A stretch of DNA of 41,373 nt from a virus, in IMG/VR virus record IMGVR_UViG_3300007238_000001, positions 1-41,373 of that record; one strand, written 5' to 3'. The notes beneath the pieces are model-generated. The model was not told the origin of the DNA. It made no database searches and saw only the letters and a list, made by a program, of their open reading frames with translations. Below are positions 1 to 41,373 of the stretch, in pieces (the stretch's first letter is position 1; every line of letters begins with the position of its first letter). The position numbers and the translations under genes are program-made.

Positions 1-99
1 AAACGCATGACGTTAGGGCGAATCAAAGGGTGCCTTACCGTGTCGCAACTGGAGGCTTTTGCGGCGTATTGCAATCGGAACGACATACAAGATACGGAC
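1..99. repeat. terminal redundancy, left copy (circular contig overlap)
   Basis: Bases 1-99 are identical to bases 41275-41373. Both copies lie in the same frame of the same small gene, so joining them restores one uninterrupted reading frame. This is the signature of a circular, or circularly permuted, genome whose assembly ends overlap. An odd-length overlap of 99 would also fit an assembler k-mer. The unique length is 41,274 bp. Confidence 0.95.
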
Positions 100-144
100 G
101 TGTTTGAGGCGATCTCAGAGCGCAAAGCGGAGTTAGAAGGATAG
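1..144 (+). CDS. small hypothetical protein, C-terminal part (gene crosses the contig join)
   Basis: Frame 1 is open from the first base to the TAG at 142-144. After circularisation it continues the frame that starts at 41176, giving a 71-residue protein. The C-terminal part ends in a charged helix (motif VFEAISERKAEL). No family is recognised. It is the last gene of the chain following the methyltransferase, and a new promoter seems to lie just downstream. Confidence 0.8.
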   Translation, partial: KRMTLGRIKGCLTVSQLEAFAAYCNRNDIQDTDVFEAISERKAELEG

Positions 145-156
145 GCCGCTACCCAT

Positions 157-187
157 AGGTTTATTGTCTATACTAACTATGCTATAA
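157..187 (+). promoter_or_regulatory. AT-rich promoter region for the left small-gene chain
   Basis: The 48-nt gap between the stop at 144 and the ATG at 193 holds TTTATT (160-165) and CTATAC (168-173). TTTATT lies about 30 nt before the ATG, the usual TATA distance for a leaderless haloarchaeal transcript. This is inference from position and composition only. Confidence 0.45.
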
Positions 188-192
188 CTGGA

Positions 193-318
193 ATGGACGT
201 AACAACCATTCAATGCGGGAAGCAGACCCGTGACAAGTTGCGGGAGTATCGGGACGAGAACGGGTTTCAGAATTATAACGAAGCACTCAGTTCGCTCTTG
301 CAGCGGGTGGAAGAATGA
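193..318 (+). CDS. 41-residue ribbon-helix-helix-like protein
   Basis: Starts at the first ATG after an AT-rich promoter and ends at TGA 316-318, overlapping the next ATG. The N-terminal strand VTTIQCGKQT followed by a charged helix and a second helix ending SSLLQRVEE resembles the short VapB/CopG-like ribbon-helix-helix proteins of haloarchaea. It is first in its chain, a good place for an autoregulator. The family call is by pattern only. Confidence 0.7.
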   Translation: MDVTTIQCGKQTRDKLREYRDENGFQNYNEALSSLLQRVEE

Positions 319-425
319 AAGTCTTAGACGAACACGGCAACTACGGCGCAGTCGTTCGATTCACAAGCAACGAGTGGGAGGCATTTCAGACGTTTGTAGA
401 CGGATACGACGGTGATTCGGAATGA
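315..425 (+). CDS. 36-residue hypothetical protein
   Basis: Starts inside the stop of the upstream gene (ATGA overlap at 315) and its own TGA overlaps the next ATG at 422, so it is translationally coupled on both sides. The product is a short beta-alpha unit with the motif VVRFTSNEWEAFQTFVDGY and an acidic end. No function recognised. Confidence 0.65.
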   Translation: MKVLDEHGNYGAVVRFTSNEWEAFQTFVDGYDGDSE

Positions 426-814
426 ACAAATACGACATTTACGTTGGTGACAACATCAACACGGTCAGTCTGTGGGTGCGAAGGGACGGCAAGGAATACC
501 CGATTTACGCAAACACACGCGGGCAATGTGAGTGGTATAGCCATGACGCCGACGTGTACGAAAACACGGACACGGTTGGCCTCTCGGATGCCTTTGTCGA
601 GTGGTTGGCACACTACCATAAGGTGCTAAACGGGTTGTATGAGTCGGATAGTATGTTCCTCGCCGACAGGATTGAAGAGAACGAACCCGAGACTGAACCA
701 GAGTGGTATGAGGTGGAAATCTTGAATGTGATTAACGATCCGGGCATGACGCCCGAGCAAGAGGAGTTGCTTGCATGGGCGTATGAGCAAGTTGAAGGTG
801 AAGACAATGAGTAA
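422..814 (+). CDS. acidic hypothetical protein, 130 aa
   Basis: Coupled by ATGA to the gene before it. The acidic protein has a beta-rich first half containing YDIYVGDNINTVSLWVRRDG and a glutamate-rich end (EQVEGEDNE). No family recognised. The high acidity is typical of cytoplasmic proteins of salt-in halophiles and their viruses. Confidence 0.8.
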   Translation: MNKYDIYVGDNINTVSLWVRRDGKEYPIYANTRGQCEWYSHDADVYENTDTVGLSDAFVEWLAHYHKVLNGLYESDSMFLADRIEENEPETEPEWYEVEILNVINDPGMTPEQEELLAWAYEQVEGEDNE

Positions 815-1145
815 CAACACCCTCCCATTTTCCCATAGCGATTACGACAAGCTCACACACCCGGTGTTTCCAACCATTCGAAGACGGGACAAATACGGCG
901 ACGTTGGAACGATTAACGACGTTGAGGTTGGAGACTACGGGAATAGAGAGGTAATCGGACAAGCGGAGATAATCGCCAAAGAGACAGTTACTTTGGACGA
1001 CTTGTCGGACGAATTGTTCATGTGGGATACGGACAGTGAGAGTGTTTCCGAGGCGACTGAATCAATTAACGAGTTTTATCAAAATCCGATTGAACCGGAC
1101 GAAGAACTTACGATGTACTGGAACAAATGGGTTGATCAGGAATGA
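807..1145 (+). CDS. ASCH/PUA-like domain protein
   Basis: The ATG at 807 overlaps the previous stop; an upstream GTG/ATG is unlikely because the chain uses tight overlaps. The 112-residue product has an N-terminal HPVFPTIRRRDKYGDVG segment, a central beta core with GQAEIIAKETV, then LDDLSDELFMWD and a C-terminal EELTMYWNKW. This layout resembles small ASCH (PUA-like) domains, which bind RNA or modified nucleotides and are common in haloarchaeal viruses. The catalytic or binding role here is not known. Confidence 0.75.
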   Translation: MSNNTLPFSHSDYDKLTHPVFPTIRRRDKYGDVGTINDVEVGDYGNREVIGQAEIIAKETVTLDDLSDELFMWDTDSESVSEATESINEFYQNPIEPDEELTMYWNKWVDQE

Positions 1146-1297
1146 GTGACGTAACAATCACACAGACGAAAAACGGGACGGCACGAGAAACAGAGATAGA
1201 TGATCCTGGGTTTGTTGATGTGTTGCTCAATGTGAATGAGGTGTCGGTTGACGGGGAGATATTCACGGACGTAACACAGGTGAGTTTCAAAGAATGA
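1142..1297 (+). CDS. 51-residue hypothetical protein
   Basis: Begins with ATGAGTGAC overlapping the previous TGA and ends at 1295-1297 inside the next ATGA. It is a short acidic beta-rich peptide (DVTITQTKNGTARE at the start, GEIFTDVTQVSFKE at the end). No family recognised. Confidence 0.65.
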   Translation: MSDVTITQTKNGTARETEIDDPGFVDVLLNVNEVSVDGEIFTDVTQVSFKE

Positions 1298-1509
1298 GTG
1301 AGAACATAATTCACGTCACGGTGACGGGTGGCACAGAAGACGACATGAAAGAAATTCGGCGATTTATGGAAGACGCGCTTGAAGACTACGATGGACACGG
1401 CAAGATCATCGTGTCGGATGAAAATCTCGAAATCACCGAACTACCATCATTAGACGACTACGCGGATGAATTGGCTGAGAGGGTGGCTGAACGGGTGAAT
1501 GGAGAATGA
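1294..1509 (+). CDS. 71-residue acidic hypothetical protein
   Basis: ATGA-coupled on both sides. It starts with a beta strand (ENIIHVTVTGG), continues with a helix (DMKEIRRFMEDALEDY) and ends in an acidic amphipathic helix (LAERVAERVNGE). It may be a small beta-alpha-beta binding domain. No function recognised. Confidence 0.7.
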   Translation: MSENIIHVTVTGGTEDDMKEIRRFMEDALEDYDGHGKIIVSDENLEITELPSLDDYADELAERVAERVNGE

Positions 1510-1691
1510 CGACTAAGTACCCGTGGGACGACCAAGAAGAAACAAAACCAGTCGATAGCGCCGGGTGTGAATGGGGAGAGATAGAGCGTCCGGCAGAAAT
1601 CTACATGACGAAACACGCGGTGGAACTCAAAGTTGACACGAACGCATGGATGGCAAGTGAAACGCCGGTTGATCTGGAGGCGAATCGATGA
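1506..1691 (+). CDS. 61-residue hypothetical protein
   Basis: ATGA-coupled. Its acidic, tryptophan-containing product (motif KYPWDDQEET, then CEWGEIERPAEIYMTKHAVE) matches no known family by eye. Frame continuity and overlap with both neighbours support it. Confidence 0.65.
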   Translation: MTTKYPWDDQEETKPVDSAGCEWGEIERPAEIYMTKHAVELKVDTNAWMASETPVDLEANR

Positions 1692-2071
1692 TTAACCCAC
1701 TCAATTGGTTCAGAGACAGCACAGACGACGCACAGAGCAACGTGAACGAACTTGAACTGGAACAAGTCGAATGGTATGAAGAAACAGAACAAACACATGA
1801 GATCGTGACAGAGCGCCTTGTGTGGCCTGGTGGCGCAGAACGTGAGATTGAACACTGCCCGCAGAACAGTATGTATCCCGACCAGTACCATGATATTGAC
1901 GGGTATCAGATAGTGCAAATAGAAGCACGACCGGCTTACACGGAAGAAAAAGCCCGTGAGGAGGTCACGCGGACAGAAGAGAGACGCCGGACAGCGTTTG
2001 TGTATGGTAGTATTCCAGGCGGTGTTGAGAAGACGGGGAGAACAAAGACAGTGCATGAGGTGTTAGAATGA
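1688..2071 (+). CDS. 127-residue acidic hypothetical protein
   Basis: ATGA-coupled to both neighbours. The N-terminus (MINPLNWFRDSTDDAQ) is followed by a glutamate-rich stretch, a possible beta domain around VWPGGAEREIEHCP, and a charged C-terminal helix rich in E and R. No family recognised. Confidence 0.7.
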   Translation: MINPLNWFRDSTDDAQSNVNELELEQVEWYEETEQTHEIVTERLVWPGGAEREIEHCPQNSMYPDQYHDIDGYQIVQIEARPAYTEEKAREEVTRTEERRRTAFVYGSIPGGVEKTGRTKTVHEVLE

Positions 2072-2322
2072 CTGACGACAACACAGAAATCAAACGCACA
2101 GAGTGGTCACAAGGCGCGTTTATCGAAGTGTGGGAAGACGACGAACAACAGGCCGCAATCCCTGAAGGTGAAGCACAACGAATTGGTGAAGCGGCTGGTA
2201 TGGTCCCCGTGTCGGAGTTGGAAGCCTTGGCCGACGAGTGGTACACAAAAAATACAACTGGAAAGTTCGGTCACGCGGCAAAGGAACTCCGCGAGTTGAT
2301 CGCAGAACACAAAGATGACTAA
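2068..2322 (+). CDS. 84-residue hypothetical protein
   Basis: ATGA-coupled. The product contains GMVPVSELEALADEWY followed by HAAKELRELIAEHKDD. Short cargo proteins with a VPVSELEALADEW segment are seen in many haloarchaeal viruses and proviruses, so this is probably a conserved small protein. Its function is unknown. Confidence 0.75.
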   Translation: MTDDNTEIKRTEWSQGAFIEVWEDDEQQAAIPEGEAQRIGEAAGMVPVSELEALADEWYTKNTTGKFGHAAKELRELIAEHKDD

Positions 2323-2671
2323 AGACATACTACACACACTTGACTTTGTAGAAAAAGACGAATACGAGCAAGAAAAGTACCCTGAATACGTCTTCACCAC
2401 AACCTCGGATGTAGCGTTACCAATCCCGTCAGAAGGTGAGTTAGTATCATTCGGGTGGCATACTGAAAATGGTGAGCGCGTAGAGCGTGTAGACCTACAT
2501 GAAGCTGGGCGGTCGTCAAGCGACGTTGGATATGAACGGTCACAAACGTACAAGGTTGTGAATGTGGAAAACCACTATCACATGGCGCAACAAACAGCAG
2601 ATGGAAAGTTAGCCGTAAATCGGAACGAAGTCGGCACAACGGTAATAATCGCAGAACACACCCATGAGTGA
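2315..2671 (+). CDS. 118-residue hypothetical protein
   Basis: Overlaps the previous gene by 8 nt and the next by 8 nt. The product looks beta-rich: LPIPSEGELVSFGWH, then TYKVVNVENHYHM, then TTVIIAEHTHE. The same short ending (AEHTHE) is seen in the next gene, suggesting local duplication of the junction sequence. No function recognised. Confidence 0.7.
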   Translation: MTKDILHTLDFVEKDEYEQEKYPEYVFTTTSDVALPIPSEGELVSFGWHTENGERVERVDLHEAGRSSSDVGYERSQTYKVVNVENHYHMAQQTADGKLAVNRNEVGTTVIIAEHTHE

Positions 2672-2870
2672 CGGAATTGAAATCATCGTGCAAATCCGAG
2701 CGAAGAACACAGAGACGAGAAAAGACGTTCCAACCTACTACACCCAAGAGGAAACACTGAGTGAAACGTATCTAAGCGAATACGACACAGAAAGTGTAGT
2801 TGAGGCCGCTATGGAAACACCTGTAAGGAAAGTCGTCGCGGAGTATATGGCAGAACACACCCATGAGTAA
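2664..2870 (+). CDS. 68-residue hypothetical protein
   Basis: Starts ATGAGTGAC inside the upstream stop region. The N-terminal strand IEIIVQIRAKNTE and C-terminal MAEHTHE suggest a small beta-alpha protein. It shares the last residues AEHTHE, and nearly the same DNA, with the gene just upstream. No family recognised. Confidence 0.65.
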   Translation: MSDGIEIIVQIRAKNTETRKDVPTYYTQEETLSETYLSEYDTESVVEAAMETPVRKVVAEYMAEHTHE

Positions 2871-3174
2871 GAAAGCACGGCGCCGGCAGATAATGGAAGC
2901 GGTTGGATACCCGAACAAGCGTGTCACTTACGTGAACGACGACGGCGACTTCACGTATGATCGTTCGGGCGACTTGCTAAAAGAAGAATTGAAAGAGTTG
3001 ATGAAAGAACTTGATATGTGGTCACCACACTACAAGACACAACACAAGAAAGCGTGGCGGGGGCATATCCGCGACGAACTTGGATTACCGTATGATTCAC
3101 AAATGGGTTGGGAACGATTCGACAAGCACGAACTACATGAAATATGGCTGGAGGTGAACGACGATGCCGGGTGA
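2863..3174 (+). CDS. 103-residue basic/acidic mixed hypothetical protein
   Basis: Overlaps both neighbours. Unlike most of the chain it begins with a basic patch (KKARRRQIMEAVGY), followed by a lysine/glutamate helix (LLKEELKELMKELDMW) and an aromatic end (MGWERFDKHELHEIWLEV). The basic start may contact nucleic acid, but that is a guess. No family recognised. Confidence 0.7.
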   Translation: MSKKARRRQIMEAVGYPNKRVTYVNDDGDFTYDRSGDLLKEELKELMKELDMWSPHYKTQHKKAWRGHIRDELGLPYDSQMGWERFDKHELHEIWLEVNDDAG

Positions 3175-3292
3175 GTGTTGGAACTGTGGGCAGTGGCTTT
3201 CGGGTGGCGAACTGCTGGAAGGCTACTGCTGGAACTGCAAACACGGCGTTCGCCCGAAGGACGGCGGGTATCCGGGTGATTTGGATGAGTGA
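3164..3292 (+). CDS. 42-residue zinc-ribbon microprotein
   Basis: ATG at 3164 overlaps the previous gene and the TGA at 3290-3292 overlaps the next start. Two CxxC pairs (CWNCGQW and CWNCKHG) separated by 15 residues make a minimal zinc ribbon occupying almost the whole protein. It is one of many such proteins in this genome. Role unknown; DNA, RNA or protein binding are all possible. Confidence 0.75.
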   Translation: MPGECWNCGQWLSGGELLEGYCWNCKHGVRPKDGGYPGDLDE

Positions 3293-3434
3293 CCACAGTA
3301 TGCCCGAGAGTTTAGTCGAGAAACACGGCCCGTTTTGTGACTATTGCGGGTTGCCACACGACAGCCATCCGGTTGAGTATAGCCCGATGAATGAGAAAGA
3401 CGGGTATCTATGCGAGGAACCAAAAGATGAGTGA
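3285..3434 (+). CDS. 49-residue zinc-binding microprotein
   Basis: The ATG at 3285 (MSDHSMPESL) overlaps the preceding stop; longer readings from further upstream enter another frame. The motif FCDYCGLPHDSHPVEY followed by LCEEP gives three cysteines and histidines for a small zinc site. Function unknown. Confidence 0.7.
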   Translation: MSDHSMPESLVEKHGPFCDYCGLPHDSHPVEYSPMNEKDGYLCEEPKDE

Positions 3435-3648
3435 CAAATACGCCCGAATAGAACCATTCGAGAGAGATTTAGAGTGTGAACACAGAGACAACCCTAACCC
3501 ACCAACAGGCGACTTAGAACCATGCACGTTAAAAGCGGAATACGCAATTGCAACACCACTCTGGAGCGACGAAACGCGAACGCGGTATTGCTCAATCCAT
3601 GTGTGGGATGCATTAGAGCGACAGGTTGAAAAACTACAATCAGAGTAA
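3427..3648 (+). CDS. 73-residue Cys/His protein, last gene of the left chain
   Basis: Start chosen at 3427 (MSDKYARIEP) because it overlaps the previous TGA. Conserved-looking Cys/His positions (ECEHRD, EPCTLKAEY, RYCSIHVWD) fit a C/H zinc knuckle. It is followed by non-coding DNA, so it probably ends the transcript that starts near 193. Confidence 0.7.
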   Translation: MSDKYARIEPFERDLECEHRDNPNPPTGDLEPCTLKAEYAIATPLWSDETRTRYCSIHVWDALERQVEKLQSE

Positions 3649-3664
3649 ACTATAAGTGAATTGT
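3646..3664 (+). promoter_or_regulatory. possible promoter for the 3.7-kb RNA region
   Basis: Immediately after the stop at 3648 the sequence AAACTATAAGTGAATTG gives a TATA-like core (CTATAAG, 3650-3656). It is placed to drive the non-coding stretch holding the hairpin (3743-3785) and the tRNA-like gene. Weak evidence, from sequence composition only. Confidence 0.3.
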
Positions 3665-3742
3665 TTGTGTAGGAGTAACAGGCGACACGATGGCCCAACA
3701 CACGGGGATGGTTGCATAGATTCACCTCTGGCGATACACCTC

Positions 3743-3785
3743 GTCACACCGTGGCTGAGACTCCCCACTCGGTGCGCGGTGTGAC
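3743..3785 (+). ncRNA. stem-loop in the non-coding stretch, possible small RNA
   Basis: GTCACACCG (3743-3751) and CGGTGTGAC (3777-3785) form a perfect 9-bp stem around a 25-nt loop. The loop contains GGCTGAGAC and a second short pairing. No protein-like frame covers the stretch 3649-3820. It could be a terminator for the left chain, a processing element for the downstream tRNA or part of a small RNA. No run of T follows it. Confidence 0.35.
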
Positions 3786-3786
3786 A

Positions 3787-3800
3787 ACTACTAAGTGCCC
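3787..3800 (+). repeat. 14-bp direct repeat, copy 1, flanking the tRNA-like gene
   Basis: ACTACTAAGTGCCC occurs here and again, exactly, at 3982-3995. The two copies bracket the tRNA-like gene at 3821-3972. Confidence 0.85.
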
Positions 3801-3820
3801 CGAAGATAATACACAATTGA

Positions 3821-3972
3821 AGGGCCATAGTGTAGTCTGGTCCAGCATGGTCGTCTGACACGTCGCACAGTGAAATGATGCCCGTGGCCGGGTGTTAGAA
3901 AGCGTACCGGTGTGCTCGGCGTTAGGCGCGCAAAGATGATCGACGAGGGTTCAAATCCCTTTGGCCCTACCA
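3821..3972 (+). tRNA. intron-containing tRNA-like gene, anticodon uncertain (GAC Val or GAA Phe)
   Basis: The 5' segment AGGGCCA (3821-3827) pairs perfectly, 7 of 7, with TGGCCCT (3962-3968), followed by A73 and an encoded CCA (3969-3972). The T arm is GAGGG-TTCAAAT-CCCTT (3945-3961). The D arm is GTGT (3830-3833) with GCAT (3845-3848), and its loop contains GG. The anticodon stem GTCGT (3850-3854) pairs with ATGAT (3936-3940), partly by G-U. Between them lie about 81 nt instead of 7, so a large intron of about 74 nt is implied. With the canonical 37/38 position the anticodon reads GAC (Val). A shifted boundary gives GAA (Phe). A clean bulge-helix-bulge was not found by eye. Confidence 0.7.
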
Positions 3973-3981
3973 GCCACCCTT

Positions 3982-3995
3982 ACTACTAAGTGCCC
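3982..3995 (+). repeat. 14-bp direct repeat, copy 2
   Basis: Exact second copy of ACTACTAAGTGCCC, nine bases after the CCA end of the tRNA-like gene and 195 bp from copy 1. Confidence 0.85.
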
Positions 3996-4013
3996 ATAGG
4001 AGAATCTAAACCC

Positions 4014-4178
4014 ATGAATCGAACTTTCAGGGGGCACAGATCGCACCTCAAGGATAGATGTTCGGCGTGCGGCAGCTTCCTTCCAGAGAACACCGACAAG
4101 AGGCTACTCTGTCCAAATTGCGGGCGGGGTATCTTTCGGTGGGTTGGCGCAAGCACAGAAAGAACTAAGGCAGAGTAA
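4014..4178 (+). CDS. 54-residue zinc-ribbon protein
   Basis: The ATG at 4014 is preceded at 3998 by AGGAG, a possible ribosome binding site; an in-frame GTG at 3990 overlaps the direct repeat and is less likely. Two CxxC pairs (CSACGSF and CPNCGRG) form a zinc ribbon in a basic N-terminal context (MNRTFRGHRSHLKDR). The protein is less acidic than its neighbours, which would suit nucleic-acid binding. Function unknown. Confidence 0.65.
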   Translation: MNRTFRGHRSHLKDRCSACGSFLPENTDKRLLCPNCGRGIFRWVGASTERTKAE

Positions 4179-4192
4179 CAATATACACGAGA
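4179..4192 (+). promoter_or_regulatory. TATA-like box before the 4.2-4.9 kb gene
   Basis: ATATAC at 4181-4186, in an A-rich context, lies about 29 nt before an in-frame ATG at 4213. It could start a leaderless transcript there, or a 45-nt leader to the ATG at 4258. Inference only. Confidence 0.35.
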
Positions 4193-4257
4193 TAAGACAG
4201 CACCGTCGTCTCATGGAAGATACCGTGGGACGGATTAGCCTTGCCTTTCGTGTTTTA

Positions 4258-4899
4258 ATGTCCACAACAACACAACCCAAAACCGGAACGTGTTACGAAT
4301 GTGGCGAGTCGTTTGAATTACCCAACACGTTCGATGAGGTATGTTCAGAAACGTGTTATTATCAACGAAAGGGCGAATCGGCGCTGAATTTGTTACGCTA
4401 CGATCACAGACTATGCACCTGTGGCCGGCGACTCAAAGAAACCCATTGCCCATCAGATGATTGGAAACGACTCCGAAGCTCCGCGTATGAGACAGTCCTT
4501 GAACATGGTGGGGAGTTACACAACGTCGATGGGAAGTTAGCCCTTGACGCAACACAAGCCAGCGAGAGACGCCCAAGTGCTACCGACGCCGTGATTGGGT
4601 TTCAGAGTCGCACACATAACGCTGAAACCGTCGAGAAGGAATTTCAAGGCCCGGATCAGTACATCCGCATTTACCGAACTGGGACGGGTTGTGAGTGCGG
4701 CATAACGGACACACGGGAGAAAGATGATGCGTTGCATAGTGTGGAATTAGCGACAGTCTTAGCGAATTACGTCAAGCGGTTTCGAGAACTTGAACGAGAA
4801 GGACAGTTAGACCAAAAGATCGACAAGCAGACGTTTTTTGATACCTTTCGGGAGACACAGGACATAACGTTTGCACTGGGGAAGGCACTCCATGAGTAA
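4258..4899 (+). CDS. zinc-finger protein of unknown function, 213 aa
   Basis: Start set at 4258 (MSTTTQPKTG), which begins just before the first zinc motif. An in-frame ATG at 4213 with a TATA-like box 29 nt upstream is a real alternative. Cysteine pairs CYECGESF and CSETCYYQ near the N-terminus form one zinc site; CTCGRRLKETHCP forms a second. The rest is mixed alpha/beta with a later CECGITDTRE motif and a helical C-terminus. No enzyme signature was seen, so it is probably a nucleic-acid or protein-binding factor. Confidence 0.7.
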   Translation: MSTTTQPKTGTCYECGESFELPNTFDEVCSETCYYQRKGESALNLLRYDHRLCTCGRRLKETHCPSDDWKRLRSSAYETVLEHGGELHNVDGKLALDATQASERRPSATDAVIGFQSRTHNAETVEKEFQGPDQYIRIYRTGTGCECGITDTREKDDALHSVELATVLANYVKRFRELEREGQLDQKIDKQTFFDTFRETQDITFALGKALHE

Positions 4900-4901
4900 C
4901 T

Positions 4902-5162
4902 ATGGCAGTCAGTAAAGGCCACGTTGGGCACTATCAACGGCTTTTATCGTCGGTTTATGATGAAATGAACGAGCGTAAATGGCTGATCCTTTCAGACTTT
5001 CTCATTTCAGCAGCCATCCTGTATTTAGTCTTTGTAAACCAAGTCGGTGGGGGGATTGGCGTGGTTATCGTTGGGATTATTCAAACACTGTCTGTGTCCG
5101 AGTTATATGAAGCCTATCGGAGAGTCCAAGTCAAAAACCGGAATGAGATAACAGAGAATTAA
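4902..5162 (+). CDS. small membrane protein, 86 aa, two transmembrane segments
   Basis: Starts two bases after the upstream stop. A hydrophilic N-terminal helix (about residues 1-28) is followed by two hydrophobic segments, roughly 29-46 (LILSDFLISAAILYLVFV) and 49-64 (GGIGVVIVGIIQTL), and a charged C-terminus. It sits next to a second two-segment protein, so the pair may form a membrane complex. A holin-like role is possible but not shown. Confidence 0.7.
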   Translation: MAVSKGHVGHYQRLLSSVYDEMNERKWLILSDFLISAAILYLVFVNQVGGGIGVVIVGIIQTLSVSELYEAYRRVQVKNRNEITEN

Positions 5163-5163
5163 G

Positions 5164-5391
5164 ATGAACATTGATCCAGACAAACTCACCGATTACGTGG
5201 CGATCTTCATCTCCACAGGGGTCACAGTCTCAATTTGGGGGTTATTTTTATACGATTACTTATACCTGCCCCCGATTGGAGCAGTCCCCTCGTGGTTGAT
5301 GTACGCCGCAATTGTAATGACATTAGTGTCGGCGATTACGCTGTTTGGGTTTGAGAAAGTGAGTAAAGCGATTGACTTGAAAACACAATAA
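5164..5391 (+). CDS. small membrane protein, 75 aa, two transmembrane segments
   Basis: Follows the previous membrane gene with a 1-nt gap. Hydrophobic segments lie at about residues 12-30 (starting AIFISTGVTVSIWGLF) and 41-62 (MYAAIVMTLVSAITLFGF). The paired arrangement resembles two-component membrane modules seen in many viruses. No family recognised. Confidence 0.7.
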   Translation: MNIDPDKLTDYVAIFISTGVTVSIWGLFLYDYLYLPPIGAVPSWLMYAAIVMTLVSAITLFGFEKVSKAIDLKTQ

Positions 5392-5393
5392 CT

Positions 5394-5729
5394 ATGAGTG
5401 ACCTGATCTACGCACCCCAACACGAACGCAATATCAGCGAACTTGGACAAGCCTATATCATCGAAGGTGTGGCTTACGACCCACTCAAGATGTCGTTTCT
5501 GTGCAATTACGACGACGATGTACGTGTGTTTTGTAAGTCGTGTGAGTGGGAAACGACAGTAAAAGAACTCCCCGAAGATAGTGGGAGAGTCCAACCAGAT
5601 ATGTGCCCGGAGTGTGCGAAAAACGATGAATTAGGTTTTGTAAGAAGTCGCCCGGAGAGTAAGATTAGACGTAGCCCTGACGAAACACTTGAAAACAACA
5701 CAAGCGCCGAAAACGCCTTTGAACTATGA
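5394..5729 (+). CDS. 111-residue zinc-ribbon protein
   Basis: Starts ATGAGTGAC two bases after the previous stop. CKSCEWE and CPECAKN, about 26 residues apart in the middle of the protein, make a zinc ribbon. The C-terminus is acidic and probably disordered. It is ATGA-coupled to the next gene. Function unknown. Confidence 0.7.
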   Translation: MSDLIYAPQHERNISELGQAYIIEGVAYDPLKMSFLCNYDDDVRVFCKSCEWETTVKELPEDSGRVQPDMCPECAKNDELGFVRSRPESKIRRSPDETLENNTSAENAFEL

Positions 5730-5884
5730 GTAAAGCAGACTTGTTTATTGAAGGCTATCATAGTGGAAGCGTTATTTGTGACGGCTGCAACACCGAGATT
5801 GACCTGTCCGATGCCGAGAATCTGATTCAAGCAAAGCGAACGTGGAATACCCATATCCGCCATGAGTGCCGAAGTAAGAACTAA
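5726..5884 (+). CDS. 52-residue zinc-finger microprotein
   Basis: ATGA overlap with the upstream gene. ICDGCNTEIDLSD followed by HIRHEC supplies two cysteines and then histidines and a cysteine, a compact C/H zinc finger typical of small haloviral proteins. It overlaps the next gene by 23 nt in another frame. Confidence 0.7.
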   Translation: MSKADLFIEGYHSGSVICDGCNTEIDLSDAENLIQAKRTWNTHIRHECRSKN

Positions 5885-6077
5885 GGCCCACCCGTGTGTT
5901 GTGCGTGGTATGATCGAATCAATTACCAACGATCCAGACGCACCCGAATGGGCCGCTAAGAAATGCGACTGTGGCGCGTACCTTGAAGAAGACGCTATTA
6001 CACACCCATACGACGACGAACGGTTTTGCGAAGGCTGTCACGGTGCAATACAAGCGTGTAGAAGCCGTGTAGAATAG
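5862..6077 (+). CDS. 71-residue zinc-ribbon protein
   Basis: Starts ATGAGTGCC inside the end of the preceding gene. KCDCGAYLEED and FCEGCHGA provide two CxC/CxxC pairs for one zinc. It is the last gene before the small terminase; 53 nt separate them. Function unknown. Confidence 0.65.
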   Translation: MSAEVRTKAHPCVVRGMIESITNDPDAPEWAAKKCDCGAYLEEDAITHPYDDERFCEGCHGAIQACRSRVE

Positions 6078-6130
6078 CGTCTGTGCGGCGTTGTGAGTCG
6101 GTTGAGTAAAACACCACATGAGTGTATCCT

Positions 6131-6736
6131 ATGACAGTTGAAGCCTCAGAGCGCGACCCTGAGCGGGTTTGCAACACGGATGACTGCAATGCGTGGAAGA
6201 TGGGCGACTTTGAGTATTGTAGGAATCACAAAGGTGTGAGTGATGACGGCGAGAGTCACGAAGGCAACCAGAACGCCGTTTCACATGGCCTCTACGCCGA
6301 AACCAACAACTTCTATCAAGAGGTCATGACGGACAAGCAACGGCGCTTGTGCGACGAGATATTCCAAGACTACTGCACGCAATTCAGAGAGAGAAACGGT
6401 GAGCCACACCAAGGCGAGCTATCCAGACTCTTCGAGATCGCAGTTAACCATATCAAGATTATTCATAGCGATAATTGGGCGACAGACAAGCCTGACGACC
6501 TTGAATCCGGGAATCCGATGGTTGACAAGGGCGAGCGGTTTAACACAGAGGGTGTGCCGTATCAGGAATACACGGAGACGGTTGTGTTAAAGGGACAACA
6601 GAGGTTGCGTAATTCGGATCGGCAGTGGTTGAAGGATTATAATTTGATGTATGATGCAGATCACCAGATGGCGGAGGGGTTGGAGAGTTTACACGAAAAA
6701 TGGGTTGACGGGTTGGGGGGGGGAACTAACTACTGA
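6131..6736 (+). CDS. terS: terminase small subunit-like protein
   Basis: The start at 6131 (MTVEASERD) is preferred over a GTG at 6122. The 201-residue product has a C/H cluster at the N-terminus (VCNTDDCNAW then YCRNHKG) and the motif GNQNAVSHGLYAETNNF, the 'GN.NAVKHGLY' signature found near the N-terminus of many small terminases. The remainder is helical, as expected for the DNA-recognition and oligomerisation parts. It would recognise viral DNA for packaging with TerL. Unusually, terL is not directly next to it: three leftward genes lie between. Confidence 0.75.
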   Translation: MTVEASERDPERVCNTDDCNAWKMGDFEYCRNHKGVSDDGESHEGNQNAVSHGLYAETNNFYQEVMTDKQRRLCDEIFQDYCTQFRERNGEPHQGELSRLFEIAVNHIKIIHSDNWATDKPDDLESGNPMVDKGERFNTEGVPYQEYTETVVLKGQQRLRNSDRQWLKDYNLMYDADHQMAEGLESLHEKWVDGLGGGTNY

Positions 6737-6749
6737 TTGTGGTGAATTG

Positions 6750-6971
6750 TTAGGTGTCCTTTAGGTTATACCGATATGGTTTGTTACCTTGACTCCCGTC
6801 ACGGGACCGCGTAAGCAAACCCGCCTGCCAAAGTTTTCGAAGTGCTTTTGATCCACTTTGATAGTGTCTGTCAAATTCTTCTGCAACCTCTGTTGAGGTG
6901 ACATCATCGTTTGTAGCCACGTAATGCATGACTTTCACTAACTCAGTGATTTCGGATTCTTTGTCACTCAT
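6750..6971 (-). CDS. winged-helix DNA-binding protein
   Basis: A 73-residue protein with three helices and a wing: LVKVMHYVATNDD, then TSTEVAEEFD (helix 2), SGSKALRKLWQAGLL (recognition helix) and a wing ending in NKPYRYNL. This is the classic small MarR/PadR-like or 'transcriptional regulator' winged-helix layout. It is the last gene of a leftward cassette and converges with terS, 13 nt away. It may regulate the divergent promoter upstream of its own cassette. Confidence 0.8.
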   Translation of the reverse strand: MSDKESEITELVKVMHYVATNDDVTSTEVAEEFDRHYQSGSKALRKLWQAGLLTRSRDGSQGNKPYRYNLKDT

Positions 6972-7318
6972 CGTAGTTCCTCCGCGACTTGTCTTGGTAG
7001 TTGGTGTTTGAATTCATCGAAGTCACGGCGCAGTTGGGCGATTTCGTCTCCCAAATCCTTGTCTACACTTTCGGCAATCTCCAAGGATTCGGACACGGTA
7101 TTGGCTTGTGCTGATTCGATTCGGTCTAATTGATCTTTAATATCTGTTAGGCCATCAACTTCTACACTACCTTCTACAACGTCTGAGTCGGTTGTAGAAG
7201 ACTTGTCGCTATCCGGGCGCACGATCTGCTCACCCCACGTTCGATCATTTGCTTCTTTCTGCTGCTTTGCGTCTTCCCATGCGTCTTCAGGGACGCGGAG
7301 TGTCTTGTAGTCGCTCAT
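6968..7318 (-). CDS. RHH-like and coiled-coil protein, 116 aa
   Basis: ATGA-coupled to the winged-helix gene. The N-terminus YKTLRVPEDAWEDAKQQKE resembles a haloarchaeal ribbon-helix-helix-type start. The second half, from about residue 58 to the end, is heptad-like (KDQLDRIESAQ, then LRRDFDEFKHQL), consistent with a coiled coil. It is probably a dimeric regulator or a partner of the winged-helix protein. Confidence 0.7.
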   Translation of the reverse strand: MSDYKTLRVPEDAWEDAKQQKEANDRTWGEQIVRPDSDKSSTTDSDVVEGSVEVDGLTDIKDQLDRIESAQANTVSESLEIAESVDKDLGDEIAQLRRDFDEFKHQLPRQVAEELR

Positions 7319-7326
7319 ACCGCAAG

Positions 7327-7363
7327 CCCGTGTAGGGAGTCGAACCCTACTACTCCAAACGGG
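7327..7363 (-). other. tRNA T-arm-like hairpin in an intergenic gap
   Basis: On the minus strand, CCCGT (7363-7359) pairs with ACGGG (7331-7327). GTAGGG (7350-7345) pairs with CCCTAC (7337-7332) around the loop TTCGACT, which fits the tRNA T-loop consensus. An 8-nt one-sided bulge joins the two stems. No matching D or anticodon arm and no CCA is present, so this is not a complete tRNA. It fills the 45-nt gap before the gene starting at 7318. Confidence 0.6.
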
Positions 7364-7519
7364 TTAGTCGGCCAGTTCGCTAAGGATTTCTCGCTTTTCG
7401 GTTTGGGTGAGCGTTGCAGCGCCTTTGTTTTCTTCTAACCCCAGTTCGTTACGGATTTCGTCGCACACGTCGGCGGTCTGTTCTCGCGGCGATTTCTCGG
7501 AGGCAGTGTTTCGTGCCAT
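7364..7519 (-). CDS. 51-residue hypothetical protein, first gene of the leftward cassette
   Basis: ATG at 7519-7517 and TAA at 7366-7364. The product is acidic and helical (REQTADVCDEIRNEL, then TLTQTEKREILSELAD). Its ATG is 28 nt from a TATA-like element shared with terL, so it probably heads this cassette. No family recognised; a small regulator is plausible from position alone. Confidence 0.7.
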   Translation of the reverse strand: MARNTASEKSPREQTADVCDEIRNELGLEENKGAATLTQTEKREILSELAD

Positions 7520-7520
7520 A

Positions 7521-7571
7521 CTACAACAGTGTAGCCATACCCACTTATACTTTTCTACAATTATTCTACAA
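7521..7571. promoter_or_regulatory. shared divergent promoter and operator-like sites between the leftward cassette and terL
   Basis: CTTATAC (7544-7550) reads as a TATA-like box rightward, 29 nt before the terL ATG (7577). Its complement GTATAAG reads leftward, 28 nt before the ATG at 7519. Half-sites CTACAA occur at 7521-7526, 7555-7560 and 7566-7571, and TGTAG at 7530-7534 is inverted relative to the first. The layout suggests leaderless divergent transcripts controlled by a regulator from the leftward cassette. Confidence 0.6.
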
Positions 7572-7576
7572 GAACA

Positions 7577-8974
7577 ATGAGCGAAGATATAGAGTTAGAC
7601 GTAGCCCGGAGCGAACGGGTCGAAAAAGTCTTCGAGATAACCCCGACTGATTACCAAGCTGAACTTTTAGACTACGGGCAAGAGAAGCCACGCGCCCAAA
7701 CAGCGCCCAAGAAAGGCCGACAAGTGGGCGCGACACTCACGGCGGCAATGCTCGGCGGGGATCATGCAGTCTTCCCACCCGTCGCGCCGACAGACGTTCT
7801 CTTTACAGCACCCTCTCAAGGCACGGCGAATGAGATGTTCCGAGAGTGTAAAAAACTCTTCTGGAACAGTCGGTTTAGCCTTGAAGAATTAGGCGTTATT
7901 GAAGACAATAAAGAGACGTGGGAGTTTTCAGACGGGACACGGATTCTTTCGAGGACTCTTGGCAACGTTGAGCAATCGAATAACTCGGGCAATCGTGGGA
8001 TGTCCCCAACGTGTGTGATCGTTGACGAAGCCGACTATACCAGAGACGCCGTTTATACAGACGAAATTGAGCCGTTTTTTACAACTCATGCGGAATATGA
8101 GTTTCACCTCTTCAGTACGCCAGCAAACCCGAACGGGTATTTCCATAATAAGGTAGAAGTCCAAGGCCACAGGGACGTAGAATCCGCGTTGGAGGGTGAT
8201 ACCTTCGCGTGGTATAGCCCGCATTGGCCGACGACAATCTCACCCTACGCACAAGAAGACTTCATCAAGAAACGGGAACGGGAACTATCCGACGAACAAT
8301 TTGCCAAAGAGTTCCTTGGTGAGTTTCCCAAAGCTGGTGGGAGTGCAATCAGTCACGAGGTATTCATCAAGAACGTCAACCCGGATCGGAACCGGAACCC
8401 GACTCATGCGAGATACTTAGCCGTTGACCCGGCGCGAAAGGGAGATGACGAAATGGTGGCTGTTGATCTTGACGAAACTGGGACGTGTTGGAACATTTGG
8501 AGTTTCAAAACCATGAATGGCCCGGAATTTGTCGGGTTTCTCCGGGCAGTCCACCACGAACAAGACTTCCCGGAGCCTGAAATCGGGTCGAACTCAACGC
8601 CTGGAGACGGCTATCAGGGGATTCTGATTGAAGAAAATGGTGTGGGTGGGTTTGGTGCAGACTTCGCACAGGCCGGGCTTGGTGGTGTTGTGCAAGTTGT
8701 GACAACCACGAACGAAACCAAGCAGAATATCTACCAGCGATTGATTACTGATCTGGAGAAAGGTGAGCTACAACTCCCGAAACACCGGAAACTAATTGAG
8801 CAAACAACCAGCGTGCAAAAGACGTTCACCCCGACTGGCAAGGCGAAATACTCCCACCCGCCGGGTGGACATGACGACTACCCGGACGCATTAGCGTTTT
8901 GCAACTGGGCGCGGCATGGCGGTGGGCAACCGATGGATGTGACGGACAATAATAACGTACCCTTAGCGTGGTAA
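7577..8974 (+). CDS. terL: terminase large subunit
   Basis: A 465-residue packaging ATPase/nuclease. The ATPase domain has a deviant Walker A around residues 45-53 (KKGRQVGATL: the lysine is at the start, as in lambda gpA, not before T) and Walker B VIVDEAD around 148-154. The RNase H-like nuclease domain shows VDPAR (about 281-286), LIEENG (about 351-356) and DDYPDAL (about 432-438), supplying the acidic metal ligands. Length is normal for the family. It starts the structural module from its own promoter. Confidence 0.95.
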   Translation: MSEDIELDVARSERVEKVFEITPTDYQAELLDYGQEKPRAQTAPKKGRQVGATLTAAMLGGDHAVFPPVAPTDVLFTAPSQGTANEMFRECKKLFWNSRFSLEELGVIEDNKETWEFSDGTRILSRTLGNVEQSNNSGNRGMSPTCVIVDEADYTRDAVYTDEIEPFFTTHAEYEFHLFSTPANPNGYFHNKVEVQGHRDVESALEGDTFAWYSPHWPTTISPYAQEDFIKKRERELSDEQFAKEFLGEFPKAGGSAISHEVFIKNVNPDRNRNPTHARYLAVDPARKGDDEMVAVDLDETGTCWNIWSFKTMNGPEFVGFLRAVHHEQDFPEPEIGSNSTPGDGYQGILIEENGVGGFGADFAQAGLGGVVQVVTTTNETKQNIYQRLITDLEKGELQLPKHRKLIEQTTSVQKTFTPTGKAKYSHPPGGHDDYPDALAFCNWARHGGGQPMDVTDNNNVPLAW

Positions 8975-8978
8975 CATA

Positions 8979-10199
8979 ATGAATGTAATTCCAGAATGGG
9001 CAGATGCGTTCGGTTCGCAAATCTCCCAAGGCACAACGACCGACGCAGAGATAGCCAGCCATTATATTTACAACCCTGAACGGTGGCGACTATTCGTTGA
9101 CGGAACGCGACAGTTCATCCAATACGGGGACGTAGATCAATACACTCACAACGACTCAGAACACGAAATCCAACCTAATGCGGGCGAAACGGTGGTCTTT
9201 GAGACGGCAGAACGATTTAGATACACGGTCCAATTCGAGTTAGCGGCGACGTGGGCGGCAGCGATTACGCAGGAGCTACAAGACGGCGACCGCGTTCGGA
9301 TTGGATTGTTTGACGACTCAGACGGGTGGTTTTTGGAGCACAACGACACGCATAGTGTCTCCGAAGCGGATTTAGTGGTTCGGAGTGGGGGGAGTGAATC
9401 CCAACGACTTGAGAATCAAGACCTTCACGAACCGATCACGTCATTGGCGCGGTTCCTCCTTGAAACAGGGTGGTATCGCGTAACACGTCAACGGTGGGAG
9501 CGGAGTTACCCCGAAGATGGCGAGCAAAAGAACCCCGAAATCGGTCGGACTGGAGACACAAGTATTGATGGGCCGGTTGTTGGCAACTTCCCTCTTCGAT
9601 ATGAAGTAACTGCCGGGAGTGGGACAAGCAACCTCACACTTCGGGCGGGGAGTGCGGCGCTTGTCACGTATGGCGATCAATCCGGGCGGTTTCGAGAGAA
9701 GACCCATAGTTTTGAGTATTCAATCAGCACAACGGACACATGGGTGCCGGTTCACGCGGTTCGCATTGACCCGACCCGCGAAATCACAAGCGTTCAACTC
9801 CAAAATACTGACGTAGTTGCCTTTTCGGGGAGTGGCGACGTGCGAGTTATGCCGGTTGCGGTTGGTTCAAGCAAGACCGACGCGGGGAGTTGGCAAACAC
9901 CGATTGAACACTCGGATCGAAATTCAGTTATCGAAATCTCAGGAACGCGAACCACACCGGATGTAACCACGTTCCCGGATTCAACGGGGAGTGTCGGGAC
10001 AAGCGCGGACAATCCGGGTGGGTATCAATTAGGTTACGGGAGTTGGTACGCGAGCGGAACGGGGAGTAAAACAAGCGTGAGTAGTGGCGCGTCAACCCGC
10101 AAGCGTGAGATTACAGGTGGTGACGTGGCTGTGTTTTTGGCAAATGCAACGACGACGGGCGATATTACAGTTGAAGTAATCACCGAACAAGACTACTAA
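8979..10199 (+). CDS. beta-rich virion protein, 406 aa, between terL and portal
   Basis: No family recognised. The protein is rich in G, S, T and aromatic residues and alternates short strands throughout (for example RYTVQFELAATWAAAI, NLTLRAGSAALVTYG). Its last third has low-complexity GSG/STS segments, typical of exposed virion proteins. Its place between terminase and portal in a structural operon suggests a head component such as a vertex or turret protein, or another capsid-surface protein. This is inference from position and composition. Confidence 0.7.
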   Translation: MNVIPEWADAFGSQISQGTTTDAEIASHYIYNPERWRLFVDGTRQFIQYGDVDQYTHNDSEHEIQPNAGETVVFETAERFRYTVQFELAATWAAAITQELQDGDRVRIGLFDDSDGWFLEHNDTHSVSEADLVVRSGGSESQRLENQDLHEPITSLARFLLETGWYRVTRQRWERSYPEDGEQKNPEIGRTGDTSIDGPVVGNFPLRYEVTAGSGTSNLTLRAGSAALVTYGDQSGRFREKTHSFEYSISTTDTWVPVHAVRIDPTREITSVQLQNTDVVAFSGSGDVRVMPVAVGSSKTDAGSWQTPIEHSDRNSVIEISGTRTTPDVTTFPDSTGSVGTSADNPGGYQLGYGSWYASGTGSKTSVSSGASTRKREITGGDVAVFLANATTTGDITVEVITEQDY

Positions 10200-10200
10200 C

Positions 10201-11748
10201 ATGAGTGACAGCATTACCCTGAATGGGAACGACTACGACCCCGAAGTAGTGAGTGCTGGCGTGGCTCTGTTCAGGGAGAGTATGGGAGAGAACGCACGGG
10301 GCTTGCAACCCTCTCCAGGCGGGGGTATTGGTGGCGCGGACGTATCTTCAGACGCCTCAATCACCCGGTGGCTTGGACAGCAGTACAATGGCGACCGAGA
10401 TATACAAAACGTCCTTGGCTATCCTGATCTTGACGACGACCAAGCTCTTGAACGGTATAGAGTCAAATACGAATATCAGGATATAGCCAGTCGGATCATT
10501 GACGTTTTCCCCGAGGAGACGTGGAAGAACCCACCCGAGATTGTCGACGTTGAAGAGGATGAATCCGACTTTGAACGGGTTACGAATCGACTCATTGAAT
10601 CTCGACTGAATAACTACTGGAGACGCTTAGACAGGGCGCAGCGGCTTGGCGAGTACGGGGTGATGGTGATTGGCCTTGATGATGGCCAAGACCGCTCACA
10701 ACCCGTGCAAGCGTCTGCTGTGAGTAGTCCTGATGATATTAGTTACTTCAATATCTTCCCCCAAGAGCAAGTTGAAGACTGGGAGTTAGGCAAAGAGTCA
10801 GACCAATTTCCCAAAGAAGCCAACGAAGAACGCTATAACAAACCTGTACGGTATTATATCGACTTTGGGGATATTGACGCCGATAGCACCGACGATGATT
10901 TCGAGTGGGTGCATTGGAGCCGGGTGATTCACGTTGCCGAAGGTGCCTTAGAGACGGATCTGAAAGGCGAACCAGCCCTCAAGAAAGTCTTCTATCGCCT
11001 TGAGGATCGCATGAAGGTCATCGGGGCAAGTGCAGAGATGTTTTGGAGTGGTGCCGACGAGAAGATTATCGCCAACGTTTCCGAAGACTTTGCCTTGCAG
11101 CAGTATTCGGATAGTGGCGAGCGTGAGGATTTCCAAGCCCAACTTGAGAGTCTACTTCATGATATGCAGAAGTATATTGTTTCAAGTGGCATGGAATATG
11201 AGGTCATCGGCGGGCAAGAGGTAGACCCCTCTGGAGTGATTGACGCAATCGACACGTCAATTGCCTCTGCTGTCGGGATGCCGAAGAACAAGCTCTCTGG
11301 AAATGAAACTGGCGAGCGGTCTACCACGATGGACCGCAACAATTGGTTTGATAACATTTCCTCCCGGCAAACCAACCTTGGCGCTCCGCAATTCGTCAGA
11401 CAAACGGTTGACAGACTGCTCGGGTTTGGGATATTCCCTGATCCGATTGAAGATGATTATGCGGTTGTCTTCCCCGATCTCTTCGAGCAGAGTGAAAGTG
11501 ATGTTGCCGATACACAACAGACACGGGCGAATATGCTCCAGGCGTCCGGGCTTGCCATGACGCTTTCGACGGAACAGAAACTTGACTTTATCTCCGAAGG
11601 CCCGGACGCCGTGGACATGGACGACGAGGTTGAAGAACTCCCCGTCAACGAAGACGATGAGCGGGTGCAAGAGGCGTTCCATAGCTTCAATGAAGACTCG
11701 GACGACACAGACGATGAGTCGATTATAGCGAGGTATAACCCGCTATGA
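10201..11748 (+). CDS. portal protein (DUF1073-like)
   Basis: A 515-residue portal. The N-terminal region has ALERYRVKYEYQDIASRI and IIDVFPEETWKNPPEI, the middle has FEWVHWSRVIHVAEG and the C-terminal half has VGMPKNKLSGNETGERS, the membrane-free clip/stem region signature of DUF1073-type portals. It forms the dodecameric DNA channel at one capsid vertex and docks the terminase. It is followed with a 4-nt overlap by a small structural gene and then the Mu F-like gene, the usual order. Confidence 0.9.
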   Translation: MSDSITLNGNDYDPEVVSAGVALFRESMGENARGLQPSPGGGIGGADVSSDASITRWLGQQYNGDRDIQNVLGYPDLDDDQALERYRVKYEYQDIASRIIDVFPEETWKNPPEIVDVEEDESDFERVTNRLIESRLNNYWRRLDRAQRLGEYGVMVIGLDDGQDRSQPVQASAVSSPDDISYFNIFPQEQVEDWELGKESDQFPKEANEERYNKPVRYYIDFGDIDADSTDDDFEWVHWSRVIHVAEGALETDLKGEPALKKVFYRLEDRMKVIGASAEMFWSGADEKIIANVSEDFALQQYSDSGEREDFQAQLESLLHDMQKYIVSSGMEYEVIGGQEVDPSGVIDAIDTSIASAVGMPKNKLSGNETGERSTTMDRNNWFDNISSRQTNLGAPQFVRQTVDRLLGFGIFPDPIEDDYAVVFPDLFEQSESDVADTQQTRANMLQASGLAMTLSTEQKLDFISEGPDAVDMDDEVEELPVNEDDERVQEAFHSFNEDSDDTDDESIIARYNPL

Positions 11749-12329
11749 AGTACAAACTAAAACCCACGATTGAAGACGGCAAGACCGTTCTTCGCCTCAT
11801 CACGAACGCGAGATATAGTGAAGGTGACACGGTTAACACCCCTGACGGAATTGGGATCGTAACCGGCGTTCTAACCGAACCGGCAGAAGGCGACGACGGC
11901 GAAACGATTGAAGCCAGCGAAGACAGCCCGACGTATATCGTCTTGATCGAAGACGAAGATATGGGCTTCGGGAATTACAAAGCGTCTGACCTCTCCGAAG
12001 GTGATATTGAGGCAGATATTGAAAACCCTGAAGAAGACATAGCGGAAACGGCAGAGAACGCCGACCTAACCCCGGTTGACGTATTCGCTGGTAATCTGTC
12101 TGAGAATCAAGACGGGTTTTTTGAATGGCCCGAATCGTGGGTTGAGTCAGAGACGCCGGCGCGTGTGATTGCGTTGAAGGCACTTGCTGGTATGGGCGGG
12201 AGTTTTGACGGGTGTGTGCGTGAAATGCGTGGGAATATTGCGTCTCCAGACCGTTTCTGTGCCGACTTTCTGGATCGGCTATATATGAATCCATATTGGA
12301 GGGGAGACAGCCCGCTCCCCGGAGATTAA
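11745..12329 (+). CDS. 194-residue structural-operon protein
   Basis: ATGA-coupled to the portal gene. The N-terminal part is beta-rich (YSEGDTVNTPDGIGIVTGVL), resembling a small SH3-like fold. The middle is strongly acidic and the C-terminal part has VIALKALAGMGGSFDGCVRE and FCADFLDRLYMNPYWRG. This last segment is reminiscent of small haloviral proteins co-encoded with portals. Exact role unknown. Confidence 0.7.
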   Translation: MKYKLKPTIEDGKTVLRLITNARYSEGDTVNTPDGIGIVTGVLTEPAEGDDGETIEASEDSPTYIVLIEDEDMGFGNYKASDLSEGDIEADIENPEEDIAETAENADLTPVDVFAGNLSENQDGFFEWPESWVESETPARVIALKALAGMGGSFDGCVREMRGNIASPDRFCADFLDRLYMNPYWRGDSPLPGD

Positions 12330-12332
12330 CCT

Positions 12333-13436
12333 ATGAGTAGTCAACACGCGGGATGTTACGCTCAAAATTTAAGCCTGCGTGATGATCCCACAAAAACCTT
12401 AGAAATCCGACGCAACTTCTTGAAGGATATTCGCCGGCGTTTCATGCGTGTGTCTGGAGTAATCCGCCGGACGATTGGCTACACGAATGATGCCTTTGGG
12501 TTGAGTCAGAACAGACTTGTGCAAAACGCACGGACGCCAAGTCGGGATGAGATCATCACCGACTTAGCGAAACAGTACGCGGGTGTTGAAAGCGACTTAG
12601 CGATCAATAAAGACACCAACCCAGTCGCATACAAAGTTGCACGAAAGGCATACAACTGGGCCTTTAACAAGATCGAAGCACCCGAAGCCTATGATTTCCC
12701 CACGGATAGAGGCAAAATCCAAGCGTTCATGGAAGACGTGAAAGAGTGGATTCAAAGTGAAATCTTAGTCCCGGCGAACTTTAGTGAACTCCGCGAAGGG
12801 CAGCATTGGACTTCTGAGTATGTCAGAAACGCATATGTCAAATCGGCGAAGGTAGCAACTGGGCGATTGTATCAAGAAGGCGTCTCAATGGAAAATCCCG
12901 AACGGCAAGACCTTCTCACCCGTCCGGTGAGTGTCAAAACGCTCCAGCAACTCTATACACGCACGTATGAGAACTTGCGTGATATAACCGATGACATGGC
13001 GGGTGTGATTCGTGAAGAGCTAACCCGTGGGTTTGCTCAAGGTGAGAACCCGCGAGAGATAGCCCGGCGAATCACCAAAGAGGTAAAAACCATTCAGCGA
13101 ACCCGTGCCGAGACACTTGCGAGAACGGAAGTTATCAACGCCCATACAGACGCCGCGTTTGATACCTACGAACGGGCGGGTGTTGATCTTGTCTCTCATG
13201 GTGAGTGGCAAACGGCTATGGACACGGATGTATGTCCGTTCTGCCGACGCCTTGGAAGTGAAGTCTTTCGCATTTCGGAGTTTCGAGCAAATCACACGGT
13301 GCAATTCAGGGATCAGATTTACCGGTTGAATTTTCCGGCGCATCCCAACGGAAGATGTGCTCCGCTACCTGTGATAGGCGAACCGGACGAGTTAGAACCG
13401 CTATCAGAGAGAGTGCCTGGCCAATTGTTAACCTAA
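12333..13436 (+). CDS. Mu F-like / SPP1 gp7-like head morphogenesis protein
   Basis: A 367-residue minor head protein. The C-terminal domain has RTRAETLARTEVINAHTDAA, then a CPFCRRLGSEVF motif at about 301 and FPAHPNGRCAPLPV, the conserved Cys/His pattern of the phage Mu F domain. The N-terminal half is helical. Such proteins sit on or near the portal inside the capsid and may enter the cell with the DNA. Position directly after the portal agrees. Confidence 0.9.
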   Translation: MSSQHAGCYAQNLSLRDDPTKTLEIRRNFLKDIRRRFMRVSGVIRRTIGYTNDAFGLSQNRLVQNARTPSRDEIITDLAKQYAGVESDLAINKDTNPVAYKVARKAYNWAFNKIEAPEAYDFPTDRGKIQAFMEDVKEWIQSEILVPANFSELREGQHWTSEYVRNAYVKSAKVATGRLYQEGVSMENPERQDLLTRPVSVKTLQQLYTRTYENLRDITDDMAGVIREELTRGFAQGENPREIARRITKEVKTIQRTRAETLARTEVINAHTDAAFDTYERAGVDLVSHGEWQTAMDTDVCPFCRRLGSEVFRISEFRANHTVQFRDQIYRLNFPAHPNGRCAPLPVIGEPDELEPLSERVPGQLLT

Positions 13437-13502
13437 AATCAACCACCGATGACGACGTAAAGCCTCAGTTAGAGGTAGTCCGAGGGGTTGGCGGAGAAAG
13501 CA

Positions 13503-15065
13503 ATGTTTAGTCAAGTAATCAATAGCTCCACAGTTCGGAACGAAGAGTTAGACGGCACCGAGTACGCAGTCGCTCCGGTGACGCTACTCAAGCCGATGTA
13601 TCTCAACGTGCCGGGCAACTGGAGCGTAAACGAAGCCTATCTACCGGCTTCGGAAGCCAAAGAGTCCATCCCGAGTTGGAACGGGACGCCGCTAACCCTG
13701 AATCACCCCACACAAAACGGCGCTGGCACAACCGCGAATAGCCCCGAAATGCACCAGAAAACGGTGCTTGGGCGCGTCTTTAACGCCGAGTGGGACGCTG
13801 GCGAAGTGACAGCCGAAGCCTGGTTTGACATTCAGAAAATCAGGGACATGGGCGGCATGGCCGAGAACGCGCTTGAGAGAGTCCTAAACGGGGATAGTGT
13901 TGAAGTCTCAACCGGCTATCGAGCCTCAAAACTCCCAAGCGGGGAGTATGACGGTGAGACACACAACGCTGTTCAGGGAAACCTCAAGCCGGATCATTTG
14001 GCTGTGTTACCCAATCAACAGGGCAAGTGTTCTGTTGCATCCGGGTGTGGTGTTGGCGAGCCGGTAGCGAACAGTTTGATTGTAACCAATGCTGAAATGA
14101 TCGGAAATCAACGGACGGACGCCCGCACCCCAACGTATGACGGGACGGAAACCCAGAGTTGGGGAGATGTGAGTAAAGACCTCGAAAGTTGGGCCGACGC
14201 CTTGGATATTGACGCTGAGAGTGTCGGTGATATGACCGAGGAGCAGAAAGAAACGATTGCACAGCACACGCTCTTAGGGGACGCAGACGCCGACACATGG
14301 CAAGAAGTGAGTTTCTTCCCTGTGGTCAACCCCAACACGGCGAACCTCAATCGTGGGGCGCTCATGGCCGTGCTAAGCGGGCGTGGCGCACAAGCGGACA
14401 TTCCCGACGCCGCGCTTGAGAGTGCGCGGAGAGTGGCCGAACGGCTCGTTGATGATGAATTTGAGTCGGAGAACAGCGGTCACATGGACGGAGAAATGTC
14501 TGAAAACAGGTTGTATGAATTGTACAACGTGTTGAAAGGCATAGTTGGGAATAGTGCGGGTAACGATGCCGGCGGTAACTCCGGTGTGGATAATTCAGAC
14601 TCTAACATGAGTGAGAAAACGCAGGAACTCGTGGATAATCACGGGTTTAAGGCGGATAACCTCCCCGACGAAGACACGAATTGCTTTGACGCGATTTACA
14701 ACCGCTTCGTTGGCGAGGACGAACAGAGCGGAGAGACTAACACGGAGACGGCAGACAACGTGAAAGAAATCACCGAATCCGAGCTTGAAGACCTCATTAG
14801 CAACCGTGTTGATGAGCGTCTTGAAAAGCGAGAGGCACAGAGCGAGAAAGAAGACCTGGCGTCAACTATCGTGGGCAACTCCGACGAGTACGACAGCACC
14901 GACGCCGTGCTCGAAGACTACCCCACGGAAAAGGCGCTTGAAACCAAGAAAAACGACGTTGTGGGCGGCCAGCCTGACTTTAGCGGTGCGGTTGGGGCGA
15001 ACGCACAGCCCGCGACGAACACGGAAGACGCGGACGACCTGAAAATGTTCGGGAGTGATGCCTAA
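13503..15065 (+). CDS. DUF2213-type prohead protease with scaffold-like C-terminal part
   Basis: Start set at the ATG 13503; an in-frame TTG at 13488 would add five residues. Residues about 15-180 fit DUF2213, a serine-protease-like domain (AVAPVTLLKPMYLNVPG, then GTPLTLNHP and VEVSTGYRA). A middle segment includes WQEVSFFPVVNPNTANLNRG. The C-terminal part (about 390-520) is acidic, with a coiled coil (ELEDLISNRVDERLEKRE), as in scaffolding proteins. It would guide and mature the capsid. It overlaps the next gene by one base. Confidence 0.85.
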   Translation: MFSQVINSSTVRNEELDGTEYAVAPVTLLKPMYLNVPGNWSVNEAYLPASEAKESIPSWNGTPLTLNHPTQNGAGTTANSPEMHQKTVLGRVFNAEWDAGEVTAEAWFDIQKIRDMGGMAENALERVLNGDSVEVSTGYRASKLPSGEYDGETHNAVQGNLKPDHLAVLPNQQGKCSVASGCGVGEPVANSLIVTNAEMIGNQRTDARTPTYDGTETQSWGDVSKDLESWADALDIDAESVGDMTEEQKETIAQHTLLGDADADTWQEVSFFPVVNPNTANLNRGALMAVLSGRGAQADIPDAALESARRVAERLVDDEFESENSGHMDGEMSENRLYELYNVLKGIVGNSAGNDAGGNSGVDNSDSNMSEKTQELVDNHGFKADNLPDEDTNCFDAIYNRFVGEDEQSGETNTETADNVKEITESELEDLISNRVDERLEKREAQSEKEDLASTIVGNSDEYDSTDAVLEDYPTEKALETKKNDVVGGQPDFSGAVGANAQPATNTEDADDLKMFGSDA

Positions 15066-15595
15066 TGGTGGCCGACGATCCTAACGTTATCACCCTTGAA
15101 GGTGACGACGACAGTTATCAGCGGGAAAGTGGCGTGGCTACCGGGACGGTGACGCCCGGTCAGATTGTCGAGCGGAACGGGACTTCGAGTTCCGGCGCGA
15201 CTGACGAAACGCAGGTGCAGCGTAATACCACGGACGGCGCGGTGCTTGTCCCGAGGATTGCGCTTGAGTATTCAAAGACCGGCAAGGGCATCGGTGACGA
15301 CTACGCCGATGGCGACAACATCGAGTGGCGCGTCTTTGAGTCGGGTGATGAGGCGTACATCCCCATTTTCGACGGGAGTAACGCCGGGGCAGCTGGAACT
15401 GACACGTCCGATAACGCCAACATTTCCGAAGACGACTACCTCGTGCCCTATTCGGGGAGTGGCGAAGACGGCAACTTCCGGGCGTTTGACTCTGGCGACG
15501 GTGACGCGGAGGGTCAGAAGATGTTCCAGGCGCTTGAAGGGGTAGACAACAGTGGCGGTAGTTCGCCCGCGTACATTCGGGCGGAGAAGGTGTAA
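15065..15595 (+). CDS. capsid decoration-like protein, 176 aa
   Basis: The ATG at 15065 shares a base with the protease stop. The very acidic, G/D/S-rich product contains ITLEGDDDSYQRESG and VTPGQIVERNG near the start, the beta-tulip-like pattern of head decoration or stabilisation proteins. It lies between protease and major capsid protein, the standard place for a decoration protein. Confidence 0.75.
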   Translation: MVADDPNVITLEGDDDSYQRESGVATGTVTPGQIVERNGTSSSGATDETQVQRNTTDGAVLVPRIALEYSKTGKGIGDDYADGDNIEWRVFESGDEAYIPIFDGSNAGAAGTDTSDNANISEDDYLVPYSGSGEDGNFRAFDSGDGDAEGQKMFQALEGVDNSGGSSPAYIRAEKV

Positions 15596-15598
15596 TCT

Positions 15599-16642
15599 AT
15601 GAGTGCAAACAGCGCAAACTTTTCGACCAACGACGATATTGACCTGTCGGCACCGTGGGGTTACGGTGAAGACTACTGGTTCCTCAACAAAGAGGAAAAG
15701 AAGCAAGTCGCGGCGAATTACCTTGCACAGAACCAGTCCACGCTTGAGCGTGATGAATACGAAACGCTATCCGACCGGATCATCACGACGTATAAGGACG
15801 AACTGGTTGGGATTAACGACCTTCAGGACGCGGGGCTAACGCGAAACATTAGCCTTGCCACGCAGGTTGACTTGTGGCAGCAGTTGTCCGAAGTCACGAA
15901 GGCGGAAGCGTCGATGGACGGCGAGTCCCAAGGCGAAAACGATCAGGTGGAATACACCACGCAGGGTGCGCCTGTCCCGATTTACTTCAAGGACTACCGT
16001 ATCCCGCAGCGCCAGCTCATGACGAGTCGGCGCATGAACAACGACCTGCGAACCGATAACGCGGGCGAAATGTCGCGTGCGGTGGCTCGCCTCATGGATC
16101 AGATTCTCTTCCAGGGTTGGGAACCCGCAGTTGACACGGCGCGTGGCGATTCGTGGCAACTCTACGGGTACACTGACAGCGCCGTGAGTACGTCTGTGAG
16201 TGGGTCCGACTTCGGGACGGCGGGTAACATCCGCGACGTGTTCGTTGAGACGATCAACGCGCTTGACGACAACAACCAGAACCCGGCTGGTGATGGGTAT
16301 TGGACGTACATTTCCAAGACGCAGTACCAGCAATACCGGAGTGCCATTGACCCCGACGGTGACGGGAACATGACAGTCCGGGAGCGTGTTGAAGACGAGT
16401 TCGATAACGAACTTGGACAGGTCAAATCCGTTCCTGATTACGTCTTGCCGGATGGCGAGATGGTCATGGTCAACCCGACTGCCGACGTTGTAGAATACGC
16501 GCAGGCTGAAGACCTCCAGACGATTGAATGGAGTTCTGGTAGCGGCCAGACCAACTTCTACAAAATTATGGCAGCAGGTGCGCCGGAAATTAAGGCGGAC
16601 AGTAAAGGCCAGGTTGGGGTCGCACACGTCACGGGTATCTAA
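15599..16642 (+). CDS. major capsid protein, HK97 fold
   Basis: A 347-residue protein immediately after the decoration-like gene. Features of the HK97 family include an N-terminal helical arm (YLAQNQSTLERDEYETLSDR), an E-loop-like segment around PVPIYFKDYRIPQRQLMTSR, the spine-helix region AGEMSRAVARLMDQILFQG and an A-domain-like end with NFYKIMAAGAPEIKADSKG. GC-ending codons are favoured more strongly here than in neighbouring genes, as expected for the most highly expressed product. It builds the capsid shell. Confidence 0.9.
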   Translation: MSANSANFSTNDDIDLSAPWGYGEDYWFLNKEEKKQVAANYLAQNQSTLERDEYETLSDRIITTYKDELVGINDLQDAGLTRNISLATQVDLWQQLSEVTKAEASMDGESQGENDQVEYTTQGAPVPIYFKDYRIPQRQLMTSRRMNNDLRTDNAGEMSRAVARLMDQILFQGWEPAVDTARGDSWQLYGYTDSAVSTSVSGSDFGTAGNIRDVFVETINALDDNNQNPAGDGYWTYISKTQYQQYRSAIDPDGDGNMTVRERVEDEFDNELGQVKSVPDYVLPDGEMVMVNPTADVVEYAQAEDLQTIEWSSGSGQTNFYKIMAAGAPEIKADSKGQVGVAHVTGI

Positions 16643-16644
16643 GC

Positions 16645-16956
16645 ATGGTTTACACGTGGGAACATCACCAACCGCTAACACGAGTTGGCGGGGATGATGT
16701 ACAACCGGGAGAGGAATTTGAACCGACCGACGCAGAGTTGCGAAGTTTCGCGGCGTCAATCGTAGAGGTAGACAGTGAATCCACCGAGTCAAACGGTGAA
16801 AGTGAAGACGTTACAGCGGAGTCCGACGACGGCGAAGACACGGACTATGCGTCGATGGACTATTCGGAACTACGGCAACTCGCAGTAGACGCCGACACTG
16901 ACGAGATTGACGGTCGCAGTTCGAAAGACGACATTATTGCGTATTTCGAGGGGTAA
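16645..16956 (+). CDS. SAP-like / Rho N-terminal-like domain protein, 103 aa
   Basis: Follows the capsid gene by 2 nt. The N-terminal part (VYTWEHHQPLTRVGGDD) is followed by a long acidic linker, and the C-terminus reads YSELRQLAVDADTDEIDGRS then KDDIIAYFEG, the helix-extended-helix pattern of SAP-like or Rho-N domains often encoded just after phage major capsid genes. It may bind DNA or assist assembly. Confidence 0.75.
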   Translation: MVYTWEHHQPLTRVGGDDVQPGEEFEPTDAELRSFAASIVEVDSESTESNGESEDVTAESDDGEDTDYASMDYSELRQLAVDADTDEIDGRSSKDDIIAYFEG

Positions 16957-16987
16957 TTCCCCCTTTTAGCGGCGTGACGTTTCACCG

Positions 16988-17012
16988 CCGGGAGTTGGGT
17001 AGCCTCTCCCGG
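16988..17012 (+). terminator. stem-loop after the capsid gene cluster
   Basis: CCGGGAG (16988-16994) and CTCCCGG (17006-17012) form a perfect 7-bp stem with an 11-nt loop inside the 96-nt gap 16957-17052. A weaker stem, GGCGTGA with TCACCGCC, precedes it, after CCCCCTTTT. It may attenuate transcription or protect the abundant capsid mRNA end. No downstream T tract is present. Confidence 0.45.
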
Positions 17013-17052
17013 TCCCACACCTGGCGGGACGCAATCACGGTGCTACACATCC

Positions 17053-17424
17053 ATGCCACGAACCAATAACACAGACGTTGACGAAATCCTTGACACGACG
17101 CTTGACCCATCGGTGTTAGACGCCTACATTGACGCCGCAAGCGACATTGTAGACGACATAGCGGGGACGAACTCCGGCTTGTCGGCAAGTCGCTTAGAAC
17201 GCATTGAGAAGTTCTTAGCGGCACACCTCGCCACGGCCCAAGACCCACGCGCAAGCTCCCAAAGCGGAGAATCCAGAAGTATTAGTTACGAAGATCGGGG
17301 ATCTGACGCGACGGCGAATTACCTTGAAGTCGCAAAGAGTCTTGACACAACCGGAATTATTGCTGATCTGAACAAACGAACAGCCACGTTAGATGTACCC
17401 GATGCGCGGAATATTGTTGAGTAA
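17053..17424 (+). CDS. head-tail connector (adaptor) protein
   Basis: A 123-residue, all-helical protein: LDPSVLDAYIDAASDIVDDI, then LERIEKFLAAHLATAQDPR and SSQSGESRSISYEDRG. This is the standard layout of gp6/gp15-like adaptor proteins (DUF4054-type) that dock under the portal. It shares a base with the next gene. Confidence 0.8.
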   Translation: MPRTNNTDVDEILDTTLDPSVLDAYIDAASDIVDDIAGTNSGLSASRLERIEKFLAAHLATAQDPRASSQSGESRSISYEDRGSDATANYLEVAKSLDTTGIIADLNKRTATLDVPDARNIVE

Positions 17425-17909
17425 TGCCCGTTGACGTTGACGGGTTAGACGACGTATTTGAAGACTTAGACGACTTAGAAGACGACTTTTCAGGCCCAAC
17501 CGAAGACTGGGTAATTGGGACCGCCGTTGAATACAGTATCTACTTGGAGTTCGGAACGCGGAACATGGACCCCAAACCATTCTTCCGGCCTGTCTTAGTT
17601 GAAGTCCGAACCCGAGGAGTGGCTGATTTCATCGAACACAACTCCAAATTAGAGGTTGAAGCCATAGGGTCAATTAGACAACTCGTCGGTTCATTGGCGT
17701 TCACCATTGAACGTAGAATTAAAGAAGTTATCACTGAGAAAGGATTAATCGACACCGGCACGCTTAGGGCGTCAATCCTTGCCCTGCCCTTGGGAGATGC
17801 AAGCGAATTGCCCACAGTTGATGAATTTAGCGGGTTTGATAGTGAATCACCTGCCCCGCCGGATGCTGGCAGAGCGTTAGTCTCAACAGATATTGAGGTG
17901 CCTGTATGA
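17424..17909 (+). CDS. HK97 gp10-like tail-completion protein
   Basis: A 161-residue protein with the hallmark VEYSIYLEFGTRNMDPKPF followed by FRPVL, the 'A.YLEYGT..M...PFLRPA' signature of HK97 gp10-like neck/tail-completion proteins. A helical segment (VGSLAFTIERRIKEVI) and GLIDTGTLRASI follow, also family-typical. It joins head and tail. Confidence 0.85.
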   Translation: MPVDVDGLDDVFEDLDDLEDDFSGPTEDWVIGTAVEYSIYLEFGTRNMDPKPFFRPVLVEVRTRGVADFIEHNSKLEVEAIGSIRQLVGSLAFTIERRIKEVITEKGLIDTGTLRASILALPLGDASELPTVDEFSGFDSESPAPPDAGRALVSTDIEVPV

Positions 17910-18316
17910 CCAATCAATGGGAGCGATTTAGCCTCAGAAACAGAGACTTAGCCCAAGAGGATTTGGGTTTTGAAGACAACGTTGACATTCAAACACCGAC
18001 AGAGAGTTATACCGCTGGCAAGGGACTGAGCACAGCCTATTCGTCTGAAGGCACGTTTAGTGTGGAGCTTAATGCCCCGAGTAGTACCGGGGAGCAATCC
18101 GAAGGTGGCACAACCCAAACCGCTGATCTGATTGCACACGTCCCTGAAGATTTGCCGGGGCAACTCTCCGGTGGCCTTGACGGGTATGGTGAGTCTGGAG
18201 ATGCACCCGCGAGATTTGCCCCTACGGATGAAGATAACGTGTATGAAGTTGTCACAAAAGACCCCGAACGGAATGGGACTATTAGAGTTGAATTAGCGGA
18301 GGTGGATGAACGCTAA
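17906..18316 (+). CDS. head-closure / neck protein, 136 aa
   Basis: ATGA-coupled to the gp10-like gene. Beta-rich and G/S/T-rich (VDIQTPTESYTAGKGLSTAY), ending TIRVELAEVDER. The gene order adaptor, gp10-like, this gene, tail terminator is that of the neck module, so stopper or head closure is the best guess. Sequence family not recognised. Confidence 0.65.
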   Translation: MTNQWERFSLRNRDLAQEDLGFEDNVDIQTPTESYTAGKGLSTAYSSEGTFSVELNAPSSTGEQSEGGTTQTADLIAHVPEDLPGQLSGGLDGYGESGDAPARFAPTDEDNVYEVVTKDPERNGTIRVELAEVDER

Positions 18317-18828
18317 TGGCTGATGTAATCGACCGAGAAGACGAGTTCATGGGCCTACTCATTTCTGAATGGGATGATACAGAAACCCGTGGATATGACG
18401 TGAACGATGGCAGTCTCCCCCTAAGCGATTCCATCGAAAACGTTGGAAGCACATACCCTTCCCTAATTATATCGTTCTCCAACGAAACAAGCCCGAACGA
18501 AACCGGGTATAGTTTTCTCGGTGAAACAGGCCCCGGAAGTGATAACACAGGAAGTCTCATAGCAACCGCGAGAGCGCAAGACGACGCGGATAATGACCCC
18601 ACGTATGAGAACGACGGGGGGACTGCTGTGAGAGCGGATACGATCTGCAAAGAGATTATTCATCATGTTCGGGAGATTGCACGATCTAATGCCGCAGGTG
18701 GAAGTACAGAGTTTTCCTTTATCGGGACGGAAATGGCGGGTAATGCACCCGATGATTTGAGTCAAGACCCGCCCGTGAGACTCACCCAATGCACGATCTT
18801 GTATGGGTGGGTTGAAGAGTCGGATTAG
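18316..18828 (+). CDS. tail terminator-like protein, 170 aa
   Basis: Shares a base with the previous gene. The pattern of an N-terminal helix (DEFMGLLISEWDD), a strand-rich body (YPSLIISFSNETSP), a helix (TICKEIIHHVREIARSN) and a final strand (QCTILYGWVEESD) fits tail-terminator proteins that cap the tail tube. It is the last rightward gene before a leftward cassette, with which it overlaps by 4 nt. Confidence 0.7.
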   Translation: MADVIDREDEFMGLLISEWDDTETRGYDVNDGSLPLSDSIENVGSTYPSLIISFSNETSPNETGYSFLGETGPGSDNTGSLIATARAQDDADNDPTYENDGGTAVRADTICKEIIHHVREIARSNAAGGSTEFSFIGTEMAGNAPDDLSQDPPVRLTQCTILYGWVEESD

Positions 18829-19019
18829 TGTTGTCTGACTTGGGATTCAATTTCATCACGGACAATATCCCGAATCTCTGCCTCTGTCCACAGTTGCCCG
18901 CCGGATGACATACCTAACAAACGTTCTATCGTGTCGGCATAGCTACTTTCATGCGGTTTTCGTTCGTTTCGCAGTTCGTCGCGTAACTCGCTTGGAATCT
19001 CAATAGTGGTTTTAGTCAT
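18825..19019 (-). CDS. ribbon-helix-helix protein (VapB/CopG-like antitoxin or repressor)
   Basis: Start set at 19019 (MTKTTIEIPSELRD), inside the end of the gene before it. TKTTIEIPSELRDELRNER followed by SYADTIERLLG is the classic ribbon-helix-helix start seen in haloarchaeal VapB-like proteins. The C-terminal region (EAEIRDIVRDEIESQV) is a second helix. A repeated ACCATA array upstream of the cassette may be its operator. No toxin partner of known type is next to it. Confidence 0.8.
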   Translation of the reverse strand: MTKTTIEIPSELRDELRNERKPHESSYADTIERLLGMSSGGQLWTEAEIRDIVRDEIESQVRQH

Positions 19020-19170
19020 GGCTCGGAAGCCTCCCCCAACTCTCACGCGCTTCGGTGCTGTCACCGGGCACGTCAACCCATACAGAAACGTTCTCGCCGG
19101 ATAGTGGGTGGTCGTTCACCGCCACACACGCACCCAGTAGCGCCTCGAAGTCGGTGGTTGCGTCACTCAT
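19012..19170 (-). CDS. 52-residue acidic hypothetical protein
   Basis: Start at 19170 (MSDATTDFEALL) overlaps the end of the upstream gene. Motif FEALLGACVAVNDHPLSGEN and VSVWVDVPGDS. No family recognised. It sits between a zinc-finger protein and the RHH protein in the leftward cassette. Confidence 0.6.
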   Translation of the reverse strand: MSDATTDFEALLGACVAVNDHPLSGENVSVWVDVPGDSTEARESWGRLPSHD

Positions 19171-19354
19171 CGTCACCCACCGTTGCGCTACAATCGAGGC
19201 ACTTGTCGGGGAGCAACGCACCCTGATCTTCAACGTTCTCGTGCGGGCAGCACCCTTCGCAGAACTTCAAGCCGACCGCTTCAAGGCTGCGGCCACACTC
19301 GTCACATTCACAGTCCGATTCTCGCTGTTCTTTGGCGACATCAATTGCGGTCAT
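19163..19354 (-). CDS. 63-residue double zinc-ribbon protein, first gene of the cassette
   Basis: Start set at 19354 (MTAIDVAKEQRE); an upstream ATG at 19390 would place the start inside the operator-like array. Cysteine pairs CECDECGRS, FCEGCCPH and CLDCSAT could bind two zinc ions. It may be the cassette's regulator together with the RHH protein. Confidence 0.65.
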   Translation of the reverse strand: MTAIDVAKEQRESDCECDECGRSLEAVGLKFCEGCCPHENVEDQGALLPDKCLDCSATVGDDE

Positions 19355-19371
19355 TTGTCTTTCTACATATA

Positions 19372-19421
19372 CACCATAACACCACACCATAATAAAACTA
19401 TGGTATTACCATAGCACCATA
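19372..19421. promoter_or_regulatory. ACCATA operator-like array
   Basis: CACCATA occurs at 19372-19378, 19385-19391 and 19415-19421, and TACCATA at 19407-19413. An inverted copy makes the near-perfect palindrome TATGGTATTACCATA (19399-19413). The array lies between the leftward cassette start (19354) and a rightward small gene (19465). The repeated half-site with a palindrome is the pattern of a repressor operator, probably for the RHH protein. Confidence 0.6.
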
Positions 19422-19464
19422 CAAGGTATGACGCCGCAAGGCCGACCTTGGGACTAACAAAACA

Positions 19465-19611
19465 ATGAGTCACGCAACCGGAATCAGATTTGTAGCCGCA
19501 GTTTGCCTCTTTTTGGGACTACTCCCACCGTGGATACAGGGAATTGTCCTTGTCCCGATAGGGGTCATGTTGTGGCTATTGGCGATTCAAGTAGAGCGCG
19601 AAAACAAGTAA
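19465..19611 (+). CDS. 48-residue membrane protein, two transmembrane segments
   Basis: ATG at 19465, TAA at 19609. About two thirds of the protein is hydrophobic: roughly 8-22 (RFVAAVCLFLGLLPP) and 25-42 (QGIVLVPIGVMLWLLAIQ), with a charged end (VERENK). A tiny membrane hairpin in a late structural region, next to a regulatory cassette, could be a holin-like or superinfection factor. No family recognised. Confidence 0.6.
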   Translation: MSHATGIRFVAAVCLFLGLLPPWIQGIVLVPIGVMLWLLAIQVERENK

Positions 19612-19625
19612 ATTCACAGTAATTC

Positions 19626-20879
19626 ATGTCAATTCAAGAGTCAGCACTTAACGACGCCCGCGCGGAGTGGGTGCCGGAAACGACAGTCGGAGAAGCACCG
19701 AGCGACCCAGATTTCAAGCGGTTTAGTGACTATCTCGCCGACGTACCCGGTTGGGATGGTGGGCCTGATATAGCCGAAAACAACGCCGTAGGGTCTGGTG
19801 AAGTTGTCGAGATTACTCGTGGGTCTGAAGAACACACGTTCACCATGCAGTATTGGCTCCAGCGATCCCCAGTTGACGGAAGTGGGAATCCCGTTGACCC
19901 TATTGCAGTCCCGATTACGCACGACTTTGACGGCGAACTGGAGAGCCACACAATCGTCTTCCGGCGTGAAACAACGTCTGGAGGTAATGACGGCGCAGGC
20001 TTTCGAGCGTATACCGTTGGCCTTGGGTGCAAACCAATCTCTTCAACGATCCCCGGCGACCCCGGTGAAAGTTCCCCACAGAGTCTTGAATTAGAGTACC
20101 AGGCTGAATACGGTCGGACGCACGTTATTCATCAACCGAGTAGTTCAACCACCGTCGATATTGAGAACACGGGGACTGAAGAGGTTGACGTAACGGTTGA
20201 AGACGAAGGTGCGAGTACCACCTCTACTGAAACCGTGGCTGGTGGGGCAACCGTCTCAACGACCGAGAGTTATAGTGATATTGACGCTATCTATATCGCA
20301 AGCGGAACCCCGGACGGCACGATTAATGTGACTGACGGCAGCGGCACAACGCTCCTCGAAGGCGGCCTTCAAGGGACGAGTAGCACCGACCCGGATTATG
20401 AGGTTGGTATCCCCCCGCTCGGAAGTGGCAGTCGTGGCTCTGCGATCAGCACCGACCCCGAGCGATTCCTTGGACTCAACACCGACGTAACCCGTGGCGG
20501 GAGTAGCCTTGCTGAAAGGGTGCATGGCTTTGACTTCACCTGTGAACTGGAAAGTAGCCAAGAAGCCGTAACCGGAACCAGACACCCGCCGGTTGATGAA
20601 GGCGTTAGGACGGCAAGCGTTGACGTTGACGTAGCCGGGCCGTTTGAATCCACGACACAGATTCGGGAGTTCTTCCAGGGTGTTGAATCCGACGTGGTGC
20701 TAACGCTTGGTGGGCCGAATAGTAGTTCTGGAGTTGCGGATATTACGCTCACCGACGCGCAACTCACCGACGTTGACGAACAGACCTATGGAGCGGGTGA
20801 CAGTAACGTGATTTTCGGCACGACCTTTACAGCCCAGTCAAATACCGGAAATGCAGTCTCAGTATCGAATACAACGTGA
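19626..20879 (+). CDS. major tail (tube) protein with inserted Ig-like domain
   Basis: A 417-residue protein upstream of the tail chaperones, the expected site of the tail tube gene. The start (MSIQESALNDARAEWVPE) and beta-rich body with QYWLQRSPVDGSGNPVDPI fit a tube fold. A serine/threonine-rich insert at about 170-260 (STTVDIENTGTEEVDVTVED then VAGGATVSTTESYSDI) resembles an Ig-like surface domain. The end (NVIFGTTFTAQSNT) is typical of tail tube proteins. About 400 aa is long for the family, in line with the extra domain. Confidence 0.8.
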   Translation: MSIQESALNDARAEWVPETTVGEAPSDPDFKRFSDYLADVPGWDGGPDIAENNAVGSGEVVEITRGSEEHTFTMQYWLQRSPVDGSGNPVDPIAVPITHDFDGELESHTIVFRRETTSGGNDGAGFRAYTVGLGCKPISSTIPGDPGESSPQSLELEYQAEYGRTHVIHQPSSSTTVDIENTGTEEVDVTVEDEGASTTSTETVAGGATVSTTESYSDIDAIYIASGTPDGTINVTDGSGTTLLEGGLQGTSSTDPDYEVGIPPLGSGSRGSAISTDPERFLGLNTDVTRGGSSLAERVHGFDFTCELESSQEAVTGTRHPPVDEGVRTASVDVDVAGPFESTTQIREFFQGVESDVVLTLGGPNSSSGVADITLTDAQLTDVDEQTYGAGDSNVIFGTTFTAQSNTGNAVSVSNTT

Positions 20880-20885
20880 TAACCC

Positions 20886-21338
20886 ATGAGTGACAAATAC
20901 GGACAAGACATTATTGATTCGGACGGCGACGACATTCTCGAAGGCACATGGGAATGGCAGGGGAGAGAACCAACTGTTGAAGTGCGAAATATCTCCTATG
21001 ATGATCAGGTATTGGTGCAACGCTATGGGTCGCTCATGGCCGAACTTGCACATATCCAAGAGCGCCTTGAAAACGGGGAGGATGTATCCGAGCGCGAAAG
21101 GCGCCATATCGAAGACCAGATAGAGCGCCTTGATGATTTCAGTTGGGAAGATGAAGACGACCAAAACGACTTTATCAAAGAAATTGTCGATCATGTGATT
21201 GTCAAACCCGAGATTGACACGTCGGACACGTCACTTGATAAAGTCGTGGCAGTTGTTGAGGGGGCTGTCTCTACCCTCCAAGAGTCTAATTCGGTTCGTG
21301 ACGCCAAGGGTGATATGCCCGTTGATACCCCAAATTAG
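20886..21338 (+). CDS. tail assembly chaperone, G-type frame
   Basis: A 150-residue acidic helical protein just upstream of the tape measure, in the position of lambda G. It has VEVRNISYDDQVLVQRYGS and AHIQERLENGEDVSERERR, then a charged helix. The frame ends in TAG at 21336-21338, immediately after a CCCAAAT slippery heptamer, so a fraction of ribosomes should shift -1 and make the longer G-T fusion. Chaperones of this kind coat the tape measure during tail assembly. Confidence 0.85.
   Translation: MSDKYGQDIIDSDGDDILEGTWEWQGREPTVEVRNISYDDQVLVQRYGSLMAELAHIQERLENGEDVSERERRHIEDQIERLDDFSWEDEDDQNDFIKEIVDHVIVKPEIDTSDTSLDKVVAVVEGAVSTLQESNSVRDAKGDMPVDTPN
21329..21335 (+). promoter_or_regulatory. 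-1 programmed ribosomal frameshift slippery site (C-CCA-AAT)
   Basis: In the G frame the codons read ACC CCA AAT TAG, so bases 21329-21335 are C CCA AAT, a perfect X XXY YYZ heptamer directly before the stop. Slipping one base back continues as TTA GAC CTT without a stop to 21583. The -1 frame is closed just upstream (TGA at 21323-21325), so the window for a shift is only about 10 nt and contains this heptamer. Confidence 0.8.
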
Positions 21339-21583
21339 ACCTTCCAGACAGAGCACAAGAGGCCCTTGAGATGAAAGTCCTAGTCAAAGAGTGGGGCATT
21401 AAACCGTGGGAGTTGGGCAAACTCACGACAAAGGACATTCAAAATATCGGGCTTGCGGAGCATACTGAAGCGTATATCCAGCAAGAAACCATGTCGAATA
21501 GCTCCACCCAACGCAGTGCAACCAATAGCAAAGAGTACCAAGACTTCAAGCAAAATGCAGAAAACAAATTCAGGATGAATTAA
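21335..21583 (+). CDS. tail assembly chaperone, T-type extension (reached by -1 frameshift)
   Basis: Read in the -1 frame after the slippery site, giving 82 residues (LDLPDRAQEALEMKVLVKEW at the start) and a G-T fusion of about 232. An internal ATG at 21371 could start a 70-residue version but has no strong start context. The segment VLVKEWGIKPWELGKLTTKD is the conserved-looking core, similar in pattern to phage T-domains, and the end is polar. The stop is just upstream of the tape measure. Confidence 0.75.
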   Translation, partial: LDLPDRAQEALEMKVLVKEWGIKPWELGKLTTKDIQNIGLAEHTEAYIQQETMSNSSTQRSATNSKEYQDFKQNAENKFRMN

Positions 21584-21585
21584 AA

Positions 21586-23328
21586 ATGCCAGATTTCTCA
21601 CGCTTGGCGGTGGCCGTGTCCGCGAAAGTCGCGCAATTCAATGCGGGGATGCAAACCGCCGAAGAAGCCGCGTCCGATCTCTCGCTTGCACTGCGACGGC
21701 TGAGTTTTGCGTCAGAAAGTGCGGATAGAGACATCGAATCACTTGGGCGGAGTGCAACTGCTGCAAGCGGGGGCATGGTCGCCTTTGGCGCTGGCACAGA
21801 AGGCGCAGGGTTTGCCGTTCGGGGTTTGAGTGCGTCAATCTTGTTATCCCTCATCCCGGCACTGGTTGCGCTCTCAGCAGCCTTAGCGCCTATTGTGGGG
21901 GCCTTGGGTGGCTTCGTCGGGGTTGCTGCCTCAATTGTCGGGGTGGGACTCTTACCAGCGATTGCAGCGATAGCGACGAATACGGAAGTGTTCAAAACCG
22001 AAGCTCAAAGTCTCCTCGACACGTTAGGGACAGAGTTCGCACCTGTTATCGAAGAGGCAACGACCGTGCTCTTGCTTCTCATGCGGTCCTTTAGAGATAT
22101 TATTCCTGAGCTTGTCCCCACGCAAGAGGCAATAGACGACCTTGGGTTATTGTTCCTCGAACTTGGGGAGTCGTTGATTGAACTGCTGCCGCTCTTTGCA
22201 GAGTTGGCAGTAACCCTAGCTCGTGAATGGCTGCCCCCATTTATTGAGTTTGTGCAAGACGTTGGCCCCGAGATTCCGGGTATGATCCAAGACCTTGTAG
22301 ACGTGTTTGATCGGATGCTACCCCGATTCGTCCGAGCGGGGCAGTTGCTAATGGACCTACTCGGACCCTTGACAGAGTTTGGCTTTACTGTCCTTGACGT
22401 GTTAGGCCCGGCACTCGCTGATCTATCGCAATTCTTGGAGAACGTTCTTCGGGACGTGAATAACATGGACCGAGGGATGCAAGAACTAATCGCTGGTGCG
22501 GCACTCTTGGCTCCGGTGATTGTTGGACTGGTTAGCTTTATCGGGCCTTTGAGTGGCTTAGTTGGTGTTCTCTCCAGTCTTACGGGGCCTTTGACTGCCG
22601 TTATCGGGGGGCTTGCAGCGATTGGCCTTGCCGGGATTGTTGCCTCAGTCGCGGCCTTAGCAACTAATTTCGGCGGATTGCGTGACGTGTGGGTGAACCA
22701 AGTCCTGCCAGCGATCAATAGAGTCAGACCTGCCTTAGAAGACGCCTTTGGTGCCTTTGCCGAAGGGTTTGATATGGAATCTATTAGACAGTCTGCCGCG
22801 CAGTTTGAACAGATATTCGCCAATCAAATCCAGAAAAACGTCGAAGCACTCAAACCCGTTCTCTCGGATATTCAAACGTTCTTAACCGATAACCAAGAAG
22901 AATTTAAGACGCTTGGCGCGGTCGCTGGTGAGACTGTGACATTCCTAATCCGTGTCTTTGGGGCCTTAGCCAAAGCAGGCGGAGTTGTCTTTAGGCAAGT
23001 TCTCATCCCGAGTATTCAAATCTTCATTGACGTGTTAGACGTGGCACTCACGAAGTTCATGAATCTTGTCGAACTCTTTAACGCCGTTGAGAGTGGCAAC
23101 TGGGACGCCGCTCTTGCTGCGACACAAGATTTAGCTCTTGGCGAAGGATCGACTCTCACGCAGTCTGTGGCCCAACAGACGGCCAGCACACAGCAAGTCG
23201 AGATTGTGTTAGACGAACAGACCGAATTTGTCGAAGCACGCTTTCGGGACACTGCCGAAGGGGTATTCTCCCAACAGAGCCAAAACCAGTATGACACGGC
23301 CCAACGCTTAGGCAACAGAAACCCATGA
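21586..23328 (+). CDS. tail tape measure protein
   Basis: A 580-residue protein placed after the chaperones. The N-terminus is helical (LAVAVSAKVAQFNAGMQTAE); hydrophobic segments follow at about 83-125 (SILLSLIPALVALSAALAPI onward) and 285-345 (with FIGPLSGLVGVLSSLTGPL), and the C-terminus is Q/E-rich. This is the usual tape-measure pattern. By the rule of thumb of about 1.5 angstrom per residue, the tail would be near 85-90 nm. It overlaps the hub gene by 4 nt. Confidence 0.9.
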   Translation: MPDFSRLAVAVSAKVAQFNAGMQTAEEAASDLSLALRRLSFASESADRDIESLGRSATAASGGMVAFGAGTEGAGFAVRGLSASILLSLIPALVALSAALAPIVGALGGFVGVAASIVGVGLLPAIAAIATNTEVFKTEAQSLLDTLGTEFAPVIEEATTVLLLLMRSFRDIIPELVPTQEAIDDLGLLFLELGESLIELLPLFAELAVTLAREWLPPFIEFVQDVGPEIPGMIQDLVDVFDRMLPRFVRAGQLLMDLLGPLTEFGFTVLDVLGPALADLSQFLENVLRDVNNMDRGMQELIAGAALLAPVIVGLVSFIGPLSGLVGVLSSLTGPLTAVIGGLAAIGLAGIVASVAALATNFGGLRDVWVNQVLPAINRVRPALEDAFGAFAEGFDMESIRQSAAQFEQIFANQIQKNVEALKPVLSDIQTFLTDNQEEFKTLGAVAGETVTFLIRVFGALAKAGGVVFRQVLIPSIQIFIDVLDVALTKFMNLVELFNAVESGNWDAALAATQDLALGEGSTLTQSVAQQTASTQQVEIVLDEQTEFVEARFRDTAEGVFSQQSQNQYDTAQRLGNRNP

Positions 23329-25250
23329 TCACGGTCGATCTTGAGAAGGGAGCCAACTCCGAAACCATCCCCGAAGATGAAGTCCTTGAAATCCAGCGCA
23401 TTGACTTAGAGCATACAGCGATTTCGAAATATGAAGTCGATGTAATGCCCCGAGAATCCTACCGTGATTATCAACTCGGGACAGCGACTGTAAATGTCAA
23501 TGGCAATCCAATTATCTCCGGTGAAATCCAGCAAACCCCGAAGGATGTAAACAGTCTCACGATTAGCGGGGTTGGTCCTGTTAATAAGCTCAAAGACGGG
23601 ACGGATAGAGCCACGTTTCAGTCTACTCCAGTCTATGAAGCTATTGAGAGTTATAGCAATCTCACAAATGCCGATAGCTGGAACGTTATCCCACCGTTTG
23701 TCAGAACCAAGGACGTAAACGAAACGTTTGTTGACGCGCCGAGTATCAACCCGTGGAGTAGTATTTTAGATATTCCTGATGATGTACCCGTTGATATTGT
23801 CTCTAACACTGTCCGAACGGGGCAAACGTGTTGGTTTCGAGAGGGCGAAAATGCGGATACGACTAATGGAACGATAACCGCGAACGCAGTTGATGCACCG
23901 GGAGATTATTCAAACGGTGAGGGGGAGCGATTAGACGCGACTGGCGATTTTGTCAGAATCGAATTTACACCCACGTATGATGTTCCGTGGGCAGATTTGT
24001 TTGCTCCAGTTCGCTTTGCGTTTGATGACTTTTCAGGCGACGTGCAGGCCGAAATTAACGGCAATACCATATGGACCTCGGACGGGCTACAAAACGCGAC
24101 TGATACACCCTTCTGGAGCGCGATAGCGGTTAGCCTCATGGAAGACACCGGCGGCGGGATTGACGGTGGGGCGACCCACACCATGACGGTTTCAACCCAA
24201 AACGTTACGAACGGCTCAATTGTCGTTGACGTAGTTGCTCCGTATGACTCGGGGGATCGGTTCGGCGGGTTCAATTACAACTTTGACAACTCAGTTGATG
24301 CACAAACGGCCACGATTGACGGGCCACAGAAATACCCCGATGGCATAGGCGCAGAAATAGACCTCAACACCCAGTGGCACATTCGCAAGAGTCGCACAGA
24401 AATCACGATCAACGACTCCGGCGACGGGCAGGCGATTAGACAGAGTAACGACGGCGGCATTAACTGGGTCACTGATACCAACACGTCACTTGCCGTTGCG
24501 GATTTCAATTCAGCGGGCTATTATGGCGATGATGCGCGGGTTGAATTAGTCCTTGGGAGGCGGACAGAAGACGCGATTACTTCCCCCGCGACTGGAGATT
24601 CATATCAAGAAATCTCAAATGCGGAGATTAGTCTATGGACTGATGATTTACCGATAATAACCCAAGAAACCGAGTTCAATCAGGACACTTGGTTTGCGAA
24701 TATGCAGGAGCTACACGAACGCGGGAATATGCGATTCGTGGCAGACCACCGTGCAAGTGGCTTAGAGGTTGAGAGTTTTCGGACAGGCGACCCCAAGGCC
24801 GTCAAACCGAGTACATGGGTTGTGGCAGGACGGGACGCAGTTACGTATGATCGGGATACCAGAGATTATGCGAATGAGGTAACGGTCTACCCTGATCCCG
24901 AATCGAACCTCTCCAGTGTCACCTTAGTTGATATAGACGACCAAAACCGGACTGGAGTAACGAAACCACGACCACAGACGACGAATATTTCGGACAGAGA
25001 CGAACTGTTGCTTGAGGCACGACGGTTTCTGAGGGAAAGTCTCCAGAACGATCAATTCAGTGGGCAAATCAGAATCGCAACACAGTATGTCGCACCGGGC
25101 TATCCGTATGAGCCCGACGAGTTCGATAACAACCTCTCAAACATGGAAACCGTGAGACTTGGGTACAATACGGATGAAAACCAGAGTACGCTTAACTTTG
25201 GGTCGCGCAAGAATCTCGTTGCATCAATCCAGAATTTAAAGAATGACTAA
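23325..25250 (+). CDS. tail hub / distal tail protein, 641 aa
   Basis: Follows the tape measure, the usual site of a distal tail or baseplate hub protein. The N-terminus (EIQRIDLEHTAISKYEVDVM, then DYQLGTATVNVNGNPI) and C-terminus (FSGQIRIATQYVAPGYPYEP, then ETVRLGYNTDENQSTLNFG) are the pattern of gp27-like hub domains in siphoviruses. A central beta-rich insert, about 190-330, resembles a carbohydrate-binding or lectin-like module. It would close the tail tip and hold the fibres. Confidence 0.8.
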   Translation: MITVDLEKGANSETIPEDEVLEIQRIDLEHTAISKYEVDVMPRESYRDYQLGTATVNVNGNPIISGEIQQTPKDVNSLTISGVGPVNKLKDGTDRATFQSTPVYEAIESYSNLTNADSWNVIPPFVRTKDVNETFVDAPSINPWSSILDIPDDVPVDIVSNTVRTGQTCWFREGENADTTNGTITANAVDAPGDYSNGEGERLDATGDFVRIEFTPTYDVPWADLFAPVRFAFDDFSGDVQAEINGNTIWTSDGLQNATDTPFWSAIAVSLMEDTGGGIDGGATHTMTVSTQNVTNGSIVVDVVAPYDSGDRFGGFNYNFDNSVDAQTATIDGPQKYPDGIGAEIDLNTQWHIRKSRTEITINDSGDGQAIRQSNDGGINWVTDTNTSLAVADFNSAGYYGDDARVELVLGRRTEDAITSPATGDSYQEISNAEISLWTDDLPIITQETEFNQDTWFANMQELHERGNMRFVADHRASGLEVESFRTGDPKAVKPSTWVVAGRDAVTYDRDTRDYANEVTVYPDPESNLSSVTLVDIDDQNRTGVTKPRPQTTNISDRDELLLEARRFLRESLQNDQFSGQIRIATQYVAPGYPYEPDEFDNNLSNMETVRLGYNTDENQSTLNFGSRKNLVASIQNLKND

Positions 25251-25686
25251 CCCTGAATTCATCCTCCACGGTGAAAACGGTGTCTCGCGAGCGAGGTATA
25301 ACTCTGGAGAGATTCATCAATTAGAACCCGGCGACACAACCGATTTCACGTTTGAGATTCGGGACAGTGACTTTGCCGATATAAAAGCCTACGGCGACTA
25401 TGCAGGTGATTATACCGACTATGAGGCATTTGATAACACGTATAAATATCAACTACACGTCCCGTCAAACGCAAGTGTTGGCAGTCTCTTGTTTGGCATT
25501 GAACCCTCAAGCGACCTGCAAAGCAAAGACGTAACGGGAATTTGGGGGTTGATTGATGATCTCTCAGACGGGCGACCCGCGCCCTTGAATCGAACTACGG
25601 TCGAATTATCCATGTTCGTGGTGGCCGGGTACGCTGATTATAGTACCCACTCGAACGCGATTGACACACTCAAAATCAATGGTTAA
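25243..25686 (+). CDS. baseplate-like protein, duplicate copy 1
   Basis: A 147-residue beta-rich protein overlapping the hub gene by 8 nt. It aligns over most of its length with the first half of the next product (shared blocks: GEI, SDF, FAG/YAG, Y-EAFDNTYKY vs Y-EGDDNLYRY, GIEPSSDLQSKDV vs GINPSQDLQDRDV, WGLI). The pair is a tandem duplication. No known family; the position suggests a tail-tip part. Confidence 0.75.
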   Translation: MTNPEFILHGENGVSRARYNSGEIHQLEPGDTTDFTFEIRDSDFADIKAYGDYAGDYTDYEAFDNTYKYQLHVPSNASVGSLLFGIEPSSDLQSKDVTGIWGLIDDLSDGRPAPLNRTTVELSMFVVAGYADYSTHSNAIDTLKING

Positions 25687-26440
25687 CACACAATTCACGA
25701 TAGAAACAAGTCTTGGAACGCTCACAGCAGACTACCACACTGGAGAAATACCAATTCCCACACGGGGAGAAACGGTTACATACGAGTTTGAGTTGCCCGA
25801 ATCAGACTTCAATACACTCTTAGATTTTACAGACTTTGCCGGATCGTATTCGGCGTATGAAGGGGACGACAATTTGTATCGGTATATCGAACACCTCCCC
25901 AATGATGCAAGTTTTAGTAGTCTTGTAGTAGGGATCAATCCGTCGCAAGACCTCCAAGATAGAGACGTGCCCGGTGTGTGGGGACTAATCGAAACCGTTG
26001 AAGACACGCGCAATCAACCGCTTTCAGATACGCGGATTGCCCTTGAGGTATTCGTCATCGCAGAGTTTGACGACTTTGCAGACGCCGATGCACTCCGCGC
26101 AGAGCGGGATGTTGCACAGATTGGGCAAGATTTCGACATGGAAGCCCAAACCATGACAATTGAGGGCGGAGAGATAACCGCAACAATCCTCACACCAGCA
26201 AACTTTGACGTGACAATTAACGACCTGACGTTCACTTCCCAAGGCACTCCGGCGAACTTTGACGTAACGATTGACGACTTGACATTTGTTGGCGACATAA
26301 ACCAGAACATGACAGCACACACGATAGACATTCAAGGCGGCGAGATAACGGCCACACTCATCGGTGGACCGATCTCCGAGGCGATGAACGCGGATAGCAT
26401 GACAATCAACGGCGGCGAAATCACGCAGAACCTAGTCTAA
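25679..26440 (+). CDS. baseplate-like protein, duplicate copy 2 with GGEI repeats
   Basis: Start set at 25679 (MVNTQFTIETSLG), overlapping the end of copy 1; an in-frame TTG at 25661 is possible. Residues 1-145 are paralogous to the upstream gene. The rest (about 155-253) consists of repeats: EGGEITATI, QGGEITATL and NGGEITQNL, and two TPANFDVTI-NDLTF blocks. These look like a beta-strand repeat appended to the duplicated domain. Shares a base with the next gene. Confidence 0.75.
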   Translation: MVNTQFTIETSLGTLTADYHTGEIPIPTRGETVTYEFELPESDFNTLLDFTDFAGSYSAYEGDDNLYRYIEHLPNDASFSSLVVGINPSQDLQDRDVPGVWGLIETVEDTRNQPLSDTRIALEVFVIAEFDDFADADALRAERDVAQIGQDFDMEAQTMTIEGGEITATILTPANFDVTINDLTFTSQGTPANFDVTIDDLTFVGDINQNMTAHTIDIQGGEITATLIGGPISEAMNADSMTINGGEITQNLV

Positions 26441-26913
26441 TGGCAACTGTCACAATTTATCAAAACGGCTGGCAGAGTATTCATCTTGCAGGAGGAGGTA
26501 ATACGGGAGGGGTCACTGATTGGGATATTAACGGTACCTTATTTTTGATGTTACTCACGTCAAACTATAATCCCGATGCCTCCGCGACAGGCGACTCAAC
26601 CCGTGCGGATATTGTTAGCGATGAGGTGTCTGGGACGGGGTACACTCTTGGGGGCAACCAAATCCCTGTGGCTAACAATGGCATTTCCGAAACGGCGCAG
26701 GGCGACGGGATCATTATTGATGGCTCAACCGTCACAACGACGTTTTCAAACGCTGACTTTAGCTATCAGTATGCAGTCCTATATGAGACAAAAGGCTCGT
26801 CTGATAGCGATTACTACCTCATTGGCTACGCCGATTTGGGACAGACCACAGCGAGTAATCAAGACGTAGAAATCACGATCACAAACGGCGAAATAGCCAC
26901 GTTCACGTTCTAA
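26440..26913 (+). CDS. tail fibre/baseplate protein, 157 aa
   Basis: The start ATG at 26440 overlaps the previous TAA by one base. The pattern DWDINGTLFLMLLTSNYNPD, then EVSGTGYTLGG and DFSYQYAVLYETKG is seen in small structural proteins encoded near phage tail fibres. It ends with a strand-like EITITNGEIATFTF. A fibre or receptor-side part is likely. Confidence 0.75.
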   Translation: MATVTIYQNGWQSIHLAGGGNTGGVTDWDINGTLFLMLLTSNYNPDASATGDSTRADIVSDEVSGTGYTLGGNQIPVANNGISETAQGDGIIIDGSTVTTTFSNADFSYQYAVLYETKGSSDSDYYLIGYADLGQTTASNQDVEITITNGEIATFTF

Positions 26914-26914
26914 C

Positions 26915-26995
26915 ATGACTGACGAAATGGAAATTGAGGGTGGGGAGATAACGGCAACCCTCTCAGACGCAGATGAGGAGGACGAAGACGAATGA
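26915..26995 (+). CDS. 26-residue GGEITATL mini-gene
   Basis: A tiny frame, ATG 26915 to TGA 26993-26995, tucked between two tail genes and overlapping the next start by 4 nt. Its first half, MTDEMEIEGGEITATL, is the same repeat unit that ends the 25679-26440 protein; the rest is acidic (SDADEEDEDE). It is either a real micro-protein or the remnant of a duplicated repeat. The conserved start, stop and ATGA context support translation. Confidence 0.5.
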   Translation: MTDEMEIEGGEITATLSDADEEDEDE

Positions 26996-27933
26996 GTGGC
27001 ACGCCCGATGCAACCGGCGACGAGGGAGAGCGATTAGACGTTGACTATACCGTGCAGAATACAGGAGGCAGTACAGATACCCAAGATATTACGCTTGTTA
27101 TCAATTCAACACAGGAGGATATAGACACTGGGATTACCTTGGACGGGTCCGAAACCCATAGTGGGACGCTCTCATGGCAAACCCAAGATGGGGACGCCGG
27201 AACATATGGACTTGATGTGAACTCCGATGATGATACTGAAAGTCGGACAATAGAGGTTGAGACTGCAATACCCGACAGCGTAACATCGCGATTGCGGATG
27301 GATGAGGGTAGTGGATCGACGCTTAACGATAGCGTCGGGAGCGTTACTTCCTCATTGGTTAGCGGATCGTGGGTTAGCGCCAGTAAATATACCGGCGGCT
27401 TCGCAACTGATTACGACGGCGCAAACTCCTACTGGGCAACTGACTCGGAGATAGATATTAACGGTCAGTCGCAAGGGGTCGCAGGGTGGTTCGAGATTAC
27501 CGGTGGGGACGACCGTGGAGACGCGTTCAACGCCCGGACCGGAACGGGATCTGACGCTAGAGGGTGGGAGTTGCAGGTGCGCACCGACGGCGAGGTCCGA
27601 CAAGTCCACTACGATAGTTCGGGGAGCGCGTCTATTGTCTGCAGCTCCACCGATGACGCGGTGACGCTATCGCTCGACGGTACTGATTACTTCATCGCGA
27701 TCACGGTCGATGGCGACATGGCAAATCTGTATATCTGGGATAGCAGCCAGCAACTCGTCAACACAAGCGGCACCGGCGCGCGAGCGCAAACCACATCGCA
27801 ACCCTTTGAGGGGATGCGTAATGGGGCGGAGGGGCTCTATCTCGCCGGGCAAAACGACGACCCGCATTGGTCTGTGGACGCTGCCATCCCCGAGAGCGAC
27901 TACCAATCGATCTACGAGGGGACCCTTCGGTGA
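26992..27933 (+). CDS. tail fibre with CARDB-like and LamG/concanavalin A-like domains
   Basis: 313 residues. Residues about 8-93 look like a CARDB/Ig-type domain (ERLDVDYTVQNTGGSTDTQD). Residues about 100-310 fit a LamG-type lectin fold (YDGANSYWATDSEIDING, then GVAGWFEITGG, then YFIAITVDGDMANLYIWDS). It probably binds host surface glycans. From about 27270 on, base composition and codon use change (more AGC, TCG, CTC and higher GC than neighbouring tail genes), which suggests a swapped-in host-range domain. Confidence 0.8.
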   Translation: MSGTPDATGDEGERLDVDYTVQNTGGSTDTQDITLVINSTQEDIDTGITLDGSETHSGTLSWQTQDGDAGTYGLDVNSDDDTESRTIEVETAIPDSVTSRLRMDEGSGSTLNDSVGSVTSSLVSGSWVSASKYTGGFATDYDGANSYWATDSEIDINGQSQGVAGWFEITGGDDRGDAFNARTGTGSDARGWELQVRTDGEVRQVHYDSSGSASIVCSSTDDAVTLSLDGTDYFIAITVDGDMANLYIWDSSQQLVNTSGTGARAQTTSQPFEGMRNGAEGLYLAGQNDDPHWSVDAAIPESDYQSIYEGTLR

Positions 27934-27954
27934 GACACTCGGTGTCCGTGTCTC
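27932..27954 (+). terminator. stem-loop at the end of the tail module
   Basis: GAGACAC (27932-27938) and GTGTCTC (27948-27954) form a perfect 7-bp stem with a 9-nt loop that begins within the fibre stop codon (27931-27933). No following T tract. It marks the end of the long structural transcript; the next gene has its own TATA-like box. Confidence 0.5.
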
Positions 27955-28036
27955 TCAAGATAATCATCTGACAGGATTTGCCTTGGCTACTCTGTGGCCG
28001 CGCCCAGATACATCTCTACTTTCAACACGGGGCTTA

Positions 28037-28052
28037 GATTGATTAATAATGC
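28037..28052 (+). promoter_or_regulatory. promoter of the secreted-protein gene
   Basis: GATTGATTAATAAT spans 28037-28050, with TTAATAAT (28043-28050) centred about 25 nt before the ATG at 28071, the expected distance for a leaderless haloarchaeal start. The 27955-28036 stretch before it holds no other visible signal. Confidence 0.55.
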
Positions 28053-28070
28053 ACCCGTGTATCAATTGCC

Positions 28071-28640
28071 ATGCACCGACGCACGGCAGTAATCGGCCTT
28101 GGGAGTATCGCTACAACAGCACTTGGAATAAATACACTCACACAAGACACAAAAGCCTTAGACGTGAGTGTTGACAGTTTCACTGTTCCAGATAAGAGTT
28201 TTGATACAACCACTGACGTGTCTGGAGTAGAGGTATCTATTGACGGTAAGTATGAATATAATACAAGTGTCACACCAACGAAAGTTGTACTCAGACTCTA
28301 TGTTCTCAAAAACGGCGAGGAAACGCAAGTCGCGGCGAGAGATTGGACGACTGATTTAGACTCCACGCAAACTGAGACATATACGTTTGATAATGCCGAT
28401 CTGTTGACGCACCCTGATCTAAGTGCAAGTGACTTCACACCGGGGGAAGATGTTGGCGATTCGGTGAGTCAATCGTTTACGGTCAAGGTTGAGCTATCAG
28501 TCTTTAACGACGGGAACCAAATTGGGACGGTTGAAGCAACTGATACGAATACGATGACTGTGACTCGAAAGGGGGCAACTGTAGAGGGGTCAATCGGGGG
28601 TGAGGCAACGACAAACGTTATCACGGAGAATCCGCAATAA
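28071..28640 (+). CDS. secreted beta-sandwich protein with Tat-like signal
   Basis: A 189-residue protein with an RR-containing, hydrophobic N-terminus (MHRRTAVIGLGSIATTALG), which fits a twin-arginine signal or membrane anchor. The rest is beta-rich (VDSFTVPDKSFDTTTDVSG, then VRL/LRLY strands) with an Ig-like pattern, ending in low-complexity T/G/E. It is likely exported to the cell surface or virion exterior. It lies next to the protease gene. Role unknown. Confidence 0.7.
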   Translation: MHRRTAVIGLGSIATTALGINTLTQDTKALDVSVDSFTVPDKSFDTTTDVSGVEVSIDGKYEYNTSVTPTKVVLRLYVLKNGEETQVAARDWTTDLDSTQTETYTFDNADLLTHPDLSASDFTPGEDVGDSVSQSFTVKVELSVFNDGNQIGTVEATDTNTMTVTRKGATVEGSIGGEATTNVITENPQ

Positions 28641-28646
28641 GATCAT

Positions 28647-29378
28647 GTGCTTCAATTCATTAGAAACCTGATTTGCCCCAAGAGGGAACGTGCATTACCC
28701 ACGTCAACCCCGGGGGTAGCGTCGATAACAACTACTGGAGAACCAACCGTTGACGTGGCGATTCGTAGCTCCAAAGAACTACGCGGAGAAAATGGCACAA
28801 TTCCCGAAGAGATGGCCGTTCTCTATTTGAGTCACTCATTAGACAAGATGAACTTCGGGTTTACAATTCGCTATGATTTTGAACCCATAACCCCACCCGA
28901 TAACATTTCAGGGTGTGGCGGTGAATCCTTTGATTGGTTTCGGGAGTTCGTTTCTGCATGGGGTAACTGTGCTTCGGACGCCAACCTACTCATAACGAAC
29001 GCAGACGGTGGTGGGTGTGGGATTTCATCTACTCCAGGGGTTTGCACCGTTCCGGGTAGAAACATCTCAGAACGCACGGAATACGTTTCTGAAGGGTCGG
29101 ATGGGTTTCACTCAAATATCCAATCTATCCTGCACGAGTTTGGTCACTGTCTCGGGGCACACCACGACCATGACAAAACTATGGAAGGGTTACAACACCC
29201 CGGACGGGCATGGGTCGATAATGGCGAGTATAGATACACACCGACGACTCTTGGCGGTGGAACGGTGAATAAGTGCGGTGAACGCGTCCCTGAAGAGCGA
29301 GATGAATATACGAAGATTCGTGTGCATGAGTTTTCTAATTGCGCCGAAGACGTGTTTCGAGAGTCGTTAGAAGACTAA
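28647..29378 (+). CDS. metzincin-type zinc metalloprotease
   Basis: GTG start at 28647; the overlapping ATG at 28645 runs into a stop. The 243-residue protein has HEFGHCLGAHH (about 163-173), the HExxHxxGxxH zinc motif of metzincins, and a methionine soon after (KTMEGL) that may be the Met-turn. Several cysteines (SGCGGES, GNCASD, GGGCGISS, GVCTVP, NKCGE, SNCAED) suggest disulphides and an extracytoplasmic place. It may cut host surface-layer or cell-envelope proteins during entry or release. Confidence 0.75.
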   Translation: MLQFIRNLICPKRERALPTSTPGVASITTTGEPTVDVAIRSSKELRGENGTIPEEMAVLYLSHSLDKMNFGFTIRYDFEPITPPDNISGCGGESFDWFREFVSAWGNCASDANLLITNADGGGCGISSTPGVCTVPGRNISERTEYVSEGSDGFHSNIQSILHEFGHCLGAHHDHDKTMEGLQHPGRAWVDNGEYRYTPTTLGGGTVNKCGERVPEERDEYTKIRVHEFSNCAEDVFRESLED

Positions 29379-29444
29379 GAACAGAATCATCGTAATGCCG
29401 ATTGTGAGTAACCAGAGTAGTACAAAGACGTGGTGGTACTTCAT
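29367..29444 (-). CDS. 25-residue membrane micro-peptide
   Basis: ATG at 29444 overlaps the TGA of the gene before it (ATGA), and the stop overlaps the end of the metalloprotease gene on the other strand. Nearly the whole product is hydrophobic (HHVFVLLWLLTIGITMILFL). It is the last member of the leftward chain. Very short, so only moderately certain. Confidence 0.4.
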   Translation of the reverse strand: MKYHHVFVLLWLLTIGITMILFLVF

Positions 29445-29644
29445 CCTTTGATCCTATTGTAGTAGTCGGCGATTTTTGTCACAACGATACCAAGCACATA
29501 GCACAACCCAACCACACCGATGATAACACCAATTGCACGGCGAGCTATGGTTTCCGTGGCGAAGAAGTAGATATTGATCGCAACGAAATTCAACACTGCA
29601 AAGGCGAACACACCTCTAAAGAGGAGGGTTATGCGTTCACTCAT
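29441..29644 (-). CDS. 67-residue membrane protein, two transmembrane segments
   Basis: Start set at 29644 (MSERITLLFRGVF), overlapping the upstream stop. Hydrophobic segments at about 8-26 (LFRGVFAFAVLNFVAINIYF) and 34-56 (AIGVIIGVVGLCYVLGIVV), then a basic end. No family recognised. Together with the 25-residue peptide it forms a small membrane pair. Confidence 0.65.
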   Translation of the reverse strand: MSERITLLFRGVFAFAVLNFVAINIYFFATETIARRAIGVIIGVVGLCYVLGIVVTKIADYYNRIKG

Positions 29645-29945
29645 TGTTCTCTCTGCCAAACACGAAGTCAACGATTGCCTTCATTAGGGTTGGTTTCGGT
29701 TCGTTTGAAGGCTCTGGAGCCATTTCTTCAAGATATTCGTCAACCTCGCCTTCTGATACCTCAAATATAACGTCGCCAGTATTTTCCTGCACCATTTTCA
29801 CCGGCAGAACGCGGATGGTTTCAATATCCGTGTCCTTCAGGTTGTAGAGTTCGATGTCGCTCACCGATTCAAGGCGTTCTTGCCGGACGAGTTTGCCATC
29901 CCACCCGTAACAGCAGATCACATAGTCGAATTTTGCGTTACTCAT
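29637..29945 (-). CDS. 102-residue hypothetical protein with acidic tail
   Basis: ATGA-type overlap on both sides. A beta-rich N-terminal half (FDYVICCYGWDGKLVRQERL, IETIRVLPVKMV) is followed by an acidic, proline-rich linker (EEMAPEPSNEPKP) and a C-terminal helix with MKAIVDFVFG that may contact the membrane. No family recognised. Confidence 0.65.
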   Translation of the reverse strand: MSNAKFDYVICCYGWDGKLVRQERLESVSDIELYNLKDTDIETIRVLPVKMVQENTGDVIFEVSEGEVDEYLEEMAPEPSNEPKPTLMKAIVDFVFGRENNE

Positions 29946-30120
29946 GTTTTAGTATCTCTTTGAACCGTTGTTTCACACGTTCTCTATAACACTCATTAAC
30001 CCATCCTGATCGGTGTTCGTACATCTCTGTCTTCGTTGCACACGCATAGTCGCACCGTTCGCACCGATACGCCGCGCCTAAGTCTTCTACATCGTGCAAG
30101 AAGTGAATGTGTTTCGTCAT
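29938..30120 (-). CDS. 60-residue C2H2-like zinc-finger protein
   Basis: RCERCDYACATKTEMYEHR, with a further H and C downstream, fits a small zinc finger of the C2H2/C2HC type. The start (MTKHIHFLHDVED) overlaps the preceding stop. The end is basic (RERVKQRFKEILKHE), which may support nucleic-acid binding. Function unknown. Confidence 0.7.
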   Translation of the reverse strand: MTKHIHFLHDVEDLGAAYRCERCDYACATKTEMYEHRSGWVNECYRERVKQRFKEILKHE

Positions 30121-30227
30121 CGTTGATCTTTCTTTTTAATTTTCCCACAGTTGGGGCAGTAGCGTCTATTCTGTGCTGATCGGTTCCAACTTGCAAATTC
30201 GTGGTTGCAGTAGCCACACCGATTCAT
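30117..30227 (-). CDS. 36-residue zinc-ribbon microprotein
   Basis: ATG at 30227, TGA at 30119-30117. CGYCNHEF and CPNCGKI make a minimal zinc ribbon and the remainder is basic (KIKKKDQR). It is coupled by ATGA-type overlap to both neighbours. Function unknown. Confidence 0.65.
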   Translation of the reverse strand: MNRCGYCNHEFASWNRSAQNRRYCPNCGKIKKKDQR

Positions 30228-30610
30228 AGTGTCTCTTGAGAGTCGTCTTCAGCGTTTAGTTCACGATACGAGTTGCTAAGGTGCTTGCAGTGCGTGGGTT
30301 TCTCTGTCGCTAACAACGTATCCGACACGTCAACCGATTTATTATACTGAAAGTCCTCGCACGAACAGACCGGGAGTTCAACTTTGTGAGCGGCCACATC
30401 GAGTTTTTCATGGCCCCACGGGTATTCATGCGTTGTAACGATGCAACAGATGTGCGTTATATCTCTGCTACTACTTGCTATAAATCTCACCTTGTCCACG
30501 TCAACGATTCGGTAGCCGTGACTGCGGAGGTATGCAAGATACCCTGGTTCGACTATTACTTCACCGTCGTCTGTTACGTCTATCTCGGTCGTGTCTGGAT
30601 TGGGATTCAT
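30224..30610 (-). CDS. SWIM-type zinc-finger protein, 128 aa
   Basis: The second half contains PVCSCEDFQYNKS and, about 25 residues later, PTHCKHL: the CxCx(n)CxH signature of the SWIM zinc finger, which binds DNA or protein. The first half is strand-rich (YRIVDVDKVRFIAS). Standalone haloviral SWIM proteins are often linked to recombination or DNA-repair genes, and here the next gene upstream resembles an annealing protein. Confidence 0.8.
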   Translation of the reverse strand: MNPNPDTTEIDVTDDGEVIVEPGYLAYLRSHGYRIVDVDKVRFIASSSRDITHICCIVTTHEYPWGHEKLDVAAHKVELPVCSCEDFQYNKSVDVSDTLLATEKPTHCKHLSNSYRELNAEDDSQETL

Positions 30611-31227
30611 TGTTCTTTCGAGAGTTCGGACACGGCCAACGCGCCAGCACTTGTTAGATCGGAAATCGCTCTATTCTTCGCTCGTGTGTCGGCATATCTG
30701 ACGAATTCATTATCATCGACACCCGACTCTGATAGATACCCTTCACCGTGTGCTTCGGCAGATTGGCCGTCTGGTAGCTCTGCTTTTGCCCACACAACGC
30801 ACCCGGTTGGGTCATCGACCCATTCAACCATCTCTGATTCGGTTGTGATACCGAATTGCGCTTGAATAAATCGGAAGCCCTGTTTCGAGATAGCGGGTGT
30901 TCCTTTGATCGTATTGACGAATGAGTTATTGATACCCTCCAACCAGCCGATAGGGTCTTCGGATAACTTCTCTGGGTCGTTGATAACCTCATGGCCTGCT
31001 TCTGTGGTGGCTGCAACCTCTTGGGGTGTGTCTTCCACAACTTCAGGTTCAACACTCTCTGCGCCACCGTCAGACGCCTTCTCGGGTGCTTCTTGGTAGG
31101 ACACGTTTGTGAAGCCAAGTCCTTTAAGTTCGTTCACTTTGCTCTTGGCGTCGTCTTCGTCGCCTTGGAGTGTCTTTTCTCTGTCTTCACCGTTCGGCGC
31201 AGTGGCCGTGATAATCCATTCACTCAT
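30607..31227 (-). CDS. possible single-strand annealing (recombination) protein, 206 aa
   Basis: The N-terminal segment (ITATAPNGEDREKTL with LKGLGFTNVSYQEAP) is followed by an acidic linker and a conserved-looking C-terminal part: FVNTIKGTPAISKQGFRFIQ, then GCVVWAKAELPDG and FVRYADTRAKNRAISDL. The 'ADTRAKNRAI.D' helix pattern is shared by several phage annealing-type and Rad52-like proteins. It is co-transcribed with a SWIM protein. The call is tentative; an unrelated nucleic-acid-binding protein is the alternative. Confidence 0.5.
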   Translation of the reverse strand: MSEWIITATAPNGEDREKTLQGDEDDAKSKVNELKGLGFTNVSYQEAPEKASDGGAESVEPEVVEDTPQEVAATTEAGHEVINDPEKLSEDPIGWLEGINNSFVNTIKGTPAISKQGFRFIQAQFGITTESEMVEWVDDPTGCVVWAKAELPDGQSAEAHGEGYLSESGVDDNEFVRYADTRAKNRAISDLTSAGALAVSELSKEQ

Positions 31228-31229
31228 GG

Positions 31230-31430
31230 TTAGATGAACGACTCGGGGTATTCATCCCGGTACAATTCTTTTACGCGCTCTTCAAACGCCTCTTCGCCGA
31301 TCAGTGGTGTGTCTGAGTCCATATCTTGCGCTCCGTGAACGTAGCCGTAAACGAACGCCTCAAATCGTTCTGAGTCGCGTTGTGCGCGTTCTAACAGTTC
31401 CTGAGCTTCGTGTGCCTTTGGTGCGCTCAT
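31230..31430 (-). CDS. 66-residue acidic helical protein
   Basis: Two nt upstream of the annealing-like gene. Highly charged and helical (EAQELLERAQRDSERFEAF, then EEAFEERVKELYRDEY). Possibly a small adaptor. No family recognised. Confidence 0.65.
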   Translation of the reverse strand: MSAPKAHEAQELLERAQRDSERFEAFVYGYVHGAQDMDSDTPLIGEEAFEERVKELYRDEYPESFI

Positions 31431-31537
31431 GCTTCACCTTCGAGGATTTTCAGTTTACCTTGGCTAAACCCGAGCATGAAACCCAGGAGAAAGCCAACTA
31501 TTCCACTACCAACGGCGATTGCGATATACCAAATCAT
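31427..31537 (-). CDS. 36-residue membrane peptide
   Basis: ATG at 31537, TGA at 31429-31427 overlapping the next start. One hydrophobic segment (IWYIAIAVGSGIVGFLLGFM) followed by a short charged end. Leftward chain member; role unknown. Confidence 0.6.
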   Translation of the reverse strand: MIWYIAIAVGSGIVGFLLGFMLGFSQGKLKILEGEA

Positions 31538-31543
31538 GCTATA

Positions 31544-31765
31544 TCAATTCTCACCCGGTTGCGTGTCCCGAAGGGTTTGGGCCACACCATTCTCTTCAAG
31601 CGCGTCAAGCGTGTCTTTGAGTCGGGCCGCAGCCTCTTCAGGGTCGTCGCCCTTGACTTGCACCTTCACAGTGTCTTGATCGCGTGTGCCGCTCCCCCGT
31701 TTCACCTTCGTGTCGAGTCTGATCTTGTCGGCGCTTTCGTTGACGTTGTGATTTTTGTCCGTCAT
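31544..31765 (-). CDS. 73-residue small conserved-type haloviral protein
   Basis: Start at 31765 (MTDKNHNVNESADK) shares a base with the upstream stop. IRLDTKVKRGSGTRDQDTVK followed by a strand and a helix (DPEEAAARLKDTLDALEE, then RDTQPGE) is a pattern often seen in small proteins of haloarchaeal viruses and plasmids. Function unknown. Confidence 0.7.
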   Translation of the reverse strand: MTDKNHNVNESADKIRLDTKVKRGSGTRDQDTVKVQVKGDDPEEAAARLKDTLDALEENGVAQTLRDTQPGEN

Positions 31766-31953
31766 TAGTAATCCTCGAACGTCGCGGGTTCTTCCGCGTA
31801 ATATTCGTGAATCTCTTCGCGGGTGAGTTTGTCTTCGCACCACTCTTCATGATCTGCAAACTCAACTATCGTTCCTCGACAGCAGGGGCACTCTGGAGCC
31901 GGGCGTTCGTTCCACGGTGCATTTCGCTTTCTGTAAGCTCTTGGAATCGGCAT
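31765..31953 (-). CDS. 62-residue zinc-binding protein
   Basis: CPCCRGTIVEFADHEEWCEDK gives a CxCC...H...C cluster for zinc. The protein then becomes acidic (EEIHEYYAEEPATFEDY). One-base overlaps with both neighbours. Function unknown. Confidence 0.65.
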   Translation of the reverse strand: MPIPRAYRKRNAPWNERPAPECPCCRGTIVEFADHEEWCEDKLTREEIHEYYAEEPATFEDY

Positions 31954-32138
31954 TAATACGTCAACTCGTTAATGTCGCGTGCGTTCTCCCAGTCTTTACC
32001 CCCACCGTAGCGGTCAATTCGCTGCCGTAGCGTGTCTGTGTCTTCTTTTCGCTTGGCTTCGGCGCAGTCATGGCACACAATCCCACCGCCAAGGTAGCCT
32101 GTCGTGGATACCTTCACCCCACACGTGTCACAGTTCAT
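31953..32138 (-). CDS. 61-residue zinc-ribbon protein
   Basis: Start at 32138 (MNCDTCGVKVSTTGY), inside the end of the upstream gene. CDTCGVK and VCHDCAEA form a zinc ribbon, followed by a charged helix (LRQRIDRYGGGKDWE). Function unknown. Confidence 0.7.
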   Translation of the reverse strand: MNCDTCGVKVSTTGYLGGGIVCHDCAEAKRKEDTDTLRQRIDRYGGGKDWENARDINELTY

Positions 32139-32326
32139 GCGTTGAACACCATCCCCGTGCGGTTCCAGCGTTCTGCGGGCTGGCCGACAACGCCTTTGAT
32201 CCGGCCTGAAACGCCGCAGTGTGGACAATCGTAGCACTCAACGAACTCTGCACCTAACTCGGTTGTACTGTCGCTTTTCTCCGCGTTCAACTCGGTTGGG
32301 TTGCCGCAATTGGCACATCGGGACAT
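32135..32326 (-). CDS. 63-residue zinc-ribbon protein
   Basis: ATG at 32326 shares a base with the upstream TAA; the longer version from 32335 is less likely. CANCGNPTE and CPHCGVSGR make a two-pair zinc ribbon, with an extra CYDC overlap. Resembles the Lar-like/restriction-alleviation-type small zinc ribbons of phages (CPxCG... AxRWNxR at the end: AERWNRTG), but this is by pattern only. Confidence 0.65.
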   Translation of the reverse strand: MSRCANCGNPTELNAEKSDSTTELGAEFVECYDCPHCGVSGRIKGVVGQPAERWNRTGMVFNA

Positions 32327-32550
32327 TATGGGCATTTAAGGGCTTCAACAAGTTCTTTTTCTGTGGGGTTCGACCCAACACTAACACCGTGTGCTGACAC
32401 AAGGGCACGGAGTTCGTGGTATCCGAGCGCGTCCGTGTAGTCAACACATTTCGGGCACTGGTATGGCTTGCTAAGGTATGATTCGTGCTGGATTGCTTCA
32501 AACGGGTGCTGTTCTTCTTGGTGGCAGACCGAACATTCTACTACTGGCAT
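32326..32550 (-). CDS. 74-residue zinc-ribbon protein, first gene of the leftward chain
   Basis: Start set at 32550 (MPVVECSVCHQEE) because TTTATTA lies about 30 nt upstream of it; the ATG at 32577 is inside that box. CSVCHQE and CPKCVDY form the zinc site, followed by YHELRALVSAHGVSVGSNPT and EKELVEALKCP, which fits a SAP-like helical pair. Could be a small DNA-binding protein. Confidence 0.7.
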   Translation of the reverse strand: MPVVECSVCHQEEQHPFEAIQHESYLSKPYQCPKCVDYTDALGYHELRALVSAHGVSVGSNPTEKELVEALKCP

Positions 32551-32577
32551 TGCGACTAAACCATTGTCGGGGTGCAT

Positions 32578-32589
32578 AATAAAGTTATC
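32578..32589 (-). promoter_or_regulatory. promoter of the leftward 14-gene chain
   Basis: On the minus strand the sequence AACTTTATTATG, with its AT core TTTATTA, precedes the 32550 ATG by about 28-33 nt. This is the distance expected for a leaderless haloarchaeal promoter. Confidence 0.5.
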
Positions 32590-32630
32590 TTAGCATATCT
32601 AACACATTAGTGCTGTAACAAACACCCCAA

Positions 32631-32642
32631 ACGCTTATGTGG
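32631..32642 (+). promoter_or_regulatory. promoter of the rightward 16-gene chain
   Basis: CGCTTATGTGG has a TTATG core about 31 nt before the ATG at 32667. With the opposite promoter 50 nt away, the 32551-32666 gap is a divergent control region. Confidence 0.4.
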
Positions 32643-32666
32643 TTCGCAATAGTACCTCAATACGCA

Positions 32667-32822
32667 ATGGCAGACAAAGCACCCGCGACAGTACAAATGG
32701 ATCAAAACGGGAGAGTGTTCATCCCCGCAAGCACACGCAAGGCGTTGGATATTCACGGTGAGAGTGCCGATCTTGACCTTGACGTGACTGTGCTGAATCG
32801 ACACGGTGAAAATGATGAGTGA
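32667..32822 (+). CDS. AbrB/SpoVT-like transcription regulator
   Basis: Start set at 32667 (MADKAPATVQMDQ); the upstream ATG at 32637 overlaps the promoter. The 51-residue protein has TVQMDQNGRVFIPASTRKAL, the 'V..kGRv.IPa..R..Lgi' core of the SpoVT-AbrB swapped-hairpin DNA-binding domain. It is first in a rightward chain and next to a divergent promoter, so it probably regulates both chains. Confidence 0.85.
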   Translation: MADKAPATVQMDQNGRVFIPASTRKALDIHGESADLDLDVTVLNRHGENDE

Positions 32823-32946
32823 ACGACGGGACTTGAAATGTACTGAATGTGGTTGGCGGGCGTATGATACAGTATGTTTCAAAATTGGCCAGGGATGCCC
32901 GATCTCATGGTGTCAAAATGGTGAAGTGGTAAAAGAAGAACGATGA
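32815..32946 (+). CDS. 43-residue zinc-ribbon microprotein
   Basis: Overlaps the AbrB-like gene by 8 nt; an extra in-frame ATG at 32812 is directly upstream. CTECGWRAYDTVC and CPISWC supply the metal ligands. Function unknown. Confidence 0.65.
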   Translation: MSERRDLKCTECGWRAYDTVCFKIGQGCPISWCQNGEVVKEER

Positions 32947-33074
32947 AGAAACAGCATAGGTGCACCTCCAGCGGCGAAACGGTGGATGTAGAGGCCCGAT
33001 ACCTTCCAGACGCCGAAGAATTTAGAACGGAACACGACTGCTCAGAACGGTGTATCCAGTACCATGACGAATGA
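32943..33074 (+). CDS. 43-residue Cys/His microprotein
   Basis: ATGA-coupled. HRCTSSGE, then EHDCSERCIQYHDE give a C...H...C...C...H cluster consistent with a small zinc site. Function unknown. Confidence 0.6.
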   Translation: MKKQHRCTSSGETVDVEARYLPDAEEFRTEHDCSERCIQYHDE

Positions 33075-33387
33075 TTCAACCGAAGACAAGAAGTTACAGT
33101 TTATTAGCCATCCGAACACCCGAACGCTACACATAGGCACGCGAGAACGTGGTGCTGAGTGTGGGCAAGTGAGTCAAGAGGGTTGGGCAAGCGTTGATGC
33201 CACAAATCAACTTGATGCAGTCCTGAACTATGCAACCCAACCGTGTCGAAAGTGCTTCACGCACGGATACCATGACCTACACCGAATTTATCTCAAAGAA
33301 CATACGTCAATACTCGTTGAGAAACCATTAGATGAATTGACAAAGACGTTACCGTGGGAGTTGTCGGAAGTGATTAACAATGACTAA
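33064..33387 (+). CDS. 107-residue protein with Cys/His cluster
   Basis: Overlaps the previous gene by 11 nt. It contains CGQVSQEGWASVDATNQ, then PCRKCFTHGYHDLH, suggesting a zinc site near the middle. The rest is alpha/beta and ends LPWELSEVINND. No family recognised. Confidence 0.65.
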   Translation: MTNDSTEDKKLQFISHPNTRTLHIGTRERGAECGQVSQEGWASVDATNQLDAVLNYATQPCRKCFTHGYHDLHRIYLKEHTSILVEKPLDELTKTLPWELSEVINND

Positions 33388-33460
33388 ACCACCGTGGAAG
33401 TGGGATGAATCGGAGAGACACGCATGCAACCAGTTAGAGCCAGAGCGATTCAACGAATGA
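33380..33460 (+). CDS. 26-residue micro-peptide
   Basis: ATG 33380 to TGA 33458-33460, with overlaps on both sides matching the chain's pattern. Acidic and tryptophan-rich (KPPWKWDESERHACNQ). Short, so only moderate confidence. Confidence 0.4.
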   Translation: MTKPPWKWDESERHACNQLEPERFNE

Positions 33461-33672
33461 CAGACCTACAAGACGAATACGAAAAGGCGTTCGAGGATTA
33501 CGTACCAGCAAAGCCACCCGAAGCAAATCAGAATCGGTGCCACAATTGCGATATGCCGTTTGTGCCGGATCAATGGGAGGTTCGGCATATCAGCGCACCG
33601 GATAGTCTTGGGGAAACGTGGAAGTATACGTGTCCGAGTTGCGACGAAGAAACGATTGAAATAGGAACATGA
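33457..33672 (+). CDS. 71-residue zinc-ribbon protein
   Basis: Start set at 33457 (MTDLQDEYEKAF) by ATGA overlap; a longer in-frame reading from 33424 has a basic N-terminus and conflicts with the small upstream gene. CHNCDMPF and CPSCDEE make the zinc ribbon. Function unknown. Confidence 0.7.
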   Translation: MTDLQDEYEKAFEDYVPAKPPEANQNRCHNCDMPFVPDQWEVRHISAPDSLGETWKYTCPSCDEETIEIGT

Positions 33673-33782
33673 ATAGGCTGCTCGAATACATTACGTGTGA
33701 CGCTCCAGGGTGCGACGGGTTGAGTTTGGACATGGAATACTGTTTGCGCCCGAGTTGTGCGTATAATGGGGTGCGAGAATGA
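33669..33782 (+). CDS. 37-residue Cys-rich microprotein
   Basis: ATGA-coupled at both ends. Cysteines in TCDAPGCDG and YCLRPSCAYN form a four-cysteine zinc knuckle. Function unknown. Confidence 0.65.
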   Translation: MNRLLEYITCDAPGCDGLSLDMEYCLRPSCAYNGVRE

Positions 33783-33988
33783 CGAAGACACGACAGAAGC
33801 AAGACATAGAATGGCACGACGAAAACGGGTTTGTGTGTGGCCTCCCCGCCGAAGAGGGATGCATCTGTCCGATTTGCAACTCTGGAGAGGTGAACTACCC
33901 AGCGCAAACAATGGACGCCCCCGCGATTATTTGGTGTTTGAATTGCAATTACCATGCGGCCCATAAGGAGTTCAAGATTAATGACTAA
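33779..33988 (+). CDS. 69-residue zinc-ribbon protein
   Basis: ATGA-coupled. CGLPAEEGCICPICNSGE and CLNCNYHAAH combine into a zinc ribbon with an extra pair of cysteines. Function unknown. Confidence 0.7.
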   Translation: MTKTRQKQDIEWHDENGFVCGLPAEEGCICPICNSGEVNYPAQTMDAPAIIWCLNCNYHAAHKEFKIND

Positions 33989-34130
33989 CAACCCAAACGC
34001 AATTGACTACGACTACAATCCAGAAGAACACAGTCGCCATGTGTGGACATACATAGTGGTGAAAACAACACGCAACGGGATGAGAAACCCAAGTCGGTTT
34101 GATCCGTCAGACGACAAGGTGGTAGTATGA
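33981..34130 (+). CDS. 49-residue hypothetical protein
   Basis: ATG at 33981, TGA at 34128-34130, overlapping the genes on either side. Contains HSRHVWTYIVVKTTRNGMRN. Short, mildly acidic, no family recognised. Confidence 0.6.
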   Translation: MTNNPNAIDYDYNPEEHSRHVWTYIVVKTTRNGMRNPSRFDPSDDKVVV

Positions 34131-34552
34131 CTAAGAGAGACAAAGAAGTTCGTAACCAACTTCGAGAACTCCAAGATAACGGGTGGAACCTCAACAACCC
34201 CGGCAGAGTCCCAAAGAATCACATAGCGTATAATGACGGCATGGAAACAACCACGCACAGGGTACTCAAGGCGATTGCAGGCGGAGTTTTGGTTGACAAG
34301 GGCTTTCGGGTAGCCGGAGAGGTTTCACACGAACAGAGAGGCGAAATTGACGTTGTAGGCTACGGACATGAAAGTAGGCAACCCATAGCGGTTGAAGTGG
34401 AACATAGCCCGAGCGAAGACGTGATACGTGATAAGTTGAGTCGGTATGTAGACGCTACGCCAATCAGGGAGATGTTTGTTGTCGATCCTGATGCTCATGC
34501 GTTGCCTGTGATGCAAAGTTATGAGCAAATCAAACATGAGTTAGGACTATGA
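34127..34552 (+). CDS. PD-(D/E)xK-like nuclease, 141 aa
   Basis: Contains GEIDVVGYGHESRQPIAVE followed by VEHS: an acidic residue after a strand, then ExE, matching the D...E-x-K/E core of PD-(D/E)xK nucleases (the lysine is replaced by E here). Before it comes HRVLKAIAGGVLVDKGFRVA and after it helices with SRYVD and MFVVDPDAHALPV. It may be a Holliday-junction or restriction-like nuclease. The atypical motif lowers certainty. Confidence 0.6.
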   Translation: MTKRDKEVRNQLRELQDNGWNLNNPGRVPKNHIAYNDGMETTTHRVLKAIAGGVLVDKGFRVAGEVSHEQRGEIDVVGYGHESRQPIAVEVEHSPSEDVIRDKLSRYVDATPIREMFVVDPDAHALPVMQSYEQIKHELGL

Positions 34553-34776
34553 CCATTAACGTCAAAGACGACACAAAGAGCAGATGGGATAAATTAAAAC
34601 CCGACGACGAGACACATGACGAGTTCGCCCAAAGCGTATTGGATGCGTATGAGAGTGGGGACGACGCCGTGATTATCGACGGCGAGGATATTCAAGAACA
34701 CTTAGAACTCTTCGGTGGCACAGTCGAGTTGGCATCGTATAGAGGTGCGAAAGAGGCTATAGAAAACCATAGGTGA
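34549..34776 (+). CDS. 75-residue acidic protein, RHH-like start
   Basis: ATGA-coupled. MTINVKDDTKSRWDKLKPDD followed by a helix (DEFAQSVLDAYESGD) resembles haloarchaeal short ribbon-helix-helix-like proteins. The C-terminal half is acidic. Weak family call. Confidence 0.6.
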   Translation: MTINVKDDTKSRWDKLKPDDETHDEFAQSVLDAYESGDDAVIIDGEDIQEHLELFGGTVELASYRGAKEAIENHR

Positions 34777-34779
34777 ACC

Positions 34780-34887
34780 ATGCCTAAATGCCCCAAATGC
34801 GGTAACTGGATGCATCAACAAGACGACGAAACCCGCGACGAGTTCCACGAACGATGGGAAACCGACAACTGCCCCGGACATGACTAA
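34780..34887 (+). CDS. 35-residue zinc microprotein
   Basis: ATG 34780 to TAA 34885-34887. CPKCGNWMHQQDD and DNCPGHD could bind zinc through three cysteines and a histidine. Overlaps the PAPS-reductase-like gene by 8 nt. Confidence 0.6.
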   Translation: MPKCPKCGNWMHQQDDETRDEFHERWETDNCPGHD

Positions 34888-35389
34888 ACAACAATCATTC
34901 ATCGACCCGGAAGACAAGATCAGGGACGTATTCGCCACCGTTGACGTTGAAGACGACAGTAAGACGATTGTAGCTATCTCTGGAGGGACTGATAGCGTGT
35001 TAGCAGCATGGGCTGCCTTAGAGTATGGCCCGGAATACGGATTAGACCCGGACGTGTTGGTTCACGCAATCACGGGTGCTTCTCTCCCGCAAACACGGTT
35101 AGTCACTCAGATATTGGCGTCTGTGTATGACAAACCACTTATTGAAGGTAATAATCGAACGTTAGCTCCGCGTGTGCTTGAACATGGATGGCCCGCCAAA
35201 ACGTCTGAAGGTCACTTCTATGAGCGAATCGAACGCAAAGAAGACGTGTTTGATAAAATCCATTCGTCGTTTACAGAGCAACAGTATTGGATTAGTGGCA
35301 CCCGACGAAACGAATCAAAACAACGCAAGATGAATCTGCCCGACTCTGGAATTGGAGAAGATTCACGCCGACACGGCAGACATGGGTGA
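34880..35389 (+). CDS. ATP-pyrophosphatase / PAPS-reductase-like protein, N-terminal part (frame broken)
   Basis: 169 residues with IVAISGGTDSVLAA (SGGxDS P-loop of the ATP-PPase fold at about 34-39) and TRRNESKQR, as in PAPS-reductase-like and DndC-like enzymes. The frame stops at TGA 35387-35389 just where the family motif 'GRHWVSPL' would continue: a -1 shift after CAT (35381-35383) reads TGG GTG AGT CCC (W-V-S-P). The C-terminal part follows at 35386. Together they would be about 329 aa, normal for the family. Confidence 0.8.
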   Translation: MTKQQSFIDPEDKIRDVFATVDVEDDSKTIVAISGGTDSVLAAWAALEYGPEYGLDPDVLVHAITGASLPQTRLVTQILASVYDKPLIEGNNRTLAPRVLEHGWPAKTSEGHFYERIERKEDVFDKIHSSFTEQQYWISGTRRNESKQRKMNLPDSGIGEDSRRHGRHG

Positions 35390-35868
35390 GTCCCTTGGTC
35401 GGGATTCTCGACGGTGAGAAGCAAGACCTAATCACCGAAATCGGTCTGCCGGTATCTCAGTCTTATGAGTGGTTAGGCATCTCCGGTGAGTGTGTTGCGT
35501 GTGCTTACGACGATATGCAGATCATCGGCGACTTGAACCTAATCGCTCCACACCTTGCCTATGCGATTAAGAGTCTCACGGTGTGGCTCTACAACCGCGC
35601 ACGGGCGGGGCAAGTCGAAATCTCCCCGAAACAACTCTGTTGGGGGTGGGAACCACAAACCGACGACCAAGACGACCCGGACCAAGAGCGATTCGAAGAG
35701 CCGAAAGAAGACTACTGGATTGGGTGTGATGACGCCAGTTGTGGAACGCGAGAGGTACCGGATTGGATTGATAAGCTCCCCGAGTGGCAGATCGTTGACT
35801 ACAAAGACGTGTGTGACGTGGCTAACGGGGATATGAGTGTTACCAATCGGTTCAAGACCATACTATGA
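35386..35868 (+). CDS. PAPS-reductase-like protein, C-terminal part (second frame)
   Basis: GTG at 35386 overlaps the TGA of the first part (GTGA), so it could be translated by coupling. It contains SPLVGILDGEKQDLI, then GLPVSQSYEWLGISGECVAC, the conserved C-terminal region of PAPS-reductase-like proteins with the paired cysteines. Later there is CGTREVPDWIDKL. It completes the enzyme started at 34880. Whether the gene works as two parts, by frameshifting or is broken is unclear. Confidence 0.75.
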   Translation: MSPLVGILDGEKQDLITEIGLPVSQSYEWLGISGECVACAYDDMQIIGDLNLIAPHLAYAIKSLTVWLYNRARAGQVEISPKQLCWGWEPQTDDQDDPDQERFEEPKEDYWIGCDDASCGTREVPDWIDKLPEWQIVDYKDVCDVANGDMSVTNRFKTIL

Positions 35869-36038
35869 CGAAGAAGTTACTCACGGGAAGTAAAGACGAC
35901 TCACAAAAACTCCAGCGAATACAGAACCGACAAGCACAAAGCAGCATGGACCGACATGAACGCCGGATGCTAACGTATTCGGAGCTTGCCCAGAAATGTA
36001 AGCAACACGGGCGGGGCGTGGCCGATTTACCGGACTAA
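35865..36038 (+). CDS. 57-residue basic hypothetical protein
   Basis: ATGA-coupled to the gene before. Unusually basic for this genome (KKLLTGSKDDSQKLQRIQNR, then RHERRMLTYSEL), which hints at nucleic-acid binding. No family recognised. Confidence 0.6.
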   Translation: MTKKLLTGSKDDSQKLQRIQNRQAQSSMDRHERRMLTYSELAQKCKQHGRGVADLPD

Positions 36039-36042
36039 TACC

Positions 36043-36360
36043 ATGACTGACAAGGATACGATCTTAGACGAGTGGGGTGCATTATACAAGAGTGGTGGGC
36101 AAGGCTCAGAGAAAGTGCATTTAGACCTGAATTGTAGATATTGCAAGGACTCTGCCCGGAAATACACACAGGAACAGTTGCCTCGAAGCCACATTGACCT
36201 TTGTGAGTGGTGTGTGAATCACGTCGAACGCTGGCGAGAAGGATTGAAAGCCGATAACAAGAATCGGTGTGATCGGTGCGGAAAAGAGACGACGAACGTG
36301 TTATATTGTAAGGATTGTCAATCGCATATTGTTCGGGTTGAAGCTCGGAACAAATTATAA
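36043..36360 (+). CDS. 105-residue zinc-binding protein
   Basis: Start set at 36043 (MTDKDTILDEW), 4 nt after the upstream stop; a longer reading from 35986 lies inside the previous gene. Pairs CRYCKDS, CEWCVNH, CDRCGKE and CKDCQSH give up to two zinc ribbons. It ends the 16-gene rightward chain. Function unknown. Confidence 0.7.
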   Translation: MTDKDTILDEWGALYKSGGQGSEKVHLDLNCRYCKDSARKYTQEQLPRSHIDLCEWCVNHVERWREGLKADNKNRCDRCGKETTNVLYCKDCQSHIVRVEARNKL

Positions 36361-36369
36361 CGACCGAAA

Positions 36370-36381
36370 CGACTTTGATAC
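36370..36381 (+). promoter_or_regulatory. TATA-like box for the 36404 gene
   Basis: ACTTTGATACTC (36372-36383) gives TTTGATA about 27 nt before the ATG at 36404. A single-gene transcript is likely. Confidence 0.45.
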
Positions 36382-36403
36382 TCGCGTGTGACAAGTTATC
36401 ATA

Positions 36404-36646
36404 ATGGACGTGTCGCGTGATCCATCCGATTACACACCAACGGATCATGCCTATAACAGATCAAAAGAAAGAAGCATAGATTGGCCCCTGGTAGCCTCAA
36501 CGATTAAAGACGGGGAGATTCGAGAGGCGAACCAAAGCCATCAATGTGAGTTTGTCGAAGATTACTATTTTACTGACTACCCGGTTGGAGTTGTGGTTGA
36601 TACTACGAATGGTGCGATTGTGACGGTTGAGTATGTGAAAGAGTGA
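36404..36646 (+). CDS. DUF4258-like protein, 80 aa
   Basis: YTPTDHAYNRSKERSIDW, then LVASTIKDGEIREAN and a beta hairpin (CEFVEDYYFTDYPVGVVV) follow the HAxxR...DGxI pattern of DUF4258 proteins, relatives of small RNase-like toxins. It has its own promoter-like box and no obvious antitoxin next to it. Confidence 0.7.
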   Translation: MDVSRDPSDYTPTDHAYNRSKERSIDWPLVASTIKDGEIREANQSHQCEFVEDYYFTDYPVGVVVDTTNGAIVTVEYVKE

Positions 36647-36791
36647 CCGAAAGACCTTTTGTGCAGGGGTGTGACACAGTAATCGCCCATTCCAAGAGAG
36701 ATGGGCACACCTCCAGAGACTACAGCAGAGCTCATATGCGTCACCTTCAGCGTGGCGTTGTCGCTTGCATATCGCGCTGTCCCACGGAAGC

Positions 36792-36821
36792 CCGGTGCCG
36801 TGACACCGGAACTCATTTTTT
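36792..36821 (+). terminator. hairpin plus T6, terminator-like
   Basis: CCGGTG (36792-36797) pairs with CACCGG (36804-36809) around a 6-nt loop, and TTTTTT follows at 36816-36821. This is the strongest terminator-like element in the window and may end the transcript from the 36404 gene or an RNA within the stretch. Confidence 0.5.
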
Positions 36822-36889
36822 GCTGTCAGCCCGCTAAGGAACAGACTTATTGCAATCGGGATTCTTGACAGTAGTAGATTGAAAACGAA

Positions 36890-36910
36890 CCGGGAGGGGC
36901 AAACTCCCGG
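36890..36910 (+). terminator. 7-bp perfect stem-loop in the non-coding stretch
   Basis: CCGGGAG (36890-36896) pairs with CTCCCGG (36904-36910) around a 7-nt loop. A second small hairpin, AAGCAA-CTG-TTGCTT (36926-36940), follows. Its stem matches the one after the capsid genes (16988-17012), so both may be the same kind of element. Confidence 0.45.
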
Positions 36911-36989
36911 CCCAAAAGCAACGGGAAGCAACTGTTGCTTGGCGGGCGGGCCACTTGTCCCTTTCGGTCGTGAGTAGATCGCTCAAACC

Positions 36990-37142
36990 ATGACCGAAAC
37001 CTGTGACATATGCGGCGACCCGATTCCCGACGAGTACAGCAAATTCGACCCAGAAGCACCTGTCTACGGCCCAGAGAAGGGCGACGTGTGCCACCTCAAG
37101 TGTGAAGACGAACGCTACGAAGAGGTGTACGTTGAAGTATGA
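36990..37142 (+). CDS. 50-residue zinc-binding protein
   Basis: ATG 36990, TGA 37140-37142. CDICGDPIPDEY and CHLKCED form a zinc site. The first gene after the non-coding stretch. Function unknown. Confidence 0.65.
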   Translation: MTETCDICGDPIPDEYSKFDPEAPVYGPEKGDVCHLKCEDERYEEVYVEV

Positions 37143-37309
37143 CAGACGAAATCGGCGGCAAGAGTTTCAGAGACGCGGTGTACTGTGATAACTGTAGACA
37201 AGTCGTGAGACTGGAGCGCGAACACAGACAGCTTCAACTTGGGTGTGCGTGCGGTGAAACGCGACCGATCAAAGTGGGTTCGAAGACGCCGGAGGGGTGG
37301 GACGCATGA
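37139..37309 (+). CDS. 56-residue zinc-ribbon protein
   Basis: ATGA-coupled on both sides. CDNCRQVV and CACGETR make a zinc ribbon, and the ends are charged. Function unknown. Confidence 0.65.
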   Translation: MTDEIGGKSFRDAVYCDNCRQVVRLEREHRQLQLGCACGETRPIKVGSKTPEGWDA

Positions 37310-37692
37310 GCGACAAGAAACGCCGAACAGTCACGCTGGAGGAAGAAAACCACGAGTTCCTAAAGCAAGAAGACAATGCATCGGCTGTGGTGAACGACTT
37401 AGTAGACCAATATCGGCGGAACGGGGATCGTGGGACTGCCGGGATTGATCTACAACTCAAGCAAAAAATGCGAGCGTTGGAAGACAAAAGAGAAGAAGTG
37501 AAACGGCTCGAACGCGACGTTGAAGAACTGGAAGCACTAAGGCGAGAGTTCCAACGGGAGGAAAACGCCGAACTGCAAGAGGCAAGAGACGTGTTGGCAA
37601 ATGCACCCCGCGATCCGGAGAATGAAGCAATCCAGACGTGGGCAAAGAAACTCGGTCTGACGCCCGAAGAATTGATTGAAGAACTCCCATAG
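37306..37692 (+). CDS. RHH and coiled-coil protein, 128 aa
   Basis: Start set at 37306 (MSDKKRRTVTLEEEN), overlapping the upstream stop. A basic ribbon-helix-helix-like start (RRTVTLEEENHEFLKQ, then NASAVVNDLVDQYR) is followed by a long coiled coil (MRALEDKREEVKRLERDVEE). The end is helical (TWAKKLGLTPEELIEEL). It lies directly before the repeat block and MCM, so it may bind the origin-like repeats or regulate MCM. Confidence 0.7.
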   Translation: MSDKKRRTVTLEEENHEFLKQEDNASAVVNDLVDQYRRNGDRGTAGIDLQLKQKMRALEDKREEVKRLERDVEELEALRREFQREENAELQEARDVLANAPRDPENEAIQTWAKKLGLTPEELIEELP

Positions 37693-37695
37693 TTT

Positions 37696-37763
37696 ACTAA
37701 CGTAACACTATAACACTAACGTAACACTTCTCACACACTCACACACACACTCACACACTACAC
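37696..37763 (+). repeat. origin-like repeat block before MCM
   Basis: ACTAACGTAACACT occurs exactly at 37696-37709 and 37715-37728, 19 bp apart, with TAACACT three times in all. It is followed by a G-free C/A/T tract of CACACACT-type repeats (37729-37763) up to the MCM start at 37765. A direct-repeat plus strand-asymmetric tract next to a replicative helicase gene fits an origin, or an operator for MCM. Confidence 0.5.
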
Positions 37764-37764
37764 A

Positions 37765-39825
37765 ATGAGCCAAGCACAACAGACACTATCCGAGCGGTTT
37801 GATCGGTTCCTTCGAGACTACTGCGCCGACGGCGTGGCGGCGTTAGCACAACGCTACCCCAAAGAACAGCAATCGCTATACGTGGATTGGCGGGACTTGT
37901 ACCAATTCGATGCCGACATAGCGAACGATTGGCTGGAGAACCCCGACGAAATGCGGCAGCACTGTGAAGAAGCCCTACGGTCGTATGATCTACCGGCAGA
38001 CGTGAAACTCGACGGTGCCGAAATCCGAGTGGTGAACCTTGACCCGGCAGACGTGCATCTCCCGAGCGAACTCACGACCGACCATAGCGGCTACCTCGGT
38101 GTGACGGGTGATCTTTCACAAGTCACGGCAAAAGATGAAATCCCGACAATTGCCGTGTTTGAGTGTCAACGGTGCGGAACGCCGACCGAAATCTACCAAG
38201 AACCCGGATCGCTCCAAGAGCCACATGAATGTGCTGGGTGCGAGCGACAAGGCCCGTTCAATATTGACTCACAGAAAACCGAGTGGGACGACTATTGCCG
38301 GATTCGTGTTGAAACACCGCCGGAGAAAGCTGGCGCACCCAACGCCGAACATATCGATGGGAATTGTATTGGCGAGAGTGTCCACTTTGGCGGTGAGCAT
38401 GGCCTACTCGGTCGTGCGGGGGAACGGGTGACGGTCTACGGCACTCTGGAGCGCGAAGAGAAAGACGGTCGTGGACAGGATGGACTGTTTGAGCGTGTGC
38501 TTCGCGTTCGCGCAGTTGAGTTCCCCGAAGAGAACGACACGGTTGACGTAGCAGCCCATAGAAAGCGATTTGAGCAACTTGCCGGGCAAGATGATGCAGT
38601 AGACCTGTTGGCTGAAAGTATTGCGCCAGCACTCTATGAGACGGACGCATGGGAAACTGCGATGGAATGGGCAGTTGCATACCTCTTCGGCAGTCCACGC
38701 ATTGAACTGCCGGATGGAACAGTCTACCGTGGCGACATTCACGGTGCAATTATCTCAGATTACGGGATGGGAAAATCAATGTTCTCACATGGTGTTGAGA
38801 ACTTGGCCCCTGATTGCATCCGCAAGAGCGCGACAAGCCTCTCCAGTGACGTGGGACTCACGGCGGCAGCAGTCAAAGACGACTTTGGGGGTGGTCAGTG
38901 GACACTCAAACCCGGTATCCTCGTGCGTGGTGACGGCGGCCACGTTATCCTTGACGAAATCGACAAAGGCCCTGACGACTTGCATAAGATCAACGACGCA
39001 ATTGAAGGCCAGCAACGAATTGACGTGGAAAAAGCCGGGTTGAGTGCGACGTATAGATCGAAGTGCGGCCTATTAGTCATGGGGAACCCCGAAGACGGGC
39101 GCTTTGGACCGAACGCACCCGTAAGCGAAGAAATCGGTGTGGATTCAAGTCTACTCTCCCGGTTCGACGGGATCATTACCATGCGGGACATGGCAGATGA
39201 AGAGATAGACTCTAAGATCGCCCAGCAAATCGTTGAGGGGTATTCTGAAGCCAACCAACTGAAGTATGGCGACTTGGATAGAGACGACTTTGAGGCATTA
39301 GCCCGACCCGTTGAGCCTGAAGTCGCGCAAGCGTGGATCAAACACGCACGGGAAAATATCAATCCGACCTTCGGGAAGGAACTCATGGACGAAATTCGTG
39401 ATTGGTATGCAAGTGAAGTGCGGCAGTTGAACAGCACACATGGGGAAGACACGGGTGAAGATATGCCGGTCCCTGTGACTGCTCGGGTAGTTATGTGGGT
39501 GATTCGGTTTAGTATGTCCTTCGCTCGGTGCCACCTTCGAGAGACTGTGACGCAATCCGACGTTGATAGAGCGACGAAATTAGCGAAACGACTGGTTGCA
39601 CAGAATTGGGACGGTGAACAGTTCGTCCCCGAAGAGGCCAAACCGAAGACCCAGAAAGATCGAAAAGACCGAATCAAACACGCAATTGAGACGGAAGCCA
39701 AAACCCCTGAAGAGGTGGCGTCAATTGCGGGTGTGTCGAAAGACATAGCAGAGTCAGAACTAAAAGAGATGCAAACGAATGGTGCTGTCGTGGAGCCTGA
39801 AACAGGGGTGTTCCGATTGCTATGA
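37765..39825 (+). CDS. mcm: MCM replicative helicase
   Basis: A 686-residue MCM. The N-terminal region has a zinc site (CQRCG and CAGCE, about 134-157) and an OB-like core. The AAA+ domain shows a Walker A of the form SDYGMGKSM (about 330-338), Walker B HVILDEIDK (about 391-399), sensor-1 region GNPEDGRFG (about 439) and the arginine finger SLLSRFD (about 461-467). A C-terminal winged helix (RIKHAIETEAKTPEEVASIA) completes it. It would unwind viral DNA as a hexamer. It follows the repeat block. Confidence 0.92.
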   Translation: MSQAQQTLSERFDRFLRDYCADGVAALAQRYPKEQQSLYVDWRDLYQFDADIANDWLENPDEMRQHCEEALRSYDLPADVKLDGAEIRVVNLDPADVHLPSELTTDHSGYLGVTGDLSQVTAKDEIPTIAVFECQRCGTPTEIYQEPGSLQEPHECAGCERQGPFNIDSQKTEWDDYCRIRVETPPEKAGAPNAEHIDGNCIGESVHFGGEHGLLGRAGERVTVYGTLEREEKDGRGQDGLFERVLRVRAVEFPEENDTVDVAAHRKRFEQLAGQDDAVDLLAESIAPALYETDAWETAMEWAVAYLFGSPRIELPDGTVYRGDIHGAIISDYGMGKSMFSHGVENLAPDCIRKSATSLSSDVGLTAAAVKDDFGGGQWTLKPGILVRGDGGHVILDEIDKGPDDLHKINDAIEGQQRIDVEKAGLSATYRSKCGLLVMGNPEDGRFGPNAPVSEEIGVDSSLLSRFDGIITMRDMADEEIDSKIAQQIVEGYSEANQLKYGDLDRDDFEALARPVEPEVAQAWIKHARENINPTFGKELMDEIRDWYASEVRQLNSTHGEDTGEDMPVPVTARVVMWVIRFSMSFARCHLRETVTQSDVDRATKLAKRLVAQNWDGEQFVPEEAKPKTQKDRKDRIKHAIETEAKTPEEVASIAGVSKDIAESELKEMQTNGAVVEPETGVFRLL

Positions 39826-40010
39826 GTCAACAAGAGAAACCAGAGCCACCGTTTGACTGTCCAATCGACGGGTGCGACTTCACGACCGAAAGCGAACTGG
39901 GGTTGAACGCTCATACCACAGTCACGAACATGACGCAGAAATGCACTACGAACGTGAACACGCTGGCAAAGTCCGAATCAAAGTCACGCTGGAGCGTGAA
40001 CAGTTGTTAG
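39822..40010 (+). CDS. C2H2 zinc-finger protein, N-terminal part (frame broken)
   Basis: ATGA-type overlap with MCM. DCPIDGCDFTTESELGLNAH is the front half of a C2H2 finger, but the frame then loses sense and stops at 40010. A -1 shift after CAT (39912-39914) reads TAC CAC AGT CAC and supplies the second histidines of the finger, then the continuing protein (39914-40138). So the two parts are one gene of about 105 aa split in this sequence. Confidence 0.65.
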   Translation: MSQQEKPEPPFDCPIDGCDFTTESELGLNAHTTVTNMTQKCTTNVNTLAKSESKSRWSVNSC

Positions 40011-40138
40011 GAACACGCGACCCACAAGACATAGCAGATGCCTACTTCGAGAAGATGCAAGACAAAGAGTTGTTAGGGTGGGACGTGGCGTATAGTTCGG
40101 TGGAAGTGCTGGAAGAGTCGGATGTGAACGATGAGTAA
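39914..40138 (+). CDS. C2H2 zinc-finger protein, C-terminal part (second frame)
   Basis: In the -1 frame the product goes on as YHSHEHDAEMHYEREHAGKV, then IKVTLEREQLLG and a helical acidic end. An internal ATG at 39941 could give a separate 65-residue product. Joined to the part starting at 39822 it forms a normal-looking zinc-finger protein. It overlaps the next gene by 8 nt. Confidence 0.6.
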   Translation, partial: YHSHEHDAEMHYEREHAGKVRIKVTLEREQLLGTRDPQDIADAYFEKMQDKELLGWDVAYSSVEVLEESDVNDE

Positions 40139-40316
40139 GACAGTGTATCGCCCAAGCGGGAGTAAGGTCTACCATCTCAAGGACTGCCCCCGGTTAGACG
40201 AAGCCACGCATTACAGGGAATATAAAGAGTCCTATGCAAGTAAACATTGGGAGTTGTGTTGTCACTGTGATAGTAGGTATACGATCACCCACGAGGGGAT
40301 GGTGAAAGATGACTGA
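40131..40316 (+). CDS. 61-residue Cys/His protein
   Basis: VYHLKDCPRLDEATHYREY then ELCCHCDSRYTITH is the pattern of a recurrent haloviral small protein with a zinc site formed by H, C, C and C. Overlaps both neighbours. Function unknown. Confidence 0.7.
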   Translation: MSKTVYRPSGSKVYHLKDCPRLDEATHYREYKESYASKHWELCCHCDSRYTITHEGMVKDD

Positions 40317-40638
40317 AACGTGCAATCGGTGTGGATCAGAGTTAGAGAACGAATCGAATAGTGAAATCCCCGAGATGCATTGTACAAATCCAGAGTGTGG
40401 TCTAACACACGTTGTGTGGCAGACACAGGGCTGTCAAGCGCACGTTGACCCTAATTGTTATAGATTAAGCCAAGTCTCGAAACCCTTGCGTCAACGCGAC
40501 AGAGCGGAGTTTGAGAAGAAAGAGTTGTGTCAGTATTGCACGAACCAAACCGAGAAAGCGGATCGGGCGGAAAGTTTAGCGAAGACGATTGAGTTTGCTG
40601 AGGATAAAGAGCAAGCGATAGCGGAGTATTTCTCATGA
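40309..40638 (+). CDS. 109-residue zinc-ribbon protein
   Basis: CNRCGSELENES and CTNPECGLTH form a zinc ribbon at the N-terminus; CQYCTNQ follows in a charged helical C-terminal half. It is ATGA-coupled to the methyltransferase. Function unknown. Confidence 0.7.
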   Translation: MTETCNRCGSELENESNSEIPEMHCTNPECGLTHVVWQTQGCQAHVDPNCYRLSQVSKPLRQRDRAEFEKKELCQYCTNQTEKADRAESLAKTIEFAEDKEQAIAEYFS

Positions 40639-41183
40639 GAGACTTACAAAACACCGACGACGGCGAACCAGACTTCCCGATTAGGTATTATTGCGTCCAA
40701 CCGAATAGATGGACCTTTGAGAGCGACAAGATAAGGAAAGAGGTTGAATCACAGCTCACCGGCACAGTTCTTAATGCGTGTGCTGGCAAGACCAACCTTG
40801 ACCATGACGGTGAGATAATCAGAAACGATCTAAACCCCGACAGAGACGCTGAGTATCACGTTGACGTGTGCAATATTAGCGACGAGATAGGCGCGGATAG
40901 TGTTGATACCGTGGTTTACGATCCACCGTTTAGCACCGAACAAGCCGGGAGCTCCTACGACGGGGTAGATGTGGCACATGAAGGCCAAGCCATGCGAGAA
41001 ATAGATACGGTGCTTCGACCGGGTGGTAAAGTTATCAAATTCGGCTTTTCCACAACGGCCATGCCCGGTGAATTAGACTATACTCGTGAGCTCGTGGTAA
41101 TATTCAACACGTTGGGGTGGATGAACGATTGGCTAATGACGGTTGACAAGCGACAGAACCATTCGCTTACGCAATATGAGTAA
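40635..41183 (+). CDS. DNA methyltransferase (N6-adenine or N4-cytosine type)
   Basis: 182 residues with motif I-like NACAGKTNLDHDG (about 47-59) and the catalytic DPPF motif (YDPPFSTEQ, residues 96-99). MREIDTVLRPGGKVIKFGFS follows, as in class I SAM-dependent methyltransferases. The order motif I then DPPF is typical of amino-methyltransferases of viral DNA. It may protect the genome from host restriction. It is somewhat short, with no clear target-recognition domain. Confidence 0.8.
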   Translation: MRDLQNTDDGEPDFPIRYYCVQPNRWTFESDKIRKEVESQLTGTVLNACAGKTNLDHDGEIIRNDLNPDRDAEYHVDVCNISDEIGADSVDTVVYDPPFSTEQAGSSYDGVDVAHEGQAMREIDTVLRPGGKVIKFGFSTTAMPGELDYTRELVVIFNTLGWMNDWLMTVDKRQNHSLTQYE

Positions 41184-41373
41184 CAAACCAGCCTCGAAGA
41201 CGGACCTTCCAGAACGGTTGAAACAGCCACGCACAGAACTGCAAGAAGCGGAATACTTCGTTCAACACAAGGGGAAACGCATGACGTTAGGGCGAATCAA
41301 AGGGTGCCTTACCGTGTCGCAACTGGAGGCTTTTGCGGCGTATTGCAATCGGAACGACATACAAGATACGGAC
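41176..41373 (+). CDS. small hypothetical protein, N-terminal part (gene crosses the contig join)
   Basis: The ATG at 41176 overlaps the methyltransferase stop. The reading continues to the window end and, on the circle, to 144, giving 71 residues (MSNKPASKTDLPERLKQPR at the start, then MTLGRIKGCLTVSQLEAFA). Basic first half, no family recognised. It shows that the contig ends join. Confidence 0.8.
   Translation, partial: MSNKPASKTDLPERLKQPRTELQEAEYFVQHKGKRMTLGRIKGCLTVSQLEAFAAYCNRNDIQDTD
41275..41373. repeat. terminal redundancy, right copy
   Basis: Exact copy of bases 1-99 at the right end of the window. It is inside a coding gene and carries no visible cos-type or inverted structure, so it is more likely an assembly overlap than a physical terminal repeat of the virion DNA. 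Confidence 0.95.

Follow-up and report, generated by a model that had tools for sequence, protein, structure and literature searches.

Are two small ORFs, lying among the tail genes of what looks like a haloarchaeal virus, joined by a -1 programmed frameshift after the fashion of lambda G/GT, the tail-assembly chaperone frameshift reviewed in PMC5009743? The question was raised by the first-pass annotation of a 41.4-kb metagenomic virus record from IMG/VR, whose whole length of 41,373 nucleotides is called the window here. Based on its sequence, we estimate at about 0.93 the probability that the locus produces a lambda G/GT-like chaperone pair by a -1 shift. This reading is preferred because five features proper to such an arrangement agree: the gene order, the slip site, the -1 direction, a second frame that is conserved while its start is not, and the recurrence of the same layout in independent haloviruses.

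The locus and its slip site

The genes of the locus follow each other in the order tail tube, G, T, tape measure (Table 1). The first of them is probably the tail tube gene, judging from its position and its homologues: the PHROG family that it matches has no function named in PHROGs, and its product compares at 44% over 65% with the HATV-3 homologue and at 31% over 98% with the one of Hardycor1, both of which precede, as in the window, two small ORFs and a tape measure gene. The tape measure gene of the window also matches several other tape measure families. For the G and T proteins, no match to curated tail-assembly chaperone families was found in Pfam or PHROG, and the AlphaFold models were poor (pLDDT 47 and 55). 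Given that the tail-chaperone ORFs of phages have low sequence similarity to one another (PMC5009743), the missing family match is weak counter-evidence, and we infer from the position of the pair, and from the frameshift itself, that these are tail-assembly chaperones. Downstream of the tail genes, positions 28647-29378 match a reprolysin-like metallopeptidase (Pfam PF13688, 1.3e-7).

The window encodes an MCM helicase, its proteins are strongly acidic (pI about 4-5), and its tail relatives were found only among haloviruses. For these three reasons, and in keeping with what had been suspected at first, we conclude from gene content that the source virus belongs with the viruses of haloarchaea.

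Inspection of the sequence gave GTT GAT ACC CCA AAT TAG as the zero-frame end of the G-like ORF. The -1 frame is open from 21326 up to its own stop at 21581-21583, which leaves positions 21326-21335 as the zone where a -1 shift can link the G and T frames, and an in-phase X XXY YYZ heptamer is present within this zone. The heptamer directly before the G stop, the limits of the -1 frame and the shift zone of some 10 nt were all recovered where the first-pass annotation had placed them.

Table 1. Features of the locus, and slip sites of its relatives (feature, position, strand, remarks)
Probable tail tube gene	19626-20879	+	PHROG 34360, 1.6e-55; homologues; anchors the gene order
G-like ORF, zero-frame product	20886-21338	+	150 aa, acidic, pI 4.1
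TGA closing the -1 frame 5' of the slip site	21323-21325	+	read from the sequence
Candidate slippery heptamer C CCA AAT, -1 shift site	21329-21335	+	in phase with ORF 20886-21338; relatives have G GGA AAC or G GGA AAT
T-like -1 frame	21329-21583	+	84 aa from the slip site
TAG stop of the G-like frame	21336-21338	+	adjoins the 3' end of the heptamer
Only early ATG in the -1 frame	21371-21373	+	AAG in the closest relative
Tape measure gene, 3' of the T frame	21586-23328	+	PHROG 1272, tail length tape measure protein, 8e-10
G002 slip site			G GGA AAC GGG TAG, in phase
HATV-3 and L014 slip site			G GGA AAC TAA, in phase
Hardycor1 slip site			G GGA AAT, in phase
G013 slip site			G GGA AAC TGA, in phase

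At such a site, most ribosomes translating the G-like ORF would terminate at the TAG. On C CCA AAT, a minority would move back by one base, so that the P-site proline tRNA and the A-site asparagine tRNA pair anew with CCC AAA. The slipped ribosomes would then read the -1 frame to its end and yield a protein of about 232 aa in which G and T are fused. As in lambda, the G portion may form a coat around the tape measure protein, and the T portion may bring in tail tube subunits. As for the earlier claim of canonical -1 frameshifting on an archaeal ribosome, the sequence layout fits it, while the slippage itself, like its frequency and the chaperone role, is what we infer from that sequence.

A stimulating RNA element is an accessory to -1 frameshifting and is not strictly required. 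Folding the region 3' of the heptamer, where a stimulating structure had been suggested, revealed none that stood out from shuffled sequences or from the local background, whether in the window or among its relatives. About 15 bases 5' of the heptamer, at about 21305-21313, lies the Shine-Dalgarno-like stretch AAGGGTGAT, which pairs with the 16S rRNA tail at -10.2 kcal/mol, more strongly than 94% of the local stretches of the window (top 6%). It is found in the window only and is not shared by the relatives.

Recurrence of the site and rival explanations

Because the G-like protein, used as a direct query against IMG/VR and phage records, matched nothing, we turned to the tail tube, portal and MCM genes to find relatives. 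The tail tube gene led to Hardycor1 and HATV-3, and then to three IMG/VR records: G002 (3300017500_000008), the closest relative of the window, L014 (3300019926_000031), a near-copy of HATV-3, and G013 (3300046051_000034). A major capsid search gave no relatives, and scans of cellular genomes, not centred on haloarchaea, found nothing. The order tail tube, G, T, tape measure is common to Hardycor1, HATV-3 and the three records. Counting HATV-3 and its near-copy as one and including the window, five lineages have a homologous tail tube gene and a readable G/T region, and all five keep an in-phase slip site of the pattern X XXA AAY, with letters that vary. The -1 frames of the relatives are 78-101 codons long. 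In 4 of the 5 lineages the -1 frame reaches the tape measure gene directly, with a one-base overlap between its stop and the tape measure start in Hardycor1, HATV-3/L014 and G002; in G013 about 45 bases lie between the two.

Of the heptamer and the narrow overlap of the frames, only the heptamer pattern was kept throughout the relatives. The overlap is narrow in the window, G002 and HCTV-1, and this is not so in HATV-3 and Hardycor1; judging from these layouts, it is not a general feature of such sites. A stop codon stands directly 3' of the heptamer in the window (TAG), HATV-3 (TAA), G013 (TGA) and HCTV-2 (TGA).

How often would such a heptamer arise by chance? Across the genes of the window, an in-phase XXXYYYZ occurs at 24 of 9,643 codon positions, 8 of them with A or T as Y, and the expectation for a four-codon zone is therefore about 1% (0.3% with A or T as Y). 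When synonymous codons were resampled with the local amino acids fixed, the heptamer of the window arose in about 17% of cases. Since codon choice alone produces it this often, the site of the window taken singly is suggestive and does not prove itself. The same resampling at the same place in the four further lineages gave 9-20% each, and the product over the five lineages is below 1e-4. It is the recurrence of the slip site across lineages that makes the convincing part of this sequence-derived case.

The -1 frame itself was compared with that of G002. The G-like ORF and its G002 counterpart are 40% identical, and the T frames 46% overall, with conservation starting right from the heptamer (LDLPDRAQEALE in the window, VDLPDRAQQALS in G002). 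From the slip site to the ATG at 21371, 9 of 12 residues are identical (75%), and the differences in this segment are distributed 3/1/7 over codon positions 1, 2 and 3. Judged by this conservation, the -1 frame truly codes for protein and would be read across the slip site. Such an ATG could make T a separate gene of 70 aa, next to which the heptamer would be a coincidence, and GenBank does list the Hardycor1 and HATV-3 counterparts as separate genes. We consider this improbable, because protein conservation reaches past the ATG to the heptamer, and because the ATG is replaced by AAG in G002, where the first candidate start falls within the conserved block, at a distance of 27 codons from the beginning of the frame; the recurrence of the heptamer in five lineages also speaks against it. 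The second frame is conserved as a protein without a conserved start of its own.

The short distance between the frames and the Shine-Dalgarno-like stretch upstream would also suit translational coupling, in which ribosomes terminate at TAG 21336 and then enter the T frame by re-initiation or by sliding. Coupling appears even less probable than a separate gene, as G002 has no start codon in the conserved segment 3' of the stop, and the recurring heptamer is left unexplained. The metagenomic origin of the record brings to mind a sequencing or assembly indel that has split one continuous gene. This is the least credible of the three, and we rejected it: instead of a continuous frame, which would have spoken against a shift, independent relatives, cultured viruses included, have their frames split in the same way at the corresponding position, and their heptamers differ. 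A -1 frameshift into T remains by far the best account of the locus.

Further haloviruses and the asparagine codon

Other haloviruses were surveyed for similar sites. BJ1 (NC_008695.1, 33099-33284) has an in-phase G GGA AAC at 33099, near the end of gp61, followed by a -1 frame of 61 codons whose end overlaps the next gene (ORF62) by four bases; no join is annotated, and this is probably an unreported -1 site. In Humcor1 (MW344765.1, 11208-11438), an in-phase T TTT TTG would join HrrHm1_075 and _080, the -1 frame ending together with the annotated HrrHm1_080, and in HJTV-4 (OP374082.1, 21606-21821) the same heptamer is likewise in phase, and the -1 frame is open. Both lie in a small ORF downstream of capsid and neck genes, their -1 frames are 38% identical, and neither has an annotated join; from these layouts, both are probable unannotated -1 sites. 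No standard heptamer was found in HHTV-1 and HHTV-2.

The last codon was AAC or AAT in 8 of the 8 X XXA AAZ sites surveyed. The share of AAY among AAN codons in these viruses' own codon use is 0.49-0.75, and the chance of having only AAY sites is about 2%, as a product of per-virus fractions in which 0.6 was assumed for G013. HCTV-5, with G GGA AAG, is an exception to the pattern. It is in our opinion rather doubtful that haloviruses in general share a style of -1 site in which AAC or AAT occupies the A site, often with a stop immediately after it and with no downstream RNA structure, and the asparagine-codon pattern is a lead only. If true, such a style would bring these sites nearer to those of eukaryotic viruses than to those of E. 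coli phages (AAG), and would show what the archaeal ribosome and its tRNA-Asn prefer.

Comparison with known systems

Sites of -1 frameshifting have been proposed since 2013 for HCTV-1, -2, -5 and HVTV-1, as cited in PMC5009743 and PMC8211752, and that of HCTV-5 is G GGA AAG (PMC5009743). As in the window, these heptamers link tail-assembly chaperone frames, and HCTV-2 shares the stop directly 3' of the heptamer; the four viruses belong to families other than that of the window. The GenBank records of HCTV-1 and HCTV-2 carry a joined chaperone annotation. For Hardycor1, the G GGA AAT site (HrrHc1_110/115) was described in 2021 by its authors as a -1 frameshift (PMC7911831). Hardycor1 and the window have in common a homologous tail tube, the gene order, the -1 direction and AAT as second codon; Hardycor1 differs in having G GGA in place of C CCA, a heptamer five codons 5' of the stop, and a wide overlap of the frames. 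In the HF1 group and HSTV-2, the same genes are proposed to be joined by frameshifting, but in the +1 direction, at a TTT-CGC motif (PMC7230728, PMC8211752). A GGG TTT CGC resembling the HF1-group motif (PMC7230728) was seen in two Haloferuviridae, HFTV1 (about 1415-1444) and HRTV-4 (end of 27531-27998), near the end of the ORF that follows the tail tube gene, the next small ORF being in +1.

In the literature covered, to which the original 2013 halovirus papers do not belong, we found neither C CCA AAT among the published halovirus slip sites nor a report of a fusion protein from a haloarchaeal virus. The site of the window, as well as those of BJ1, HJTV-4 and Humcor1, appear to be unreported. 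The one archaeal gene for which -1 programmed frameshifting is firmly established is that of an alpha-fucosidase (PMC8037382, PMC8211752), and the haloviral cases of that literature rest on sequence.

The tail-chaperone frameshift seems to persist in several haloviral families, and GenBank records often split the pair. With their differing heptamers at one position, the locus and its relatives are suited to testing the archaeal ribosome. The heptamer of lambda is G GGA AAG, where the window has C CCA AAT; in contrast to lambda G/GT, the window comes from a haloarchaeal virus, its stop follows the heptamer directly, and its G and T proteins have no detectable sequence match to bacterial chaperone families. 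The window is not the first halovirus case, and is well supported as a new example of a frameshift that is known from phages and was already predicted in haloviruses.
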